This document shows positions 1 through 64,000 of a stretch of DNA of 64,000 bases, piece after piece (the stretch's first letter is position 1; each line of letters starts with the position of its first letter). The notes under the pieces were generated by a model. That model was not told where the DNA came from and searched no databases. It saw only the letters and a list, made by a program, of their open reading frames with translations. The stretch is taken from contig NZ_NIDE01000014.1 in assembly GCF_002197845.1 (NCBI RefSeq), forward strand, positions 248,001-312,000, in the 5' to 3' direction. This stretch comes from Fimbriiglobus ruber. GTDB lineage: Bacteria; Planctomycetota; Planctomycetia; Gemmatales; Gemmataceae. The position numbers and the translations under genes are program-made.

Positions 1-106
1 GGTTCGCGGACGGGGCGGGCTTCTGTTGGCCCGTTGCCCGCGTCAGAGCGATCGCCGCCACCCCGGCGAGCCCGAGGCCGACCGCGTATCGAATCGCTTT
101 TCGCAT
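1..106 (-). CDS. N-terminus of a secreted protein (partial, runs off window start)
   Basis: An ATG on the minus strand at 106 opens a frame that stays open to the window edge. The first 35 residues start MRKAIRYAVGLGLAG, continue with a hydrophobic stretch and reach ATGQQKPAPSAN. This is a basic start, a hydrophobic core and a small-residue end, which is a typical Sec signal peptide followed by a Pro/Ala/Gln-rich linker. A GGGG stretch lies about 9 bases upstream of the ATG. The mature part lies outside the window, so the function cannot be stated. The reading is supported by the signal peptide alone. Confidence 0.6.
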   Translation of the reverse strand, partial: MRKAIRYAVGLGLAGVAAIALTRATGQQKPAPSAN

Positions 107-299
107 CCGTCAATTCCCCAAGTCGAACAGATTGCCGATGCCGAGACCGGGCCGCACGGCCGTCGATCCCCGTCGGGTCAGGTTGCCGTGAGTGGACCGC
201 GCCAAAGACTGGCTCGCAAGAACATTCCGGAATCTTCGCCCCGACGACGACCCCTGATTCGTATTTTGTGGCGGCACGTTGGAAACGTGCCGCCACACA

Positions 300-746
300 T
301 TAACGTTTACTCGCGAGTATCGCCTCAAGCCGGTCGAGGTTCTGCTCGTTGGCGGGTTCGCAAATAGGGCGCATTTTCGCGGCGACCTCGGCGCTCTCAA
401 ACTCCTGGACCCAGGCCAGGTGTGTTTTGTCACCGTGGGCCGTCAGCGTCACGGTCAGCGTAAACCGCGGCTGCGAGACGTGCTCGATCACGATTTTGGT
501 ATCGGGCGTGATTTCCCGGAACACGCTCTCGTTCGGGTAATTGGCGCCGTTGGGGCCGTGCATCACAAAGTTCCACCGCCCGCCGGTCGCGAACTCGAAT
601 TGCTCGAACGTGTTCCGGAAGCCGTTCGGTCCCCACCATTGAGCGAGGCGATCCGGTCGCTCGAACACCGCGAACACGTCGCGCGGGGAAACGGATAGCA
701 CACGCTCGGTGCTAACGACAGCGTTCGGGTTGTTCGCCGGGGGCAT
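300..746 (-). CDS. SRPBCC (AHSA1-like) domain protein
   Basis: This 148-residue single-domain protein resembles the AHSA1/START-like SRPBCC family, a helix-grip fold that binds hydrophobic ligands or acts in stress response. Family hallmarks include ERVLSVSPRDVFAVFERPDRLAQWW near the N-terminus, a WGPNGF motif, and a C-terminal long helix around NLDRLEAILASKR. Family members are usually 140-160 residues, so the length fits. I chose the ATG at 746 because GGAG sits 8-11 bases upstream. An ATG at 758 (four residues earlier) is also possible but has no clear ribosome binding site. It stands alone, converging with no obvious partner. The ligand is unknown. Confidence 0.85.
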   Translation of the reverse strand: MPPANNPNAVVSTERVLSVSPRDVFAVFERPDRLAQWWGPNGFRNTFEQFEFATGGRWNFVMHGPNGANYPNESVFREITPDTKIVIEHVSQPRFTLTVTLTAHGDKTHLAWVQEFESAEVAAKMRPICEPANEQNLDRLEAILASKR

Positions 747-936
747 CGACAACTCCATCAAAGAATCGGAACGTGCGCCGGTTTGAGGGCGACCGCGCGA
801 AGATCCAGCCAGGTCGAATCGATATTACTGTGCCGGCATCGGCCGAACAACCATCGTACGCATTGGTGTTTCAACACCGTGGGGGTGAATTCGGGCGCGC
901 GAATTCGCCCGTTGTGCGCCTCACAGAACGCACCCG

Positions 937-1917
937 CTATTGATCGGCGATGTTGCACTTTGGCAACTCCTTTCGAAGCGCGGCAACGCCCGCCGGCGTC
1001 GCTTTCGTGCCCCACATGATCAGCGTTTGCAAGTTCTTCAGGCCGGCCAATTCCTTCAGCCCCGCGTCCGTCACCTCCGTGGCGCTAATGTTCAGCATTT
1101 GCAAGTTCTTCAGGCCGGCCAGTTCCTTCAGCCCCGCGTCCGTCACCTCCGTGTGATTCATGTACAACCTTTGCGGCGTCGTCAGGCCGGCCAGTTCCTT
1201 CAGGCCCGCGTCCGTCACCTCCGCCTTCGTATGTTTCTTGCTGTTGCGAATGTCCAGCGTTTGCAAGTTCTTGAACCCGCTCAGTTCCTTGAGCCCCGCG
1301 TCTGCCACCTGCGAATAGGCCAAGTATAGCTCGCGCAAGTTCTTCAGCCCGGCCAGCTCCTTGAGCCCCGAGCCCTTGACCTGCGTGTGAAAAAGGTACA
1401 GCGCTTGCAGGCTCTCCAGGCCGGCAAGCTCCTTCAACCCCGCGTCCGTCACTTTCGTGTCGTCAAGATCCAGCGTTTGCAAGTTCGTCAGGCCGGCCAG
1501 TTCCTTCAGCCCCGCGTCCGTCACCACCGTGTATCTCAGGTACAGCGCTTGCAAGCTCTTCAGCCCGGCCAGCTCCTTGAGACCCGCGTCCGTCACTCCC
1601 GCGTCGGTCTTTTTCGTGAGGTTAAGACACAGCCCGAACGGAACCCCGGGATCGGGCAGCTTCGCCAGCACTCCTTCTTTCCACGCGGGGAATTGAAACA
1701 CCGGCACAGCCTTGGTCGCGCCTTGTTGCTTAAACTTGGGCCCTCCGGGCGCCCCACCCGGGAACGGATCGGTCATCCAGCCGACGGTGGCCCCGGCTTC
1801 GCTCCAGGCTTTGACGATCTCCTGCGGCAGCGGCTCGGGTGCCTCTTTCTTGTCGGTGGCGGGCAGCGGAGATAGTTGCAGCCCCAGGACGATCAATACG
1901 GTCAAATACACTTTCAT
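937..1917 (-). CDS. Secreted leucine-rich-repeat protein
   Basis: A 326-residue protein with a signal peptide (MKVYLTVLIVLGLQLSPLPA) and about eight near-identical 23-25 residue leucine-rich repeats of the form VTDAGLKELAGLKNLQ.L.L. This repeat type is abundant in Gemmata-like planctomycetes and gives a curved solenoid used for protein binding. The first ~90 mature residues form a non-repeat cap with several Pro/Gly. The ATG at 1917 is preferred over longer in-frame starts because GGGAGAA lies just upstream and the signal peptide begins there. The repeat DNA is also highly repetitive (units of ~72-75 bp), so recombination could change the repeat number. Binding partner unknown. Confidence 0.85.
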   Translation of the reverse strand: MKVYLTVLIVLGLQLSPLPATDKKEAPEPLPQEIVKAWSEAGATVGWMTDPFPGGAPGGPKFKQQGATKAVPVFQFPAWKEGVLAKLPDPGVPFGLCLNLTKKTDAGVTDAGLKELAGLKSLQALYLRYTVVTDAGLKELAGLTNLQTLDLDDTKVTDAGLKELAGLESLQALYLFHTQVKGSGLKELAGLKNLRELYLAYSQVADAGLKELSGFKNLQTLDIRNSKKHTKAEVTDAGLKELAGLTTPQRLYMNHTEVTDAGLKELAGLKNLQMLNISATEVTDAGLKELAGLKNLQTLIMWGTKATPAGVAALRKELPKCNIADQ

Positions 1918-2486
1918 TCTTTTCTCCCGAGGACGCGGTTTGAGATGATCGCCCGGGGACATGCGTCGAATCGTCAGGGCGACGAATTGACCGGCTGCTA
2001 CGGTTACGAGGATCGAGCCGTCATCGGCCGTGCGACTTCCCTCCCGTTCGCCGAACGTGTGATTCTCCAACAAGAGCGCGTCGAGAATACTGGGCCGGCA
2101 TCGGCTCGTCAACGACCGAACTTCTTAATTTATCAGCAACATAGGGCGAAGTCGGTCGCGCGAATTGACCCGGCAATTCTTGCACAATTTGCGCGGCAGA
2201 AGGTTCCACCACCGCCTGTAAACAGCCGGTCACATCGATCGCCGGAAGCATCGGCCGAGGGGCCGACGCGGGCAAGCCATCCGCGGATCGCGTGAATCCG
2301 GACCGAGACGCACCTGGAAGGTCCGTCTCGGTCCGGGTGCGATGGACAGGCTTGTCGCTTTGCGATACAAAGTAATAATGCCGCTCTTCGACGTTCTCTT
2401 CTTGGCCGCGGGCGTCCGGCCGGTGGTTGACAGATCTCGGCCGTGACGGCTTCGTTTGGTCGCGACGCGGGAGAAGGAGAACCGCC
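1918..2486. other. Divergent intergenic region with one hairpin
   Basis: A 569-bp gap between the minus-strand LRR gene and the plus-strand metallophosphoesterase gene, so it should hold both promoters. Only a perfect hairpin at 2298-2336 stands out. Open frames crossing it lack ribosome sites or recognisable motifs, and I see no convincing gene. Confidence 0.5.
2298..2336. repeat. Perfect 13-bp inverted repeat (hairpin)
   Basis: The arm CCGGACCGAGACG (2298-2310) is followed by 13 bases and then its exact complement CGTCTCGGTCCGG (2324-2336). No T-run follows on either strand, so it is not a classic intrinsic terminator. It lies about 150 bases upstream of the metallophosphoesterase start and could be an operator or a stable RNA hairpin in its leader. 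Confidence 0.5.
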
Positions 2487-3194
2487 GTGTCTGCGGGACT
2501 GCTGACCATCGGGCTGAACCGACCCCTTCACGTCCGCGAAGAGCGCCTGTCGACCCGGTCGGACGCGTGCCGGCTGATGTACGTGAGCGACATCCATCTT
2601 CGGCGGAGCCGGTCCGATCATCTTTGCCAGCAGGTAATCGAATCCGCGCGGTCCTCCGAAATCGATGCCCTACTCCTGGGGGGCGACCTGGTCGACGAAG
2701 CGACGGAGCTGGGCAAGCTGTGCGATCTGGTCGGCGCGCTCCGCCAGGTCGCGCCGGTCTTTGCGGTGGGCGGCAACCACGACCGAACCGTCGGCCTGGA
2801 GCGGGTGTGCGACGCGGTCGTCGGCGGCGGGGGCCGGTGGATTCATGCGGGCAGCGCCCGCCTGTCACACGATCACCGCGAGATTGCCTTCTCCGGCCCC
2901 GCCGCGACGTCCGTGCCCGAGGCCGATTTTCGGGTGCTGTGCGCCCACAACCCACGGGTCTGGAAAACGGCACGCGGGCGCGGCTACGACCTGGTTCTGG
3001 CCGGACACCTCCACGGCTGTCAGGTGGTGGCCTTCGAGTACCGCGACCGCCTGTTTCCCGGGGCGATTTTCTACCCGTACTGCTATCTGAGCCATCAGGC
3101 CGGATCGACGCGGTTGGTGGTCAGTCGCGGCGTGAGCGACCTCGTGCCGATTCGTTGGCGGTGTCCGCGGGAAGTTGTTTTGTGCCACGTGTGA
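2487..3194 (+). CDS. Calcineurin-like metallophosphoesterase
   Basis: A 235-residue protein with the metallophosphoesterase motifs in order: SDIHL (metal 1), GGDLVD (bridging Asp), GNHD (Asn/His/Asp), CAHNP (His) and AGHLHG (the last His pair). The set of metal ligands is complete, so a di-metal phosphoesterase active site is expected. It is of the YaeI/LpxH-like size class, but substrate is unknown. The start is the GTG at 2487 because AAGGAG lies 7 bases upstream; longer in-frame starts lack this. The next gene starts 27 bases after its stop, which suggests an operon with the isoprenoid-synthase-like gene. There is no signal peptide. Confidence 0.88.
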   Translation: MSAGLLTIGLNRPLHVREERLSTRSDACRLMYVSDIHLRRSRSDHLCQQVIESARSSEIDALLLGGDLVDEATELGKLCDLVGALRQVAPVFAVGGNHDRTVGLERVCDAVVGGGGRWIHAGSARLSHDHREIAFSGPAATSVPEADFRVLCAHNPRVWKTARGRGYDLVLAGHLHGCQVVAFEYRDRLFPGAIFYPYCYLSHQAGSTRLVVSRGVSDLVPIRWRCPREVVLCHV

Positions 3195-3221
3195 GGCCGG
3201 CGATGTCGGCGAGGTGGACCG

Positions 3222-4055
3222 ATGCACGTTCCGGCCCACGGCACGCGCTGGAAGGCGCTTCACGACGGCCTCTCGTCCAGCCTGATCGCGGTCGTCAGCG
3301 TGGTGCGCGGACTGGTGTTCTACCTGTCCGGCAGGCCCGGGACACCGCTGCGCGCCCTGTGCATCGCGGCGTTCGACACGCTTCAAGTGATTCGCAACGG
3401 GAACCGGCTGTCGAAGCGCGAGCTCAACATGCTGGCCGTGTTGCTCGATTTCGCCGCCCGCGCGAACGCGGCTTTCGATCACAAAGGCGTATGCCGGTGT
3501 GGGCGTCGTGTCACTCCGCAATTGCTGGAAGAAGCGGAAATCGGCGCGTCCGTGGCGGAATACCTGCGACGGCTCGGCAACCTGGAGGGGGGGCGACCAC
3601 AGTCGGGGGGAGACCGTTCGCAGTTTCAAAACGTGAGATTTTACCGTGAAGCCGTCGTCCGGCTTTCGCTGGGAATGGTCGCCACCGCCGCCAGCGGCAA
3701 TCAATGTCTCGACGAGGCCATTGAAGCGACCTTCGGCGACGGCGATCTCAATCTTCTGTTTCGCATCGCGATGCAATGCCAGATCATCGACGACGTTCTG
3801 GACTATTCACACGACCGGCCGGCCGGATTGCCCAGTTTTCTGACGGCGTGCCAATCTCTCCCGCAGGCACTGGAGCTGACCCGGTGCGCAGCCCGTGGCT
3901 ACGCCGACGATCGCCACCTGGCACGAGCCGCCGACGTCTTTCCGCTGCGAGTAGCACTGTTCCACGTCTCACTGTGTACCCGGCTGGTCGTGTCTCTGCG
4001 CCGCTGGAGGGCTGGCGCGTGCCTCGGACGGCCGCCCGCGAAGCGCGATGATTGA
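3222..4055 (+). CDS. Isoprenoid-synthase-like protein
   Basis: A 277-residue, mostly helical protein. The stretch IIDDVLDYSHDRPAGLPSF contains a DDxxDxxxD pattern with a following GLPS, as in trans-isoprenyl diphosphate synthases and phytoene/squalene synthases, where the Asp residues bind Mg-diphosphate. Residues 10-30 are hydrophobic and may touch the membrane. Only one clear Asp-rich motif is visible; the first motif expected of a standard chain-length synthase is not recognisable, so it may be a divergent class I isoprenoid enzyme. The upstream metallophosphoesterase is 27 bases away, which would fit a diphosphate-processing pair, but this is inference. GAGGTGG precedes the ATG. Confidence 0.5.
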   Translation: MHVPAHGTRWKALHDGLSSSLIAVVSVVRGLVFYLSGRPGTPLRALCIAAFDTLQVIRNGNRLSKRELNMLAVLLDFAARANAAFDHKGVCRCGRRVTPQLLEEAEIGASVAEYLRRLGNLEGGRPQSGGDRSQFQNVRFYREAVVRLSLGMVATAASGNQCLDEAIEATFGDGDLNLLFRIAMQCQIIDDVLDYSHDRPAGLPSFLTACQSLPQALELTRCAARGYADDRHLARAADVFPLRVALFHVSLCTRLVVSLRRWRAGACLGRPPAKRDD

Positions 4056-4210
4056 CTCGGCCTGCCGGCAACGGAGGCGGTCCGTTGTGGTACGTCCTCC
4101 TGGACGTGCCCGCGCCGCCGAAAAAGGTCGCTTCAGACTGATCGTAAGGCGTTCGGTAGCAAATACTTTACCCATCCCGACCGCCTCGATAACTGTGGCG
4201 ACCCGCCGGT

Positions 4211-4349
4211 CCTAAAACGGGGGTTTCCGCGCAATAAATGCAATAAATGCTCCCAGGCACCACGGCTCGGCAACCACGGGACGCGCCCGGCCCAAAACGG
4301 GGGTTTCCGCGCAATAAATGCAATAAATGCTCCCAGGCACCACGGCTCG
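4211..4349. repeat. Two copies of a 59-bp repeat, 80-bp period
   Basis: Two almost identical 59-bp units (4211-4269 and 4291-4349) begin CC(T/C)AAAACGGGGGTTTCC, contain GCAATAAATGCAATAAATGC, and end CCAGGCACCACGGCTCG. Spacing between unit starts is exactly 80 bp. The same family reappears as a pair at 55496-55635. The unit contains short direct repeats of AATAAATGC. Only two units exist at each site, with a non-unique spacer, and no cas genes are near, so it is not called a CRISPR array. Confidence 0.9.
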
Positions 4350-4411
4350 TTGTCTGGAGTGGGTCAACGATCAACTGCCGAACGCGTTAGACAGAAGGAG
4401 GGCGGCGAGCT

Positions 4412-4777
4412 ATGAGCGACGAAGACCGCGGGCCGTTCCTGACCATCGACCAGTTACCGCAGCCGTGGCGTGGGATGATGGAGGCGTTGTCTGCCCACAA
4501 CGACCACCCGGCCCGCAGCCACTTCGAGCGGATCGGCAACGGGATGTTCGAGGACGATCACACCGCCCGCGAATTGCCGGCACCGCACCCGATCTTCCGA
4601 TTCCGTCGGGGTGAGTTGGCGGCCTATGTGTGGGAGGTCGACGACGATTGGTTCGTCCGGCCGTGGCGTCCTATGCGGGGCCGAACGTCTCGGACCGTCG
4701 GCCGCGTCGCCGATCTGGCGGCCGCGCTCGACGAGTTGCTTCGCCCGCCTCGTCCGTGGTGGCGGTTCTGGGCATGA
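4412..4777 (+). CDS. Hypothetical protein, 121 aa
   Basis: An uncharacterised cytoplasmic protein starting MSDEDRGPFLTIDQLPQPWRG. It is preceded by a strong AGGAGG at a good distance, which supports a real gene. The protein is rich in Arg, Trp and Pro (WFVRPWRPMRG; C-terminal PPRPWWRFW) and has no signal peptide or known motif that I recognise. It follows the 59-bp repeat pair by about 60 bases and converges on the DUF1501 gene at 4839. Function unknown. Confidence 0.65.
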   Translation: MSDEDRGPFLTIDQLPQPWRGMMEALSAHNDHPARSHFERIGNGMFEDDHTARELPAPHPIFRFRRGELAAYVWEVDDDWFVRPWRPMRGRTSRTVGRVADLAAALDELLRPPRPWWRFWA

Positions 4778-4838
4778 GCAGGAGAGGGCGAACCAGCATG
4801 TCGTCCAGTGGCAGGGCACTTCGGCTGCCCGTCCCCCG

Positions 4839-6161
4839 TCACATCCATTCGCGGATCGGCCGGCCTTCGTTGAGTCGGATGGGGCGGCCGTCCGGCGTCG
4901 TGGTAATCAGTTCGAGGGGGATGCCGAGCTTGGTGTAGATCGTGGCGGCCACGTCTTCGGTGAAATACTCGTCGTGCGTCGGCCGACCGCCCTCCTCGTC
5001 GGTCCGGCCGATGACGGTCCCGCCGGGGATACCGGCCCCGGCCGCGACGATGCTGCCGGCCGACGCCCAGTGGTCGCGGCCGCCGGCCGAGTTGACCTTG
5101 GGCGTCCGGCCGAAGTCGGTCAGCCAAATCACCAGGGTGGTGTCGAGCATCCCGCGGTCTTCCAGGTCGGCCAGCAGAGCCGGAAACCCTTGGTCGATTC
5201 GCGGGACGAGGTTGGTCTTCAGCGAGGCGAAGTTCCCGGCGTGCGTGTCCCACCCGCCGTCGGACACGGTGACGAGCCGGACGCCGGCTTCGATCAACCG
5301 GCGGGCGAGCAGGCACGACTGACCGAACGGGTTGCGGCCGTACCGGTCGCGGAGCCGCGGGTCTTCGTCCCCGAGGTTGAAGGCGACCTTCGTCTCCGGC
5401 GCGGTGATCAGGTTGAGAGCCGCCTTCTGGTGCTGGTCCATCGCCTCAAACGCGCCGGGCCGGACGTCCGCCTGCCGTTGCAGGGCGTCCATCGTTTCGA
5501 GCATCCCGCGCCGGCGACGGAGGCGGGCGCCGTCCACGCCGGGCGGCGGCGTGATGTCGCGAACGGCGAACTTGTCGGCGTTCGGGTTGGCGTGGATCTC
5601 GAACGGGTTGTGTTCCTGCCCGAGATACCCGGCTGTCCCACCGCCGTTCACGCGGTCCACGTTGTCGCCGAGCTGGACGAACGGCGGCATCCGCGTCTTG
5701 AAGCCCTTCTGATGGCTGACGACCGACCCGTAGGTCGGGTAGATGAGGGCCGGGTTGACGGGCCGTCCGGAGAGGACGTACTGGTCGGCGACGCCGTGAC
5801 CGCCGTTCTTCGGGTTCCAGCTGCGGAGGACCGAAAACCGCTTGAGTTCACGGGCCATCCGCGGCAAGATTTCGGTGAACTTCACGCCCGGGACGGTCGT
5901 GTCGACGACGCCGAATTCGCCGCGGACGCTCTGCGGGGCGTCCGGCTTGGGGTCGAAGGTGTCGTGGTGGCTGGTGCCCCCGCGGGTCCAGATCACGATA
6001 CAGTTCACGTCCTGGCTCGTGCGAATCTGGTCGGCCGCGGCCCGGCGGGCGAACAGCCCGGGCAGCGTGAGGCCCAGGCCGCCGAGGACGCCGATTTTCA
6101 ACAGGTCGCGACGGTGGACGCCGTCACAATCGCGGAACTGCGCGGAAAAGGGGTTGAACAT
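4839..6161 (-). CDS. DUF1501 protein with twin-arginine-type leader
   Basis: A 440-residue member of the DUF1501 family, which belongs to the alkaline-phosphatase/sulfatase-like superfamily and is hugely expanded in planctomycetes. The N-terminus has HRRDLLKIGVLGGLGLTLPGLFARRAAA, a twin-arginine-type export signal. Inside are WTRGGTSHHDTFDPKPDAP near the start of the mature domain, GGWDTHAGNF in the middle, and WLTDFGRTP with GRDHW towards the end, all family hallmarks. The usual DUF1553 partner is not next to it. It is transcribed divergently from a second DUF1501 gene (start at 6459), with 297 bp between starts. Substrate unknown. Confidence 0.92.
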   Translation of the reverse strand: MFNPFSAQFRDCDGVHRRDLLKIGVLGGLGLTLPGLFARRAAADQIRTSQDVNCIVIWTRGGTSHHDTFDPKPDAPQSVRGEFGVVDTTVPGVKFTEILPRMARELKRFSVLRSWNPKNGGHGVADQYVLSGRPVNPALIYPTYGSVVSHQKGFKTRMPPFVQLGDNVDRVNGGGTAGYLGQEHNPFEIHANPNADKFAVRDITPPPGVDGARLRRRRGMLETMDALQRQADVRPGAFEAMDQHQKAALNLITAPETKVAFNLGDEDPRLRDRYGRNPFGQSCLLARRLIEAGVRLVTVSDGGWDTHAGNFASLKTNLVPRIDQGFPALLADLEDRGMLDTTLVIWLTDFGRTPKVNSAGGRDHWASAGSIVAAGAGIPGGTVIGRTDEEGGRPTHDEYFTEDVAATIYTKLGIPLELITTTPDGRPIRLNEGRPIREWM

Positions 6162-6458
6162 AACCGCTCGCGTCGAAGGTGGGATGTTTTGAAGAGGGTT
6201 CTGGCAGGTTCCGAGATATTACCGCGCCGGGTGGCCGGCGGGCAACACAAATCGCTGCGGGGTCGCATTCGCTGATATTCGCTGATGTGGCGATCCCGGT
6301 TTTTACGCGGAAAGCGTAACACAACACAGCCCGGGGGTTCGCGAAGCTACCCTGGGACAGAGGAAAAGGGTTTGCGGCGCGTCGTGATTCGCCTTAAAAC
6401 TCATGGGTAGCACTCTCCCCCGCCGACCGCCCCGCGCTCTCCCCTTCGAGCCCGCCGC

Positions 6459-7916
6459 ATGCACCCGCTCATCGACCACCAGCGCCACGTCACCCGCCGC
6501 GAGCTGTTCGGCCGCACGGCCACCGGCATCGGCACGGCCGCCCTCGCCGCGCTGCTCGCGAAAGACGGGGCCGCCGCGGAGGCGAACCCGGCCGGTGGGC
6601 TGCCAGACCTGCCGCACTTCGCGCCGAAGGCCAAGCGGGTGATCTACCTGTTCCAAAACGGCGCGCCGACGCACGTCGACCTGTTCGATTACAAGCCGAA
6701 GATCAAGGAGTTGCACGGCAAGCCGGTGCCCGAGTCGTTCGTCGCGGGCAAGCGATTCAGCACGATGACCGGCGCGCCGCAGGGCAAGCTCATGCTCGCC
6801 CCGGTCGAGCCGTTCAAGCAGCACGGCAAGTCCGGCGCGTGGGTCAGCAACTTCCTGCCGCACACGGCCAAGATCGCGGACGACCTCTGCTTCGTGAAGT
6901 CGATGCACACCGAGGCGGTGAACCACGCCCCCGGCATCACCTTTTTCCTCACGGGCTCGGAACTCCCCGGCCGGCCGGCAATGGGCGCGTGGCTGACCTA
7001 CGGCCTCGGGTCGATGAACGAGAACTTCCCGGCTTACGTCGTCATGACGTCGATCAGCAAGGGGACCAGCTGCGGGCAGATCTTTTACGACTTCTACTGG
7101 GGGAAAGGGTTCCTGCCGAGCCGGTACCAGGGCGTGAAGTTCCGCGGCAGCACCGAGCCGGTCCTCTACCTGACCAACCCGGACGGCGTCAGTCGCGAGG
7201 TCCGCCGCGGGATGCTAGACGATCTCGCCAAGTTAAACGAGGTCAAGCTCCGCGACTTCGGCGACCCCGAGATCGCGACCCGCATCTCCCAGTACGAGAT
7301 GGCGTACAAGATGCAGGCGTCGGTCCCCGACCTGACCGACTTCGGCAAGGAAAAGAAAGACGTCCTCGACAGCTACGGCCCGTCGGTGAAGGAACCGGGG
7401 ACGTTCGCGTACAACTGCCTGATGGCCCGCCGGCTGGTCGAACGAGGGGTGCGGTTCGTCCAGCTCATGCACGCCGGGTGGGACCAGCACAACAGTCTGA
7501 CCACCGAACTGTACAACCAGTGCCGCGACACCGACCAGCCGTCGGCCGCGCTGGTGCAAGACTTGAAGCGGCTCGGCCTGCTCGACGACACGCTCGTGGT
7601 CTGGGGCGGCGAGTTCGGCCGGACGCCGTTCATCCAGGGCAACCTGGCCGACCGCCCGCGGTGGGGCCGCGACCACCACCCCTACGCGTTCACCGTCTGG
7701 ATGGCCGGCGGCGGGATCAAGCCGGGTATCAGCTACGGCGCGTCCGACGACCTGGCCATGAGCGCGGTCACCGACCCGGTCCACGTCCACGACTTCCAGG
7801 CGACCCTCCTACACCTACTCGGCGTCGACCACGAGCGGCTGACGTTCAAGTTCCAGGGCCGCCACTTCCGCCTGACCGACGTCCACGGCAAGGTGGTGAA
7901 GGGAATTCTGGCGTGA
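6459..7916 (+). CDS. DUF1501 protein
   Basis: A 485-residue DUF1501 protein. The N-terminus HVTRRELFGRTATGIGTAALAALLAKDGAAA is a twin-arginine-like leader. Family hallmarks are YLFQNGAPTHVDLFDYKP, FLPHTAKIADDLCFVKSMHTEAVNHAPG, HAGWDQHN, and WGGEFGRTPF followed by GRDHHPYAF. It is longer than the divergent DUF1501 neighbour, and the two share little sequence outside motifs, so they are different subfamilies rather than a recent duplication. No DUF1553 gene is adjacent. The start ATG at 6459 has only a weak upstream purine run. Predicted to act outside the cytoplasm; reaction unknown. Confidence 0.92.
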   Translation: MHPLIDHQRHVTRRELFGRTATGIGTAALAALLAKDGAAAEANPAGGLPDLPHFAPKAKRVIYLFQNGAPTHVDLFDYKPKIKELHGKPVPESFVAGKRFSTMTGAPQGKLMLAPVEPFKQHGKSGAWVSNFLPHTAKIADDLCFVKSMHTEAVNHAPGITFFLTGSELPGRPAMGAWLTYGLGSMNENFPAYVVMTSISKGTSCGQIFYDFYWGKGFLPSRYQGVKFRGSTEPVLYLTNPDGVSREVRRGMLDDLAKLNEVKLRDFGDPEIATRISQYEMAYKMQASVPDLTDFGKEKKDVLDSYGPSVKEPGTFAYNCLMARRLVERGVRFVQLMHAGWDQHNSLTTELYNQCRDTDQPSAALVQDLKRLGLLDDTLVVWGGEFGRTPFIQGNLADRPRWGRDHHPYAFTVWMAGGGIKPGISYGASDDLAMSAVTDPVHVHDFQATLLHLLGVDHERLTFKFQGRHFRLTDVHGKVVKGILA

Positions 7917-7928
7917 GCCGGACCGGAT

Positions 7929-8735
7929 TTACCAATCCAGCGCTTCGGGGGCCTGTCGAAAGAGTCGTTGAAGCTCGGGGTGGCTGGCTCGTTGCCGCTT
8001 CATTTCCGCCCAAACGGTCGGGTGCGATAACCGCTGCAAGTCGGCGACCAGTAACGCCAGTTTGACGGGTGGCTTTCCGACAATCTTCTCGGCAATGTAC
8101 TCTTTCAAGCGGGCACGGTAGTTTCCGAACTCGAGACGGCGGGCACGGATCAAAGGATCGCGGTTCAGGTCCAGCAATTCGATCGTATATGCCGCGCGTC
8201 TTTGGTCCCGAACGGGCCGGTCGCGACGAGGCAAGAACAGGAAGGTATCGAGGAGATCAAGGTCGAGAAAATGTAGCGGGTCTTCGATAGAGGGATCGAT
8301 CAGTAACGGCGTCCCTCGGGGCGGCTTCCGAACGGGTTCATCCTTGGCCCGGGTCAGATGCACGACGCGCTTGTGTCTCATGTGGAAGAGGGCGTACTTG
8401 TTCCCCTTGGGACCGTTACACGGTCCACAAGCGTAAAGATAATTCTCCCAGGTGAACGCGAATTCGGGATACCAACCTTTCGGCCTGATGTGTTCCACTT
8501 CGTCGGCCTGAGAATCCTCGCAATAGCAGCACCGGCGGGCGCCCGAACACATCTCGTCGAGGACTCGCCGGACCGTTTTAAATACCACGTTCCGGGCGGT
8601 GTTTCGCCGTTTGAAAAGTATGCCAGCTGTTTCGACCTGAGCCGGGTATGGGCGCACGGCATCAACTTCTGCCTGATATTCCGCAAGCTTCACGATTGTG
8701 CCCGCGGGTAATGGGCGGTGAGGAATTTGGATCAT
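7929..8735 (-). CDS. HNH endonuclease, PtuB-like (Septu-type partner)
   Basis: A 268-residue HNH protein. The core reads CCYCEDSQADEVEHIRPK (about residues 69-86), then ENYLYACGPCNGPKGNK (97-113), giving a zinc-binding CxxC/CxxC frame, the catalytic His82, Asn98 and the CxxCN..K end. This arrangement is that of HNH nucleases paired with AAA ATPases in the Septu (PtuAB) defence system and in retron Ec78. It overlaps the upstream ATPase gene by 4 bases (ATGA), implying translational coupling. The C-terminal half is helical with no known motif. Assignment to Septu is inference from gene pairing and motif layout. Confidence 0.8.
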   Translation of the reverse strand: MIQIPHRPLPAGTIVKLAEYQAEVDAVRPYPAQVETAGILFKRRNTARNVVFKTVRRVLDEMCSGARRCCYCEDSQADEVEHIRPKGWYPEFAFTWENYLYACGPCNGPKGNKYALFHMRHKRVVHLTRAKDEPVRKPPRGTPLLIDPSIEDPLHFLDLDLLDTFLFLPRRDRPVRDQRRAAYTIELLDLNRDPLIRARRLEFGNYRARLKEYIAEKIVGKPPVKLALLVADLQRLSHPTVWAEMKRQRASHPELQRLFRQAPEALDW

Positions 8736-10123
8736 CCCTCATCCCCGTTGGCTCCCGGTTCGACCCCAGCGGCCAGCGGCATTTCGCGCCGCAATTCTTG
8801 CAGTTCTTCCTCCTCTTTATTGGTCAAGCCTTCCATCCGTGACTTCTGATTCAAGTCCGCGAGGCGTTTCATCCTGTCCCGGCTCGCGTCCGATCGGGTG
8901 CTGACCAGACCGAATAATTTCGTGCTATAGGCTTCCGACACGTCCCCGTAAACGAGCCGCTTGAGAGCCGTACCTGTGACGCGGCCGGAGAACGCAGAGC
9001 CGTCGCCGGGGACCGGAAGTCGCCAGACGCTGCCTCTCTCTGCCGCCTGGCAAATCAGCGGGCTGTGCGTGGTTACGATGAACTGAATTTTGGGGAACAG
9101 CCGACAGAACCACTGGCCGATCCGGCGCTGCCAGGTGGGGTGAAGGTGGGCGTCGATCTCGTCGATCAGAACGACCCCGGGGAGATCGATCTGCACGTTT
9201 TTCTTGCGGATCTGACGAACGACTCTGTCCTCCCCGTAGGTGCGCACGAACTGTCGGACGAGTTCAAACGTCATGCTGAGCAGCGAGCGGTAGCCGTCGC
9301 TCAACTGCTCGACCTGGACGGTCGCGCCCGTTCCGTCCCGGAAGTACACGCCGGCCGAGTTCACGTCAACGAGTTCCGTTCCGTGCGGCAGCAGACGGCC
9401 GTTGTTGACAAAGTTCTTGAGGTCGTCCACCAGATTGTGTTCGGACGGTTTCTCCAGATGGCGGACGTGAAGTTGTTGCAGCCAGGCGACTGCTTCCGTC
9501 AGTGCCACGTCTTCCCCGAAGGCCGTCAGGTGGGACGCCAGTCGGGGGTTGGAGGCGAAGAGTTTTTCGTACTCCTTGGTCCCCCCGGCGAACCGCCGGA
9601 ACGGGCCATACGACGCGGAAAACCAGCCGGTACCGTCCCCCCAGACGGTGCCGTTCGGGTCGTGTTTGAGTTGCTTGGGAACGGCGAGCGAGACCGCCCC
9701 CGTTTTGGCCGAACGCGCGAGCCGGAGCGCGGCTTCCGCGTAAACGTGCTGGGACACGCGGCCCGACCCGCCCGGGCGATCGAGCGCGTGATCCTGGTCG
9801 ATGACCAGGTGGACCGAGCCTTTCGCTTCACCCATTCGCAGCCAATCCGACCAATTCTGCCGCAGTGCAGCGGCCTCTTGTGGACCGACTATGCAGAGGG
9901 CGATCGAACGAATGACCGATGTTTTTCCCGACCCATTATCCCCCAACAGTACGTGCCAGCCGGCGTATTCTTCCGGCTCAAAATCCATCTTGAATTTTGT
10001 GATCGATCGGATGTTTCTGATGACGACCGATTTCAGGTACATGAGAAGTTGACCCGCGAGAACGACGGCTCGCCGCGGCACCCGAGGTTCAACCCCGGTC
10101 GGCCGAGACGATTTTTCCGCCAC
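8732..10123 (-). CDS. AAA ATPase, PtuA-like (Septu-type partner)
   Basis: An SMC/OLD-like AAA ATPase of up to 463 residues. Visible parts: IRNIRSI start motif, Walker A GDNGSGKTS (residues 61-69), signature LSDGYRSLL (274-282), Walker B VVLIDEIDAHLHP (317-329), H-loop TTHSP (351-355), and a charged helical tail (400-440). This is the layout of ATPases that recognise infection or DNA in Septu-type systems. The next gene, an HNH nuclease, overlaps it by 4 bases. The GTG at 10123 is the longest start; ATG at 10042 (MYLKSVVIRN) matches the usual family N-terminus and may be the true one. There is no TOPRIM domain, unlike OLD nucleases. Confidence 0.82.
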   Translation of the reverse strand: MAEKSSRPTGVEPRVPRRAVVLAGQLLMYLKSVVIRNIRSITKFKMDFEPEEYAGWHVLLGDNGSGKTSVIRSIALCIVGPQEAAALRQNWSDWLRMGEAKGSVHLVIDQDHALDRPGGSGRVSQHVYAEAALRLARSAKTGAVSLAVPKQLKHDPNGTVWGDGTGWFSASYGPFRRFAGGTKEYEKLFASNPRLASHLTAFGEDVALTEAVAWLQQLHVRHLEKPSEHNLVDDLKNFVNNGRLLPHGTELVDVNSAGVYFRDGTGATVQVEQLSDGYRSLLSMTFELVRQFVRTYGEDRVVRQIRKKNVQIDLPGVVLIDEIDAHLHPTWQRRIGQWFCRLFPKIQFIVTTHSPLICQAAERGSVWRLPVPGDGSAFSGRVTGTALKRLVYGDVSEAYSTKLFGLVSTRSDASRDRMKRLADLNQKSRMEGLTNKEEEELQELRREMPLAAGVEPGANGDEG

Positions 10124-10206
10124 CGTGTTTCCACAATATTAGGTGACGCAGGTCTGCTTTGAAGCCACAAACGTGGGTGGAATGCGACCCACGTGACCCG
10201 CAACGC

Positions 10207-11478
10207 TCAAGGTTTGTCCCGAGCGGTTTCCCGCACCCGGGCGGTCTCGCGGTCGGCCGCGGCCGTTTCGGGCGCGTGTTCGATGAGCTTGTAAGCGGGA
10301 AGTTGGTCTCGCCGAAAGATCGTCGCGTACACCCACCGGCCGAGCCAGATCGACGCCGGCTCGACGGTCCAGGAGCCGATCCACGCGAGGAAGATCGACA
10401 CGGCGATGGTGACCGCGGCACACGCGAGGACCGCGTCGAGGTGCGACCACCCGTCCTGGCGGCAAACGAGGTAGACGTAACACCCGAGCGAAAGTTCGAC
10501 CAGGATGTGAACCAGGTAGAGCGGGAACGAAATCCGGCCGAGGAACACGAGCGGCCGGCGGGTCAGGAGCCACCGGCCCCAGGCGGAGTAAGTATACCCA
10601 GCCAGTAAGAGAAGGGCGCCGACCGTCCTGTGGCAGGCGGCCAGCCGTTCGACGGTGACGGAGGACGGGGGGCCGAACTTCTGGGTCAGCCAGTCCGGGG
10701 TCGCTCCCCCGATCACCATCCCAGCCAGCACCGCGACCAGACAAACCGCTCCGACGGCCACCGACAGGGCCCCGGCCCCCGGCCGCGGCGCGCGCCCGCC
10801 GAGCAGGTCGCAGAAGGCGGCGCCGACCAGGAACTCGAGCCCGGACACCCACCCCTTGCAGATCAACACGACGGCCAGGACCAGATACGCCCAGAACCGA
10901 TTGCGGAGACCGCCGAATAGGGCGTGGAAGGCGAACACGAATAGCGAACCGGCGAACTCGATCTGCATCGTCCAAAGAATGTTGTTATAAGTGTTGTAAG
11001 TCCGGGGGACTTCAAACGCGAAGAAGGCCTTGTAAACCGCCTCGGTGAGCGCCCCGGACCGCGACGCCGGGAAGTTGTTCCAGACGTCCAGCCAGTAGCC
11101 GGGCGAGAAGCCGGCCGCCACGGCCGCCTGCCGGTTGTAGTACAGGCCGAACCGGAGGAGCAGGTAGGACAGGAAAACTGACGCGCCCACCGGGACGGCC
11201 AGCCGGAAGTACCGTCGGACGGCCGCCGACCGGAGTGATTCGACTCCGCCCCCGCGAACGAACGAGAGCGACAGCACGAAGCCGCTGAGGACGAAGAACA
11301 GGTCGACGGCGAAATCGCCGTTATAAAACATGGTCACCCACGGCGGGGGAACCGTCGGCCCGCCTTTCAGTGCGGGGAGAAAAGCGACGATCTGGTGCCA
11401 GACCACCACGACCACCGCGGCGATGCCGCGGACGGAGTCCAGGAACAAAAAATCGTCCCGCGAATGTTTCGCATCCAT
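10207..11478 (-). CDS. Acyltransferase 3 family membrane protein
   Basis: A 423-residue multi-pass membrane protein of the acyltransferase-3 (OafA/YrhL-like) family, which moves acyl groups to sugars or other cell-surface molecules. Family hallmarks are FLDSVRGIAAVVVVVWHQ near the N-terminus (conserved Arg and His), DFAVDLFFVLSGFVLS (the FFVLSGF motif), and about ten hydrophobic segments. A polar, Arg/Glu-rich cytoplasmic tail closes the protein. It is followed on the same strand by the PtuA-like gene after 83 bases, but a functional link is doubtful. The acyl acceptor is unknown. Confidence 0.9.
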   Translation of the reverse strand: MDAKHSRDDFLFLDSVRGIAAVVVVVWHQIVAFLPALKGGPTVPPPWVTMFYNGDFAVDLFFVLSGFVLSLSFVRGGGVESLRSAAVRRYFRLAVPVGASVFLSYLLLRFGLYYNRQAAVAAGFSPGYWLDVWNNFPASRSGALTEAVYKAFFAFEVPRTYNTYNNILWTMQIEFAGSLFVFAFHALFGGLRNRFWAYLVLAVVLICKGWVSGLEFLVGAAFCDLLGGRAPRPGAGALSVAVGAVCLVAVLAGMVIGGATPDWLTQKFGPPSSVTVERLAACHRTVGALLLLAGYTYSAWGRWLLTRRPLVFLGRISFPLYLVHILVELSLGCYVYLVCRQDGWSHLDAVLACAAVTIAVSIFLAWIGSWTVEPASIWLGRWVYATIFRRDQLPAYKLIEHAPETAAADRETARVRETARDKP

Positions 11479-11645
11479 ACGATCGCCCCCGGCCGGTGGT
11501 CCGCAAATGGCGGGGGGAATGATACTGGTCCCGTTCCGCGCTCGCCAGGACTCGGACGCGGGCGGTTTCGCCCGCGTCGACGCTCATCAAGTGGCTCCCG
11601 GACCGGCCGGGCACGGCACCCGGGCCGACCGCTCGCGACTTCGCG

Positions 11646-12401
11646 CTACTCGACCTTCTTCATCTCCTCGGGCTTCCAGTTGGTGATCAGGCGGCGGACG
11701 ACCACCCGGCCGGCCTTGAGTACGATGACGGTGAAAAAGATCGTGACCCACAAGGGGCAGCACCACGGCTTGACGTAATACTTCGGCAGGTTCGTCAGCG
11801 TGTCCTTGTCGCCCGTTTCCAGGATCGGGCCGAGCCACTCGTTCGCCTTGATCCACAACGTCGTGTCGAACGCGATCAGGATGAGAATGAAAATGGCGGC
11901 CCCGATGCCCGGCAGCCAGTGCATGAAGTAGTCGCCGCCCGAAGTCTCGTAGACCTGCTTGGTCTCGTGCCGCCGGCGGCCCAGCAGGCTGAACCCGCAG
12001 TTCAGACAGATCTTGGCGTCCGGCGGGTCGAGCTCCTTGGCGCAGAACGGGCACCGCGGAACGTCGCTCTCCTTGATGACCCCGTACGGGTTCGTTTCGT
12101 CGTCGTCGTCAACGTCGCGGGACTTGTTCTCGGGGGGCGGGTCGTCCGCCTTGAAGGGGATCGGCGCGTCCGCCGCGGGCGGCTTGGCGGCGACCGGCGC
12201 CGCCGGCCGGGCCGCGACGGGGGCCGCCGGCTTGGCCCCGGCCGGTCTGGCGGCGACCGGCCGGGCGGGCCCGCCGCCGGCCGGTGGTACCTGGAATGCC
12301 GTCTGGCAGTTCTTGCACCGGATCGTTTTGCCGGCGAATTCCGCCGGAACCTTGAAATCCTTGCCGCACTTCGGACAAGTAATCTCCAGCGTCGCGGACA
12401 T
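11646..12401 (-). CDS. Zinc-ribbon membrane protein
   Basis: A 251-residue protein with an N-terminal MJ0042-type zinc ribbon (ITCPKCGKDFKVPAEFAGKTIRC..C), a Pro/Ala-rich low-complexity linker (residues ~40-85), a second zinc-finger-like unit (CPFCAKELDPPDAKICLNCGFSL) and two hydrophobic segments (LPGIGAAIFILILIAFDTTLW and PLWVTIFFTVIVLKA). It probably sits in the cytoplasmic membrane with the zinc domains in the cytosol. Such double-ribbon proteins are common in planctomycetes but uncharacterised. It is divergent from the glycosyltransferase gene that starts 88 bases away, so both promoters lie in that short gap. Confidence 0.75.
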   Translation of the reverse strand: MSATLEITCPKCGKDFKVPAEFAGKTIRCKNCQTAFQVPPAGGGPARPVAARPAGAKPAAPVAARPAAPVAAKPPAADAPIPFKADDPPPENKSRDVDDDDETNPYGVIKESDVPRCPFCAKELDPPDAKICLNCGFSLLGRRRHETKQVYETSGGDYFMHWLPGIGAAIFILILIAFDTTLWIKANEWLGPILETGDKDTLTNLPKYYVKPWCCPLWVTIFFTVIVLKAGRVVVRRLITNWKPEEMKKVE

Positions 12402-12489
12402 GAGCCTCGCTCCCGGGGACGGACGTGGCGGCGTCGAAATCGGGTCCGGCGGACCGGAATAAGTCCGCGGGGCCCGGGATCAGTATTCT

Positions 12490-13464
12490 ATGAAAATCGA
12501 CCCGGAGCCACACGCGATGTTATCCGCCCCGGGCACCGCCACCCCGCCGCCGACGGCCGCCCTCCCGCCTCTGCCGGGGGGAAGCGGTGCCGCGGATCCG
12601 GGGTTGCGACCTTCGCCCGGCCCCCGGACAATGCCCTCCGGTCCCGTCGCCGTTCCTTCCGCCGCACCCCCCGGGACATCGTCCGTGGCTGCTCCCGCCG
12701 CTCCCCCGTCGTCGCCCCCTGGTCCCCCGGCCGCGCCGCGCATCCTCGTGTCGCTGGCCACGTACAACGAGCGCGGGAACCTCGCCCCGCTGATCGCGGA
12801 AATTCGCAAGTACGCGCCGAACGTGGACATGCTGGTCGTGGACGACAACTCGCCGGACGGCACCGGCCGGTTGGCCGACGAGCTGGCGGCGGCCGACCCG
12901 CGGATTCGTGTGATCCACCGCCCGGGCAAACTCGGGCTGGGGACGGCGACGCTGGCCGCCATGCGGTACGCGATCGACAACGGGTACGACTACCTGCAGA
13001 ACATGGACGCCGATTTCAGCCACCCGCCCCGGTTCCTCCCGGGCATCCTGGCCGGCATGGCGAACCACGACGTGATGATCGGCTCGCGGTACGTGAAGGG
13101 CGGCGGGACCGAGAACTGGCCGCTCGCCCGACTGGTCATCAGCCGGACGCTGAACACGCTCGTCCGGTTCCTGTTCCGGATGCCGGTCCTGGACGCCAGC
13201 GGGGCGTTCCGGTGTTACCGGGTGAGCAAGCTGAAGGTCGCCCACCTGGAGCGGACCCTGAGCCGCGGGTACTCGTTCCAGCAAGAGGTGCTGTTCCGCT
13301 GCCACCTCGTCGGGAGTCGGCTGGGCGAATACCCGATCATTTTCGAGAACCGCCGCGAGGGCAAGTCGAAGGTCAACCAGAAGGAGGCGGTCCGGTCGAT
13401 CGCCATGATCCTGTGGATCGGCGTCAATCACTTCTTCGGGCTGGAAGATTACAAGGCGCGGTAG
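12490..13464 (+). CDS. Family 2 glycosyltransferase, polyprenol-phosphate type
   Basis: A 324-residue protein whose C-terminal ~240 residues form a GT-A glycosyltransferase of the DPM1-like group. Visible are VSLATYNERGNLAPLI, VVDDNSPDGTG (nucleotide-binding Asp pair), NMDADFSHPPRFLP (the DAD/DxD metal site), and GSRYVKGGGTENWPL. Such enzymes move a sugar from a nucleotide donor to polyprenyl phosphate. The first ~80 residues are Pro/Ala/Gly-rich and not part of the fold, an unusual extension. There are no clear C-terminal membrane helices, unlike some relatives. The upstream 88-bp gap is shared with a divergent gene. Confidence 0.88.
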   Translation: MKIDPEPHAMLSAPGTATPPPTAALPPLPGGSGAADPGLRPSPGPRTMPSGPVAVPSAAPPGTSSVAAPAAPPSSPPGPPAAPRILVSLATYNERGNLAPLIAEIRKYAPNVDMLVVDDNSPDGTGRLADELAAADPRIRVIHRPGKLGLGTATLAAMRYAIDNGYDYLQNMDADFSHPPRFLPGILAGMANHDVMIGSRYVKGGGTENWPLARLVISRTLNTLVRFLFRMPVLDASGAFRCYRVSKLKVAHLERTLSRGYSFQQEVLFRCHLVGSRLGEYPIIFENRREGKSKVNQKEAVRSIAMILWIGVNHFFGLEDYKAR

Positions 13465-13503
13465 TGGGGTGGGGTTGCGTCCCCGGTGTCCCCGGGCGGG
13501 ATC

Positions 13504-13664
13504 CCTCGTTGTACCCCACAAGTCTGCAACGTCTTTCGTAACAAGATGTTGCGGACACGGCATTCGGAAGGCCCAAATCCGCTTCGCCGCTTGGAAAACG
13601 CTTGTTTTCCAGGCCATTCAGAAGGGGCATTTTCGCTGCTTCCGACTTATGGGGTACAACGAGG
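13504..13664. mobile_element. 161-bp MITE-like element, copy 1
   Basis: The element starts CCTCGTTGTACCCCA and ends with its complement, giving terminal inverted repeats of about 21 bp with one mismatch (CACAAGTC at one end, CATAAGTC at the other). Flanking 8-bp direct repeats GCGGGATC (13496-13503 and 13665-13672) are perfect target duplications. It encodes no transposase. Removing the element and one duplication restores an almost perfect hairpin CCGGTGTCCCCGGG-CGGGAT-CCCGGGGACACCGG. A second copy in the opposite orientation lies at 43753-43913 and has the same length. The space between the glycosyltransferase stop and alaS is otherwise empty. Confidence 0.9.
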
Positions 13665-13840
13665 GCGGGATCCCGGGGACACCGGCCCAAACCATCCACC
13701 CATTCCCATCCCGACCATCCCCCGCGCGAACACGTCCCGCCGCCCGCCTGTCTCCCTCTTGACCTTTTCGCCCCGAAGTCGTGTCTTTCTCCGTACCGCC
13801 CGCCCGCTCCCGGGCCGGGGCGATATCGTCCGAGGGTGCC

Positions 13841-16528
13841 ATGCCGACGTCGACCGAGATCCGCCAGCAGTTCATCGACTTCTTCTGCCAGAAGCACGGG
13901 CACACGTTCGTCCCGTCCAGCAGCGTCGTCCCGCTCGACGACCCGACGCTCCTGTTCGCCAACGCCGGCATGAACCAGTTCAAGCCGTACTTCCTCGGGA
14001 CCGAGAAGCCGCCGTACAAGCGGGCCGCGAATACGCAGAAGTGCATCCGAGCCGGCGGCAAGCACAACGACCTCGACGACGTCGGCAAGGACACGTACCA
14101 CCACACGTTCTTCGAGATGCTCGGGAACTGGAGCTTCGGCGACTACTTCAAGAAGGAAGCCATCGCCTGGGCGTGGGAACTGCTCACCGACGTCTGGAAG
14201 ATGGACAAGTCCCGCCTGCACGTCACCGTGTTCGAGGGCGACCCCGCGAACGGCATCCCGCGCGACGACGAGGCGGCCGATTACTGGCGGGCCGTCGGCG
14301 TGCCGGACGCGCACATCCACCTCGGCAACAAGAAGGACAACTTCTGGGAAATGGGCAACACCGGCCCGTGCGGCCCGTGTACCGAGATCCACTACGACCA
14401 CACGCCCGACAAGTCCGGCGGCCCGCTAGTGAACAAGGGGACCGACCAAGTCATCGAGATCTGGAACAACGTCTTCATCCAGTTCAACCGGAACGCGGAC
14501 CAGAGCCTCACCCCGCTGCCGGCCAAGCACGTCGACACCGGGATGGGCTTCGAGCGCGTCACCAAGGTGCTTCAGGGCAAGTCGAGTAACTACGACACGG
14601 ACGTGTTCACGCCGATCTTTGAAGCGATTCAAAGCGTCACCGGCGCCCCGGCCTACACCGGCAAGCTCGAAGACCTCAAGGACACCGCTTACCGCGTCAT
14701 TGCCGACCACATCCGGATGTTGACGTTCGCGCTGACGGACGGCGGTGTGCCGTCGAACGTCGGCCGCGGGTACGTGATTCGGTCGGTCTTGCGGCGGGCC
14801 GAGCGGTACGGGTGGCAGCAGTTCGGCCTGAAGGAGCCGTTCCTTTACAAGCTGGTGCCGACGGTCGTCGAACACATGGGCGCCGCATTCCCGGAACTCA
14901 AGCGCGACCCGAAAAAGGTTCAGGACGTCATCCGGGACGAGGAGAAGAGCTTCCTCCGGACCCTGGGCCGGGGCATCAAACTATTCGCCGAAGCGGCCGA
15001 CCGTGCGCGGAAGAATAACGGCGTCGTGAGCGGAAAAGACGCGTTCGACCTGCACACGACGCACGGCCTCTTCATCGACATCACCACCCAGATGGCCCTC
15101 GAAGCCGGCCTGACGGTGGACCGGGCAGATTACGAGCGGCGCTGGGTGATTTTCACCACGCCGACCAACAACGCCCGGCCGGTCGTCTCGGCCATCAAGG
15201 GCGACCTGCCCAAGACCGACGACTCGCCCAAGTACCAGCCCACGCCCATCGACGCGACCGTTGTCGGCTGGGTGAAGGACAACACCGTTACCCGCGAGGG
15301 CACTCTGGCCGCGGGCGAAGCGGTCGCGCTGCTGCTCGACCGGACGAACTTTTACGCCGAACAAGGCGGGCAGGTCGGCGACGCCGGCATGATCCGCTCG
15401 CCGTCGGGGGCGGACTTCGTCATCGAAGACACGCTCCGACTCGGCGACGCGGTGTTACACATCGGCCGTTTGGAGCAGGGCGAACTCGCGGTCGGCGAGA
15501 AGGTGCAGGCCGAGGTCGGGGCCACGCGGCCGGACACGATGAAGAACCACACCGCCACGCACCTGATGAATCTCGCCCTCCGCGAAGTCCTCGGCGGCCA
15601 CGTCGAGCAGAAGGGCAGCCTCGTCGACGCGGACAAGACGCGGTTCGACTTCAGCCACGACAGGCCACTCACGCCCGACGAGATCCGGGCCGTCGAAGCG
15701 CGGGTGAATCAGGCCGTGGCCGCGGACCAACCCGTCGCGGCGATCACGATGCCGCTGGCCGAGGCGAAGAAGTTGCCGGGCGTCCGAGCCGTATTCGGGG
15801 AGAAGTACCCGGACCCGGTGCGGGTCGTCATGGTCGGGGCCGAGACCCCGGCGGACGTGACCGCCGACCTGTCGGTCGAATTCTGCGGCGGCACGCACGT
15901 CCCGCGGACGGGCACGATCGGGTACTTCAAGATCGTCGAGCAGGGCGGCGTAGCGAAGGGCGTCCGCCGCGTAACGGCCGTCACCGGCCGCGCGGCGACG
16001 GAGACGGTGCGGAAGATGACGGCCGTGGTCGATGACCTGACCGCCCGGTTCCAGTGCAAGGTGGACGACCTGCCGGCCCGGGTCGACGCGCTCCAGGAGG
16101 AGATCAAGAAGCTCCAGGCCCAACTCAAGAAGGGCGTGGCGGCCGACCTGTCCGGGACGGTAGACAAGTTGGTCGACGCGGCTCCGGAGGTGAACGGCGT
16201 GAAGCTGGTGGTCGGCCAGCTCCCGGCCGCCCCGGTCGATCAGGTGCGGACACAGGTGGACCGGGTGCGCCAGAAAGTGAAGTCGGCATTCGTCGTGTTC
16301 GGCTGGGCCGAGGACGACGGCAAAGCCCCACTCATTGTCGCCCTGACCAGCGACCTGCTCGCCAAGGGACTGAAGGCCGGCGACGTCATCAAGCCGCTGG
16401 CGGAGATCGTCGGCGGCAAAGGCGGCGGCAAGCCCGACCTGGCCCAAGCCGGCGGGAAGGATGCGAGCAAGCTCCCGGAAGCGATGGCGAAGGCGTTGGA
16501 ATTGGGGCGAGAGCTACTGACGAAATAG
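13841..16528 (+). CDS. alaS: Alanyl-tRNA synthetase
   Basis: Class II aminoacyl-tRNA synthetase that charges tRNA-Ala and edits mis-charged Ser/Gly. The 895-residue length is normal. Seen in order: class II core (FFCQKHGHTFVPSSSVVP, GTEKPPYKRAANTQKCIRAGGKHND, FFEMLGNWSFGDYFKKEAI, MGFERV), the editing domain with the zinc-site HTATHLM and CGGTHVPRTGTIG, and the C-terminal GKGGGKPDLAQAGG domain. All catalytic and zinc motifs look intact. I chose ATG 13841 (MPTSTEIRQQF) because GAGGG precedes it and other AlaS proteins start similarly. A MITE lies 177 bases upstream. Confidence 0.97.
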   Translation: MPTSTEIRQQFIDFFCQKHGHTFVPSSSVVPLDDPTLLFANAGMNQFKPYFLGTEKPPYKRAANTQKCIRAGGKHNDLDDVGKDTYHHTFFEMLGNWSFGDYFKKEAIAWAWELLTDVWKMDKSRLHVTVFEGDPANGIPRDDEAADYWRAVGVPDAHIHLGNKKDNFWEMGNTGPCGPCTEIHYDHTPDKSGGPLVNKGTDQVIEIWNNVFIQFNRNADQSLTPLPAKHVDTGMGFERVTKVLQGKSSNYDTDVFTPIFEAIQSVTGAPAYTGKLEDLKDTAYRVIADHIRMLTFALTDGGVPSNVGRGYVIRSVLRRAERYGWQQFGLKEPFLYKLVPTVVEHMGAAFPELKRDPKKVQDVIRDEEKSFLRTLGRGIKLFAEAADRARKNNGVVSGKDAFDLHTTHGLFIDITTQMALEAGLTVDRADYERRWVIFTTPTNNARPVVSAIKGDLPKTDDSPKYQPTPIDATVVGWVKDNTVTREGTLAAGEAVALLLDRTNFYAEQGGQVGDAGMIRSPSGADFVIEDTLRLGDAVLHIGRLEQGELAVGEKVQAEVGATRPDTMKNHTATHLMNLALREVLGGHVEQKGSLVDADKTRFDFSHDRPLTPDEIRAVEARVNQAVAADQPVAAITMPLAEAKKLPGVRAVFGEKYPDPVRVVMVGAETPADVTADLSVEFCGGTHVPRTGTIGYFKIVEQGGVAKGVRRVTAVTGRAATETVRKMTAVVDDLTARFQCKVDDLPARVDALQEEIKKLQAQLKKGVAADLSGTVDKLVDAAPEVNGVKLVVGQLPAAPVDQVRTQVDRVRQKVKSAFVVFGWAEDDGKAPLIVALTSDLLAKGLKAGDVIKPLAEIVGGKGGGKPDLAQAGGKDASKLPEAMAKALELGRELLTK

Positions 16529-16535
16529 CCAATTA

Positions 16536-16604
16536 CCACGGATGAACACGGATCAGAAAGAAGATAAGAGATTCGATCCTCTTCTGATCCGTGCTTATCC
16601 GTGG
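16536..16604. terminator. Inverted repeat after alaS, possible terminator
   Basis: The arm CCACGGATgaacACGGATCAGAA (16536-16558) pairs with TTCTGATCCGTgctTATCCGTGG (16582-16604). Stems flank a 23-base loop and are followed by a T-rich AAATTTTGGGG. It begins 8 bases after the alaS stop, so it may end alaS transcription. Repeated-family membership cannot be judged from one copy here. Confidence 0.45.
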
Positions 16605-16627
16605 CTAAATTTTGGGGCAGGATATTC

Positions 16628-18530
16628 GTAACTTCTCAATAACTTCCTGCGACGGTCGCCGAGCAGGGGGTGCTTGCGTTTAGAAATTCCGGGTCCGTGG
16701 CGCAGCTGATCGAAGGGGGGTTTCTTATGTTGGCCGCATGAACCTTTCCGCGAGTACTGACGGCAACGACTCCGGCCGGGAGGTGGCAACACCCGCGGCG
16801 GCGTCATGGCCAGAAGTCATCGCGGGCATCCGCGACGACGACAGAACCCCTCTCGTGCTTCTCTTGCTGAAGGTGATCGAAGAGTACTCCCAACGCATTG
16901 CGGATCTCGAAACCGAACTTACGCAACTCACGGGAGAGATCACACAACTCAAGGGAGGTCCGAAGAAACCCGCGTCCAACAGCAAGCCCAGCAAGTTAAG
17001 CAAGCCCTTCACTCCTCCATTGCCCGATGGCAAGAGGCCCGGTTCGCAGAAGCGTTCGAAGACCCACGATCTGCCGATTCACGCCGAGGTTCCGGTCACG
17101 CCGAAACCGTTGCCGCCCGACGCGAAGTTGTTGCGTCGCGATGCGTTCGTCGTGCAGGATCTGGTGATCAAAACACACAACACGCGGTATTGGTTGGAAA
17201 CCTGGCAGGCGCCGACGGGGGAGTGGATTCGTGGCGAACTGCCGGCGGGAATTCGCGGGCATTTCGGTCCCGGATTGCTTGGTTTCGTGTTGCAACAGCA
17301 TTACGCGGCCCACGTTCCCCAGAGTCGCCTTCTCGAAGAATTGCGGGATTACGGCGTCGACATTTCCGCGGGCCAAGTCAACAACATGTTGACCGAGAAT
17401 CACGCGGCGTTTCACGCAGAGAAGGACGCCTTGTTGCCGACGGCCTTGCAGGTTTTCACCTGCCTGAACGTGGACGATTCGGGGGCTCCCCACCAGGGAC
17501 GTTACGGTTCGTGTCTGTGCATTTGCAATGAATTCTTCACGTCCTTCCACAGCAGCGACACGAAAGAGCGGAGCAAATTCCTGGATGTGCTGCGTTGCGG
17601 TCGGATCGATTATGTGCTGAACGAGCATGCCTGGGCCTACCTGACGCGACAGGGGTTGCCTGCCAAAATCTGGCCGTTGTTGCAAGCCGAGGTGTCGACC
17701 GGCGACGTGGGGGAGCGTCCGTTCGTGACACGGACGTTCGCGGATGTGTCGGCCTGGAATCAGCATTTGGATGGCCTGGGAATCGACAACGCGAAGCATC
17801 GTCAAACGATGACGGAGGCGGCGTTGCTGGGCAGCGCGATTGCTCACGGCCTATCGCCGAACTTGGGCCTCGTCAGCGATGGCTCGGCGATTTATGCCCT
17901 GTTCGTTCATGGCTTGTGCTGGATTCACCAGGAACGCAATCTGGCCAAGTTGACGCCGTGTGGCCGTGAGCAATGTCAAGCGATGGAAGAGGTGTTGACG
18001 GCGGTCTGGCAACTGTACGCCGACTTGAAGGCGTATCGTTTGGCGCCGACGCCGAGCCAGGCCGAGTTGCTGCGAGCGCGTTTCGATGCCATCGTCGGCC
18101 GCACGACCATCTGGCCGGAGTTGAACGCGGCGTTGCAGCGTATGGCGGGCAAGAAAGCGGACTTGTTACGGGTTCTGGATCGTCCGGACCTGCCGCTGCA
18201 CACCAACACGGCCGAGCGTGATTTTCGGGACTGGGCGACGAAGCGGAAGATCAGTGCCGGCACGCGTGGCGAGTTGGGCAAGCGTTGCCGGGATACGTTT
18301 TTGAGTTTGAAGTCGACGTGCAAGAAGCTGGGAGTTCGCTTTACGTCCTACCTTCAGGATCGAATCCTGAAGGCGGGAGAGTTACTTCCTTTATCGGAGT
18401 TGGTCCGCCAGAGAGCGGCCGGTTCCGCAACGATATAGACTTCTATTCAAGCTCTCGACGCCACCGAACTTCCTGTTCGGCGGGGCACCCGCGCGCGATG
18501 CCGACGCCCGCGGGGTTATTGAGAAGTTAC
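16628..18530. mobile_element. Complete IS66-family insertion sequence (1903 bp)
   Basis: Terminal inverted repeats GTAACTTCTCAATAAC (16628-16643) and its exact complement (18515-18530) bound the element. GTAA at the ends is typical of IS66. The flanks carry a perfect 8-bp target duplication GGATATTC (16620-16627 and 18531-18538), also the IS66 value. It contains one transposase gene and none of the tnpA/tnpB accessory genes, as in single-gene IS66 subgroups. Perfect duplications and full ends point to a recent, unrearranged insertion between alaS and the DUF3309 gene. Confidence 0.95.
16738..18438 (+). CDS. IS66-family transposase
   Basis: A 566-residue DDE transposase. The N-terminus has a leucine-zipper-like helix (IEEYSQRIADLETELTQLTGEITQLKGG) followed by a basic Lys/Pro/Ser linker (SNSKPSKLSKPFTPPLPDG), then the IS66 core motif GPGLLGFVLQQHYAAHVPQ. 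Candidate catalytic residues lie in LNVDDSGAP (Asp), LVSDGSAIYALFVHGLCWIHQERN (Asp) and HTNTAERDFRDWATKRKISAGTR (Glu). The frame is intact and the element ends are complete, so it may be active. Codon use is less GC-biased than neighbouring chromosomal genes, as expected for a mobile gene. Confidence 0.95.
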   Translation: MNLSASTDGNDSGREVATPAAASWPEVIAGIRDDDRTPLVLLLLKVIEEYSQRIADLETELTQLTGEITQLKGGPKKPASNSKPSKLSKPFTPPLPDGKRPGSQKRSKTHDLPIHAEVPVTPKPLPPDAKLLRRDAFVVQDLVIKTHNTRYWLETWQAPTGEWIRGELPAGIRGHFGPGLLGFVLQQHYAAHVPQSRLLEELRDYGVDISAGQVNNMLTENHAAFHAEKDALLPTALQVFTCLNVDDSGAPHQGRYGSCLCICNEFFTSFHSSDTKERSKFLDVLRCGRIDYVLNEHAWAYLTRQGLPAKIWPLLQAEVSTGDVGERPFVTRTFADVSAWNQHLDGLGIDNAKHRQTMTEAALLGSAIAHGLSPNLGLVSDGSAIYALFVHGLCWIHQERNLAKLTPCGREQCQAMEEVLTAVWQLYADLKAYRLAPTPSQAELLRARFDAIVGRTTIWPELNAALQRMAGKKADLLRVLDRPDLPLHTNTAERDFRDWATKRKISAGTRGELGKRCRDTFLSLKSTCKKLGVRFTSYLQDRILKAGELLPLSELVRQRAAGSATI

Positions 18531-18700
18531 GGATATTCTGGAAGGTTTAAAGCTGATGAACTGACCCTCGCTCTATGATGAGCGAGGGTTGATGAGCAGC
18601 GTGTTGCTCAATGTGCGTCTCTGGCCCGCCCACTACGTCGGCCGCCACTCTGCCATTTCGACCGCCGATAAGCCGCTCGTTACGTCACTTTGTATGCGGT

Positions 18701-18862
18701 TCAAACCACTCGCATGACGAGGACCACGAGCAGGACCAGAACCAACAGGCTCAGAACGCCCGACGGCGCCGCCCCCCAATCCGCGCGGCGGCTATAGCCG
18801 TATCCTCCGCCGAATAGCGCCATGACGATAATGACTAGCAGGACGATTTCGAGAATACCCAT
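18701..18862 (-). CDS. DUF3309-type small membrane protein, 53 aa
   Basis: The minus-strand frame MGILEIVLLVIIVMALFGGGYG, then SRRADWGAAPSG and a second hydrophobic helix ending VLVMRVV, gives a 53-residue protein. Two membrane segments are joined by a short basic/Trp/Gly loop, which is the pattern of DUF3309 small proteins (two helices around a WGYGPSG-like turn). AAGGAG lies 6-11 bases before the ATG, so the start is firm. Its role is unknown; relatives are often induced in stress or stationary phase. Nothing else of gene size fits between the IS66 element and the esterase gene. Confidence 0.82.
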   Translation of the reverse strand: MGILEIVLLVIIVMALFGGGYGYSRRADWGAAPSGVLSLLVLVLLVVLVMRVV

Positions 18863-19040
18863 GTCGGCTCCTTGGTAATGATGTGGATCGCAAAGATCAC
18901 TATCGCACCATCAATGCCAAAGAGCCTTCGAAAATACACGATAAATTTGAAACACTGTAGTTGTGGCTGACAAGTCGGGTTGTGCGAGCAATTCCCGACC
19001 ACCGTTACGATCAATATTCCTGCGCCCCACCTCGGATGGA

Positions 19041-19922
19041 TCACCGGAAGAGCCGCTGCGCGAACAAATACAGATCGTTTTTCCAGACCGGGAAGTCGTG
19101 CCCGCCGGCGTCGACGTGCCAGACGTGGGGCACGTTCTTTTCTTTCAGATAGGCATGCGTCCGCTGGCTGATGTTGATGAGCCCGTCCTTGTCGCCGCAG
19201 GAAATCCAAAGGAGCTTCAGCATTTTGGCCGCCTCGTCCGGCTTCGGCACCAGCTTCTCGGGCGACCGCGTGTTCGGGGCGGAAGAGAAGCCGCCGACCC
19301 ACGCGAACGTGTCGAGGTGGCCCAGCCCGAAGTTCAGGGACTGCCCGCCGCCCATCGAGAGCCCCGCGAGGGCACGGCTCTCGCGGTCCTTCTTGACGGG
19401 GTAGGTCTTTTCGACGAACGGGATGACGTCCTTCAGCAAATCGCCCTCGAACGTCTCGAACGCCTTGGCGTGTTGGAAGACGTTGCCCTCCGCGCGGTCG
19501 TTCGGTTGCGCCCGGCCGTTCGGCATGACGACGATCATCGGCGTCAGTTTCTTGTCCGCGTAGAGGTTGTCCAGGATAACGTCTGGCGCGCCACCCCTCC
19601 GCCACTCTTCCTCGTCCCCGCCGATGCCGTGCAGGAGGTAGAGGACGGGGTAGGTGGTCTCTTTCGTGTAACCGGGCGGGGTGTAGACGAGCATCTTCCG
19701 CTTGTTGCCGACGGTCGTGGAATCGTATTCCACCTTCTCGATCGTGCCGTGTGGAATGTCGTCGCGTTTCTTGTCGAAGCCCTTGGGGGCGGCCGGGAAG
19801 GCGGCCTTGTCGTTCGGCCCGAGTACGATCGGCCCACCCCCCTTCCTGGGCTGTGGCGCCTGTGCCGCGGCAACCGCAAAGGCGAGCGGCAACGCAAGAC
19901 CGGTGATCCAAAATCGGTTCAT
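19041..19922 (-). CDS. Secreted esterase of the feruloyl-esterase/alpha-beta hydrolase type
   Basis: A 293-residue secreted esterase. The signal peptide is MNRFWITGLALPLAFAVAAAQA. The mature part contains VYTPPGYTKETTYPVLYLLHGIGGDEEEW (oxyanion region), GLSMGGGQSL (nucleophile Ser in GxSxGG) and GGHDFPVWK (catalytic His), the layout of the Esterase-D/feruloyl-esterase group. The acid is probably the Asp near ISCGDKDGL. It precedes DUF1501 in the same direction on the minus strand (stop of DUF1501 at 19955, 32 bp from this start), so they may be one transcript. Natural substrate unknown; polysaccharide esters are plausible. Confidence 0.88.
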   Translation of the reverse strand: MNRFWITGLALPLAFAVAAAQAPQPRKGGGPIVLGPNDKAAFPAAPKGFDKKRDDIPHGTIEKVEYDSTTVGNKRKMLVYTPPGYTKETTYPVLYLLHGIGGDEEEWRRGGAPDVILDNLYADKKLTPMIVVMPNGRAQPNDRAEGNVFQHAKAFETFEGDLLKDVIPFVEKTYPVKKDRESRALAGLSMGGGQSLNFGLGHLDTFAWVGGFSSAPNTRSPEKLVPKPDEAAKMLKLLWISCGDKDGLINISQRTHAYLKEKNVPHVWHVDAGGHDFPVWKNDLYLFAQRLFR

Positions 19923-19954
19923 GGGAGTGCTCCGAGTCATTCCGCGTGTCGTCT

Positions 19955-21397
19955 TCACGCCAACACGTCGCGGACGACGTGGCCGTGGACGTCGGTGAGC
20001 CGGCGGTCGACGCCGTTGTGCCGGAAGGTGAGCCGTTCGTGGTCGATGCCCATCAGGTGCAGCATCGTCGCGTGCAGGTCGTAGGAGTACGTTTTCCCCT
20101 CGGCCGCCTGCCAGCCCCAGTCGTCGCTCTTGCCGTATGTCGCGCCGGCCTTGACCCCGGCTCCCGCCAGCCACGTCACGAACGTCCCGCCGTTGTGGTC
20201 CCGGCCGACCGAGCCCTGCGCGAACGGCGTGCGGCCGAACTCCGTACTCCACACGACGAGCGTGTCTTCGAACAAGCCCCGCTGCTTGAGGTCGCGGAGT
20301 AGGGCCGCGATCGGCTTGTCTACCGTCGCCGCGATCGCGGGGAGTTCCGTCTGGATGTTCGCGTGATTGTCCCAGTTCGCACTCGGCCCGTCCGGCCCGC
20401 TCCAGACCTGGACGAACCGCACGCCGCGCTCGACCAGCCGGCGGGCGAGCAGACAGCGGCGGCCGAAATCCTCGGTCGGCTTCTCGTCCGCCCCGTAAGC
20501 CGCCCGGGTTTCCTTCGTTTCCCGTGCGAGGTCGAACGCTTCGGGGGCCGCGACCTGCATCTTGGCCGCCAGTTCGTAGGACGCGATCCGGGCTTCGAGG
20601 CGGGTGTCGGTCGGGTCGGCGGCCGCGTGGGCGCGGTTGAATTGATCGAGGAGGGCGAGCCCGTCCTTGTCCGCGGTCGGGGTGGCGGTCTTGAACTTCG
20701 GGTCGGCGAACAGGTCGGGGACGGGCGGGTTCGCCCCCGCGCCGATGACGACGCCCTGGTGCTTGGCGGGGAGGAATGCGGCCGAGAAGTTGCCCTGGTT
20801 GTTGTACGGCAGCCCGCGGGCGTCCGGCAGGACGACGAACGCCGGCAGGTTGTCGGCCAGCGCGCCGAGGCCGTAGGAGATCCACGCCCCGGCGCACGGG
20901 AACCCGGGCAGCAGGAACCCGGTGTTCATCATGTAGCTGCCCTGGCCGTGGACGTTCGTCTTGGACGCCATCGCCATGAAAAACGCTATCTCGTCCACGC
21001 ACTTGGCCTGGTGTGGGAAAACGGTACTCACCCACCGCCCGCTCTGCCCGTGTTTTTTGAATTCAAACGGGCTCTTCATCAGCGCGCCGGCGTCCCCGGT
21101 GAATCCTTCCGGCCGCTCCTTGGGGCCGAGCTTCTGGCCGTGCAGCCGGGCGAGTTCCGGCTTGTAATCGAACGTGTCCATCGGGCTCGCGCCGCCGTTC
21201 ATGAACAGCTGGATGACGCGGCGGACCTTCGCCTTGTGGTGCAGCCCGCCGTTGAACTCGGGCCGCGGGCGGTCCGGGCCGGCGGCCGCGTCCCGCGCGA
21301 GCAGGTGGGCGAGCGCGACCCCGCCGAAGCCTCCGCCGACCTGCCAGAGGAAGCCGCGGCGCGACGAACGAGCGGCAGGAAGGGGATTCAGGGTCAT
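19955..21397 (-). CDS. DUF1501 protein
   Basis: A 480-residue DUF1501 protein. The leader RRGFLWQVGGGFGGVALAHLLARDAAAG is twin-arginine-type. Typical motifs are VIQLFMNGGASPMDTFDYKPELARLHG, GRWVSTVFPHQAKCVDEIAFF, PNWDNH-like SANWDNHANIQ, and VWSTEFGRTPFAQG followed by GRDHNGG. It lies 32 bp upstream of the esterase on the same strand, which suggests co-transcription and a shared role in exported polymer processing; this is inference. It is closer in length and motifs to the 6459 DUF1501 protein than to the 4839 one. Confidence 0.92.
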   Translation of the reverse strand: MTLNPLPAARSSRRGFLWQVGGGFGGVALAHLLARDAAAGPDRPRPEFNGGLHHKAKVRRVIQLFMNGGASPMDTFDYKPELARLHGQKLGPKERPEGFTGDAGALMKSPFEFKKHGQSGRWVSTVFPHQAKCVDEIAFFMAMASKTNVHGQGSYMMNTGFLLPGFPCAGAWISYGLGALADNLPAFVVLPDARGLPYNNQGNFSAAFLPAKHQGVVIGAGANPPVPDLFADPKFKTATPTADKDGLALLDQFNRAHAAADPTDTRLEARIASYELAAKMQVAAPEAFDLARETKETRAAYGADEKPTEDFGRRCLLARRLVERGVRFVQVWSGPDGPSANWDNHANIQTELPAIAATVDKPIAALLRDLKQRGLFEDTLVVWSTEFGRTPFAQGSVGRDHNGGTFVTWLAGAGVKAGATYGKSDDWGWQAAEGKTYSYDLHATMLHLMGIDHERLTFRHNGVDRRLTDVHGHVVRDVLA

Positions 21398-21574
21398 GAG
21401 AGGATACCCGGCGGGAGGGGGACGGTTCGCCGCACGGAGCTGGAGTCCGTGGGCGGTCGTCCCATCCCGACAGCATACCGCCCCGGCGGTCGTAATGCCT
21501 CGTGATTTCCCGGTTCACAGTCCGGGTAGTGGTGTCCGGTCCCGGCCTGCGTTCGGTAGTCGGTGCGTTCGCTT

Positions 21575-21612
21575 CCCCGGTGTCCCCGGGCTCCCGCCCG
21601 GGGACACCGGGG
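21575..21612. repeat. Perfect 16-bp-stem hairpin, same family as the copy-1 MITE target
   Basis: CCCCGGTGTCCCCGGG (21575-21590), loop CTCCCG, then the exact complement (21597-21612). The arms match those of the hairpin interrupted by the MITE at 13504-13664, and the loops differ by one base when read from the opposite strand. This is an unoccupied member of that hairpin family, lying between a DUF1501 promoter region and a lipoprotein-like gene. Confidence 0.85.
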
Positions 21613-21736
21613 CGGACGCGGACCCACATTGGGGACCGGCAGACCGACATCCGACACCACCCAGACCGTGTACGAGAGCGAAACGTCGCGAGGCATCGTT
21701 CCATCATTGGTTACGACGCGACGATTCTCGCCTCGG

Positions 21737-22291
21737 CTACTTCTTGGGCACGGGGTTCCCGGCCGGCTGGGGCGCTTCGTCTTTCGGCTGGGGCAGCATC
21801 TCCTTGATCCGATTCAGCCGCGCTTCGAGGGCCGCCCGCCTGGCCGCCTCCTCCGGCGGCTCGGCACCGCCGCCCGACGTCTTCGCGGCAAAGTCCTGGA
21901 ACGTCTGTTCGACTTCGTCCCGGCCAAACACCTCTTTCCGCAGCACTTTCCCGGCCAGATCGTACACGGTGACTTCGAAGCGGTCGTCGGCCGGTTTGGC
22001 CCGGTCGTACCGTGCTTCCATGACCACCTTGCCGCCGGTCCACCGCTTCTCGCTGTGGAAACTGAAGCTGTCGACCCCGTTCTCGTACGCCCGGCTGACG
22101 ACCATCGTGTCCAGCCACGCCTGCCGGTCGTGCTTGCCGACGGGCGTCAGGGCGCGGTCCCACGAGTCGTCGACCTGTTTCTGGTCGTCGGCTGTTAACC
22201 GGGCAGGAAGCGGGGTCGTGAGCGGGCCGCCGCAGCCGAGAGCCAACGAAAGACCGAGGCCGGCCACCGCCGGCAGAAACGCGTGGCGCAT
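21737..22291 (-). CDS. Lipoprotein or secreted protein, 184 aa
   Basis: The ATG at 22291 (MRHAFLPAVAGLGLSLALGCGG) has GGAGG a few bases upstream. The leader ends in LALGC, a lipobox-like site, though Ala at -3 is not the common residue, so lipidation is probable rather than certain. The mature region is charged with a FEVTVYDLAGKVLRKEVFG beta segment and a helical C-terminus rich in Glu/Pro (EEAARRAALEARLNRIKEMLPQPKDEAPQ). I do not recognise a family. It is divergent from icd (22501), leaving about 210 bases for both promoters. Confidence 0.65.
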   Translation of the reverse strand: MRHAFLPAVAGLGLSLALGCGGPLTTPLPARLTADDQKQVDDSWDRALTPVGKHDRQAWLDTMVVSRAYENGVDSFSFHSEKRWTGGKVVMEARYDRAKPADDRFEVTVYDLAGKVLRKEVFGRDEVEQTFQDFAAKTSGGGAEPPEEAARRAALEARLNRIKEMLPQPKDEAPQPAGNPVPKK

Positions 22292-22500
22292 GATCGCGCC
22301 TCCGATGAAGGGAAAGGTGACAGGGTGCAATCGGGAAACGGTCGACGAATTCACGATCCCGCGGCGGGCGGTTTATTCCCGCGGGCCGGGCGCTTCCGCG
22401 TCGTGTCCGCGGTGCCTTCCTTCTGTTCGCCCCCGCGGTGGGCGCGTAGGTTAATCGATTATCGCCGACGGCGCGATCCCCTATCTCCGCAGGCCCTGCC

Positions 22501-23880
22501 ATGACCGCACCCACGTACGACAAACTCACCCCCCCGACGTCCGGTTCCCGCGTCACCCTCGGCGGCGACGGCAAGTGGAAGATCCCGGACGACCCGATCG
22601 TCGTCCTGATCAAGGGCGACGGGATCGGGGCCGACGTGAACGGCGTCCCGGGGATCTCGACGGCCGCGGTCAAAGTCCTCGACGCGGCCGTCCAGGCGTG
22701 CTACGGGGCGAAGCGGAAGATCGTGTGGTTCGACGCCCACGCCGGCGACGTGGCCCGCGCCCTCTACAACCCCGGCATCACCGACGACCAGGTCAAGGCG
22801 CTCGACGAGAACGGCCAGCGGCAGGTCTACCTGCCGGACGACACCCTCAAGGCGTTCGACTACTACAAGGTCGGCCTCAAGGGGCCGCTCACCACGCCCA
22901 TCGGCGGCGGGTTCCGGTCGATCAACGTCTTCCTGCGGTTCAAGTTCGACCTGTACGGCTGCGTCCGCCCGGTCAAGTATTTCAAGGGCGTGGACGCCCC
23001 GAACCGGAACGCGAACAAGGTCGACATGTGCATCTTCCGCGAGAACACGGAAGACGTGTACTGCGGGATCGAGTTCAAGAGCGGCAGCGAGCGGGCGAAG
23101 AAACTGGTCGCGTTCCTCCGCGAGATGGGGTACGGGCCGGACGTCCTACTCGACTCGGCCGGGATCGGGATCAAGCCGATCAGCCCCGAGCGGAGCCGCC
23201 GGCTCATCCGCATGGCCATCCAGTACGCGCTCGACAAGAAGTGCCCCAGCGTGACCCTGTGCCACAAGGGGAACATCATGAAGTTCACCGAGGGCGCGTT
23301 CAAGGACTGGGGCTACGAACTCGCCAAGGCCGAGTTCCGCGACAAGATCGTAACCGAAGACGAGGTTTACAAGGACCACGGCGGCAAGACGCCGGCCGGC
23401 AAGCTGCTCATCAAGGACCGGATCGCGGACAGCATGTTCCAGCAGATCCAGCTCCGCCCGGAGGAGTACAGCGTGATCGCGACCCCGAACCTGAACGGCG
23501 ACTACCTGAGCGACGCGGTGGCCGCCCTGACCGGCGGGATCGGGCTGGCGGCCGGCGCCAACATCGGCGACGGCGCGGCCATGTTCGAGGCCACCCACGG
23601 CACCGCCCCGAAGTACACCGGCCAGAACCGGGCGAACCCCGGGGCCGTCCTCCTGAGCGGCGTGCTGCTCCTCGAATTCCTGGGCTGGTTCGAGGCGGCC
23701 AAGCTGGTCAACGAGGCGGTCGAGAAGACCTTCTCCGAGGCCGAGGAAACGGCCAAGAAGGGCCCGGGCGGCAAACTGCACGTGACCTACGACATCGCCC
23801 GCCAGTTCCCCGGCTACGGCGAGCAGGCCGGCGCGTCCAGCACGGCGTTCGCCGACCGGATCATCGAGCTGATGAAGTAG
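22501..23880 (+). CDS. icd: Isocitrate dehydrogenase, NADP-dependent
   Basis: Oxidative decarboxylation of isocitrate to 2-oxoglutarate in the TCA cycle. Visible are the N-terminal IKGDGIGADV, FRSINVFLR (substrate-binding Ser140 and Arg), RENTEDVYCGIEF, HKGNIMKFTEGAFKDWGYE, ATPNLNGDYLSDAVAALTGGIGLAAGANIG (metal-binding Asp), and HGTAPKYTGQNRANPG. The Lys-Tyr after HGTAP, near residue 370, is the NADP-specificity signature. The 459-residue length is longer than E. coli IDH (416) because of an extra segment near residues 90-110. A decayed copy of its last ~17 codons lies at 25141-25197, downstream of a different gene. Confidence 0.95.
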   Translation: MTAPTYDKLTPPTSGSRVTLGGDGKWKIPDDPIVVLIKGDGIGADVNGVPGISTAAVKVLDAAVQACYGAKRKIVWFDAHAGDVARALYNPGITDDQVKALDENGQRQVYLPDDTLKAFDYYKVGLKGPLTTPIGGGFRSINVFLRFKFDLYGCVRPVKYFKGVDAPNRNANKVDMCIFRENTEDVYCGIEFKSGSERAKKLVAFLREMGYGPDVLLDSAGIGIKPISPERSRRLIRMAIQYALDKKCPSVTLCHKGNIMKFTEGAFKDWGYELAKAEFRDKIVTEDEVYKDHGGKTPAGKLLIKDRIADSMFQQIQLRPEEYSVIATPNLNGDYLSDAVAALTGGIGLAAGANIGDGAAMFEATHGTAPKYTGQNRANPGAVLLSGVLLLEFLGWFEAAKLVNEAVEKTFSEAEETAKKGPGGKLHVTYDIARQFPGYGEQAGASSTAFADRIIELMK

Positions 23881-23917
23881 CAACGACGGACAAATTGACC
23901 CGCCTGCCGCGATGATT

Positions 23918-24086
23918 CTTCAGTCCGAAGGACTGGTGGCCCTCAGCCCAGGGCAACGCCTTGGGTTGAACGGATACCAGAACATTCAGCCTGAAAGGCT
24001 GATACACAGGGGCGCCATTGGTCGATGGGGATGCCGTCCCCAGGGCGTTGCCCTGGGCTGAGGACCACCAGTCCTTCGGACTGAAG
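23918..24086. repeat. Long inverted repeat, REP-like (CTTCAGTCC...CCCAGGGCAACGCC family)
   Basis: Arms of about 45 bp (23918-23962 and 24042-24086) are near complements and start CTTCAGTCCGAAGGACTGGTGG and CAGCCCAGGGCAACGCC. The centre holds a smaller palindrome CAGCCTgaaAGGCTG. Related units lie at 43538-43752. The block sits 38 bases after the icd stop and could fold into a long hairpin; it may be a transcript end or a dispersed repeat. Confidence 0.8.
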
Positions 24087-24158
24087 ATTTGACGCAGCGG
24101 CTGGGACGATTTCCGCCAGTGCCTCATACCCCATTCCGCACCTTTTACGAATCAAACT

Positions 24159-25082
24159 ATGCGCATCGCGATCGTTGCTTTTGTCATCCTGACCGCCGCG
24201 GCGTTCGCCGCCGACCCGTGCGCGCAGCCGACGCCCGAGGAGATGGCGGCCGCCGCTGGTGTCAAGCTTCCCAAGCGGCCGTGGCACGTCGCGAACATCT
24301 GGTGGGACTTCGAGAAGCCCGTCGGACACTTCACCTCGCTCGAAATGGACGTCACCATCGATCGCGACGTGCCCGAGACGTACAACCTGTACGTCTCGCC
24401 GTGCGGCATCGCGGAAATCAACGGCTTGCAGTTCTACGGCGGCATCCAGAGCAACATCAACGGGTGGGCCAACAAGGAGAGCCGCAAGCGTGTCCACCCC
24501 GGCCGGGGCGCGATCTTTTCCCGGTGGTCGTCGGACAAGAAAACGCCGATCGGCCTGGAGCACGTCCGCACCGCGGCGGACGAGTGCCTGGTCGAGAGCG
24601 CGGGCTACGAGGGCGAGTTCGCCAGCGTGCGACGGCCGTTCGCGTGGAAGCAGGGCACGTACACCTGGAGTGTCACGAAGGGCGAGACGGTCGACCACAA
24701 GGGCGCCCCGGCCACGTGGTTCACCTGCCGCGTGAAGGACAAGTCTGGCGGCCCGACCGTCGAGGTCGGCAGCCTGCTGTTCGAGGGGAAAGACTTCACG
24801 TATTGGGCCAAACACTCGGCGTTCGTGGAAGTGTACTCGACCGAGCGCATCCCGAAATCGAACATCCCGAAAGTGAACGTCACGTTCGGCTGGCCGCGCA
24901 TCAACGACGAGAAGGCCGCGGTCAAGAAGGCGTCGGCGTACTACCCCGACCCCACGAAGGGCGTCCCCGGCTCGCCCGACTGCGCGACCGTCCGCGCCGA
25001 CGGCGACAAGTGCGTCGTGGAAGTCGGCGCGATCTTCAAGCGCGACGAAGCGAAACGGCGGCACAGCCTTGAGATTAAATAA
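24159..25082 (+). CDS. Secreted protein of unknown function, 307 aa
   Basis: The signal peptide MRIAIVAFVILTAAAFA is followed by a mature region of about 290 residues. It contains many aromatic beta-type segments (WHVANIWWDFEKPVGHFTSLEMDV, INGLQFYGGIQSNINGWANK, GAIFSRWSSD), which look like the DUF3472-type or carbohydrate-associated extracellular beta-sandwich domains, but I cannot make a firm family assignment. Cys pairs (DPCAQP, SPCG, DECLV, TCRV) may form disulfides. It follows the REP-like block. The downstream sequence carries a remnant of icd, suggesting that this gene came in by, or after, a duplication. Confidence 0.65.
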   Translation: MRIAIVAFVILTAAAFAADPCAQPTPEEMAAAAGVKLPKRPWHVANIWWDFEKPVGHFTSLEMDVTIDRDVPETYNLYVSPCGIAEINGLQFYGGIQSNINGWANKESRKRVHPGRGAIFSRWSSDKKTPIGLEHVRTAADECLVESAGYEGEFASVRRPFAWKQGTYTWSVTKGETVDHKGAPATWFTCRVKDKSGGPTVEVGSLLFEGKDFTYWAKHSAFVEVYSTERIPKSNIPKVNVTFGWPRINDEKAAVKKASAYYPDPTKGVPGSPDCATVRADGDKCVVEVGAIFKRDEAKRRHSLEIK

Positions 25083-25637
25083 CCGCTTCCACGGGTGTTC
25101 AACTCCAACGAGTTCGACGAGGATTCGTCGCAACGGTAAACAGACCGGCGTATCCGGCACAGCGCTCGCCGACCGGTTCATCGAGTGGATGAAGTAACGA
25201 CGACCGGCAGAGGTGGGTGGGTCGGTGAAGGTTGCTTCGCCGACCCGTAGTTGAGTGGGCGTCACATCTTGGAACCCGTCATTCTGGCGGGGCCAACCAC
25301 AACATCCGGGTCAACCGGACCATCCGCGAGGTATCGGTATCGCCGCCATGCTCCGGTAAAGCACAACCGCACCATCTGGCCTGGTGTGTTTCCCAATCAA
25401 ATTCCACCGTGGCGCATACCAGCTCGACCCACGGGATGTTTTCCGACCGGGCCGGAGGCGACAGCGCGTCCGCCCGCCGCAAAAACCTCGGATCTTTCTC
25501 CCACCCCGAGTACGTGAGCCGCGCGTAAAGGTTCGAAAAGCGATATCCGGCAAAAATTTATGTTCAACTTGCTACTGGCACGATAAAACAATCCGACGAA
25601 ACAATAAGTGGCCGCCTGGCAGAAAACGACGGTAACC
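25083..25637. other. Intergenic region with icd remnant, otherwise empty
   Basis: A 555-bp gap before the STAND gene. Its only recognisable content is the 57-bp icd remnant at 25141-25197. No promoter, hairpin or small gene was convincing in the remaining bases; short frames lack ribosome sites. Confidence 0.5.
25141..25197 (+). pseudogene. Remnant of the 3' end of icd
   Basis: Translated in phase this gives QTGVSGTALADRFIEWMK and a stop, against QAGASSTAFADRIIELMK and a stop at the end of icd (23880). DNA identity continues through the stop codon into the following CGACGAC-type bases. It is a fragment with no start, so non-coding. It shows a former duplication or rearrangement of the icd region, with the secreted gene at 24159 between the two ends. 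Confidence 0.7.
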
Positions 25638-28600
25638 ATGGATAGCAACCAAATACTCCCTACCGTCCGGATCTTCATCTCGAGCCCAGCTGATGTGGCC
25701 GAGGAGCGAGACCGCGCCAAGCAAGTAATTGAGGGTGTGCGACGAAGATATTCTCGCCGATTTTATCTTAAACCTGTTCTTTGGGAAGAGCTGGCGTTGC
25801 AGGCGGACATGTCGTTCCAGGAGGGGATCGATCGCGTCCTCTCGGAAGAGCGCGGGATCGACATCGCCGTTTTCATCCTTTGGTCGCGCCTGGGATCCCA
25901 GGTCGGGCCGCGCGTACTCAAGGCGGACGGGACGGAATACCTCAGCGGGACCGAACGCGAACTGCAACTGATGATGCTGGCCCGTCAGAATAGCGGTGGC
26001 AAGCGGCCGGCACTGATGGTCTACACCCGCCGCGACGAAACCAGCTTCGAGGAACGCCTGCGCGGCAAGCCGACGGCGGAGAAGGAGGCGCTCGTCGCGC
26101 AAAAGAAATTGGTCGAGTCGTTCATCACGGAAACGTTTCAAGACGCCGAACGCGGACACAACATTGGAGCCTACCATTCGTTCGACAGACCGGTGACGTT
26201 TTCGCAGCGATTGCGCGTGCATCTCATCGAGTTGCTGGACCACCTCGCGGGGGAGATGACCGAGACGGTGTGGGACATCCACAAGCAGGGGCCCCCGTTC
26301 CTCGGTTTAAAGGCCTTCCAGCCGGAGCACGCCGACGTCTTTTTCGGCCGAGAAGGGGAGGTGTTGGAGGCGCGATTCGTCTTGCGGGAACAGGCCAAGC
26401 AGGGGTGCGCGTTTCTGTTGCTGACGGGTAGTAGTGGCAGCGGCAAATCGTCGCTCGCCCGGGCCGGCATCCTCACTGATATTGTGCAGCACGAGTTGGA
26501 CGACCAGGTCGTGGCGTGGCGTTGGCTAGTCATCACTCCCGCGGAACTCGCGTCCGACCCGCTGCTGGCTCTGGTACGACGGCTGGCCGGTCCCGACGTC
26601 CTGCCCGATCTTCGCAACGACGTCACGTCGTTAGAGAAGCTGGCGCGGGGGCTGCGCGAACATCCGCAAAACACATTCGACTTTGGGATTCAGCCGCACT
26701 TCGACCGACTGGCGCGACAAAACGGACGCGTCCGGCTACTACTCGTCATCGATCAGTTGGAAGAAATCTTCGCCGCCCACGTGATGACCGCGGACGACCG
26801 TCGGGCGCTGCTGCGGGTGATAGAGACGTTCGCCAGAAGCGGATCGCTGTGGGTGCTGGCGACGGCCCGTAGCGACTTCTATCACCAGATCCAGGCGGAA
26901 CCGTCGCTGGCCCGACTGCTGGAGAATCGCGGCCCGATGCCAGTGCTGCCGCCCGGCCCCGACGCCCTGCAGCGCCTCATCGAAGAACCCGCCCGCCTGG
27001 CCGGGCTGCGGTTCGAAGTGTCCAACGGGGTGTCGTTGGCGGGCCGGATTTTACGCGACGCGGCGGCGCACGCCGAGTTATTACCGGTGGTGGAATTCGT
27101 ACTCCGCGAACTCTTCGAGAGCCGGACGCCGGACGGGCTGCTGACGGCTGCCGCCTACGACCGACTGGGCGGCGTCGACGGGGCGGTGGGCCAGAAAGCC
27201 GAGGAAACATTCCTCGGGCTGGACGCCGAGGCCCAGGCGGCGTTCTACGAACTCCTGCCGCTGCTGGTGACGCTAGAAGCGTCCGGCGACCAATCCGCCG
27301 TCCGCCGCCGCTGCGGGCTGGCGCTCCTCCGCGCCACCACCGCGCGACAGGTGCTCACCGACCGGCTGGTCGCCGGCCGCTTCCTCACGACCGACCGCCA
27401 GGACCAATCCCCCGTCGCCAGCCTCGCCCACGAAACGCTCCTCCGGAGTTGGCCGCGCATCGCCACCTGGATCACGACCAACCGCGACCACCTGCGCCTT
27501 CGCGCCCGCGTCGAACAGAGTCAGCAGCGGTGGCTCCAGGCGGGGCGGCACGACAGTCTCCTCCTGACAACCGGCTTGCCACTGGAAGAGGGCCGACAAC
27601 TGCTCGCGGACGGCCGACATTTGCTCGGCCCGGGCGTCGCGGAATACATTCAATCGTCAATCGATTCGTATGAGGAATCGGAATCCCGCGCGCGCCGCCT
27701 GCGCACCCGCGTGATCGGCGCCTTGAGCACGCTGACGATCCTTTCGCTGCTCGTCAGCGGGTGGGCGTGGCACGTGCAAGGTCTCGCCGGTCAAGCGCGG
27801 CTTTTGGCCGAGAACCGGGAGCAGGACGCCGTCAAGTCGAGGGACGAATTGACGCAGCAGGTTTACGACAACTCGATCGCCATCGCCGAGCGAGAAATTA
27901 CCAACAATCACGACATAGGAAAAGCGAGTGCTCTTTTGCAAGGGGAGACGTGCCCGGAAAACCTTCGCGGCTGGGAATGGCACTATTTGATGCGACTGAG
28001 GGACGGGGCGACCCCGCCGTTGGAAGGGCACAAGACGGGACTTTGGGGGGCCGAATTTAGTCCCGACGGTTCCCTGGTCGCGACGTGCAGTATCGACGGG
28101 ACGCTGAAACTTTGGGACGCAAATTCCAGGGACCTCGTCCACGATATTGATGCGGACCGGCTCCCGATTAGTCATCAAGTTCTTCAATCATTCGGGATAC
28201 CGCGTATCCCGATCATGTGCCTCGATTTTAGCCCGGACGGCAAGACGATCGCGACGGGGAGTTTTTCACCGCGCCTCCAATTCAACCCGGCGAAACCTTG
28301 GGAGGTCACGCTCGACCGAGATTCGCCGGGTCTCGTCCGGCTCTGGAACTGGGAGCGCGAGAAAGACGTTTCCAGTTTTCAAGACCAGAAGGGGATCGCT
28401 CTATCCTTGACATTCCGCCCGGACGGGCGGCAGGTTGCTTCTTCTAGCATTAGCCCGGACAACAGTTTTGTAATATTTGATGCGAAGACAAGTGAGGTGG
28501 TCAAGAAAATTACGGGCCACAAAAGTCAGATACACCGTCTGCGCTATTCGCGCGATTCCAGCTTGTTAGCTTCGGGGGACACCGACGGCTTCGTCAAGCT

Positions 28601-29990
28601 CTGGAACGCGTCGACGTTCAACGAATTGCTCAGTATCCCCGCCCACGCGGCCGCGCCGGTCACCGGCCTGTCGTTCTCGCCCGACGGAAGCCGCCTCGCT
28701 TCGTCCGGCGAGGATGGGGTGATCCGCGTCTGGGAAATCAGTACCGGCAAGAAACTTCTCGAACTGGAGGGACACGCCGGCGCCGCGCTCGATGTGCGGT
28801 ACAGCCCGGACGGGAAGCGACTGGCCTCGGCCGGGTTCGATAAAACGATTCGGTTGTGGGACGCCGGAACGGGGCAACCGAAAATCACGCTGCGCGGGCA
28901 TCGCGATTTGATATGGAATATCGCGTTCAGTCCGGACGGCCGGAAAATCGTCTCCGCAAGCTTCGATGGCACGGCGCGAATTTGGGACGCGACGCCGAGG
29001 GGCGTTACCAATCGTTCCGGAGAATTCATGGTCGGCGGCCACCAAGAGCGGGTGAATTGCGTGGCGGTTAGCAAAAATGACCGCCTCGCTTCCGGGAGTT
29101 GGGACAAGACCATCAAGCTTTGGGACGCCCGTTCCGGCACACCCGGTGCGACGCTAGAAGGGCACCACGGGGCAATTTTTGGCCTGGATTTTAGTAGCGA
29201 CGGCCGGCGCCTGGCATCGGCAAGTTGGGACCATACCGCAAAGGTCTGGGATTGCGAGACCGGTCGCGACCTGCTCACGTTTTCGGGGCACACGGCTCCC
29301 GTCCACGCGGTGGCGTTCAGCCCCGACGGCCGCCGCGTCGCGTCGGGAGCTTTCGACGGGCAGATCAAAATCTGGGACGCCGCGAGCGGGAAAGTTCTCA
29401 CCAGTTGCGACGGCTTTATTTTTCCCGTGATGGCGGTCGCGTTCAGTCCGGACGGAAAGAGAGTCGCTTCCGGAGGCGGCGACCGAACGCTCAAGGTTTG
29501 GGACGCCGAAACAGGTAAGCTCTTGCTGTCGCTCAAGACACATGGTGCGTCGATTCACGGCGTGGCGTTTAGTCCCGACGGGTCGCGAGTTGCGTCCGCC
29601 TCCTGGGATCATAGCGTCCGGCTTTGGGACGTGACGCCGGACCGGAGGGTTCGGGTCTGGGACGCGACGCCGCGTGAAGGAATCGCTCACGAACGCGAGA
29701 TCGGTGTTCTACGCGGACACGAGGACCGCGTGAATTCCGTCGCGTTTTCGCCAGACGGAAAACGGATTGCTACCGCCAGTGAAGATAAAACCGTTCGCGT
29801 CTGGGATGCGGAATCGGGTAAAGAACTTGCCGCGCCCCGACGTCATCGCGCTGTTGTCTTCTCAGTAGCGTTTCCATCGGACGGTAAGCGACTGGTTTCC
29901 GCGAGCTGGGAAAAAGATAACGGCATTCGTGCCTGGAACATCGGCCCCAATACCGAAGGAAGCCAGAAGCCGTTTGTTAACAGACCATAG
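25638..29990 (+). CDS. Giant DUF4062-STAND NTPase-WD40 protein, 1450 aa
   Basis: A multi-domain signalling protein. Residues ~8-110 form a DUF4062 domain ([31 protein letters not shown]). A STAND/AAA NTPase follows, with Walker [10 protein letters not shown] (264-272), Walker [13 protein letters not shown] (about 368-379) and [10 protein letters not shown]. Around 690-710 is a membrane segment ([20 protein letters not shown]). From about 793 to the end there are many WD40 units ([12 protein letters not shown]..., IRVWE), probably two propellers. STAND proteins couple target sensing by repeats to an effector domain; several are anti-phage, but this case is inference. I prefer ATG 25638; a GTG lies 30 bases earlier. 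Confidence 0.9.
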
Positions 29991-30183
29991 ATTGCACGCC
30001 GCGGTTCCTCGCGGTTATTCTCGAACAGAAGGGCGACGCTGTCCCGTGTGAATTGCAAACCGGCCTATTGAGCGAGTGTCAGTCGCTTGCGGTCGATTTG
30101 CGAAAGATCGAGCCAATACGGGGAAAAGACACTCGCCGCCTCACGTGGGCCGACTCTTAACGGAGCGTCCTGTTAACGCACAT

Positions 30184-30996
30184 CTATTGTCCGCCTTGAC
30201 CACGTTCGCTCGGGACTTTCTCGACTTTCCAGTCTTTGGGCGGCGGGACATAGTCGAAGTCGCTGCGCCTGACGTTGTCGGTATTCACGGTCACATTTTC
30301 GAAAAGCCACTCCTCGCTGTCTCCCGTTTCTTGTCGGAGGGCAATACACGCGGGCGCGAACGCCGGGCGCGCATCGCCCGGCTTTATCAGGGCCACGATG
30401 ATGTGGTCGTACCGTTCCTGGTCTTCGGTCCAGCGGGGGTTGAGTTGTAGGTAAAGGTAGTGGCGATCTTCTCTTAGTAGTCTGACCTGGAACCGCTTCG
30501 TCAGTTCCCCTGGCCCGAACTGCCCCACCGTCAGCGAATTGACGATGTGATCCTTCATGCCGAAGAACAGCCGGTACCACCACGACTGTTTTATCCGCCA
30601 CGGAGCCCCCGCCGAACCCGGGGGCGGGGGACCGACCGGGCCGTCCCAGTTCAGTCGAAACTCCTTGACGATTTTGGCCGTCCCGTTGTACTCCCACATG
30701 ACATCCCGGGTGACGACGTAAGCCGTGTAGTTGTTCGGATCCTCCAAACCGTCTGGCTTCATTGTTTGCGCGACCCGGAGCCGCACGCAATCCGGTTTCA
30801 AAGCCTGAAACGAGCCCACGGATTTCGTCTCTTTACGCAGAACCATATTCCGGTGAGTCAGCGTTAGCCTGGCGCAGTGAAAAATGGTCGTCTCGGCCAT
30901 CGCCTTTTCCCACGCCGCAAGGTGGGCGGGGAGCGACGACTGGGGGCCGACGACGGTGGCGATAGCGACCGCGACGACAAACGACGGACACGACAT
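30184..30996 (-). CDS. Secreted protein, TIGR03009-like
   Basis: A 270-residue exported protein. The ATG at 30996 starts MSCPSFVVAVAIATVVG and has GGGAGG nearby, so it is preferred to a longer frame. The mature part contains WEKAMAETTIFHCARLTLTHRNMVLRKE, YNGTAKIVKEFRL and a basic Pro-rich tail (DYVPPPKDWKVEKVP). The pattern resembles planctomycete TIGR03009-type outer-membrane-associated proteins, in which a beta-rich domain of this size follows a signal peptide. I assign the family only tentatively. The STAND gene converges on it with 193 bases between stops. Confidence 0.7.
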   Translation of the reverse strand: MSCPSFVVAVAIATVVGPQSSLPAHLAAWEKAMAETTIFHCARLTLTHRNMVLRKETKSVGSFQALKPDCVRLRVAQTMKPDGLEDPNNYTAYVVTRDVMWEYNGTAKIVKEFRLNWDGPVGPPPPGSAGAPWRIKQSWWYRLFFGMKDHIVNSLTVGQFGPGELTKRFQVRLLREDRHYLYLQLNPRWTEDQERYDHIIVALIKPGDARPAFAPACIALRQETGDSEEWLFENVTVNTDNVRRSDFDYVPPPKDWKVEKVPSERGQGGQ

Positions 30997-31087
30997 GACG
31001 AACCCTCCCCGTGACCAACACCCGCCCGCTCTATAGCCGGAGTTGGGGAGGTTGCGGAAGGGCAAGCGTGAGACCGTCGTCGCCGCC

Positions 31088-33358
31088 TTACGGCTCGGAG
31101 ATCAGCACGATCATCCCGAACGGCTGGACCGCCAGTGCCGCCCGCGCGGCGACGGGCGGCCCCTCGCCCTCGGGGAAGAAGTCGGCCGGCGATGTGGCGG
31201 CCGTGTCCACCAATAGGTGCCACCGGCGGCCGGTCGGAGACGCGGGGACGGTGAACGTCAGCGGGCCGGGGGTCACGTTCATGACTACGTAAAAGTCGTT
31301 GTCCGGCCGGTAGTCCGGGTCGCCGTCCCGGCCGGTGAACCGGCCGTCCAGCGTAAACGCCAGGTGCCGGGCGTATGGGCCGAAGTCCGGCTTGTACGGC
31401 TCGACCCCGTGCCAGTGGATGTCCGCCAACGGGGGCCGGGGCACGGCCTGGGGACGCCGAGCCCCCGAAGGTGCGGCGGCTCCCGGGGTCGGAGCGGCGG
31501 AGGTGGGCGAATGGCGGCCGGTTTCGTCGGTCGGCGCGCCGGTCTCGCCGGGGCGGACCGGGCCGGCGGACGGGAACCCGGGGGCCGATTCCAGCGGCGG
31601 GGCGACCGGGCTGAGCGTGCCGACGAAGAACCGGCGGCGGCGGAAGATCGGGTGCCGGCGGCGGAGCCAAATCATCTCGCGGACGAACCGGAGGAAGTCC
31701 TTGTTCTTCTCCTGAAGCGTCCAGTCGACCCACGACACGTCGTTGTCCTGGCACCAGGCGTTGTTGTTCCCGCCCTGGGTGCGGAGGAACTCGTCGCCGG
31801 CCAGGAACATCGGCACGCCCTGCGACATCAGCAGCGTGGCCATCAACCCCTTGGCCCGGCGGGTGCGGAGGGCGAGAACGCCGGGGTCGGTCGTCTCCCC
31901 TTCGATGCCGCCGTTCCAGGCGTAGTCGTCGTTCGTCCCGTCCCGGTTGCCTTCGCCGTTGGCGTCGTTGTGTTTGTGGTTGTAGCTCACGAGGTCCCAG
32001 AGGGTGAACCCGTCGTGGGCGGTGATGAAGTTGAGTGAGTGCCGGGGTAGACGGCCGCTCCACTGGTAGAGGTCGGCGCTGCCGCAGAGGCGGCTGGCCA
32101 GCGCCCCGGCGAACCCGCCGTCCCCCCGCCAGAACCGGCGGACATCGTCCCGGTACCGGCCGTTCCACTCGCTCCACCGCCGGCCGAACGGGAACCCGCC
32201 GACCTGGTACAGACCGGCCGCGTCCCACGGCTCGGCGATCAGCTTGGTGTCCGCTAGCACCCCGTCCTCGGCGATCATCTCGACGACCGGCGGCTCGACC
32301 ATCACATTCCCGTAGCGGTCCCGGCCGAGGATGCTCGCCAGGTCGAACCGGAACCCGTCGACGTGCATGTCCCCGACCCAGTACCGCAGGCAGGTGAGGA
32401 TCAGGTCGCGGACGAGCGGGTGGTTGCAATTGACGGTGTTCCCGCAGCCCGAGTAGTTCAGGTACCGCCCGGCCTCGTCCGACAGGTAATACAACTCGTT
32501 GTCGAGCCCCCGCAGGCTGTACGCCCGGCCGCGGTCGTCCCCTTCGCCGGTGTGGTTGAACACCACGTCCATGTAGACTTCGATCCCCTCCTTGTGGCAC
32601 GCCTTGACCAGGTCGCGGAACTCGTAGACCTGGCCGTGTTCGTCGGCGGACGCGGCGAACGCGGCCTTGGGCGCCGCGAACGCGATCGTGTTATACCCCC
32701 AAAAGTTGACCAGCTTCTCGCCGGTTTCCGGGCTGTAGAACGGGCAGTCGCATTCGTCGAATTCGTGGACGGGCAGGAGTTCGATCGCCGTCACCCCGAG
32801 CCACTTGAGGTACGGCAGCTTCTCGATCAGCCCGACGAACGTGCCCGGGTGGGCGACGCCGGACGACGAGTGGCGGGTGAACCCGCGGACGTGGACTTCG
32901 TACACGACCGTGTCTTCGTGCGGCGTGAGCGGCGGGCTGTCGTCCTCCCAGTCGTACCGGCGGCCGCGGACGAACAGGGTGCGGCGGCCGGTACGCTCGG
33001 GGTCGGTCTCGCACGTCCCGGCCCACACCGCCCCGGACGAGAGCATGGTGGACGCTGGGTCGATCAGGACGCGGGACGGGTCGAATCGGTGCTTCGGCCC
33101 CTTCGGCCCGTCCACCCGCCAGCCGTAGCAGAACGGCTCGGGCAGGTCGTGGACACGGACGTGCCAGTGGTCGCCGGTCCGGTTCCGCCGGGGGCAGAGT
33201 TCGATCTCGGCGATCGGTTTACCGCCGCCGTCTTCCGGGTAAAAGACCAGGCTGACCGCGGTCGCGTGGCGGCTCAGCACGCAGAAGTTGATCCCGTCCG
33301 GGGACCGGCTGGCGCCGAGCGGGAGCGGTCGCCCGCGCGACAGACGAAGGGTAGTCAT
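31088..33358 (-). CDS. glgX: Glycogen debranching enzyme (GH13, GlgX-type)
   Basis: A 756-residue GH13 isoamylase-type enzyme that removes alpha-1,6 branches from glycogen. Seen: CBM48-like start (PLPLGASRSPDGINFCVLSRHA), region I YMDVVFNHTGEG, region II VDGFRFDLAS (nucleophile Asp, about residue 338), region III IAEPWDAAG (acid Glu, about 375), and region IV FITAHDGFTLWDLVSY (Asp, about 450). All catalytic residues are present. An unusual ~60-residue Pro/Ala/Gly-rich segment (around PLESAPGFPSAGPVRPGETG) interrupts the C-terminal part before PLADIHWHGVEPYKPDF. The ATG at 33358 starts MTTLRLSRGRPLPLG, matching other GlgX proteins. Confidence 0.93.
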   Translation of the reverse strand: MTTLRLSRGRPLPLGASRSPDGINFCVLSRHATAVSLVFYPEDGGGKPIAEIELCPRRNRTGDHWHVRVHDLPEPFCYGWRVDGPKGPKHRFDPSRVLIDPASTMLSSGAVWAGTCETDPERTGRRTLFVRGRRYDWEDDSPPLTPHEDTVVYEVHVRGFTRHSSSGVAHPGTFVGLIEKLPYLKWLGVTAIELLPVHEFDECDCPFYSPETGEKLVNFWGYNTIAFAAPKAAFAASADEHGQVYEFRDLVKACHKEGIEVYMDVVFNHTGEGDDRGRAYSLRGLDNELYYLSDEAGRYLNYSGCGNTVNCNHPLVRDLILTCLRYWVGDMHVDGFRFDLASILGRDRYGNVMVEPPVVEMIAEDGVLADTKLIAEPWDAAGLYQVGGFPFGRRWSEWNGRYRDDVRRFWRGDGGFAGALASRLCGSADLYQWSGRLPRHSLNFITAHDGFTLWDLVSYNHKHNDANGEGNRDGTNDDYAWNGGIEGETTDPGVLALRTRRAKGLMATLLMSQGVPMFLAGDEFLRTQGGNNNAWCQDNDVSWVDWTLQEKNKDFLRFVREMIWLRRRHPIFRRRRFFVGTLSPVAPPLESAPGFPSAGPVRPGETGAPTDETGRHSPTSAAPTPGAAAPSGARRPQAVPRPPLADIHWHGVEPYKPDFGPYARHLAFTLDGRFTGRDGDPDYRPDNDFYVVMNVTPGPLTFTVPASPTGRRWHLLVDTAATSPADFFPEGEGPPVAARAALAVQPFGMIVLISEP

Positions 33359-33533
33359 AAGTGGATGCCGGCAACTCAGGTACGGTGTCCGGAGAGTGGT
33401 GTTACCGATAGCGACGGGCGCCGTCCGGGGCAACGGTGCCGGGGCGGCCGAAATTCCAGCCCGGGCTGGACGCGGGAACCGCCTGCGGGTTCAATTATCA
33501 GACCGGGACGATCTACTCCCTCTGGTACTCATC

Positions 33534-34133
33534 ATGGCCAAGGTGTGGCTCGCCGATTACGAGTGCGAATACGACGGGGACTTGCCCCCAGTCTGTATGA
33601 AGTGCGGGGCCGATGCGGAAACGACCGCCCGACAGAGTTTCCGGTGGCACCCGAGTTGGGTCATTGTCCTGATTTTCATCGGGGTACTGATTTGGGCAAT
33701 CGTCGCGTTGATCCTGACCAAGCGGATGACCGTCTACGCTCCGCTTTGTGCCGCGCACTCGAGGTATTTTTTCAAAGGCAGACTGGCCATCCTGGTGCTG
33801 GTACTGGGGGCGGTCGCCTACGGCATCGGGGCGGGCGTGTTCGGCGTCAACGTGATGAACGGGCCGAACTCACCGGACTGGGCTCCGGCCGTATTGATCC
33901 TACTGATCGTCGGGTTTTTCGTCGGTCTCGTGGCCGCCGCGATCGTCTCCGAGCGGCTCATCCGGCCGGCGGAAATTACCAACAACGAGATTCAGCTTGT
34001 GGGCGTGAGCCCGGAATTCGTCGACGCCATTCGAGACCAGCGCCGTGCGGAGCGCGAAGAGCGCGACCGTCGGCGGGAAAAAGGCGGTGGCAGGCGGCGC
34101 AACACCCGGGACGACGACGAGCGCGATTATTAG
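33534..34133 (+). CDS. Membrane protein with N-terminal CxxC site, tandem paralogue 1
   Basis: A 199-residue protein starting MAKVWLADYECEYDGDLPPVCMKCG. The MKCG and preceding Cys residues form a possible zinc or redox site. Then follow two hydrophobic hairpins (SWVIVLIFIGVLIWAIVALIL; LAILVLVLGAVAYGIGAGVFG) and a third segment, then an Arg-rich tail. The next gene, 32 bases on, is a clear paralogue with the same N-terminal pattern and a similar leader (CTCCCTCTGGTA just upstream). Neither has a Shine-Dalgarno site. Function unknown; they look like a duplicated gene pair. Confidence 0.7.
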   Translation: MAKVWLADYECEYDGDLPPVCMKCGADAETTARQSFRWHPSWVIVLIFIGVLIWAIVALILTKRMTVYAPLCAAHSRYFFKGRLAILVLVLGAVAYGIGAGVFGVNVMNGPNSPDWAPAVLILLIVGFFVGLVAAAIVSERLIRPAEITNNEIQLVGVSPEFVDAIRDQRRAEREERDRRREKGGGRRRNTRDDDERDY

Positions 34134-34165
34134 CCCCGCTTACTCCCCTCCTTCTGGTAAACGTC

Positions 34166-34789
34166 ATGGCCAGCGTCTGGCTCGCCGACTACGAGTGCGA
34201 ACGCGCCGGGGAACTGCCACCGGTCTGCATGACGTGCGGGGACCGCGCGGAAACGGTCGTGTGGCAGAAATTCCGATGGAATCCGTCCTGGGCTGCCGGC
34301 GGCCTGCTCACGCTCATAATCGCCACTCTGTTTTTCACGAGGTCGCGAGTCGTCCCGGTTCCACTCTGCGACCGGCACGGAGGACATCTTTATTACGGCA
34401 AGTTGGCGACTTTGTTGATTTCGTCGGTCGTCATCGGCGTGATCGTCTGGGCGATTGTTTGCGGGTCAGGCACGGAATTGCATGAGGCGACCCACTCGGG
34501 GTTGAACCGGCTCCTCGCGATATACGTGGTACTGATCGGCTCCGCGTTGGGTGTCGAGAGTGTTTGCCGTCGGCGTATTCGGTCGGATGAGATGACCGCT
34601 ATTGAAACTCGCCTGATTGGTGTCAGTGAAAACTTCGCGACGGCTCTGCGGGCGCAACGCCTCGAAAAACGGGATGAGTGGGCGAAGTGTCTTCTGGAGC
34701 GGGGAATACGACCGGACCAATACCTCGCGGAAGTACGCGGGGAGCCGGATCAGCTGCCCCGATATCACGACTACGCGCCTACGAAATAG
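34166..34789 (+). CDS. Membrane protein with N-terminal CxxC site, tandem paralogue 2
   Basis: A 207-residue protein starting MASVWLADYECERAGELPPVCMTCG, about 50 percent like the gene before it in the first 50 residues. Three or so membrane segments follow (LLTLIIATLFF; LATLLISSVVIGVIVWAIV; LLAIYVVLIGSALG) and a soluble tail ending RYHDYAPTK. Only 32 bases separate it from paralogue 1, so they are probably co-transcribed. The conserved Cys pair suggests a cytoplasmic or periplasmic zinc-binding head. No enzyme motif seen. Confidence 0.7.
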   Translation: MASVWLADYECERAGELPPVCMTCGDRAETVVWQKFRWNPSWAAGGLLTLIIATLFFTRSRVVPVPLCDRHGGHLYYGKLATLLISSVVIGVIVWAIVCGSGTELHEATHSGLNRLLAIYVVLIGSALGVESVCRRRIRSDEMTAIETRLIGVSENFATALRAQRLEKRDEWAKCLLERGIRPDQYLAEVRGEPDQLPRYHDYAPTK

Positions 34790-34925
34790 ATGACCCCGGC
34801 TGTGCCCGGGCGCCAGGAGTACGCCGCGACTGGTCTCAAAGTCGGCCGAGGCCGGGTGATATTGGGGCGGGTCTCTCCTAAATTAACCGTGCCCGTCGAA
34901 TACCCGACCCCGGTCGCGCGGATTC

Positions 34926-36830
34926 ATGATTCCACTCAACCCCCGCCTGGAAGACCTCGTCCGCCGGCTGGACGAACTCGGCCCCGAGGCGACTCTCGCC
35001 GGCATCGCCCGGCACCTCGAAGGGGCCGCCCTCGCGGCCGAGGATGTCGCCGCGTTCGTCCGGCCGAACCCCGCCTCGTACTCCCGCGCCCGGGTCGTCC
35101 GGCGGGACCATTACGAACTCCTGGTGATGACCTGGCTGCCGGGTCAGGCGAGCGTCCCGCACGACCACGTCGGCTCCATCTGTGCCCTACAGGTGGTCCA
35201 GGGGAACGCGGTCGAGACGAATTTCAGCGTCGCGGCCGACGGGTACGCCGACCTGGAGTACGAAACCCCGGTGGGGACCGGACAGGTGTCGAGCGGCCAG
35301 GACGCCGGCATCCACTCCATCCGCAACGCCTCGGCCGACGGCCTGCTGGTAACGGTTCACGTCTACGCGCCGCCGTTCAAGGACGCCCGGCGGTTCACCA
35401 CCCGGCCGACGCCCGCGGTCCCGCGGACCCAGCTGTCCGTCCCCACGGTGGTCGTCATCGGGGGCGGGTTCAGCGGCACGATGACCGCGGCCCAATTGCT
35501 CCGGCACGGGGCGAACCTGCGCGTCGTACTCGTTGAGCGCCGCGGGACGGTGGCCGAGGGGCTGGCGTACGCCACCCAGGAATCGGCGCACCTGTTGAAC
35601 GTGCCCGCGGCCCGCATGAGCGCGTGGCCCGACAGGCCCGAGGACTTTCTCAACTGGGCGCGGCGCCGCGACCCGGCCGTCGCCCCCGGCGACTTCCTCC
35701 CACGGCAGTGGTACGGCCACTACCTGCGCGAAACCTTGCACGAAGCCGCCCGCGGCTCGCACGCCGATCTAAGCGTGCTTCTGGAAGAAGTACGCCGGGT
35801 CGCCCGCCACCCGGCCGGCGGCTGGATGGTCCACCTCGGCCGCGGCACCTCGCTCCGGGCGGACGTGGTCGTCCTGGCGATCGGCCACCGGCCGCCGTCC
35901 GACCCGCTGCACAAACTCTGGACCGGCCCGCGGGACCGCTTCCTGGCCGACCCGTGGCAGCCCTACGCAGTGCGGACCATTCCCCCGGACGACGCGGTCG
36001 CGATTCTCGGCAGTGGTCTCACGGCGATCGACGCCGTCCTCTCGCTGAACCAACACCCGCGCACGGCTCCGGTCACGCTGATTTCCCGCCACGGCCTGCT
36101 CCCCAACCCCCACGCGGCCGCGGCCGTGCCGCCGGTCGACATGGGGCCGTTTGTTCAGGGCGTACTCGCAGACGGCTCGCGCCCGCGGGCGGGGGCGGTC
36201 GCCGGCGCGATTCACCGGCTGGTCCGGCAACAGGTCGCCAACGGCGGCGACTGGCGGTCGATCGTGGACGGCCTCCGCCCGCACACGGCCCGGCTCTGGC
36301 AGGGCCTCGACACCGACGAGCGCCGCCGGTTTCTCGGTCGGCTCCGGCCGTTCTGGGAAGTTCACCGGCACCGAATGGCCCGGTCGATCGCCGCCCAGCT
36401 GCAACAGTTCAAAGAGCGCGGCCTGTTGGAAGTGCTGCCGGGTCAAATCGTGGCAGCCGAAGCGACGCGAGCCGGCGTCAAACTGACCGTTCGGTCGCGG
36501 AACTCGGGGGAAATGGTGATCCGCGACTTTCAGTGGGTCATCAATTGCACGGGCCCGGCCCCGTCCAACCGGGCCGAAGCGAATCCGGCGATCGGTTCGC
36601 TCCTCGTCGACCACTGGGTCCGCCGGGACGAACTCTCGCTGGGCCTGGACACGACGGCGGAGGGGTACGCGATCTCGGCCCACGACGAGGCCGTGCCGGA
36701 CCTGCTCGTGGTCGGCACCCTACGCAAGCCCCGCGAGTGGGAGAGTACGGCCGTGCCGGAGTTACGCCAGCAGGCGGCCGTGATCTGCGAACAGATCCTG
36801 CGCAAGTATCCGGCGGACGCTTGTATTTAA
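34926..36830 (+). CDS. Cysteine dioxygenase-FAD oxidoreductase fusion, 634 aa
   Basis: Two domains in one frame. Residues ~1-165 are a type I cysteine dioxygenase-like cupin: PHDHVGSICALQVVQGN carries His79 and His81, GIHSIRN carries His130 (the three Fe ligands), and VHVYAPP carries Tyr147. From ~172 an FAD-binding fold starts VVVIGGGFSGTMTAAQLL (GxGxxG), continues LVERRGTVAEGLAYATQESAHLLNVPA and AILGSGLTAIDAVLSL, and ends VGTLRKPREWESTAVPEL, resembling FAD-NAD_binding_9 proteins (COG4529). A cysteine sulfur oxidation coupled to a flavin step is inferred. The fusion is in phase with no visible break. Confidence 0.87.
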   Translation: MIPLNPRLEDLVRRLDELGPEATLAGIARHLEGAALAAEDVAAFVRPNPASYSRARVVRRDHYELLVMTWLPGQASVPHDHVGSICALQVVQGNAVETNFSVAADGYADLEYETPVGTGQVSSGQDAGIHSIRNASADGLLVTVHVYAPPFKDARRFTTRPTPAVPRTQLSVPTVVVIGGGFSGTMTAAQLLRHGANLRVVLVERRGTVAEGLAYATQESAHLLNVPAARMSAWPDRPEDFLNWARRRDPAVAPGDFLPRQWYGHYLRETLHEAARGSHADLSVLLEEVRRVARHPAGGWMVHLGRGTSLRADVVVLAIGHRPPSDPLHKLWTGPRDRFLADPWQPYAVRTIPPDDAVAILGSGLTAIDAVLSLNQHPRTAPVTLISRHGLLPNPHAAAAVPPVDMGPFVQGVLADGSRPRAGAVAGAIHRLVRQQVANGGDWRSIVDGLRPHTARLWQGLDTDERRRFLGRLRPFWEVHRHRMARSIAAQLQQFKERGLLEVLPGQIVAAEATRAGVKLTVRSRNSGEMVIRDFQWVINCTGPAPSNRAEANPAIGSLLVDHWVRRDELSLGLDTTAEGYAISAHDEAVPDLLVVGTLRKPREWESTAVPELRQQAAVICEQILRKYPADACI

Positions 36831-36868
36831 AGCGAGATGGCGCCGTTCAACGACCGGAACCGCGGGCG

Positions 36869-37303
36869 TTACTTCGCCCCGTTGCCCTTGGGCGGAGCAG
36901 TCTCCGGGAGTTCTTCCCACCACAGTTCGCTGCCGGCGAGATACGCATCGGAGGCGCGGAAGTCGTGGACTTTGGCCGCCTCGCCCGGTTCGAGCGTCCA
37001 GGCGTCGAGGTTGATGAAGAAGAGTTCCTGGAAGTACCCGATCCGCGCGTCCGAAATCTTGCCCCCGGCTATTGTCGGCCGCTTCTGGAAGCGGAACTCT
37101 TCGGTCCCTTTCAGGCGGAACCGGAGCCGGATCGGGCGGGGTTCGGTCCCCAGGTCGCGCAGGGCGGTCCGGGCGGCGAGGACGAATTCGATCGTCAGCT
37201 TGTCGCCCGCGCCGTAGCGGATGCGGACCCGCCGGAGTTTGCCCCCGGCGAGGCGGTACTTGCGCTGGAACGAGACCAGGTCGGTCGGGTAGAGGCGGTT
37301 CAT
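36869..37303 (-). CDS. Hypothetical protein, 144 aa
   Basis: The ATG at 37303 (MNRLYPTDLVSFQRKYRLAGGK) opens a 144-residue cytoplasmic protein with alternating beta-type segments (VRIRYGAGDKLTIEFVLAART, PIRLRFRLKGTEEFRFQ) and WW residues near the C-terminus. I do not recognise a family, but it shows strong codon bias like its neighbours. It converges with the dioxygenase fusion, with only 38 bases between stops. On the same strand upstream is a Dabb protein 56 bases away. Function unknown. Confidence 0.6.
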   Translation of the reverse strand: MNRLYPTDLVSFQRKYRLAGGKLRRVRIRYGAGDKLTIEFVLAARTALRDLGTEPRPIRLRFRLKGTEEFRFQKRPTIAGGKISDARIGYFQELFFINLDAWTLEPGEAAKVHDFRASDAYLAGSELWWEELPETAPPKGNGAK

Positions 37304-37359
37304 AGATTGGTTCCGGACCGTGGACCGGAGTACGAACGGATTCTTGTTGAATGCCCGAT

Positions 37360-37674
37360 TCAAACGTACGAATCGAACACCCGCACCGACGCCCAGTTGC
37401 CCTTCATCTCGGCGATGAACTGGTTGTGCGTGGCATCGTCCTGGTAGGCGTCGTGGGCGGCCTTGTCCACGAACACCAGGTGTAGGCCGACGTCCCAGTC
37501 CGTGGCGTTCACGTCCCGCGTCAGTTCCTGGCACCGCGGGCCGGTCGCGAAGAAGACGATCCCGGGCTGCACGTTCAGATACTTCTTGCACGCGGCGACG
37601 AGCGCGTCCACTTGGGCCGGGGAGTTGTCCTTCAACTGGAAGAACACGTTATGGGCCAGGCGCTCGGCGGACAT
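37360..37674 (-). CDS. Dabb-domain protein (stress-responsive A/B barrel)
   Basis: A 104-residue protein starting MSAERLAHNVFFQLKDNSPAQVDALVAACKKYL, with the Dabb dimeric alpha-beta barrel pattern of H.V.F.LKD at the start, GLHLVFVDKAAHDAYQ near residue 70, and VRVFDSYV at the end. Dabb proteins are small ferredoxin-like folds found in stress response and polyketide/aromatic chemistry. Reaction unknown. The preferred start is at 37674; a longer frame exists but adds no conserved sequence. Confidence 0.85.
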   Translation of the reverse strand: MSAERLAHNVFFQLKDNSPAQVDALVAACKKYLNVQPGIVFFATGPRCQELTRDVNATDWDVGLHLVFVDKAAHDAYQDDATHNQFIAEMKGNWASVRVFDSYV

Positions 37675-37750
37675 GGGAGGGAGCCTCGGTTCGGGGAACG
37701 GGTTCGCGTCTCCGGTGTATTGTAGGCCCGCCCCCCATCGCGCGCCAGAT

Positions 37751-37912
37751 CGAAGAATATTCACCGCAGAGGGCACGTGAGGGCGCGAAGGAAAGACAAA
37801 AAGAGAGCAGAGAGGGTTAAATAAAGAGCAAAAGGGATTTTTATTGATTCATTTTTTCTCTCTTCTGTCTTTCTTTGCGCCCTCACGTGCCCTCTGCGGT
37901 GAACATTCTTCA
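37751..37912. repeat. Long inverted repeat around a T/A-rich centre
   Basis: Left arm from 37751 (GAATATTCACCGCAGAGGGC, continuing ACGTGAGGGCGCGAAGG) and right arm to 37912 (its complement, including GCCCTCACGTGCCCTCTGC) pair over about 45 bases with few mismatches. The centre is AT-rich (AAAAGGGATTTTTATTGATTC) and unlike the surrounding DNA. It lies between the Dabb gene start and the PLP-enzyme stop and probably folds as a long hairpin. It may be a dispersed repeat or terminator for the PLP gene. Confidence 0.65.
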
Positions 37913-37915
37913 GTC

Positions 37916-39058
37916 TTATTTCAGCCCCTTCGTCATCTCGGCCAGCAGCACGTCGAACGGCTCGCACCCGACCGACAGGCGGACGAGCCCGGCGGTGATT
38001 CCTTGCCGCGCTTTCTCGGCCGCCGACTCGTACCGGTGCGAGGTCGTGTCCGGGTGGCTGCACGTCGTCGTGGTGTGGCCGAGCGACGGGCAGAACGGGA
38101 TGCCCGGGGCCGCCCGCATGAAGTGGTTGACCGCGGCCCGCCCGCCGGCCAGCTCGAAACAAAGCATGTTCCCCTGGCCGGCCGGCAACACGCGGGCGGC
38201 CAGAGCGTGGTCCGGGTGGTCCTCCCGGCCGGGATAGACGACGCGGGACACGCCCGGCTGAACCGCCAGCCAGTCGGCGAGCCGGGCGGCGTTCGCGGTG
38301 GCCGCCCGGACGCGGAGGTCGAGCGTCTCGGCCCCGCGGAGCGTGAGCCAGCACTCGAACGCGTTGGCGGTCAGCCCCCAGGTACTCACGAGCGACGACA
38401 CCGCCGGGAACGCGGTCGGGTCGATGCCGGACAGGAAGCCGAGCGTCACGTCCGAGTGGCCGCCGATCAACTTCGTCAGGCTCTCGATCACGAGGTCCGC
38501 GCCGGCGTCGTGCGGGCGGTACAGGACCGGCGTGGCGAACGTGTTGTCCACGATCAACTTCGCACCGGCGCGGTGCGCGAGGTCGACGAGCGCGGGTACG
38601 TCGGCCACCCGGCAGAGCGGGTTCGAGATCGTTTCCACGACCAGGGCCGCGGCCGGCCCCTCCGCCAGCGCCGCCCGCGTTGCGTCCAGGTCGAACGTGT
38701 CCACAAACGTCGTCGTCACTCCGAACCGGCCGAACTCAGCGCGGAGAAGCTTCGCGGTCCGGCCGTAAAGCTGGTTGCTCGCGACAATCCGGCTCCCGGC
38801 GGACGCGACCGCGAGCAGCGCGGCCGAAGTCGCGCCCATGCCGGACGCGGTGACGACGCCCCATTTCCCGCGGGCCAGGCGGGTCAGCACGTCCGCGAGG
38901 TGCTGGACGTTCGGGTTGCCGTCGCGGGCGTAAATGAACCCCGGCGCCTCCCCGTTGTAAATCGCGTCGAGCGCGTCGAGATCCGGGATGGCGAAGACGG
39001 AGGTGGTGTGCAGCGGCGGGGCGAGCGGGACGCTGCGGCCGAGGTCGGGAAACGTCAT
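37916..39058 (-). CDS. Cys/Met metabolism PLP-dependent enzyme (trans-sulfuration family)
   Basis: A 380-residue enzyme of the gamma-type PLP family (cystathionine gamma-lyase/synthase, methionine gamma-lyase). Seen: PLAPPLHTTSVFAIPD, YARDGNPNVQHL (phosphate binding), TASGMGATSAALLA, DNTFATP (Asp171, pyridine N), ESLTKLIGGHSD (PLP Lys196) and VRLSVGCEP (substrate carboxylate). The exact reaction within the family cannot be fixed by motif. The nearby cysteine dioxygenase fusion and this gene both handle sulfur amino acids, but they are on opposite strands and not an operon. The ATG at 39058 starts MTFPDLGRSVPLAPP. Confidence 0.88.
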   Translation of the reverse strand: MTFPDLGRSVPLAPPLHTTSVFAIPDLDALDAIYNGEAPGFIYARDGNPNVQHLADVLTRLARGKWGVVTASGMGATSAALLAVASAGSRIVASNQLYGRTAKLLRAEFGRFGVTTTFVDTFDLDATRAALAEGPAAALVVETISNPLCRVADVPALVDLAHRAGAKLIVDNTFATPVLYRPHDAGADLVIESLTKLIGGHSDVTLGFLSGIDPTAFPAVSSLVSTWGLTANAFECWLTLRGAETLDLRVRAATANAARLADWLAVQPGVSRVVYPGREDHPDHALAARVLPAGQGNMLCFELAGGRAAVNHFMRAAPGIPFCPSLGHTTTTCSHPDTTSHRYESAAEKARQGITAGLVRLSVGCEPFDVLLAEMTKGLK

Positions 39059-39329
39059 GGTGAAACAACTTGGGGCAAAACGCGGTGCGGTCCCCGGGCG
39101 GGACCGCGGGCGATGGCGCCTACCGTGTTTTGTACGACCCGCCGCACCGCCGACCGTGGCTTTCGGCCGCCAGCTGGCGCGTCCGCAGAGTTTTTTCACC
39201 CGGCGTACCCGTCATGGCCGTTCCGCAGGTTGACACGGGGGAGATCAGCCCCGATAACCTATAGTGTACATTATTTCACCATGCTTTGCGACTGTGTGGT
39301 CGCGTCCGCGGGAATGGGGAGGGCCGCGC

Positions 39330-39623
39330 GTGGGGAACTCGGACAACAACGCACTGGCCCGGGCGGGTTTAGAGCTCATTGCGCCGGACCGCATCCGCAA
39401 GGCCGACCGCGAGATCGTGGTCGGCCCGGTCGGGTTCGCGTTGCTCGCGGCGCTTTCCCCGGGGGCGGTCGGGGTTGCGGCGGCCAAGGTTAGCCTGTGG
39501 ACCGACGCGGCCGCCCCGGACAACCGGCTCAAGCGGGCCGTGTTCCGGGTCAACACCAAGCTCCGGGCGCTTGCCATCATTCCCCGCGTCCGGTTCGACG
39601 ACGGAAAGCTCGTTTTACTCTGA
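39330..39623 (+). CDS. Hypothetical protein, 97 aa
   Basis: A GTG at 39330 with GGGGAGG about 8 bases upstream opens a 97-residue frame (first residues VGNSDNNALARAGLELIAP). A Gly/Ala-rich hydrophobic stretch (GPVGFALLAALSPGAVGVAA) may enter the membrane, and the C-terminus is basic. No family recognised. Coding bias matches neighbours but the short length makes this a moderate call. Confidence 0.45.
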   Translation: MGNSDNNALARAGLELIAPDRIRKADREIVVGPVGFALLAALSPGAVGVAAAKVSLWTDAAAPDNRLKRAVFRVNTKLRALAIIPRVRFDDGKLVLL

Positions 39624-39712
39624 CATTAACCCTGTACTAGCCGCCCGCGTGCCTGCGCGGGTCGGCCGCGGAGTTCGCCCGATGTCCGGGCCGAACGTGA
39701 GGAGCGTGCGCG

Positions 39713-40066
39713 ATGAGCAACCCAGTTTTCTACGCGGCGGCGGGCGAGTCCCCGCACCGGGAGAAGCGGTCCCGCGGCCTGTGCCGGCACTGCGGGGTCA
39801 AGCCGGTCAACCGCCCCCGGCGGCTCTGCTGGGGGTGCTACTACACGCCGGAGATCAAGGCGCTGTATAAGCCCCTGGGCACGCACGCCGGTCGCCGGGA
39901 CATCGGCCGCGGCGAACACCCGCGGCCGCTCCCCGCCGACCCCTGCCCGCACCAACCCGGGACCGCCGGGAAGATCGCGGAACTGATCCGCCGGGCCGAG
40001 GCCGGCGAGGGCCTGTGGCACCCGGGCGACGCCGTATTCACGCCGCCGCCCGAGCCGGCCGCGTGA
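39713..40066 (+). CDS. Small zinc-finger-like protein, 117 aa
   Basis: A 117-residue protein with a Cys4 motif: CRHCG at residues ~24-28 and CWGCY at ~39-43, spaced like a treble-clef zinc ribbon, followed by YTPEIKALYKP. AGGAG precedes the ATG. The C-terminal half is Pro/Gly-rich and has no motif. It may bind nucleic acid or act as a small regulator, but no family is recognised. It is on the plus strand alone, 89 bases after the 97-residue gene. Confidence 0.65.
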   Translation: MSNPVFYAAAGESPHREKRSRGLCRHCGVKPVNRPRRLCWGCYYTPEIKALYKPLGTHAGRRDIGRGEHPRPLPADPCPHQPGTAGKIAELIRRAEAGEGLWHPGDAVFTPPPEPAA

Positions 40067-40516
40067 GCGCCGGGCTCCGGCTTTGCCCTGTGCCACCTGC
40101 CCCTTTGGATCGTTTCTTGTGAACCGACTTTTCGCCGGGCGACACGTTGACAGATTTCCTGGCCGAGGCAATCAATCCTGCACGGATCAGAATACCTCGA
40201 TTGAGAATTGATGAAAATCGAAGCCGGGGTGTTGTCGAGGTCGTCCGATGTGTGTTACAGTCTTCTCACACTCGTATGCCGTGAGTGACAGGAGAGCAGA
40301 ATGTCTTGATCTTTTGTCGTGTCGACAGTGGTACCGTAAAGTCTTTTTCCCGCCGAAGGCCCCCCTGCTCTCCCGATGTGTTTTATCCCGGTAGATCCCG
40401 CCGCGGTGCCGCCCGAAGTCTTTCTCCATGTGACCCAGGTTTTTGCGGCCCAATCTCCAGGCTGCCGTCGGTTTCGTCGTCTCATCCGCCGTTACTTTCG
40501 CGTTCGGAGATGTCGT
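40067..40516. other. Upstream region of the DUF1559 gene
   Basis: A 450-bp region without a gene. A TTGTCG at 40232-40237 and TACAGT at 40256-40261, 18 bases apart, could be a sigma-70-type promoter for the DUF1559 gene, with a long leader of ~250 bases. TTGACA at 40147 has no good -10 partner. No RNA gene or strong hairpin is evident. Confidence 0.35.
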
Positions 40517-41446
40517 ATGTCGAAGCGGTCTGCTTTCACGCTCATCGAGTTGTTGGTGGTGATCGCGATCATCGCCATCCTGATCGGCCTATTGTTGCCG
40601 GCCGTTCAGAAAGTCCGCGAGGCCGCCGCCCGGGCCAAGTGTAGTAACAACGTCAAGCAAATCGGCATCGCCCTGCACGCCTTCCACGACTCGTACCTCT
40701 ACTTCCCCAACGGCACGGGCGAGAAACTGGACGGGGACGGGGGACAGTACAACGTGCGGAAGATCTGGGCGCTGTACATCCTGCCGTACATGGAACAAAA
40801 CGCCATCTGGCAGGCGGTCCTGGCACAGGAAGCCGCCACGGGCGTGCCCTTCGGGTTCGCCAGCCAGACGACGCCCATTCCCACGTACCAGTGCCCGTCC
40901 GACCCCAACAGCCCCAAGGTTCACACCGGGACGAGCGCGTCCGACCCCAACCAGCAGGGCGCGCACGGGAATTACGTCGCGTGCGCCGGCAACACCATTT
41001 ACAACCCGACTTCCGACCCCAACGGGCAAAATCTGAACGGCATCTTCTATTCGGCATCCAAGACAAAAATCACGGACATCACCGACGGCACGTCGAACAC
41101 GCTGATGACGTCCGAAATTCGGGTCTCCCCGGACGTCAACGGGCACGACACCCGGGGCCGGTATTACAACAACGCGGGCCAGGGGGGCGTCCTCTTCAGC
41201 ACCCTGTACGTGCCCAATCAGGTCGCCGCCCCAGACATCCTCGCCTACTGCCAGTCGATCCCCAAGGCACCGTGTACCGCGTCTACCACCGGCCTGATCG
41301 ACACCGCCCGGAGTTACCACACCGGCGGCGTCAACGTCGGCCTGGCCGACGGCTCCATCCGGTTCGTGTCGGAGAGTGTCAGTCCGACCACTTGGCTGTA
41401 CGCGGGCAGCCGGCAGGACGGTCAGGTTCTTGGCAGCAACTGGTAA
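40517..41446 (+). CDS. DUF1559 prepilin-like protein
   Basis: A 309-residue planctomycete protein with an N-terminal type IV pilin-like signal ([47 protein letters not shown]). The FTLIE motif is the prepilin cleavage site, and the hydrophobic helix drives assembly or membrane anchoring. The DUF1559 region follows ([51 protein letters not shown]-like ending [21 protein letters not shown]). GGAGAT precedes ATG 40517. It is followed by a lipoprotein gene after 14 bases, a pairing common in planctomycetes. Thought to be surface-associated; precise role unknown. Confidence 0.92.
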
Positions 41447-41460
41447 CAACGGAGGCGGTC

Positions 41461-41871
41461 ATGCGAAGAACGATTGTGCTGGCCGGGTTGCTGGCCTGCG
41501 CCGCCTCCGGTTGCGGGCCTTCGGGACCGAAAATGGTGCCGGTTTCGGGCGAGGTGACGTTCAACGGGAAGCCGGTCGAGACCGGGGACATTCTGTTCAT
41601 GCCGGCCGAGGGCCACGCCGCCCCCGAAGGGGGACGGATCGTGAACGGGCGGTACGAATGCACCTGCGTGCCCGGCAAGAAGCGTGTCGAAGTCCGGGCG
41701 ACCCGGGAAATCCCCGGCACGTCAGACTCGATGCGGGGCGGCCGGCCGCGGGTCGAGGATTACGTGCCGCGGCAGTTCAACGTGGACACCACGTTGACCG
41801 CCGATGTGCCGGCGGCCGGGTCGAACAGCATCAATTTCCCGCTCACCGGCCCTGGGGCCAAGGTGAAGTAA
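41461..41871 (+). CDS. Small lipoprotein, carboxypeptidase-regulatory-like
   Basis: A 136-residue lipoprotein. The leader MRRTIVLAGLLACAASGCG has a lipobox ASGC. The mature part (VPVSGEVTFNGKPVETGDILFMPA; GRYECTCVPGKKRVEVRATREI) has the pattern of a transthyretin-like or carboxypeptidase-regulatory beta sandwich. GGAGG precedes the ATG. It begins 14 bases after the DUF1559 stop, so they form an operon, and the hairpin 41878-41916 follows its stop. Attachment to the outer or inner membrane is predicted; partner protein DUF1559 is likely but not shown. Confidence 0.85.
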   Translation: MRRTIVLAGLLACAASGCGPSGPKMVPVSGEVTFNGKPVETGDILFMPAEGHAAPEGGRIVNGRYECTCVPGKKRVEVRATREIPGTSDSMRGGRPRVEDYVPRQFNVDTTLTADVPAAGSNSINFPLTGPGAKVK

Positions 41872-41877
41872 CGAACC

Positions 41878-41916
41878 GGGTGCGTGGGGAGCCGTTAACT
41901 GGTTCCCCACGCACCC
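41878..41916. terminator. Strong hairpin between convergent genes
   Basis: GGGTGCGTGGGGA (41878-41890) pairs exactly with TCCCCACGCACCC (41904-41916), loop GCCGTTAACTGGT. It lies 6 bases after the lipoprotein stop and 4 bases before the end of the minus-strand membrane gene. A likely bidirectional transcription terminator, although there is no long T-run. Confidence 0.7.
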
Positions 41917-41920
41917 ATGA

Positions 41921-42454
41921 TTACCTCGTCTGCCGCGGCTTCTCGGGCCGCAGCCACTTCCGCGACGCCCACACCACGGCAATCTGAATCCCCCCGCCGA
42001 CGAACCCGACCCAGTAGCTCGCCGTGTGTGCGAAGAAGCACGCGAGGAACCCGGCGTGCTTCGCGGGCGGCACGGCCTCCGCGAGCGGCCCGGGCAGGGT
42101 GATGGCGTGGCTCTTCGCCAGCATGTACCCGGCCGTGCCCGAAACGGCCGCCAGGAAGCCCATGATGACGAGCAGATAAATCAGCGGTCGGACCAGCGAC
42201 CGGGCCGACCGCTTCGGCCGCCGGCCGGCGCGGGCCGCGACCGCCAGGGCCAGGCCGAGGATCAGCCCGACCCACCACGTCGCCAGAATGCCCCAGCCGA
42301 GCCCGAGCAGGGTCGGGTCGTCGGTCGGGATGACGTTCGGGTCGTGGCCAATGGTGAAGTATTCGACGCAGACGCGCGCCGTCACCTGGTCGTGCAGGAC
42401 GCCGTACACCACGGCGCCGGCCACGCATAGTAAGACGATCAGGGCCGGCTGCAT
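41921..42454 (-). CDS. Membrane protein, 177 aa
   Basis: A four-segment membrane protein (VLLCVAGAVVYGVLHDQV; LGWGILATWWVGLILGLALAV; IYLLVIMGFLAAVSGTAGYML; FVGGGIQIAVVWASRKWL). No enzyme motif and no family that I recognise. Its stop lies next to the strong hairpin. The queA gene upstream on the same strand ends 28 bases before this start, so they could be co-transcribed, but a functional link is not evident. Confidence 0.75.
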   Translation of the reverse strand: MQPALIVLLCVAGAVVYGVLHDQVTARVCVEYFTIGHDPNVIPTDDPTLLGLGWGILATWWVGLILGLALAVAARAGRRPKRSARSLVRPLIYLLVIMGFLAAVSGTAGYMLAKSHAITLPGPLAEAVPPAKHAGFLACFFAHTASYWVGFVGGGIQIAVVWASRKWLRPEKPRQTR

Positions 42455-42482
42455 GACATCTCTCGCGGGAAGGTCCGGTCCA

Positions 42483-43514
42483 TCACAGAATAACCATCGC
42501 GTCGCCGTAACTGTAAAAGCGATACTCCCGGGCGACAGCCTCGCGGTACGCGGCGCGGAGCAGGTCGGTGCCCGCGAACGCCTGGGCGAGCAGGAGCAGG
42601 GTTGTTTTGGGCAGGTGGAAGTTCGTGACCAGCCCGCCGAGGACTTGGAAGTTGAACGGCGGCCGGATGAACAGGCTCGTGTCTCCGCGCCACGGGACGA
42701 GCGTGCCGCCGCGGGCGGCCGATTCGAGCGTCCGCGTCGTCGTCGTGCCGACGGCCACCACCCGCCCGCCCCGCGCCCGCGTCTCCACGACCGCCGCGAC
42801 CGTCTCCGGGCCGACCTCGCACCATTCGGCGTGGATCGGGTGTGCGGTCGGGTCTTGCGTCTTGACCGGCGCGAACGTCCCCAGGCCGACGTGCAACGTG
42901 ACCCGCGCGGTCCGAATCCCTGTGGCGGTCAGTCGCTCGAAGAGTTCGGGCGTGAAGTGTAACCCGGCCGTCGGTGCGGCGACCGAACCGGTGTGCGCGG
43001 CGTACACGGTCTGGTAGCGGGCCTGGTCGTCGGTGCGGGCGCGGCCCTTGCGGATGTACGGGGGGAGCGGCACCTGTCCGTGCCGGGCGAGCAGGTCGGC
43101 GGGCGTGCCGGGCGGGTCCGGGCGGACGAGCCAGTGCCGGTCGGTCGTGCGCCCGGTCAGGACCAGTTTCAACTCCCCCGGTTCGACGATCAGGGTCTCG
43201 CCGACCTCGGGAAACCCCCGCGTCTGGGCGAGGAGTTCCCACTCGCCGCTCGGGTTCTCGTGGAGAAACAGCCCTTCCCACTTCCCGCCGGTCTTGGCCC
43301 GCCGGCCGATCACCCGCGCGGGCAGTACCTTGGTGTCGTTCAAAACGATCAGGTCGCCGGGGCGGAGCAGGTCGGGGAGGTCGTGGAAGACGCGGTGTTC
43401 GAGCGTGCCGGTGTCGCGGCGGGCGACGAGCAACCGCGCGGCGTCCCGCGGGTGCGCGGGCTCTTGCGCGACGAGGTGTTCGGGCAGGTCGTAGTCGAAA
43501 AACAAGTCGGACAT
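42483..43514 (-). CDS. queA: S-adenosylmethionine:tRNA ribosyltransferase-isomerase
   Basis: QueA adds the cyclopentene-epoxide precursor from SAM to preQ1 in tRNA, making epoxyqueuosine. The 343-residue length is standard. Recognisable motifs: FFDYDLPEHLVAQEPAHPRDAARLL, DLPDLLRPGDLIVLNDTKVLPAR, QTVYAAHTGSVAAPTAGLHFT, VTLHVGLGTFAPV, HAEWCEVG, and GGLVTNFHLPKTTLLLLAQAFAG. All are intact. The start ATG at 43514 gives MSDLFFDYDLP; no Shine-Dalgarno site is visible. The frame can be extended upstream through REP-like DNA, which I reject. No tgt gene is in the window. Confidence 0.96.
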   Translation of the reverse strand: MSDLFFDYDLPEHLVAQEPAHPRDAARLLVARRDTGTLEHRVFHDLPDLLRPGDLIVLNDTKVLPARVIGRRAKTGGKWEGLFLHENPSGEWELLAQTRGFPEVGETLIVEPGELKLVLTGRTTDRHWLVRPDPPGTPADLLARHGQVPLPPYIRKGRARTDDQARYQTVYAAHTGSVAAPTAGLHFTPELFERLTATGIRTARVTLHVGLGTFAPVKTQDPTAHPIHAEWCEVGPETVAAVVETRARGGRVVAVGTTTTRTLESAARGGTLVPWRGDTSLFIRPPFNFQVLGGLVTNFHLPKTTLLLLAQAFAGTDLLRAAYREAVAREYRFYSYGDAMVIL

Positions 43515-43537
43515 GGTCGGGAAGGGAACGCTACTCG

Positions 43538-43752
43538 GGGGGGCCGCCCAGGGCGTTGCCCTGAGTGAGGGGCCACGCGGGGGCCGCCCAGGGCGTTGCC
43601 CTGGGCTGAGAACCATCAGTCCTTCGGACTGAAGACGGAAGTAACGAGGTGATCTGGTCGTACCAAGTCTTTCCAACGGTGGCGGTTTTCACCCTGAAAG
43701 GGTGACGGTTCTCACCCTGAAAGGGTGATGGTTCTCAGCCCAGGGCAACGCC
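43538..43752. repeat. REP-like repeat cluster upstream of queA
   Basis: Two copies of GGGGGCCGCCCAGGGCGTTG (43538 and 43578), a CAGTCCTTCGGACTG hairpin (about 43617-43631), and two copies of CACCCTGAAAGGGTG (43690-43704 and 43712-43726) make this a cluster of small palindromes. The motifs match the element at 23918-24086. The last unit, CCCAGGGCAACGCC, is interrupted by the MITE at 43753. Confidence 0.85.
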
Positions 43753-43913
43753 CCTCGTTGTACCCCATAAGTCGGAAGCGGCGAAAATGCCCCTTCCGAA
43801 TGGCCTGGAAAACAAGCGATTTCCGAACGGCGAAGCGGATTTGGGCCTTCCGAATGCCGTTTCCGCAACATCTTGTTACGAAAGACGTTGCAGACTTGTG
43901 GGGTACAACGAGG
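43753..43913. mobile_element. 161-bp MITE-like element, copy 2
   Basis: The same element as 13504-13664 in inverse orientation, with ends CCTCGTTGTACCCCA and its complement. Flanks are a perfect 8-bp duplication GCAACGCC (43745-43752 and 43914-43921). Removing the element and one duplication restores the palindrome CCCAGGGC-AAC-GCCCTGGG, a unit found elsewhere in the window without insertion. It encodes nothing. Both copies are 161 bp with only a few base changes, which suggests recent or selected mobility by a transposase elsewhere. Confidence 0.92.
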
Positions 43914-43988
43914 GCAACGCCCTGGGACCAACGCACACCCAGTTAACGGCCCGTATTTCCGGCAAGCCGCCCTACATCATCTGGAATA

Positions 43989-44522
43989 TCACTTGAAGTT
44001 CTTCAGCCACTCCTCGAAGCCTTTCTTGTGCTTCTCGACGGTCTTGATCGGCCCGAGGAGGGTCATGTAATACTGCTTGTTGTCTTTCCCCTCGAACACG
44101 ACGTACAGCTGGCGGAAGCCCGTGACCGGCGTGAAGTCCTGGGCCATCGGGAACTTCTTCTTCTTGAACGTGCCGCTCACGTCCTGGTAGGCCGCCTCGA
44201 TTTCGCCGACTTTGATCTTGTCCGATTTTTCCTTCCGCCCTTCCTCGACGAACTTGGCGAGTTGCCGGTCGAGGTTCTGCTTGACGGTCCCGCTCCCGCC
44301 GGGGAACACGAAGACGGCCAGTTCGGCGTCGTCCGCGTCGCCTTCGGCCTTGGGCAGCTTGAACTGGGCCATGCGCATGGCGTTCGACGGCGTCTCTTCC
44401 TTCCAGTCGGCCGGGGTCGTCGACTTGAGTCCGGCCAGTTCGACGGTCGTACCCTTGTCGGCGGCAAACCCGGCCCCGCCCACGAACAGGGCGGCGGCCG
44501 CGGTCATCAACAGGCGGCGCAT
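43989..44522 (-). CDS. Secreted protein of unknown function, 177 aa
   Basis: The leader MRRLLMTAAAALFVGGAGFAA precedes a Lys-rich mature domain (GLKSTTPADWKEETPSNAMRMAQFKLPKAEGDADDAELAVFVFPGG; DVSGTFKKKKFPMAQDFTPVTGFRQLYVVFEG). The pattern of a PsbP/Mog1-like alpha-beta sandwich is possible, but I cannot be sure. Its stop lies about 75 bases from the MITE edge at 43913, and an ISKra4-type element lies 107 bases upstream of its start. No catalytic residues visible. Confidence 0.7.
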   Translation of the reverse strand: MRRLLMTAAAALFVGGAGFAADKGTTVELAGLKSTTPADWKEETPSNAMRMAQFKLPKAEGDADDAELAVFVFPGGSGTVKQNLDRQLAKFVEEGRKEKSDKIKVGEIEAAYQDVSGTFKKKKFPMAQDFTPVTGFRQLYVVFEGKDNKQYYMTLLGPIKTVEKHKKGFEEWLKNFK

Positions 44523-44628
44523 GTGTTATCTCCGGTAAGTGTGTGGCGAAGCGGCGCCGAGTATTGTAGGGACCGCGGCCGGTGGGGGCAGTTTCTATCC
44601 GTCGGGCGTGGTCGGAGGGGAAGTGTCG

Positions 44629-46162
44629 GGGTCTGGCAAATCTTTCTGGCGCTAGGGTACGAGGGGTGCCAGAATGGGGGGACAAATGCCGCAACCCTTG
44701 ACCGAGGCCCGTAATGGAACCGATGCCCCGACTCGACCGTGACGCGTACATCGCGACGATGCGCCAGCAGATGGAAGCGATGCGCGGACCAGTCGCCGAC
44801 GCCATCAACAACGCCAAGGACGGGGAGATCATCGCCGGCAGCGAATGTCCGGTCCGCGATCTCTTCGGTACTCTCCGACGGAAGGCCTTTGAGGTCGGAC
44901 TCCAGATGCGAACGGATGCGGCGGAAGCCGCTTTTTCCCCCTCCGCAGGAAGTCGGGTCCCAGAAGAAGCTGCGGAATAAGGGCCGTCAAGACTACACGG
45001 TGCTGACGGTGAACGGCCGGGTGTGTGTGACGCGGATTCGCTGGCACGGTTCGGACGGCAGTCGCACGGTGGTCGACGGTTATCTCGACCGGGCCGAGCG
45101 GACCATTAGTGTGGGGGTCCGGGAGATGGCCTGCCGGTTGAACGGCGGGGGGACGAACTTCGACCGAACGGCCGAGAATTTGGCGCAGGTGGCGCAGGTC
45201 AGCGCGAGCGGGGAAACACTGCGGACGTTGATCGAAGACGAGGGCCGCAAGGTGGTGAAAGCGTTCCGCGAAGGGACCTTGCCGATCACCTGGACCGCGA
45301 AGGACTGTGTGGTCGAACCCGGGACGGCCGGGCCGACGCGGGTGTACTTCGGGTGCGACGGGGTGATGGCACCGATGGTCACGGAAGGGGAGAAGGCGAA
45401 ACGGCGTCAGAACATCAAGGCGAAACGGCGTGGGCGGACGTGCCGCCCGTTGCCCCGAGCCAAGGCGGGAGCGGATCAGAAGTATAAGGAGTTCAAGCTC
45501 GTCACGTATTACGACGAGCCGAAGAAGCACCGGTTGGTACTGGGTACGAAGGGGAACGGCCAGGAGGCAGGTCGGATCATGCGTCGGTTGGCGGGTCGGA
45601 TCGACTTGGCGGCGGCGGCGGAAAAGGTGGGCAACGTGGATGGGGCGCCGTGGATTCGCGGGCAGGTCGAGGGGCGGTGTCTGCCGCTGGACGCATTGGG
45701 GCTCGATTTCTACCACCTGGCGGAGAACGTGCATAAGGCCCGGCGGGTGGTGTACGGGGAATCGGACTCGGCGGGCATGGTCTGGGCGGGGGACATCTTG
45801 CACGCGTTCAAGCACGACGGGTACGACCTCACGTGGGAGAAGCTGGTCACGTGGCGGGCCTTGTGGCGTGGGCCGAAGCGGGCGGCGGCCGACGCGTTGA
45901 TGAACTACGTGCGCGAGCGTCGGGAGATGATCTTGTATCCGGAGTTCGCGGCGAAGGGTTGGCAAATCGGCAGCGGTCCCACGGAATCGTGCTGCAAAAC
46001 CCTGACGCAGAGGCTCAAGGGCTCGGGGATGCGGTGGGACGCCGACAACGCCGAAGCGATCATGGCACTGGAATCATTGCGCGAAAGCAACTTGTGGAAG
46101 ACGTATTGGCAAACCCAATTGTCGCAAACGACTTAACGACGCCATAAAGATTTGCCAGACCC
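44629..46162. mobile_element. ISKra4-type insertion sequence (1534 bp)
   Basis: Inverted ends GGGTCTGGCAAATCTTT and the complement at 46146-46162 match with one mismatch in about 23 bp (bases 18-23 are CTGGCG and ATGGCG). The interior is almost entirely the transposase frame pair. No clear target duplication is seen, so the duplication length is unknown or lost. It lies between a secreted protein gene and an acyl-carrier-like gene. Confidence 0.88.
44714..46136 (+). CDS. ISKra4-family transposase with a frame change
   Basis: The first frame (44714-44980; MEPMPRLDRDAYIATMRQQ) encodes the ~88-residue N-terminal part. The main domain lies in the +1 frame up to 46136. Both overlap at GCTTTTTCCCCC (44931-44941 holds the T5/C5 run), a plausible site for programmed frameshift or polymerase slippage. 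Joined, the protein runs AEAAF then PPPQEVGSQKKLRNKGRQDYTVLTVNGRV, as in other ISKra4 transposases. Candidate DDE residues are YFGCDGVMAPMV, GLDFYHLAENVHKA and GSGPTESCCKTLTQRLKGSGM. It could be a natural split gene or a single-base mutation. Confidence 0.85.
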
Positions 46163-46344
46163 TTATTGGAGCCGCGGCAAACATCGACCTCGAAAACCGA
46201 CCGTCCTCTAATTAAACTTTGAACGCAGTGGGATTGGGCGCTGCTCCAATGGCCCCGGCAGTTGCTCGGACATCCATTTTTCACCCGCTCCCCGATCGCT
46301 TCCGAACCTGGATTCTGGTCGTTGAGCAGCGGGGGACCGCTGAG

Positions 46345-46701
46345 ATGACGATCTCATCGCGAACACCGGAGGGGATGCCACACCGCTGTCCGATCTGCGG
46401 CGCCGACGCCGCTCTCGAACCTTCGTTTCCCGCGGGCGATTCCACGTGCCCCGCGTGCGGGCACCTCCTGTGGTGGTTTCGCGATCGCCTCGGCCGCGCC
46501 TCGGGTCTCACAGCCGACCAAATTCGCCTCGCTAGCACTTTCCCGGGAAACCTCAGAGTCACTTCGCTCGAAACGGTCGAACTGGTGATGGAACTAGAAG
46601 AGGAGTTCGACCTCGTGATCCCGGACGAGGACGCCGAAGCGATCCGGACCGTCGGCGACGCGATCCGCTATCTTCGCATGCGTCGTGGCGGGAGCGTATA
46701 A
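46345..46701 (+). CDS. Zinc-ribbon acyl-carrier-protein-like protein
   Basis: A 118-residue protein with an N-terminal zinc ribbon (CPICG at 15-19 and CPACG at 35-39), a hydrophobic linker (LLWWFRDRLG) and a C-terminal domain resembling the acyl carrier protein second half (SLETVELVMELEEEFDLVIPDEDAEAIRTVGDAIRYL). Ser74 occupies the phosphopantetheine site, but the usual preceding Asp is Thr (TSL instead of DSL). Whether it is modified is uncertain. A GGGGG run precedes the ATG at 46345; a longer in-frame start at 46219 adds no conserved sequence. Zinc-ribbon ACPs are unusual. Confidence 0.75.
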   Translation: MTISSRTPEGMPHRCPICGADAALEPSFPAGDSTCPACGHLLWWFRDRLGRASGLTADQIRLASTFPGNLRVTSLETVELVMELEEEFDLVIPDEDAEAIRTVGDAIRYLRMRRGGSV

Positions 46702-46756
46702 GAGTTTTTCGACACCAATATGCGGAAACACTCTACGCCGTCGAGCCGGCTACGGT

Positions 46757-47488
46757 TCAGACGGCGGGCTGGACCATTTCGCGGATCGGTTCCGGGCACG
46801 ATTCCCACGTCGCCCAATAAGTCGCTTCGAGCGGCGTCGGGATGTGCGCGTCGGGCGTCAGAAACAGCGGCATGTCGGGTATCACATCGCCGACCGCGAC
46901 CGGCTCGATGTGCGCGACGATCTCGGACGCGGACTGGTAACTTACCAGCGTCAGCGGTTTGTCCGCCGGTGGCGCGAACGGCTGCTCCAGGAATTCATCC
47001 ATGATGGCTTTGTGGATTCCCTGCGGATCGCAATCGGATGGCGGAAACAGATCTATGACGAGCAAATGCACGCCGGCCCGGACGAACGCGGCCGCCTTCT
47101 CGACGAACGACCGAATGGCGTGGCGCGAATCCTTATTACCCGGCGAGATGATCTCGATCAGCGCGACCACGTTGCCGAGCGGGTGGTGAACGCTGATCCG
47201 GTTGGCTCTCCGCGCGTACCGCCCCGCTTCGGAGGGTACGCGGGCGACCAGTCTCGTTTTCGGCGGCTCCAAAATCGCGGTCGTATCGCCCGGGCTCGCC
47301 GTTCCTTTCGTTTTCGTTTCCACGGCGATGACGTCCGGCTCGGGTCCGTCCACTCGCTGTTCGACAAGGGCGTAGTATCCCTTGGGTAGTCTGCCCCGGT
47401 TGAGTGCGTTTCGGATCTCGATGCTCCACGCTTGATGGAAGTCGTGAAACAGACCCGACGGCACACGAGTCCAGTCGTGGATCGGCAT
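46757..47488 (-). CDS. DUF4058 family protein
   Basis: A 243-residue protein starting MPIHDWTRVPSGLFHDFHQAWSIEIRNALNRGRLP, the typical beginning of DUF4058 proteins. The central part (VVALIEIISPGNKDSR; EKAAAFVRAGVHLLVIDLFPP) has an Ile/Leu-Glu-Ile-(Ile/Leu)-SP(G/S)NK signature common to the family and similar to PD-(D/E)XK (Uma2-type) nuclease folds, so a degenerate restriction-like fold is possible. No activity is established. The gene is single on the minus strand and converges with the ACP-like gene. Confidence 0.88.
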   Translation of the reverse strand: MPIHDWTRVPSGLFHDFHQAWSIEIRNALNRGRLPKGYYALVEQRVDGPEPDVIAVETKTKGTASPGDTTAILEPPKTRLVARVPSEAGRYARRANRISVHHPLGNVVALIEIISPGNKDSRHAIRSFVEKAAAFVRAGVHLLVIDLFPPSDCDPQGIHKAIMDEFLEQPFAPPADKPLTLVSYQSASEIVAHIEPVAVGDVIPDMPLFLTPDAHIPTPLEATYWATWESCPEPIREMVQPAV

Positions 47489-47684
47489 GGGCTGGCCCTG
47501 ATGACGCAAATCCCTTTCTACACGGGCATCTTACCTGAAAGGGAGACGTGCGTGGCGAGCGCCGCGGTCCATTGCTGGTCCGCGGGCAACCTCCCTGTGA
47601 CCAGAAGTTCCCACCGGGTCCGTAAAAGTATACTGTTTGCTGCCACCGAACTTGAATCGTTCGGCACAGGGGAGAACCGGTGAG

Positions 47685-48155
47685 ATGGCGACCGAAATCC
47701 GAATCCTCGGCCCGCACGACGCCGGCGTTCTCGACCAGGTCGCGCCGGGCGTCTTTGACGACCCGATCGACCCCAAGCGGACCGCGGAGTTCCTGGCTGA
47801 CCCGCGCCACCACCTGGCCGTTGCCGTTGACGACGGTTTGGTCGTCGGCTTTGTGTCGGCGGTTCATTACGTCCACCCGGACAAGCCCCACCCGGAGCTG
47901 TGGGTCAACGAGGTCAGTGTGGCGGCAACGCACCGGGGCCGCGGTCTGGGAACGCGCATGCTACAGGCGGTGTTTGAGGTAGCCCGCGGGCTCGGCTGCA
48001 TCGAGGCGTGGGTACTCACCGACAGAGCGAACGCCGCAGCCATGCGCCTTTACCCGGCAGCCGGGAGTACGGAAGCACCAACCGACCATGTGATGTTTAC
48101 GTTTCGGCTGGGCGCCGACGTGCCCCGCGAGTTTAAGGCAGTGCCCCCGAGATAG
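47685..48155 (+). CDS. GNAT acetyltransferase
   Basis: A 156-residue GNAT enzyme that moves an acetyl group from acetyl-CoA to an amine. Motif A is seen in WVNEVSVAATHRGRGLGTRML (R/QxxGxG/A is RGRGLG). The C-terminal NAAAMRLYPAAGS resembles aminoglycoside 6'-N-acetyltransferases, but the acceptor is unknown. GGGGAG lies 10-15 bases before ATG 47685. It starts 196 bases beyond the DUF4058 start on the opposite strand. Confidence 0.85.
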   Translation: MATEIRILGPHDAGVLDQVAPGVFDDPIDPKRTAEFLADPRHHLAVAVDDGLVVGFVSAVHYVHPDKPHPELWVNEVSVAATHRGRGLGTRMLQAVFEVARGLGCIEAWVLTDRANAAAMRLYPAAGSTEAPTDHVMFTFRLGADVPREFKAVPPR

Positions 48156-48268
48156 CCGGCAACGACTCGATATTCTTGATCGATCGGCCCGCTTCCGTTT
48201 ACGATGTCGCCTTCGTCGGGCGATGCGAGATCCGTCGTCCGGCCTATGGAAATGCCTGGGGGCGAGCC

Positions 48269-49237
48269 ATGATCCGTTGGTGCATTCTCGCGTGTTAGTT
48301 CTTCGTCCTTGCGCCCGCCAACGGTGTCGCGGCGGACGCACCGCCTGCCGCCGGGAAGAAGGACGAGGTGGTCCGCCGCGACACCACGCCGCCGCGCCTG
48401 TCCCTGTACCTGCCGGTCCCCCTGGGCGTCCCGGGCGTGGAGAGTCAATCGACCGGCGTCTTCGTTCCCGCGGACTACCGGGCGGGTGACACCGTCGATC
48501 TGGTGTTGTTCCTGCGCGGCTACGACATCAAACGGCCGAAAGCGGCGACGTCGGTCGACGAGTACTGGAATAGCCCGCGGCACCCGGTCCTGAAAAGCTT
48601 CCTGTTCCGGGAGGAGGTCAACGCGAGCGGCAGGAACGTGATCCTGGTGGTGCCCGCCCTCGGCCCGTTCGCCGAAGTCGGCAAACTCAAGGACGACGGC
48701 GGCGTCCAGTGGTTCCTCGATCAGATCCTCGACGGCTTGTGGCGGAGCGGCCCCCACGCCGGCCGCGCGAAGCGCCCGACCGTCCGGAACCTGATCCTCG
48801 CGGCCCACTCCGGCGGCGGGGTGCCCCTGCGCCGACTCGCCCAGGTCCTGGGCGACGACGACATCTACAAGGACAAGCTGAAAGCGTGCTGGGGGTTCGA
48901 CTCCATTTACGGCGTCAAGGACAAGGACGCCGAGTTCTGGTCCGACTGGGCCAAGGGGCACCCCGGCACCAAGGTCGCCATGTACTACCTCTTCACGGAA
49001 AAGGACGTCGGCAAGAACCCCAAGTTGCCGGTCGGTCCCGGCAACCCCGCGGACCACCGCGTCCCGACGGGCACCACGTTCCCGGCGCTGGAACTCGAGC
49101 GTCTGGCCAAAGCACGTATGCTCGACAACGTCGCGGTCGTACGCGGGACCAAAGCCACGACGCTGAACCACAACGACGTGCCACGGGTTCACCTGTCCGA
49201 ACTACTCAAAGCGGCGCCGTACCTGGATGCCCGCTGA
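48269..49237 (+). pseudogene. Alpha/beta-hydrolase-like protein with in-frame stop in the signal peptide
   Basis: From ATG 48269 the frame reads MIRWCILAC, a TAG (48296-48298), then FFVLAPANGVAADAPPAAGKK and the rest in the same phase to 49237. Without the stop this is a signal peptide joined to a ~290-residue hydrolase-like domain with AAHSGGGVPLRRL (GHSxG-like nucleophile) and PALELERLAKARML. An alternative GTG start at 48368 gives a 289-residue cytoplasmic version, but it lacks a good ribosome site. Either the gene has lost export, the TAG is read through, or this is a sequence error. The domain is otherwise intact with coding bias. Confidence 0.6.
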
Positions 49238-49269
49238 GCGGTTACCAGTTGACCACTCGGGGGGGTGTG

Positions 49270-49725
49270 ATGTCGCAAATTGCTTCCGCTTATGCCGTGC
49301 CCGCGGGCGTTCTCCCAGAAGTGCAACGCCACCTGAGCGCCAACGAGTGGGCCGGCTTCTGGCGGCGCATGAATGACTTCCGGGTCGGAGAGACGTTCCC
49401 GCACAGCGGCTACGTCGTGGTGGTAGCAGCGGAATATTTGCGGGAGTTGGGAATCGAGCTTCCGGTCAGCCGTGATGCCGCCGTGCGGCAGTTGGTGGAA
49501 CGCTGCGACCCGTTGGTCTGCGCGACCCGGACCGATGCCTCCACGGATGCCACAACGCTGGCCGGAATAGCCGCGTCCGACGACGTTCTGGCTACCTACT
49601 GGCGTGAGTTCACGGGCGACGGGGAACTCGAAGCGGGAGCGGCGATGCGGGAAGCCCTCGACTGGCTGCGGCAGGTTCTCACCGCGGGGCGGGAGGCCGA
49701 CTGGGTGGTCATTCTGGCGGGCTAG
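49270..49725 (+). CDS. Hypothetical protein, 151 aa
   Basis: A 151-residue cytoplasmic protein (MSQIASAYAVPAGVLPEVQRHLSANEWAGFWRRMNDF) with a G-rich ribosome site close to the ATG. It has a mixed alpha/beta composition and no motif I recognise. The end (EALDWLRQVLTAGREADWVVILAG) suggests a helical C-terminal domain. It begins 32 bases after the hydrolase stop and may share its transcript. Function unknown. Confidence 0.6.
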   Translation: MSQIASAYAVPAGVLPEVQRHLSANEWAGFWRRMNDFRVGETFPHSGYVVVVAAEYLRELGIELPVSRDAAVRQLVERCDPLVCATRTDASTDATTLAGIAASDDVLATYWREFTGDGELEAGAAMREALDWLRQVLTAGREADWVVILAG

Positions 49726-49844
49726 CAGCCTCGGGCCGAAGCGGCCGGATCGCCTGTCCGACGGGGCCGATTTGCCTACGGGGTTTGGCGAGGTTCGGGG
49801 CAAGACGACTCGGCGCTGTAGTATTCATTCAAGGAGTGCCTCCG

Positions 49845-50402
49845 ATGATCCAAGCTCGTCAGATTCTTGTCCTTCCCGTCTTCGTATTCGGCGCATTGGT
49901 GGCCGCCGCGGCTCCACCGACTCCCGGCCCGGCCGCGATCAGTCCGGTGGTGCCCGGGTACGGGGCGGTCGTCCCGCTCCCGGACGCGGCCGAGCCGCCG
50001 GTCAAGGGGAGCAAGGTGGTGTTCGACGTGACGGCGGTCGCCAAGGACGCGGACGCCCCGCTCCCGGGTCTGGTCCGGGCCGCGACCCTGTTGAACCTCG
50101 CCGGCACTGTCGGGCTCAAGCCGGCCGATCTGGAGATCGTCGTGGTCCTGCACGGGGACGCAACCGCGGCGGCCCTGGACGACGCGGCCTACCGCGATCT
50201 CGTCGGCCGGCCGCACCCGCACTCCGACCTGATGAAGAAACTGAAAGCCGTCGGGGTGCGGTTCCTGGTCTGCGGCCAGTCGATGGCCCGGAAGGGGTAC
50301 GACCCGAAGCGAGTCCGGCCCGAGGTGTCGGTCGCGGCGGCGGCCGCGTCCGCGGTGGTGAACCTGCAAGCCCGCGGGTTCGCGTACATCCCGGCCCACT
50401 GA
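49845..50402 (+). CDS. Secreted DsrE-like protein
   Basis: A 185-residue protein with a signal peptide (MIQARQILVLPVFVFGALVAAAA) and a DsrE/DsrF-type fold: ATLLNLAGTVGLKPADLEIVVVLHGDATAAALDDAAY, then LKAVGVRFLVCGQSMARKGYDP with a Cys in the usual position, and SAVVNLQARGFAYIPAH at the end. DsrE-family proteins move or hold sulfur in the cytoplasm, but exported relatives exist with unknown roles. AAGGAG precedes the ATG. The Cys suggests persulfide chemistry; this is inference. Confidence 0.8.
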   Translation: MIQARQILVLPVFVFGALVAAAAPPTPGPAAISPVVPGYGAVVPLPDAAEPPVKGSKVVFDVTAVAKDADAPLPGLVRAATLLNLAGTVGLKPADLEIVVVLHGDATAAALDDAAYRDLVGRPHPHSDLMKKLKAVGVRFLVCGQSMARKGYDPKRVRPEVSVAAAAASAVVNLQARGFAYIPAH

Positions 50403-50741
50403 CCGGGACGGTCGAAGAACGGCTTTTAACGGTCTAATACACGAATCCGCTGAGGAATGGCGCCTCCGTGGTGTTCTGGCAGGCTCGGCGCAAAGTCTGC
50501 CCCACGACACCCATCAGCATCGGGAAAAAATGGTCGTCTCATGCGGCGGCAGAGTTAAAGACTAGCCATAACTTGTTGGCAGTGTTAACCATCCGCCCCG
50601 GCCTCCACCTCGGTCGCCTCACAAGCCAATATTTTTCGCCCCACATGTCGATTTGCGACCGGCTCGTTCGACTATTCAGTGACGGACCCGCCGGTACACG
50701 GTTGACCGGCCGCCGAACGATGTACCCACACAAGGAAGCCC
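50403..50741. other. Intergenic region, no feature seen
   Basis: A 339-bp gap between a DsrE-like gene and the first VOC gene. It must hold the promoter for the downstream VOC/YCII run. I see no strong hairpin, repeat or small gene with a ribosome site. Confidence 0.4.
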
Positions 50742-51203
50742 ATGATACGGCAGAAGATCACCCCCTTCTTGTGGTTCGACGGCAAGGCCGAGGAGGCCGC
50801 CCGCTTTTACGTCTCGTTGTTCCCGGACTCCGTCGTGACCGGCGTCACCCCGGGGCCGGGCGGCGTTGCGCTGGTGGTCGAGTTCCGGCTCGCGGGGCTG
50901 CAATTTCTCGCCCTGAACGGCGGACCGCAGTTCAAATTCAACGAGGCGATCTCGCTCTCAATCGACTGCCACTCGCAGGCCGAGGTGGACGAGCTGTGGG
51001 AGAAGCTGTCGACCGGCGGGTCGAAGAGCCAGTGCGGGTGGCTGAAGGACAAGTACGGCCTCTCCTGGCAGGTGGTGCCGGCCGTACTGCCGACCCTCCT
51101 CGGGTCCGCCGACCGCGCCAAGGCGGCGCGGGTGATGGGGGCGATGATGAAGATGACCAAGCTGGACATCCAGGCGCTTCAGGACGCGGCCGACGGGAAG
51201 TGA
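50742..51203 (+). CDS. PhnB-like VOC-superfamily protein
   Basis: A 153-residue member of the VOC superfamily of the 3-demethylubiquinone methyltransferase-like/PhnB group. The start ITPFLWFDGKAEEAARFYVSLFPDS, LQFLALNGGPQFKFNEAISLSIDC and KDKYGLSWQVVPAVLPTLL are family hallmarks. No methyltransferase fold is present despite the historic name. A similar gene lies at 52133-52561. It belongs to a group of genes with YCII and VOC domains read in one direction, often found with sigma factors, although none is seen here. Reaction unknown. Confidence 0.9.
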   Translation: MIRQKITPFLWFDGKAEEAARFYVSLFPDSVVTGVTPGPGGVALVVEFRLAGLQFLALNGGPQFKFNEAISLSIDCHSQAEVDELWEKLSTGGSKSQCGWLKDKYGLSWQVVPAVLPTLLGSADRAKAARVMGAMMKMTKLDIQALQDAADGK

Positions 51204-51246
51204 AAGTGTGATCTGGTCTGGTGCTACAGGGAGAGGAGGGGGAACG

Positions 51247-52020
51247 ATGAAATACATGTTGCTCTTGTACAGCGCCGAGAATCGGTGGTCGGACGAGGAG
51301 CGGACGGCCTGTATGCGCGAGTGTCTGGGCGTCTGTGACGACCTGATCGCCCGGGGCAAGTTTATCGCCACGTCGCCGCTCCAGTCGGTGACGACGGCCG
51401 CGACGGTTCGTGTCCGGGACGGCCGGCCGTTGATCACCGACGGCCCGTTCGCCGAGACAACGGAGCAGCTCGGCGGCTACTTCATCCTGGACCTCCACGA
51501 CCTCGACGAGGCGATCGCGGTCGCCAGCCGGCTCCCGTCCGTCACCAAGGAGAAGGGGGCCGCGGAGATCCGCCCGATGTTCACGCCGGACGGGGTGCCG
51601 CCGGCCCGACCGCTCCCGACCGGCCCGAGTGACCCGGCTGTTATCCCGTACCTACTCCTCTGTTACGACGACGAAGCGGGGCGGAAGACGACGGCCCCGG
51701 CCGTCATCCGGGAGGCGATGGCGGAGGCCCTCTCGCTCGTCCAAGAGCTGAAAGACGCCGGCCAATATTTGAGCGCGTCGCCCCTCCACCCGCCGGCGAC
51801 CGCCACGTGCGTGCGGGTGCGGGACGGGAAGCGGGTCATCACCGACGGCCCGTTCACCGAGACGAACGAGGTTCTCGGGGGCTACTACCTGATCCTGGCC
51901 GATTCGCGCGAGGCGGCCCTCCGCGTCGCCGCCCGACACCCCGGGGCCAAGTTCGGCTCGGTCGAAGTCCGGCCGCTCTACGATTTTTCCGGGCTGCGAA
52001 AAGTACCCGAGATTTCGTGA
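51247..52020 (+). CDS. Tandem YCII-domain protein, 257 aa
   Basis: Two YCII-type domains are fused. The first runs MKYMLLLYSAENRWSDEER through ITDGPFAETTEQLGGYFILDLHDLDEA, and the second IPYLLLCYDDEAGRKTT through ITDGPFTETNEVLGGYYLILADSREA. Each repeats the TDGPF.ET.E.LGGY signature, showing an internal duplication. YCII proteins are often encoded near ECF sigma factors and VOC proteins. AGGAGG lies a few bases before the ATG. Gap to the VOC gene upstream is 43 bases. Function unknown; the second half may have diverged in role. Confidence 0.92.
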   Translation: MKYMLLLYSAENRWSDEERTACMRECLGVCDDLIARGKFIATSPLQSVTTAATVRVRDGRPLITDGPFAETTEQLGGYFILDLHDLDEAIAVASRLPSVTKEKGAAEIRPMFTPDGVPPARPLPTGPSDPAVIPYLLLCYDDEAGRKTTAPAVIREAMAEALSLVQELKDAGQYLSASPLHPPATATCVRVRDGKRVITDGPFTETNEVLGGYYLILADSREAALRVAARHPGAKFGSVEVRPLYDFSGLRKVPEIS

Positions 52021-52132
52021 AACGCTGTCGATTTCCACACCACTCGATCGACTACTTGGTGAAAGAGTGGGTGATCGGTCATCGCAGTCACCCGCTTGCC
52101 GTCCCACACCCTTCACTCGAATTGGAGAGAAC

Positions 52133-52561
52133 ATGACCGGCACGGCCATTACCCCGTACCTGTTCTTCGGCGGCCGCTGCGACGAGGCCATCGCTTTCTA
52201 CCGCGCGGCCCTGGGCGCGGAGGTCGAAATGCTGATGCGGTACGACGAGAGCCCCGAACCGGCCCCGCCGGGGATGCTGCAGGCCGGGTTCGAGAAGAAG
52301 GTCATGCACGCCTCGCTCAACGTCCGCGGCGTCCGGCTCATGGCGTCCGACGGGTGCGACGACAAGTCGAAGTTCGACGGGTTCCAGCTCGCCTTCACCG
52401 TCCCGACCGAGGCGGACGCGCGGCAAGCGTTTGACGCCCTGGTCGACGGCGGCAGCGTCCAGATGCCGCTCACCAAGACCTTCTGGTCGCCGTGCTTCGG
52501 GATGGCCACCGACCGCTTTGGCGTCAGATGGATGGTCATGGTCCCCGGCCCGACAGGCTGA
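52133..52561 (+). CDS. PhnB-like VOC-superfamily protein
   Basis: A 142-residue VOC protein (PhnB-like). ITPYLFFGGRCDEAIAFYRAALGAEVEMLMRYDESP, VMHASLNVRGVRLMASDGC and KTFWSPCFGMATDRFGVRWMVMVP are typical. GGAGAG lies 4-9 bases before the ATG. It follows the YCII fusion by about 112 bases and the earlier PhnB-like gene at 50742 is a distant paralogue. The metal site residues of glyoxalase I are not all present, so it is unlikely to be glyoxalase I. Reaction unknown. Confidence 0.9.
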   Translation: MTGTAITPYLFFGGRCDEAIAFYRAALGAEVEMLMRYDESPEPAPPGMLQAGFEKKVMHASLNVRGVRLMASDGCDDKSKFDGFQLAFTVPTEADARQAFDALVDGGSVQMPLTKTFWSPCFGMATDRFGVRWMVMVPGPTG

Positions 52562-52743
52562 CGGTCCGCACACGGACGCCGGCCGCGCCGTGACACCAGA
52601 CGTTCGCCCGCAAAAATTCCCGCCGTTTCGCCAAACCGAGTGGAGGTCGAACGGCTCGCTTGACGATAGTGAACATGCGTACAATATCCCGCGGTGCCGC
52701 GGGATTTGTGGTTTGCCCTCAACCCTGGTCGAGAGAGTTTGAC

Positions 52744-53274
52744 ATGATCCGACGTATGCTGACCGCCTGCCTGCTGCTCGTGACCCTCGTCGTGGGAGCC
52801 CGCGCCGGCGACGCGCCGGCCAAGACCACGCCCGCCCAAGCCGGCCTGGAAAAGCTGAAAGCGTTGGCCGGCACCTGGGTGGAAGCCGACAAGGACGGCA
52901 AGCCGACGGACAAGGTCGTCTCGATCATCCGGCTCACGGCGGGCGGGTCGACCGTCCACGAGACGATCTTCCCGGGTCAGCCGATGGAAATGGTGTCCGT
53001 CTACCACCTGGACGGCCCGGACCTGGTCATGACCCACTACTGTGTTCTGGGCAACCAGCCGCGGATGAAGGCCGACCCGAAGTCGGCCACGAACGAGATC
53101 CGGTTCGAGTTCGCCGGCGGGGCGAACCTGGACCCGGCCAAAGACAAGCACATGCACGAGGCGACGCTCAAGTTCCTCGACGCCGACCACATCGAACTGG
53201 TCGGGACCGCCTGGGCCGACGGCAAGGCGTGCCCCGAGCACTGCGGCCAGATGAAACTCGTCCGCAAGAAGTAG
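52744..53274 (+). CDS. Secreted protein, 176 aa
   Basis: The leader MIRRMLTACLLLVTLVVGARAG is a signal peptide. The mature part (AGLEKLKALAGTWVEADKDGKPTDKVVSIIRLTAGGSTVHETIFPG; MEMVSVYHLDGPDLVMTHYCVLGNQPRM; EHCGQMKLVRKK) looks like a lipocalin or DUF1579-type beta-barrel with GTW near the start. A strong terminator hairpin lies 45 bases after its stop. The preceding VOC gene is in the same direction but is 182 bases away. Ligand unknown. Confidence 0.8.
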   Translation: MIRRMLTACLLLVTLVVGARAGDAPAKTTPAQAGLEKLKALAGTWVEADKDGKPTDKVVSIIRLTAGGSTVHETIFPGQPMEMVSVYHLDGPDLVMTHYCVLGNQPRMKADPKSATNEIRFEFAGGANLDPAKDKHMHEATLKFLDADHIELVGTAWADGKACPEHCGQMKLVRKK

Positions 53275-53318
53275 TCTGGATGGATGGCAGGGACAGCCGG
53301 TTGGCACGATAGTGAAAG

Positions 53319-53352
53319 GGGCGTGGGGTTCACTCCGGTGGACCCCACGCCC
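53319..53352. terminator. Strong hairpin after secreted gene
   Basis: GGGCGTGGGGTTCAC (53319-53333), loop TCCG, then GTGGACCCCACGCCC (53338-53352), with one mismatch in the stem. It ends the transcript of the gene stopping at 53274. A short T-run (GTTTAA) follows the second arm. The following ~230 bases before the next gene are empty. Confidence 0.7.
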
Positions 53353-53583
53353 GTTTAAGGAGCAAGAGGGGTCGGTATTCGGCTCACCCGACAAAAGCAT
53401 TTCCCGGGGCACTATAAGCGGCCGTAAATTCGGAGATCGGGCACAAATCGCGGGATACCAACCCGGTCGCTCAACGTTCCCAAGCTAACGAAAAACCCCA
53501 TCGCGTCGAGCGTCAGCCACTGGTAGGATGAGAACAGCAGATGCCCACTTGCCTTCCCGAGCCGACGAGAGAGCAGAATTCCC

Positions 53584-53946
53584 ATGCCTCCTGGAATAGT
53601 TTCGCTGATTCAGACGGGCAGTTCTTCCAGCGGTGGCGGGGAGGGGGAGCTGAGTCGGTTAATCCAGCGTCTGTTCAGCGTGGTCAACACCTGGGTCAGA
53701 AGCCAGAGTGCGAGGGTATCGGAAGCCTATCTCGTGCCAGAACCTGACGGCCTAATGCTTTACGTGATCGGCCGTCAGGAAGCGTATGACTTCGACCTCA
53801 GTCGGGAACTCTCCGAATTCGCCGGTCGTTCGACCGATCTGGGACTGGATCTGAACACCACGCTGCTCCCTGCAAGTACTCCGGAAGAACTCGGGGCATT
53901 TTTCGACCCCCTTCGCGGTCCGGCGATCCGCATTCCAGCAGAGTGA
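53584..53946 (+). CDS. Hypothetical protein, 120 aa, accessory cassette gene 1
   Basis: A 120-residue cytoplasmic protein starting MPPGIVSLIQTGSSSSGGGEGELSRLIQRLFSVVNTWV. A Gly/Ser-rich N-terminal linker leads to a helical region, then a beta-rich half (AYLVPEPDGLMLYVIGRQEAYDFDLSRELSEFA). No family recognised. The next gene begins 5 bases after the stop, so they are co-transcribed and may work together. The pair could be a small antitoxin-toxin-like unit given the HEPN-like partner, but this is inference. GC content appears lower than in flanking genes. Confidence 0.6.
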   Translation: MPPGIVSLIQTGSSSSGGGEGELSRLIQRLFSVVNTWVRSQSARVSEAYLVPEPDGLMLYVIGRQEAYDFDLSRELSEFAGRSTDLGLDLNTTLLPASTPEELGAFFDPLRGPAIRIPAE

Positions 53947-53950
53947 AGCC

Positions 53951-54379
53951 GTGCCGAGTTCCGCCGAGCACCAAACGAAGTACCAAGAGAATCGGACCCA
54001 CCTCGATACCGGAGGACCGGGCGGTGGACCGCTTGCCGCAGGTAGCGCGAGTTGGGCTGCGGTCGTCGCGTTCTACGCGGCTTTGCACCTTGTTGAGCGG
54101 CTTGCGTCGAGGCAAAACCTCCACCACCAACCGCCCGGTGCTCACGGGCAACGGGCCCGATGGCTCCGAAGCCACCGCCAGCATCGAGTTATCTCTGCCG
54201 CTTTCAACGATCTGCGAACCGCCTCAGAAATCGCCCGCTACGGAACTGTAAACCAATTCGCCCGCGCCTATCCCGGAAACAGCGTCCAAACGATTCTCAT
54301 CGACCAGCACTTAATAGCGATTGAGACCTACGTGAACAACGTGTTCCTCCCTCCCGCCCCGCCAGCGCCGCGTGCCTGA
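53951..54379 (+). CDS. HEPN-like protein, accessory cassette gene 2
   Basis: A 142-residue, mostly helical protein with a GTG start 5 bases after the previous gene. SWAAVVAFYAALHLVERL and FNDLRTASEIARYG resemble HEPN domains (for instance of the HEPN/MNT or HepT type), where a paired helix bundle holds an RX4-6H RNase motif. The RSHRQH around residues 73-78 could be that motif, but the assignment is tentative. HEPN proteins are often toxins or nucleic-acid defence components. The C-terminus is Pro/Ala-rich. Confidence 0.5.
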   Translation: MPSSAEHQTKYQENRTHLDTGGPGGGPLAAGSASWAAVVAFYAALHLVERLASRQNLHHQPPGAHGQRARWLRSHRQHRVISAAFNDLRTASEIARYGTVNQFARAYPGNSVQTILIDQHLIAIETYVNNVFLPPAPPAPRA

Positions 54380-54474
54380 TGCGTCTCAAGAGAGACGCGA
54401 ACCCACCAAGCGTCGAAGATGTCATGTAATTGAGCGTCTTTTCACCGACTGAGCAGATACGACTGGGAAACGAG

Positions 54475-55338
54475 ATGATCTCTCTCGATTTCTTATCGGA
54501 CTTCATAAAGCGAATTCTGACTCCGGAGTGGGGCAAGGCTGAGATCGCAAAACCCTTCGCGGACCGCCATCCCGTGATGCAGTGGTACGACAGTGTCTGC
54601 CGTCTTCAGGCAAAACAGATGGCGAGGTCGTCCGGCGGTATGTCGCGATTGGAACCCAACGGCGCAACTCGGGCTTACTTCACTCTCGCACACGACTTGC
54701 ACACACTCACCAGCGCGTGCGGACCGCAGGATCGCCTCATTGAACGGCTCAAACACCGAGACCAATTCCAAGGTGCTCGCCACGAACTCTTCGCCATCGC
54801 AACGGTCGTCCGTGCTGGGTACCACATCCAATTCGAAAACGAAACGGATCGATCGGTGAAGCACGCCGAGTTCGTTGCCACACACCGCGAAACCAGGCAG
54901 CAAATCAACGTCGAGGCAAAAAGCAAACATCGTGCTGGTGTGCTCGGGTACGCCGGCGAGCGAGTTCCCGACGAGCAACTCGACCTCGTGCCGAACCGGC
55001 TCGTGAACAAGGCGATAAAGAAGCCGATAACGAACCCGTTCGTGATTTTCATTGACCTGAATCTCCCGCCACTTCCACACGACCCTCTGTCAGCGGACTG
55101 GCTTGAGAGGGTTGCCGCACCGTTGGTTCGCGATCGCGACAGGAAAGGAGAGCCCGACCCCTGGAACCTGTTGTTGCTTTCGAACTTTCCGGACCACTAC
55201 GCCGATGACGATGCATCGCATCCGAGGGGATATGTGAACGGTGTCTTCGGCAAGAATCCCGTTCACGCAGTGGCACACCCAGAGGCTTTCACCGCGATCG
55301 TTGATGCCGCACTTCAATACGGAAGCTTGCCGCAGTAG
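54475..55338 (+). CDS. Possible PD-(D/E)XK-like nuclease, accessory cassette gene 3
   Basis: A 287-residue protein (MISLDFLSDFIKRIL...). The central part reads HELFAIATVVRAGYHIQFENETDRSVKHAEFVATHRE followed by INVEAKSKHRAG. The spacing of Glu, acidic residue and ExK resembles a PD-(D/E)XK nuclease core, but the usual Asp is replaced (HAEF), so this is tentative. The C-terminal half has conserved-looking FVIFIDLNLPPLP and NLLLLSNFP. The gene lies about 95 bases after the HEPN-like gene on the same strand. I chose ATG 54475; an earlier TTG at 54430 is possible. Confidence 0.5.
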   Translation: MISLDFLSDFIKRILTPEWGKAEIAKPFADRHPVMQWYDSVCRLQAKQMARSSGGMSRLEPNGATRAYFTLAHDLHTLTSACGPQDRLIERLKHRDQFQGARHELFAIATVVRAGYHIQFENETDRSVKHAEFVATHRETRQQINVEAKSKHRAGVLGYAGERVPDEQLDLVPNRLVNKAIKKPITNPFVIFIDLNLPPLPHDPLSADWLERVAAPLVRDRDRKGEPDPWNLLLLSNFPDHYADDDASHPRGYVNGVFGKNPVHAVAHPEAFTAIVDAALQYGSLPQ

Positions 55339-55466
55339 TTTGACCATATCTAGCAGAAGGCCGGATCGCGTTTTATGCGAGTCGAGCCGCCGTCTCGCCA
55401 CCCGCAAGTTGGGACGAAAAAGAAGCATCCACATTCAGGTACTCGACGACGGCGAAGAGTCCGAGA

Positions 55467-55898
55467 CTATTGCGGTGCCGGCGCGACCCGCTGGTCCCAA
55501 AACGGGGGTTTCAGCGCAATAAATGCAAAAAATGCCCACATCCGCCAAGACCCGGCAATCGCGGAGACCCGCCCGTCCCAAAACGGGGGTTTCAGCGCAA
55601 TAAATGCAAAAAATGCTCCCAGGCGGCACGGCTCGACTAACCACGCGCCCCCGGCCGCGAACGCCAGATCGATCAGGTAGCCATGCGCCTCAAGCCAGGT
55701 GGTCCCCAACCGGCGGACCGCGCCGGCCGGGAGGGGGTGTTCCTCGGGCGCCGGCCGCGGCATCGGGGCGACCGCGACTCGCGGCCCGACAGCACTCGCC
55801 GGGCGGTCGTGAGGGTCCGACCGCTCCCGGGTCAAGCCCGTGAGAACGACACCGGGGAAGAAACAACAGACGAGCAGTCGCGGTCGCGCAGTAGACAT
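55467..55898 (-). pseudogene. Truncated N-terminal copy of the WD40 gene at 55961, fused to repeat DNA
   Basis: From ATG 55898 the first ~78 residues (MSTARPRLLVCCFFPGVVLTGLTRERSDPHDRPASAVG...) match the start of the next gene (MSIARLRLLVCCLLPGVVLTG...). Similarity ends at AAGGAWLVEP. The frame then reads through the two repeat units (AFFAFIALKPPFWD twice), which are not protein-like, and stops at 55467. The upstream non-coding bases (TGATCCCACGGTCCGAGGATCGCT) are also duplicated. This is a 5' fragment of a gene duplication whose breakpoint coincides with the 59-bp repeat pair. Confidence 0.8.
55496..55635. repeat. Second pair of the 59-bp repeat family, 81-bp period
   Basis: Units start at 55496 and 55577 (CCCAAAACGGGGGTTTC, then AGCGCAATAAATGCAAAAAATGC). 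They differ from the 4211-4349 pair by a few bases. The second ends GGCGGCACGGCTCG as in the first locus; the first unit has a degenerate 3' end. The pair lies exactly where the truncated WD40 copy stops. Period and orientation match the first locus, so this is one repeat family carried as doublets. Confidence 0.9.
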
Positions 55899-55960
55899 GA
55901 GTGATCCCACGGTCCGAGGATCGCTTCAGTATAATCGAGATATCTCGATTTCTTTACCCA

Positions 55961-58723
55961 CTACTTCGCCACGAGTCGGGCGAGGGCGGCCTTGGCCTCC
56001 TCGGTGAGGCGAGCCCCGCCCGCGCCCGTGGCCCAATATTCGAGCAACTTCACGGCGTCCGGCGTGTCGGCCCACTCGACCACTTCGAGCGCCCGAGTAA
56101 GGACCGGGTCCGGGCCGCCCGGCGGTTGGTGGCCGATTCGGGTGACGAGGTCTTGGGCCCGGCGGGCGACTTCAGCCGACGTGGCGTCCCGGGCAGCCGT
56201 TTGCAGCGCGGGGATGACGGTCCGGCCGATCTTCTCAAGTTCTTTCCCAGCTCGTTCCCGCTTGAGGAAGTCGTCTGCGTCCAGGTCGGCGAGGAACCGG
56301 CCCACGGCTGCGGGATCGGGCGGCGCGACCGGGGAAATCTTGGCCCGGAGCAGGGGAAGCGATATGTCCGGGTACTGAGCCAGGAGGCGGACGGCCTGGA
56401 ACGCGGTTGGGGCATCGTCCGAGGTGAGAGCGGTCCACGCCCGTGTGAGCCCGGCGGCGTCCGGCCGGGGTTGCGGGTCGGTCAGATCGCCACGGAGATC
56501 CCAGAGTATGTGCGGGATGCTGGGGTGCCTGCTGAATAAAAATCGCCCGCGGGACGAGAGTGCCACCCACTTGAACGGCTCATAGCAGACGAACCGGTGA
56601 CGTTCACGCCCGGTTTCTGACTCGTAAATGCGGATCGTATATCCGGCGCCCTCTTTCTGGTTCCACCACGCGGCTAACATCCGTCCGTTCCGGCTCATCG
56701 TGGTACACGCCCGTTCCGGGAGGCGAACCTGGCGAGAACTCAGGCAGCCGAAAACGACACCCCATTCTTCGACGTGCTGGGTCGTGGGGGCCCAGGGATA
56801 TTGTGATTCCTCGGTACGGAGCGTGAAACGACCGTTGTTCTCCCAATGAAAACGCTTGCCCGCGTCTGAAGGTAGGAGGCGAACGCGCTGCCAGGTTGTG
56901 GTTTCTAGAATGGTCGCGTTCCCGACAAGGTCGCTACCCCCGATCGGTTCATTCTGCCGACACCGGCAATGCACGTAACGGCCATCCGATGAAAGACCAC
57001 CCCAGGGTCTAAGTGCGTTTGGAGATAGCGGCCCAAAACCAAGTCCCGGCTGTAGCTTTCCGGTCGCCACATCATAAACGCGAAAAAAATCATCCGCGCA
57101 TATAAGTAACTGCTTGCTATTTGTTCCGAATCCGAGCAATGACTCGTGTTCGTCCGTAGTTGACACCCGGGCGACTTCCCGGTCCGTTGCGGAATCTCTT
57201 ACGCTATACACGTGCGGTTTTTGGAAGCTCGCTTCCAGCCGATCAATCTTCAGTCGGCCGTCTGCGGAGTGGACCGTCAGATCCAAAATTTTTTCAAGCA
57301 ATCGTCGGGTCTTATCGTCCGATTTCTTTTCCCGTGAGACCTGATCCGTGACCAGATCCCGGGTAATAATTTCGCCACCATTCGTCTCGGTCACGTTAAG
57401 CTGGCGATCATCGTATAGAAAATTCGGGACCCTAATTTCGTCCAGGTGGTCTGAAAGAGAATAGGGGGCCAAGTCGCTTCCATTTCTCGTATCGTAGAGC
57501 CGAATCCCATCGCCACTTATTGCGCCAGGTTGATTTCCTACGGCCATGAGCCTTCCGTTCGGGGAGAACGCGACCGGCGGCGGGATACTCGACGCAACAG
57601 CCCAACTCCACAACGCTCCGCTCAGATTTGCGGACCGCAATGTTCCGGTTGCCGGGTCGAAATGGAGAATCGAAAAAGATTGCGGCATGTGTCGTGCCAC
57701 CGCGCGCATTTGCAATTCAGCCGTGGTTTTCGGGGGCTCCGGCTCGGGCGACGTTTGCCAGCCCCAAAGTGCGACCGTCTTGCCGTCCGGGGTGTAGTAT
57801 GGCCGGAAGTGAACCGACGAGTTGATGTCGAACAGGCGACGAACGCGGAGCGGGTACAGGCCCCAGACGGCGACCCCTTTCCCGTCGACGGTCGTGCCAA
57901 CAGCGATCGACTGGCTGTCCGGCGAGAACGCTGGGGTTCCCGGGCCGCCCTCTTGGCCGGGGACTGCGAACAACATCTCCCCGGTCTTCGCATTCAACAT
58001 GCGCAAACCAGCGTCCGGCCCGTGGGTGGTCAGGGCGACCGTCCGACCGTCCGGTGAGACGACCACCCCCCGCGGCAGTGTCGCCGGGTTCGGTTGATAA
58101 CTCCAGAGCCGCCGGCCGGTCAAGGTGTCGAACTTGAGCAGTGGGGGGCGATCACCGACCACATACAACGCGGTTCCGTCCGGACTGTACGCCGAACAAC
58201 TCGGGCCGCGTTCCAAACCCTCGATCGGGATGCGGGCGAGTTCCAGGCCGGTCAGGGTGTCGTACCGCCGGATGGTCACGGCGGCTTGAAGTGGTCCGGG
58301 CTCGTTTGTCGTTAACCAGCGCGAGGCGACAACGGAAAGTATCCGGTTATCCGGTAAAATATGGGGGGATCGGTATGCCGTAGGGTCGCCGTCTCCGAAC
58401 CGCCGGACGACTCCGCCCGTGCGCACGTCCCAGATACGAATACCCCCGTCCTCGCACCCGACCAACCAGGCATCGCCGGCCGCGAAGGTCAACTCGGTGA
58501 CTGTGCCATGCGCCTCAAGCCAGGTGGTCCCGAACCGGCGAACTGCGCCAACCGGCAGAGGGTGTTCTTTGGGCGCCGGCCGCGGCATCGGGGCGACCGC
58601 TACCCGCGGCCCGATAGCGTTCGCCGGGCGGTCGTGAGGGTCCGACCGCTCCCGGGTCAAGCCCGTGAGAACGACACCGGGGAGGAGGCAGCAGACGAGC
58701 AGTCGCAGTCGTGCAATAGACAT
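55961..58723 (-). CDS. Secreted WD40-repeat protein with C-terminal helical domain, 920 aa
   Basis: A signal peptide (MSIARLRLLVCCLLPGVVLTGLT) is followed by about 700 residues of degenerate WD40-like repeats (TFAAGDAWLVGCEDGGIRIWDVRTGGV; LDTLTGLELARI; FSPDSQSIAVGTTVDG) making one or two beta-propellers. The C-terminal ~180 residues (LTRAWTALTSDDAPTAFQAVRLLAQYP; FLADLDADDFLKRERAGKELEKIG) form the HEAT-like tail common to Gemmata WD40 proteins. Probably an exported scaffold or sensor. A truncated copy of its first part lies just downstream of its stop (55467-55898). Function unknown. Confidence 0.85.
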   Translation of the reverse strand: MSIARLRLLVCCLLPGVVLTGLTRERSDPHDRPANAIGPRVAVAPMPRPAPKEHPLPVGAVRRFGTTWLEAHGTVTELTFAAGDAWLVGCEDGGIRIWDVRTGGVVRRFGDGDPTAYRSPHILPDNRILSVVASRWLTTNEPGPLQAAVTIRRYDTLTGLELARIPIEGLERGPSCSAYSPDGTALYVVGDRPPLLKFDTLTGRRLWSYQPNPATLPRGVVVSPDGRTVALTTHGPDAGLRMLNAKTGEMLFAVPGQEGGPGTPAFSPDSQSIAVGTTVDGKGVAVWGLYPLRVRRLFDINSSVHFRPYYTPDGKTVALWGWQTSPEPEPPKTTAELQMRAVARHMPQSFSILHFDPATGTLRSANLSGALWSWAVASSIPPPVAFSPNGRLMAVGNQPGAISGDGIRLYDTRNGSDLAPYSLSDHLDEIRVPNFLYDDRQLNVTETNGGEIITRDLVTDQVSREKKSDDKTRRLLEKILDLTVHSADGRLKIDRLEASFQKPHVYSVRDSATDREVARVSTTDEHESLLGFGTNSKQLLICADDFFRVYDVATGKLQPGLGFGPLSPNALRPWGGLSSDGRYVHCRCRQNEPIGGSDLVGNATILETTTWQRVRLLPSDAGKRFHWENNGRFTLRTEESQYPWAPTTQHVEEWGVVFGCLSSRQVRLPERACTTMSRNGRMLAAWWNQKEGAGYTIRIYESETGRERHRFVCYEPFKWVALSSRGRFLFSRHPSIPHILWDLRGDLTDPQPRPDAAGLTRAWTALTSDDAPTAFQAVRLLAQYPDISLPLLRAKISPVAPPDPAAVGRFLADLDADDFLKRERAGKELEKIGRTVIPALQTAARDATSAEVARRAQDLVTRIGHQPPGGPDPVLTRALEVVEWADTPDAVKLLEYWATGAGGARLTEEAKAALARLVAK

Positions 58724-58799
58724 GAGCGATCCCACGGTCCGAGGATCGCTCCAGTATAAACTCCGGGCGTGCCGTCGTGGTGCGATTACTCCGGGCGCA

Positions 58800-60161
58800 C
58801 TACTGCAGTTCCGCCGGCATCTCGCCGCTGTAGCTGGCCCACAGGGCGTCGATCGGGTGCGCGACCCACATGTCCGGCGAGACCTTCTTCAAGTGACGGG
58901 TGATCTGCATCAGACACCCGACGTTCCCGGTGAACAAGGCCCGTGCGCCGGTCGCCTTGATGTTCTCCGCCTTGCGGTCGCCGAGTTTCTCGGCCATCTC
59001 GGGTTGGGTCAGGTTGTAGCTGCCGGCCGCCCCGCAGCAGAGTTCGGTCTCGTTCAGCGGGACGAGTTCGAGGCCGGGGATCATTTCGAGCAAGGCGCGG
59101 GGTTGCTTCTGGATCTGCTGGGCGTGCCGCAGGTGGCAGGCGTCGTGGTAGGTCGCCTTGATCCGCAGCGGGTGGGTCGGCTTGATCGCCCCGAGTTCGT
59201 ACAGGAACTCGCTGATGTCCTTGACCTTCGCGTTGAACCGGGCGGCCGCCTCGGCTTGCGGGTGGTGGTGCATCATGTGGGCGTAGTCCTTCAGCATCGC
59301 CCCGCAGCCGGCCGCGTTGGTGATGACCGCGTCCACGTCCTTCCAGTTCGGGTCGGTCGCCCCGAACACCTCGCAGTTCTCGGCCGCGAGGTTCATCGCC
59401 TCCTTTTCCGCCCCGCTGTGGTAGTGCAGCGCGCCGCAGCAGACCTGCCCGCGCGGGATGATGACCTCGCAGCCGTTTTTCTGGAGGACTTTCGCGGTCG
59501 CGTAGTTGGTCTGCGGGTAGAGGGCGTCGGCCACGCAGCCGAGGAAGAGGGCGACCCGCGCCCGCTTCGGCCCCTCGGCCGGCAACACCTCGGGGAGCGA
59601 CCCGTAGTGCGACTTCAGGGCGGGCAGCATTCCGTGCATCGTGCGGAGGGACTTGGGCAGCAGGTTCAGCGCGCCGGACTTCCGCGTCAGCCAGTCGAGC
59701 CCGGTCCACTGGGCGAGCCGCGCGGGGACCAGGGCGAACCGGGTCTTGGCCCGCGACGGGAAGATCTTGAACAGCATCCACCGTTGGATCGCGTTCAACG
59801 CGGCGGTCGCCCGGCCGGGTTCGATCTCGGCCATGTGGGCCCGGAACGGCTCGATCAGCTTGCCGTACTGCACGCCAGACGGGCAGGCGGTCTCGCACGC
59901 CCGGCAGTTCAGGCAGAGGTCGAGGTGGCCCTTGACCGTCTCGTCGAGTTCGAGCGCGCCGTCGATGACCTGGCGCATGAGGTAGATTCGCCCGCGGGGC
60001 GAGTCGGCCTCGTTCCCCGTCTCCACGTACGTCGGGCAGGCAGCCGTGCAGAGCCCGCAGTGGACGCAGTCGAGGACCAACTCGTAATCGAGCTTCGGCC
60101 CGTCCCCCGGCTTGTGCGGGAGGACCGGGAGGGCGGTTTTTTCACTGGCGGTGGTGGACAT
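58800..60161 (-). CDS. glcF: Glycolate oxidase iron-sulfur subunit
   Basis: A 453-residue protein with two [4Fe-4S] ferredoxin-type sites: CVHCGLCTAACP (Cys32, 35, 38, 42) and CLNCRACETACP (Cys83, 86, 89, 93). Two CCG domains (cysteine-rich, as in heterodisulfide reductase and GlcF) follow, seen as GQVCCGALHYHSG and ELCCGAAGSYNL. GlcF transfers electrons from the GlcD/GlcE flavoprotein that oxidises glycolate. No glcD or glcE is in the window, so partners must be elsewhere. The WD40 gene lies upstream of nothing shared; both are on the minus strand but are 76 bases apart at the stop side. Confidence 0.92.
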   Translation of the reverse strand: MSTTASEKTALPVLPHKPGDGPKLDYELVLDCVHCGLCTAACPTYVETGNEADSPRGRIYLMRQVIDGALELDETVKGHLDLCLNCRACETACPSGVQYGKLIEPFRAHMAEIEPGRATAALNAIQRWMLFKIFPSRAKTRFALVPARLAQWTGLDWLTRKSGALNLLPKSLRTMHGMLPALKSHYGSLPEVLPAEGPKRARVALFLGCVADALYPQTNYATAKVLQKNGCEVIIPRGQVCCGALHYHSGAEKEAMNLAAENCEVFGATDPNWKDVDAVITNAAGCGAMLKDYAHMMHHHPQAEAAARFNAKVKDISEFLYELGAIKPTHPLRIKATYHDACHLRHAQQIQKQPRALLEMIPGLELVPLNETELCCGAAGSYNLTQPEMAEKLGDRKAENIKATGARALFTGNVGCLMQITRHLKKVSPDMWVAHPIDALWASYSGEMPAELQ

Positions 60162-60451
60162 ATTGTGAGCCGCGGGGCGGGGGTGGTGCGGGTTACTGGC
60201 ACTACTGACATCATAAGGCGTGACGATACAATCGGTTACGCTCTCCGGTCGACGAGTTAAAATATCCGATTGCGAGAGTACCGATCCCGGTTAGCCTGTG
60301 CTTACGTTCCGGTCCAGACATTCTTTGCGTGGTGGCACAAGCCGTATGAGCTTATCTCGTTGTGCCGCTCCGACGCCCTTCGATGGAAGGAATGGAAGTC
60401 AGCGCACAACTTGATAAACTAGACTCTTAAAATAACTACTGGTGGGCAGTA

Positions 60452-61126
60452 ATGGCCAGTAATTCCTTTTCGGAAACCGAGTACAGGCTGGCCGTTCGCT
60501 TTTCTCAGGGGTATCGCTTTCTCGATCTCTGTGGCGAGGCCTTGGTACGACTCGAACAGAGTCTTGAGAAAGATTGGATTCCGGCCGAAATTTCTCCCAA
60601 AGGTGGTAATCTTCGGAACGACGCGATTGGTTTAACTGCCGTATTTAACTCGGAATTGATGGCGATTAATCAGGCGAGATTCCTGTCATTTGATTTGTTT
60701 CGACAGGAAGCTTGCATATTTCAAGATGTTTTGAAGTCGACGTTTAAGATCGACAGGCTCGTTGCCCCCGCCTTCGCAGTGGCCTTTCAGCGACAGTTTC
60801 AGTTTGACGATGTTCAGGCGGCCGAAGAGACCTTGATGTCTTTGGGAATCGTGGAAATCCCGCCGAAGCTCAGGCGGACGTTGGGAGACAAACTGGAGGG
60901 ACAGAGTTTCACCATTTCGTCGCACACGGGAGACGTTTGGAACCAGTTGCCGGTCGACATCAAGCGGCGAGTCGAATGCAAAACGGTAAAGCAGATCCCG
61001 TCCAAGCCGTTCGACGAAAGGTTGCTGCGACGGGCGAAGATGCTGCCGAGCAAGCAGCAGGATGCCATTCGTGCGCTACACGCACTCCGTCAGAAACTGT
61101 TCTTTCCGCGAATTCGTCGCTGTTAA
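60452..61126 (+). CDS. Protein of unknown function, 3' end probably replaced by a transposon
   Basis: A 224-residue frame (MASNSFSETEYRLAVRFSQGYRFLDLCGEALVRL...). The sequence is helical and has lower GC than its neighbours, suggesting horizontal transfer. The transposon inverted end begins at about 61083, so the last ~14 codons (from ALRQKLFFPRIRRC) derive from the element. The original protein was probably longer. No family recognised. The gene has no visible strong ribosome site. It may be non-functional after insertion. Confidence 0.5.
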   Translation: MASNSFSETEYRLAVRFSQGYRFLDLCGEALVRLEQSLEKDWIPAEISPKGGNLRNDAIGLTAVFNSELMAINQARFLSFDLFRQEACIFQDVLKSTFKIDRLVAPAFAVAFQRQFQFDDVQAAEETLMSLGIVEIPPKLRRTLGDKLEGQSFTISSHTGDVWNQLPVDIKRRVECKTVKQIPSKPFDERLLRRAKMLPSKQQDAIRALHALRQKLFFPRIRRC

Positions 61127-62584
61127 GCCGCCAGGTCCAATAGCGGCTCGGCGGCGGCCTGGATTTCCGCCTCGGTCATGCCCGGCCGCAGAGCCGCTCG
61201 AATCTCTTTCCCCTGTAATTCCCGCCGCCATCCCCGCCGCTTGTCGGCGTGGCTCGGTCGCCGGGCGGCGTCGTCCCACGGGGCCGTCGCCCGGTGCCCG
61301 ACGAGTGCGTCCGGGGTCGCGTTCCACGCCCATGCTTCGGTCATCACGAACGTCCACAGGCAGACATGGAACGCCCCGACGTTGGCGGGCAATCGCCGGA
61401 CTTGTTGCTGGCCCGCTCCGACCACGTGCTTGAGGTCGCGGAACGTGGTCTCCAGGGTGAACCGGCCAGCTACCCGCGTCAGGATGTCGGCCACGGTGGC
61501 CGCCGGGTCGGTGCAGAAGTACGCCCGCCACCCGGTCGGCTCGTCGACCCGGACGACCCGGATGGCCCCGCCGGCCGGCCGCCACGTGGCGACGAACGTC
61601 TTGTACCGCTTGACCGTGGCCTTCCCGTACAGGTCGAACGTCCCGGTCGACCACCCGCCCTTCTGACCGGCCCGCTCGGCCAGGGACATCCGCCGGTCGC
61701 CGGAGATCCGTCGCCGCCCCCGCGGGCCCGGCCGCCGCGGACCGGGTTCCGTCCACAGGCCCGCGTCCTTCCGCAGGCGGCTGACGACCCGCACCCCGAG
61801 GGCGTTCACCGGCGTCAGGAACGGGGCCGTGGCGTACGCCCCGTCGGCCACCACCCACAGGGCTTTGCCCCACGACGCGAGGCACGACACCGCCCACCGG
61901 ACGAGTTCGACGGCCCTCGCGTGCGTGGTCCGGAAGGCCGGCCGGTCGGCCGCCGGAAGGCCCGCCACGTCCTTCGCCCGGACGTACAACCGGGCGAGGA
62001 CCGGGAGGGCCGTGGTCCCCCACGTCGGGTGCGTCACGAGCAACCCGAGGGCGACCCACACGTGCCCGTACACGTACGCCGACCCGGCCGGTCCGGGGGT
62101 CGGGTTGTGATGCCCCCCCGCGCCCTGGACGTGCGGCCCGTACCGCGCGGTCGGGGTGTCATCGCGAGCCAGCGTCCGGTGCTCGTCGGCGGCCACCAGG
62201 GGCTGGACGACCGCGCTCACCAACCGGGTCGCGCACGCGTCCGTCCGCCGGCCGCCGGCCGCCACGGTCGTGTCACACGACCGGAACTGGTCACCCAACC
62301 CGGCCGCCCGAATCCCCCCGGTGACCGTCCGCCGACTCCGAGCCAGAACCGCCCCGACGAGCAACCGGGCCCGTCGGGCGCCGGAACGGCGGTCGAGAGC
62401 GGTTCCCACGCGGGAAAACCAGTGGACGGTGGGAGGGGCGATCTGCGACGATGTCATGGCCGAGTCCGTTCGGGCGTGGGTTGGTGTGGTAACCCCCATC
62501 GGCCCGGACGGGCCGGCATTCTGTCCACCCGAACTCGCTACCACACGCCGTCACACGATTTCGCGGAAAGTACAGCAAGGAGTG
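61083..62584. mobile_element. IS4/IS701-like insertion sequence, ends tentative
   Basis: The left side contains CTTTCCGCGAA(T)TCGT within about 61101-61118, and the right side contains the complement within 62556-62573, with CACTCC at 61083 and GGAGTG at 62584 as possible outer ends. The ends are imperfect and no target duplication is seen, so boundaries are approximate. The element encodes one transposase (61123-62457, minus) and abuts a second transposase gene at 62591. Confidence 0.6.
61123..62457 (-). CDS. DDE transposase, IS4/IS701-like
   Basis: A 444-residue transposase from ATG 62457 (MTSSQIAPPTVHWFSRVG). Motifs: LARDDTPTARYGPHVQGAG (first Asp), LWVVADGAYA (second Asp), and FTLETTFRDLKHVVG (Glu, the YREK-like region). 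The GAGGHHNPTPGPAGSAYVYGHVWVALG segment is typical of this group. The frame is complete, although LARDDTP is more polar than the usual hydrophobic-DD. Members act by cut-and-paste transposition. It converges on the truncated 60452 gene and is divergent from the second transposase at 62591. Confidence 0.88.
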   Translation of the reverse strand: MTSSQIAPPTVHWFSRVGTALDRRSGARRARLLVGAVLARSRRTVTGGIRAAGLGDQFRSCDTTVAAGGRRTDACATRLVSAVVQPLVAADEHRTLARDDTPTARYGPHVQGAGGHHNPTPGPAGSAYVYGHVWVALGLLVTHPTWGTTALPVLARLYVRAKDVAGLPAADRPAFRTTHARAVELVRWAVSCLASWGKALWVVADGAYATAPFLTPVNALGVRVVSRLRKDAGLWTEPGPRRPGPRGRRRISGDRRMSLAERAGQKGGWSTGTFDLYGKATVKRYKTFVATWRPAGGAIRVVRVDEPTGWRAYFCTDPAATVADILTRVAGRFTLETTFRDLKHVVGAGQQQVRRLPANVGAFHVCLWTFVMTEAWAWNATPDALVGHRATAPWDDAARRPSHADKRRGWRRELQGKEIRAALRPGMTEAEIQAAAEPLLDLAA

Positions 62585-62590
62585 TGACCC

Positions 62591-64000
62591 ATGGTCAAGA
62601 CCGCGAAGTCGGGCGAGCCGACGATCACCCGCCACCTGACCCCGGAGCGGACCGACTGCCCCCACTGCGGGGGGCCGATGCGGGCCGACGACGCGAACCC
62701 GCGGACGGTCCACACGCTGGCCGGGATCACCCGTCTGCACCTGACCGTCCGCCGGTGCCACCAGTACGGGTGTGTGGCCCGCCGCCGGCCGTACCGGCCC
62801 GAGGCCGGAGGCGCCAGTGTCCTCCCCCGGCACGAGTTCGGGCTCGACGTGATCGCCCTCATCGGGGCTCTCCGGTACACCGAACACCGGTCGATCCCCG
62901 AGATCCGAGCCCACCTGGTCGGCCGCGGGGTGACGATCGCCGAGCGGACGGTCACCAACCTGCTCGACCGGTATGACGAGTTGCTGGCTGTGGCTCTGGC
63001 CGACGACCGCCGACTCCGGACCCTCCTGGGTCGCCAGGGGCGGGTTCTCCTCGGGGTGGACGGATGGCAACCCGATGTCGGGCACGAGGTCCTGTGGGTC
63101 ATCCGGGATTGCTTGTCGGGCGAGATCCTGTTGGCCGAGAGCCTCCTGTCGGCCCGCCATCAGGATCTCGGGGAACTCCTGGCGGCGGTGAAGGCGGCGT
63201 GTCCGGTCCCGGTCGCCGGGATCGTGTCGGATGGCCAGGCCTCGATCCGCAAGGCGGTGGCCGCCGTGTTCCCGGACACGCCCTACCAACGGTGCCCGTT
63301 CCACTTCCTGCGGGAGGCGGCCCGCCCGATCTACGAGGCCGACCGGCATGCCAAGAAGGAACTCCAGAAGACGGTCCGAGGTGTTCGCGGGATCGAGCGG
63401 ACGGCCGAGGGGCGGACAGACCCCGCGGCCGACGTGATCCGGGGGTATTGCTCGGCCGTCCGGAGTGCCCTGACGGATGATGGCCGGCCGCCCGTGGAGG
63501 CGTCCGGCCTCCGACTCCACGATCGCCTGACGGCGATCCACGAGAGCCTCGGCCGGGCCGAGGAAAAAGGGGGGTTCCGACCGAACTCCGGAAGCGGAAA
63601 GGCATCCTCGACCGGGGGGTTGGAAGCGACCCTCGACCTGTGGCTCCCCGTTCGGACGGCGTTCGCCTGGGTCCATCAGGCGGCCCACATCCTGGGATTG
63701 GAGGCCCCCCCCGGGACCGTCATCCGGGCGAAGTTGGGGGGCCTCCTGGGGGCCATGCGGCGACACCGGAAGGCGGCCGGTGAACGGGCCAAGGGGGTCG
63801 ATCACTTCGTGAAAGTGAGCCGACGTTATTGGCCCGGGCTGTTCGCGTGTTACGACACCCCGGACCTGCCGCGGACGAACAACGACCTGGAACAGGCGTT
63901 CGGGAGCCACCGGTACCACGAGCGGCGGGCGACCGGCCGGAAGGGAGCGTCGCCGGCATTGGTCCTGCGGGGTTCGGCCCGGTTGGTGGCCGGATTGGCG
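62591..64000 (+). CDS. Transposase with N-terminal zinc ribbon (partial at window end)
   Basis: An open frame of 470 codons from ATG 62591 (MVKTAKSGEPTITRHLTPERTDCPHCGG), still open at the window end. AAGGAG lies 8 bases upstream, in the same bases that form the end of the neighbouring IS element. A CPHCGG..C zinc ribbon comes first, followed by HEFGLDVIALIGALRYTEHRSIPEI (helix-turn-helix-like). DDE candidates are LLGVDGWQPD, IVSDGQASIRKAV and TNNDLEQAFGSHRYHERRATG. The last motif is the common end of several transposase families. Family name not fixed. Probably part of a second mobile element overlapping or next to the first. Confidence 0.85.
   Translation, partial: MVKTAKSGEPTITRHLTPERTDCPHCGGPMRADDANPRTVHTLAGITRLHLTVRRCHQYGCVARRRPYRPEAGGASVLPRHEFGLDVIALIGALRYTEHRSIPEIRAHLVGRGVTIAERTVTNLLDRYDELLAVALADDRRLRTLLGRQGRVLLGVDGWQPDVGHEVLWVIRDCLSGEILLAESLLSARHQDLGELLAAVKAACPVPVAGIVSDGQASIRKAVAAVFPDTPYQRCPFHFLREAARPIYEADRHAKKELQKTVRGVRGIERTAEGRTDPAADVIRGYCSAVRSALTDDGRPPVEASGLRLHDRLTAIHESLGRAEEKGGFRPNSGSGKASSTGGLEATLDLWLPVRTAFAWVHQAAHILGLEAPPGTVIRAKLGGLLGAMRRHRKAAGERAKGVDHFVKVSRRYWPGLFACYDTPDLPRTNNDLEQAFGSHRYHERRATGRKGASPALVLRGSARLVAGLA

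Follow-up and report, generated by a model that had tools for sequence, protein, structure and literature searches.

Palindrome-centred insertion of a putative MITE and its Tn5/IS50-type partner insertion sequence

The element and its flanks in the window

The window, by which we mean the whole 64-kb stretch of DNA that was analysed, contains two copies of a short element that interrupts palindromes. Copy 1 is located between a glycosyltransferase gene and an alanyl-tRNA synthetase gene, and copy 2, which is inverted relative to copy 1, is located between two ORFs taken for genes, the right one of which has no Pfam match. The features of the two sites, together with uninterrupted palindromes of the same types (A and B, described below), are as follows.

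13483..13496, left arm of the copy 1 palindrome, CCGGTGTCCCCGGG; long-arm type A with its own loop, without the GTAG tag
13496..13503, left target duplication of copy 1, GCGGGATC; 10-bp version 13495-13504
13504..13664, + strand, MITE copy 1; 161 bp as first drawn, probably 159 bp (13505-13663)
13665..13672, right target duplication of copy 1, GCGGGATC; 10-bp version 13664-13673
13672..13685, right arm of the copy 1 palindrome, CCCGGGGACACCGG
21575..21612, uninterrupted long-arm type A palindrome, an unused site of the target type (core C14:269585-269602)
24039..24057, uninterrupted type B palindrome, an unused site of the target type (C14:272040)
43586..43606, type B palindrome without an insertion, 146 bases ahead of copy 2 (C14:291588)
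43739..43746, left arm of the copy 2 type B palindrome, CCCAGGGC
43745..43752, left target duplication of copy 2, GCAACGCC
43753..43913, - strand, MITE copy 2
43914..43921, right target duplication of copy 2, GCAACGCC
43919..43926, right arm of the copy 2 type B palindrome, GCCCTGGG

A sequence-only reading of the window had described two 161-bp copies with terminal inverted repeats and perfect 8-bp direct repeats, and had claimed that a palindrome is rebuilt when the element and one repeat are removed. Both descriptions are confirmed at these positions. The termini of each 161-bp copy are CCTCGTTGTACCCCA...TGGGGTACAACGAGG, which form terminal inverted repeats. Without the element and one repeat, the copy 1 site becomes CCGGTGTCCCCGGG-CGGGAT-CCCGGGGACACCGG and the copy 2 site becomes CCCAGGGC-AAC-GCCCTGGG; an inverted-repeat search recovered the arms at 13483-13524/13644-13685 (copy 1) and at 43739-43753/43912-43926 (copy 2).

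A search of the element's own 12.4-Mb genome identified 29 full-length copies, which have a pairwise identity of 95-100% and 146 invariant columns out of 161. Perfect 8-bp direct repeats flank 27 of the 29. Of the remaining two, L023 has a single-base mismatch between its two 8-bp repeats, and L025 is flanked by the complementary sequences GCTCCCGC and GCGGGAGC within long complementary arms, which fits the remnant expected from recombination between two copies in the halves of one inverted type A pair.

The perfect repeats of the original description stand at these 27 copies; its lengths, 161 bp for the element and 8 bp for the duplication, probably do not. Each true terminus of the MITE probably lies one base inside the one first drawn, giving a 159-bp element with a CT start and a 10-bp duplication of the form G-N8-C. 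The MITE copies alone cannot fix this boundary because the target is palindromic. Relatives support the CT start: by end calling, the homologue L135 has T...A outside CT, and one homologous IS has 9- and 10-bp repeats when given CT ends (L139/L178 versus L179/L181), which would otherwise be 7 and 8 bp. IS50-subgroup ends are reported to begin with CW (PMC2266710). When aligned with the end layout of Tn5, the ends start with CT. Ends with a CC start and an 8-bp repeat are a possible alternative.

Three other observations were made in the window. Just ahead of MITE copy 2, at 43689-43728, a small palindrome (TCACCCTGAAAGGGTGA) is present twice. A 465-aa ORF at 44739-46136 has a sequence reminiscent of an ISKra4-type transposase; a Pfam search of this ORF returned nothing at E<=0.001. 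An Rfam search of window positions 12500-45000 returned nothing at gathering score.

Palindromes that hold the element

For every MITE copy, the element and one repeat were removed and the restored site was checked for a palindrome. The sequence-only reading would have failed had most other genomic copies been in non-palindromic sites or without 8-bp duplications; this was not the case, and palindrome centres hold all 29 copies. All but one of the 29 are offset from the centre by 0 or 0.5 bp; the other, L023, was placed by eye, its flanks being those of a type A site once the mismatch is set aside. Type A (CCCGGGC-NNNN-GCCCGGG and long-arm forms) contains 23 of the 29 copies, one of them with another loop (L003). 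Type B (CCCrGGGC-AAC-GCCCyGGG and relatives) contains five (L001, L002, L024, L027, and L028), and L008 lies in a third, weaker GC-rich palindrome with a 5-bp perfect stem. The MITE is inserted in either orientation, both within A and within B. All five type B copies, with the MITE in both orientations among them, have the same off-centre register, with GCAACGCC on the AAC strand, and never the mirror register.

When the 29 MITEs and the one IS described below were scored with CT ends, the flank-pairing score was at least 5 in 29 of 30 sites (the exception being L023, with a score of 4), compared with 2.8% of 63,164 window positions as background; these are not 30 independent tests, as most sites belong to one repeat family. 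The 64-kb window contains 70 palindromes with a stem of at least 7, and three simulated windows contained 51, 39, and 28, so many of the window's 70 are due to chance.

The two window sites had been called unrelated palindromes. They are indeed different palindromes, each with the element at its centre, but the occupied sites are mostly members of two repeat families rather than unrelated one-offs. Exact, uninterrupted matches to type A number 81 in the genome, many of which are inverted pairs spaced 84-125 bp from start to start, and a strict pattern for type B gave 67 matches. In 30 overlapping loci (L030-L059), in which some sites are counted twice, all 23 matches on one strand have CGTAGA ahead of the type A palindrome; the long-arm type A sites (L059, L239, and window copy 1) are without the GTAG tag. 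Comparison of L032 with L034 provides an uninterrupted A element as the paralogous empty site for an interrupted one.

The genome has three Y1_Tnp matches, on C17, C5, and C14. Around the C17 gene (L241, C17:1000838-1004173) there are three MITEs, each in a type B palindrome, and one B site that is empty. A long-arm type A palindrome lies 56 bases away from the C5 match, and the C14 match has neither such a palindrome nor MITE-bearing B sites nearby. Because of the GTAG tag beside A and the Y1_Tnp genes near some sites, A and B look like REPs, and the tagged A units look like the GTAG kind as this is presented in passages of PMC3733652.

Viewed by eye, the GTAG-tagged inverted pairs at L030-L053 appear conserved at their ends and inner flanks and variable between copies in the middle, and they look like REP doublets whose core varies, not like an ordinary MITE.

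A Tn5-like partner element and its relatives

An IS with terminal repeats matching those of the MITE, which the sequence-only reading had anticipated, was found by a terminal-repeat scan, and it occupies the same type of site.

C1:1418241-1419833, partner IS (L060), 1593 bp, bounded by two facing exact ends

This IS has the same ends as the MITE and sits in a type A palindrome, with GCGGGAGC as its duplication (GGCGGGAGCC in the 10-bp version). It is the only intact copy found, and there is a broken copy on C20. Judged from three printed copies of the 29, the MITE and the IS have in common the terminal 20-21 bp at each end alone. The other loci from the terminal-repeat scan (L061-L068) are one-sided or chance end matches. 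One of these, the truncated IS copy L063, has no clear palindrome adjoining its end, a result that does not favour palindrome targeting.

The partner IS carries a single ORF of 503 aa. Its product matches the Pfam families Tnp_DNA_bind (PF14706, 73.8 bits), DDE_Tnp_1 (PF01609, 44.6 bits), and Dimer_Tnp_Tn5 (PF02281, 48.7 bits), as well as NF033590 (312.7 bits). It also matches the solved Tn5 transposase 1mus (E=1.6e-32), and all six of its solved matches are Tn5 transposase or its inhibitor form. In a seven-sequence alignment, D106, D213, and E364 (spacers 106 and 150) are invariant, as are Y357, R360, E364, and K371. The IS4 family motifs, as given in passages of PMC2266710, are D(60-110)D(100-150)E and Y(2)R(3)E(6)K. 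The 503-aa protein has both motifs and is a single-orf DDE transposase, as in the IS4 family, and its Tn5-type N-terminal DNA-binding and C-terminal dimerisation domains are those of the IS50 subgroup. The same source describes IS50-subgroup ends as CW------Y---CA-A--W- with direct repeats of 8-9 bp (PMC2266710). With a CT start, the ends of the partner IS (CTCGTTGTACCCCATAAGT) match six of these seven positions; position 9 is A rather than Y, and several relatives have T there. The repeat is 8 bp long with a CC start and 10 bp with a CT start, and relatives with a CT start mostly have 9 or 10 bp.

Being short, flanked by direct repeats, and bounded by the terminal repeats of this IS, the element has the features of a MITE and is a putative derivative of the partner IS. 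It is probably moved in trans by the partner's transposase, as the shared ends and the shared target type suggest.

Relatives of this transposase were searched for in 95 genomes of the family, 32 of which had a match at E<=0.001, and in 397 genomes drawn from the class, 44 of which had a match at 1e-40. In addition, a seven-sequence profile was compared with genome contigs, and the best 80 of 126 relatives were kept, giving 79 loci (L159-L237). A total of 121 loci were given to the end caller: 13 of the 29 in L072-L100 (16 were left out), the 28 in L131-L158, the 79 in L159-L237, and L060. The end caller worked from terminal repeats, gave extra weight to direct repeats, and took no account of palindromes; at contig-edge loci (L145, L158, and others) the position of the transposase is approximate, which may have cost ends. 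Filtering for a terminal-repeat identity of at least 14/19, a tail of at least 8, and enough flank retained 80 of the 121 loci, and removal of 15 with the same flank left 65 non-redundant insertions. Two of the relatives' loci, L179 and L185, are near-copies from one genome. Viral contigs contained one distant relative (L238), which was left out of later analysis.

Pairing between the left and right flanks was scored from a start 2-7 bases out to beyond the eighth base, and the null took all positions of that locus in turn, each treated as if it had a direct repeat of 9 or 10 bp. Against their own flanks, 35 of the 65 insertions had p<=0.01 (expected <1) and 38 had p<=0.05; the partner IS itself had p=0.011. 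An arm score of at least 8 was reached by 32 of 65 insertions with their own flank, compared with 1.8% of 4160 pairings with swapped right flanks. When grouped by end type, p<=0.01 was reached by 19 of 27 insertions with CTCGTTGT-like ends, 4 of 7 with CTCATCGT-like ends, and 3 of 3 with CTTKTTATACC; the corresponding counts are 7 of 24 for TTATAC-/TTACCC-ended insertions and 2 of 4 for other ends. The flanks of the 65 insertions form a direct repeat in 27 cases, a perfect inverted repeat in 6, and neither in 32. Of those with a direct repeat, 11 of 27 had p<=0.01 (12 if the partner IS is counted), compared with 24 of 38 without one, bearing in mind that a direct-repeat null flatters sites with inverted flanks. 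The core end types, three in number, include 14 insertions with a direct repeat, and 9 of these passed. The remaining 30 of the 65 insertions missed p<=0.01, and six (L073, L075, L144, L147, L202, and L229) have direct repeats yet an arm score of 0.

The stems vary widely, both in cases with a direct repeat (CCCAGGCC/GGCCTGGG in L072 and TTCCCA/TGGGAA in L187) and in cases without one (GCCTGGGGTTTC/GAAACCCCAGGC in L133 and TAAGCGTTCGGCG/CGCCGAACGCTTA in L076). In G075, where each contig provides one flank, CCAGGGG or CCGGGGG lies outside the end in 5 of 5 cases, which fits half a palindrome. Palindrome-centred insertion recurs in relatives with different palindromes, the sequence of which differs between species.

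The palindrome habit does not form a single clade in a tree of 52 rows (13 of the 65 insertions, which have no usable protein, were excluded): the habit has to change 14 times on it, a number as low as this being reached in 31 of 500 shuffles. One fork is palindromic in 21 of 29 rows and the other in 8 of 23 (Fisher p=0.011, for a split picked after inspection of the tree).

As a separate observation, the loci with perfectly inverted 9-bp flanks are L132, L133, L141, L152, L176, and L077.

Target choice and comparison with known systems

Because insertion is centred and the complementary arms differ in sequence across species, these results show that the symmetric partner half matters. We propose that the transposase of the partner IS would act on the 19-21 bp ends common to the MITE and the IS, and that its complex would capture targets of strong two-fold symmetry, here GC-rich inverted repeats, such that the target centre would fall inside the 8-10 bp separating the two strand-transfer points. 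REP-like repeats would supply most such targets in this genome, and the MITE and the IS would accumulate at palindrome middles. The dimeric complex likely reads two half-sites and the central duplex bases, in what would be an exaggerated form of the reported symmetric preference of Tn5; hairpin extrusion is possible in this scheme and unnecessary to it. On balance, the element is probably non-autonomous, a MITE belonging to a Tn5/IS50-type IS of the IS4 family that goes to symmetric duplex targets. The observed parts of this explanation are the elements, the duplications, the centring, the shared ends, the transposase type, and the recurrence in relatives; to these we add, by inference, mobilisation by the partner transposase and reading of a duplex rather than a hairpin.

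The sequence-only reading had proposed a transposase that recognises either secondary structure or the symmetric centre of its target. Insertion at the symmetric centre stands, and recognition of structure is the less likely reading. We favour duplex reading because few repeat types are used in the genome and because the off-centre register in type B is fixed in five of five copies, which points to reading of sequence. The same observations speak against a transposase that recognises an extruded hairpin or cruciform, with sequence counting only through stem strength: there are 70 palindromes with a stem of at least 7 in 64 kb, yet the 30 insertions use few GC-rich types, and the register in type B is constant. 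Nevertheless, the complementary stems of varied sequence could alternatively reflect structure reading, as they differ by species and yet a site's own flank pairs far above swapped ones. The window has 18 places that resemble half-sites (CCNGG-N8-CYNGG), and 13 of them pair below 0.85, as do only 2 of 56 oriented entries from occupied sites (28 of the 30 sites; L023 and L025, which have no perfect repeat, were omitted). Low-pairing half-sites are almost unoccupied, which half-site reading alone does not predict and which structure reading would explain. The inverted duplications of some relatives, perfect over 9 bp in 6 of 65 insertions and one mismatch away in seven more without a direct repeat, could likewise arise if both ends attacked one extruded strand, but they are also explicable by recombination of two copies in an inverted REP pair (as fits L025) or by template switching between arms. 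Taken together, we regard structure reading as unlikely. A broader version, in which the whole Tn5-like DDE lineage attacks extruded hairpin tips regardless of sequence and the inverted duplications are a one-strand footprint, seems to us quite improbable.

The duplex reading was also weighed against joint copying of the MITE and its REP, for example by a Y1 transposase acting on the REP, such that one old insertion was multiplied. In its favour, repeat family A holds most of the copies, and MITEs within A differ from one another slightly less (2.8) than do MITEs in A from those in B (4.0). However, the copies have repeats of their own in A, in B, and in the third palindrome, A and B each hold the MITE in both orientations, the partner IS occupies the same kind of site, and the same habit is seen with other palindromes in other species, so this explanation is largely refuted and very unlikely. 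Random insertion with persistence only in harmless intergenic palindromes, to which the position of both window copies between genes or ORFs might point, is scarcely credible and is refuted by the centring, which cannot arise from selection against gene damage, and by the finding of none of the 29 copies outside a palindrome.

The nearest precedent for palindrome-centred insertion is ISRm22 of Sinorhizobium meliloti, for which passages of PMC1525189 report nine of nine copies in REPs, an insertion point at the palindromy axis, 6-bp repeats, and three copies with hybrid repeats. Within the IS4 family it is placed in subgroup IS4Sa, and its target arms are conserved (PMC2266710). Like the present element, ISRm22 is an IS4-family element at the axis of REP palindromes; it differs in its ends (CA... 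as in IS4Sa, compared with CT... here) and its shorter repeats, and the passages on it mention neither a MITE nor relatives using other palindromes.

REP-targeting IS elements are known from five families, as summarised in part of PMC1525189. They include IS1397, ISKpn1, and ISPsy8 of the IS3 family and IS621, ISPpu9/10, and ISPa11 of the IS110 family, all of which go to REP/PU palindromes, and for ISPsy8 the insertion point is on the axis of symmetry of a hairpin predicted at its target (PMC1525189). The Tn5 target is itself reported to be palindromic, with G/C at the repeat ends (as cited in those passages of PMC1525189). The IS3- and IS110-family inserters have transposases of other families than the present Tn5-like element. 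Target choice of the IS110 type is RNA-guided. IS231 is an IS4-family element that prefers the inverted-repeat ends of Tn4430; it differs from the present element in subgroup and in target. Tn5/IS50 resembles the partner IS in its transposase domains and in 19-bp ends of similar layout. The target preference of Tn5 is weak and is not known to depend on long palindromes, whereas insertion here is confined to palindromes.

In the open-licence literature, we found no report of palindrome-centred insertion by an IS50-type element or of the present lineage. As far as that literature shows, two things are new: an IS50-type lineage, mostly from Planctomycetota records, with recurrent palindrome-centred insertion into palindromes that differ from one another, and the amplification of a MITE family in the kind of palindromic site that its IS50-type partner occupies. 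Few DDE transposases are understood as well as that of Tn5, which is a laboratory workhorse. With natural Tn5 relatives that go to palindrome centres, one could test directly how target symmetry or structure is read by this fold, and a palindrome-directed insertion tool is conceivable from them. The system also links three repeat layers, namely REP-like palindromes, an IS that lands there, and a MITE of that IS.

One further Tn5-like IS among the relatives (L079, G052:C49) lies in a palindrome that is very long and near-perfect, but its 9-bp direct repeat is within one of the arms and not at the tip.
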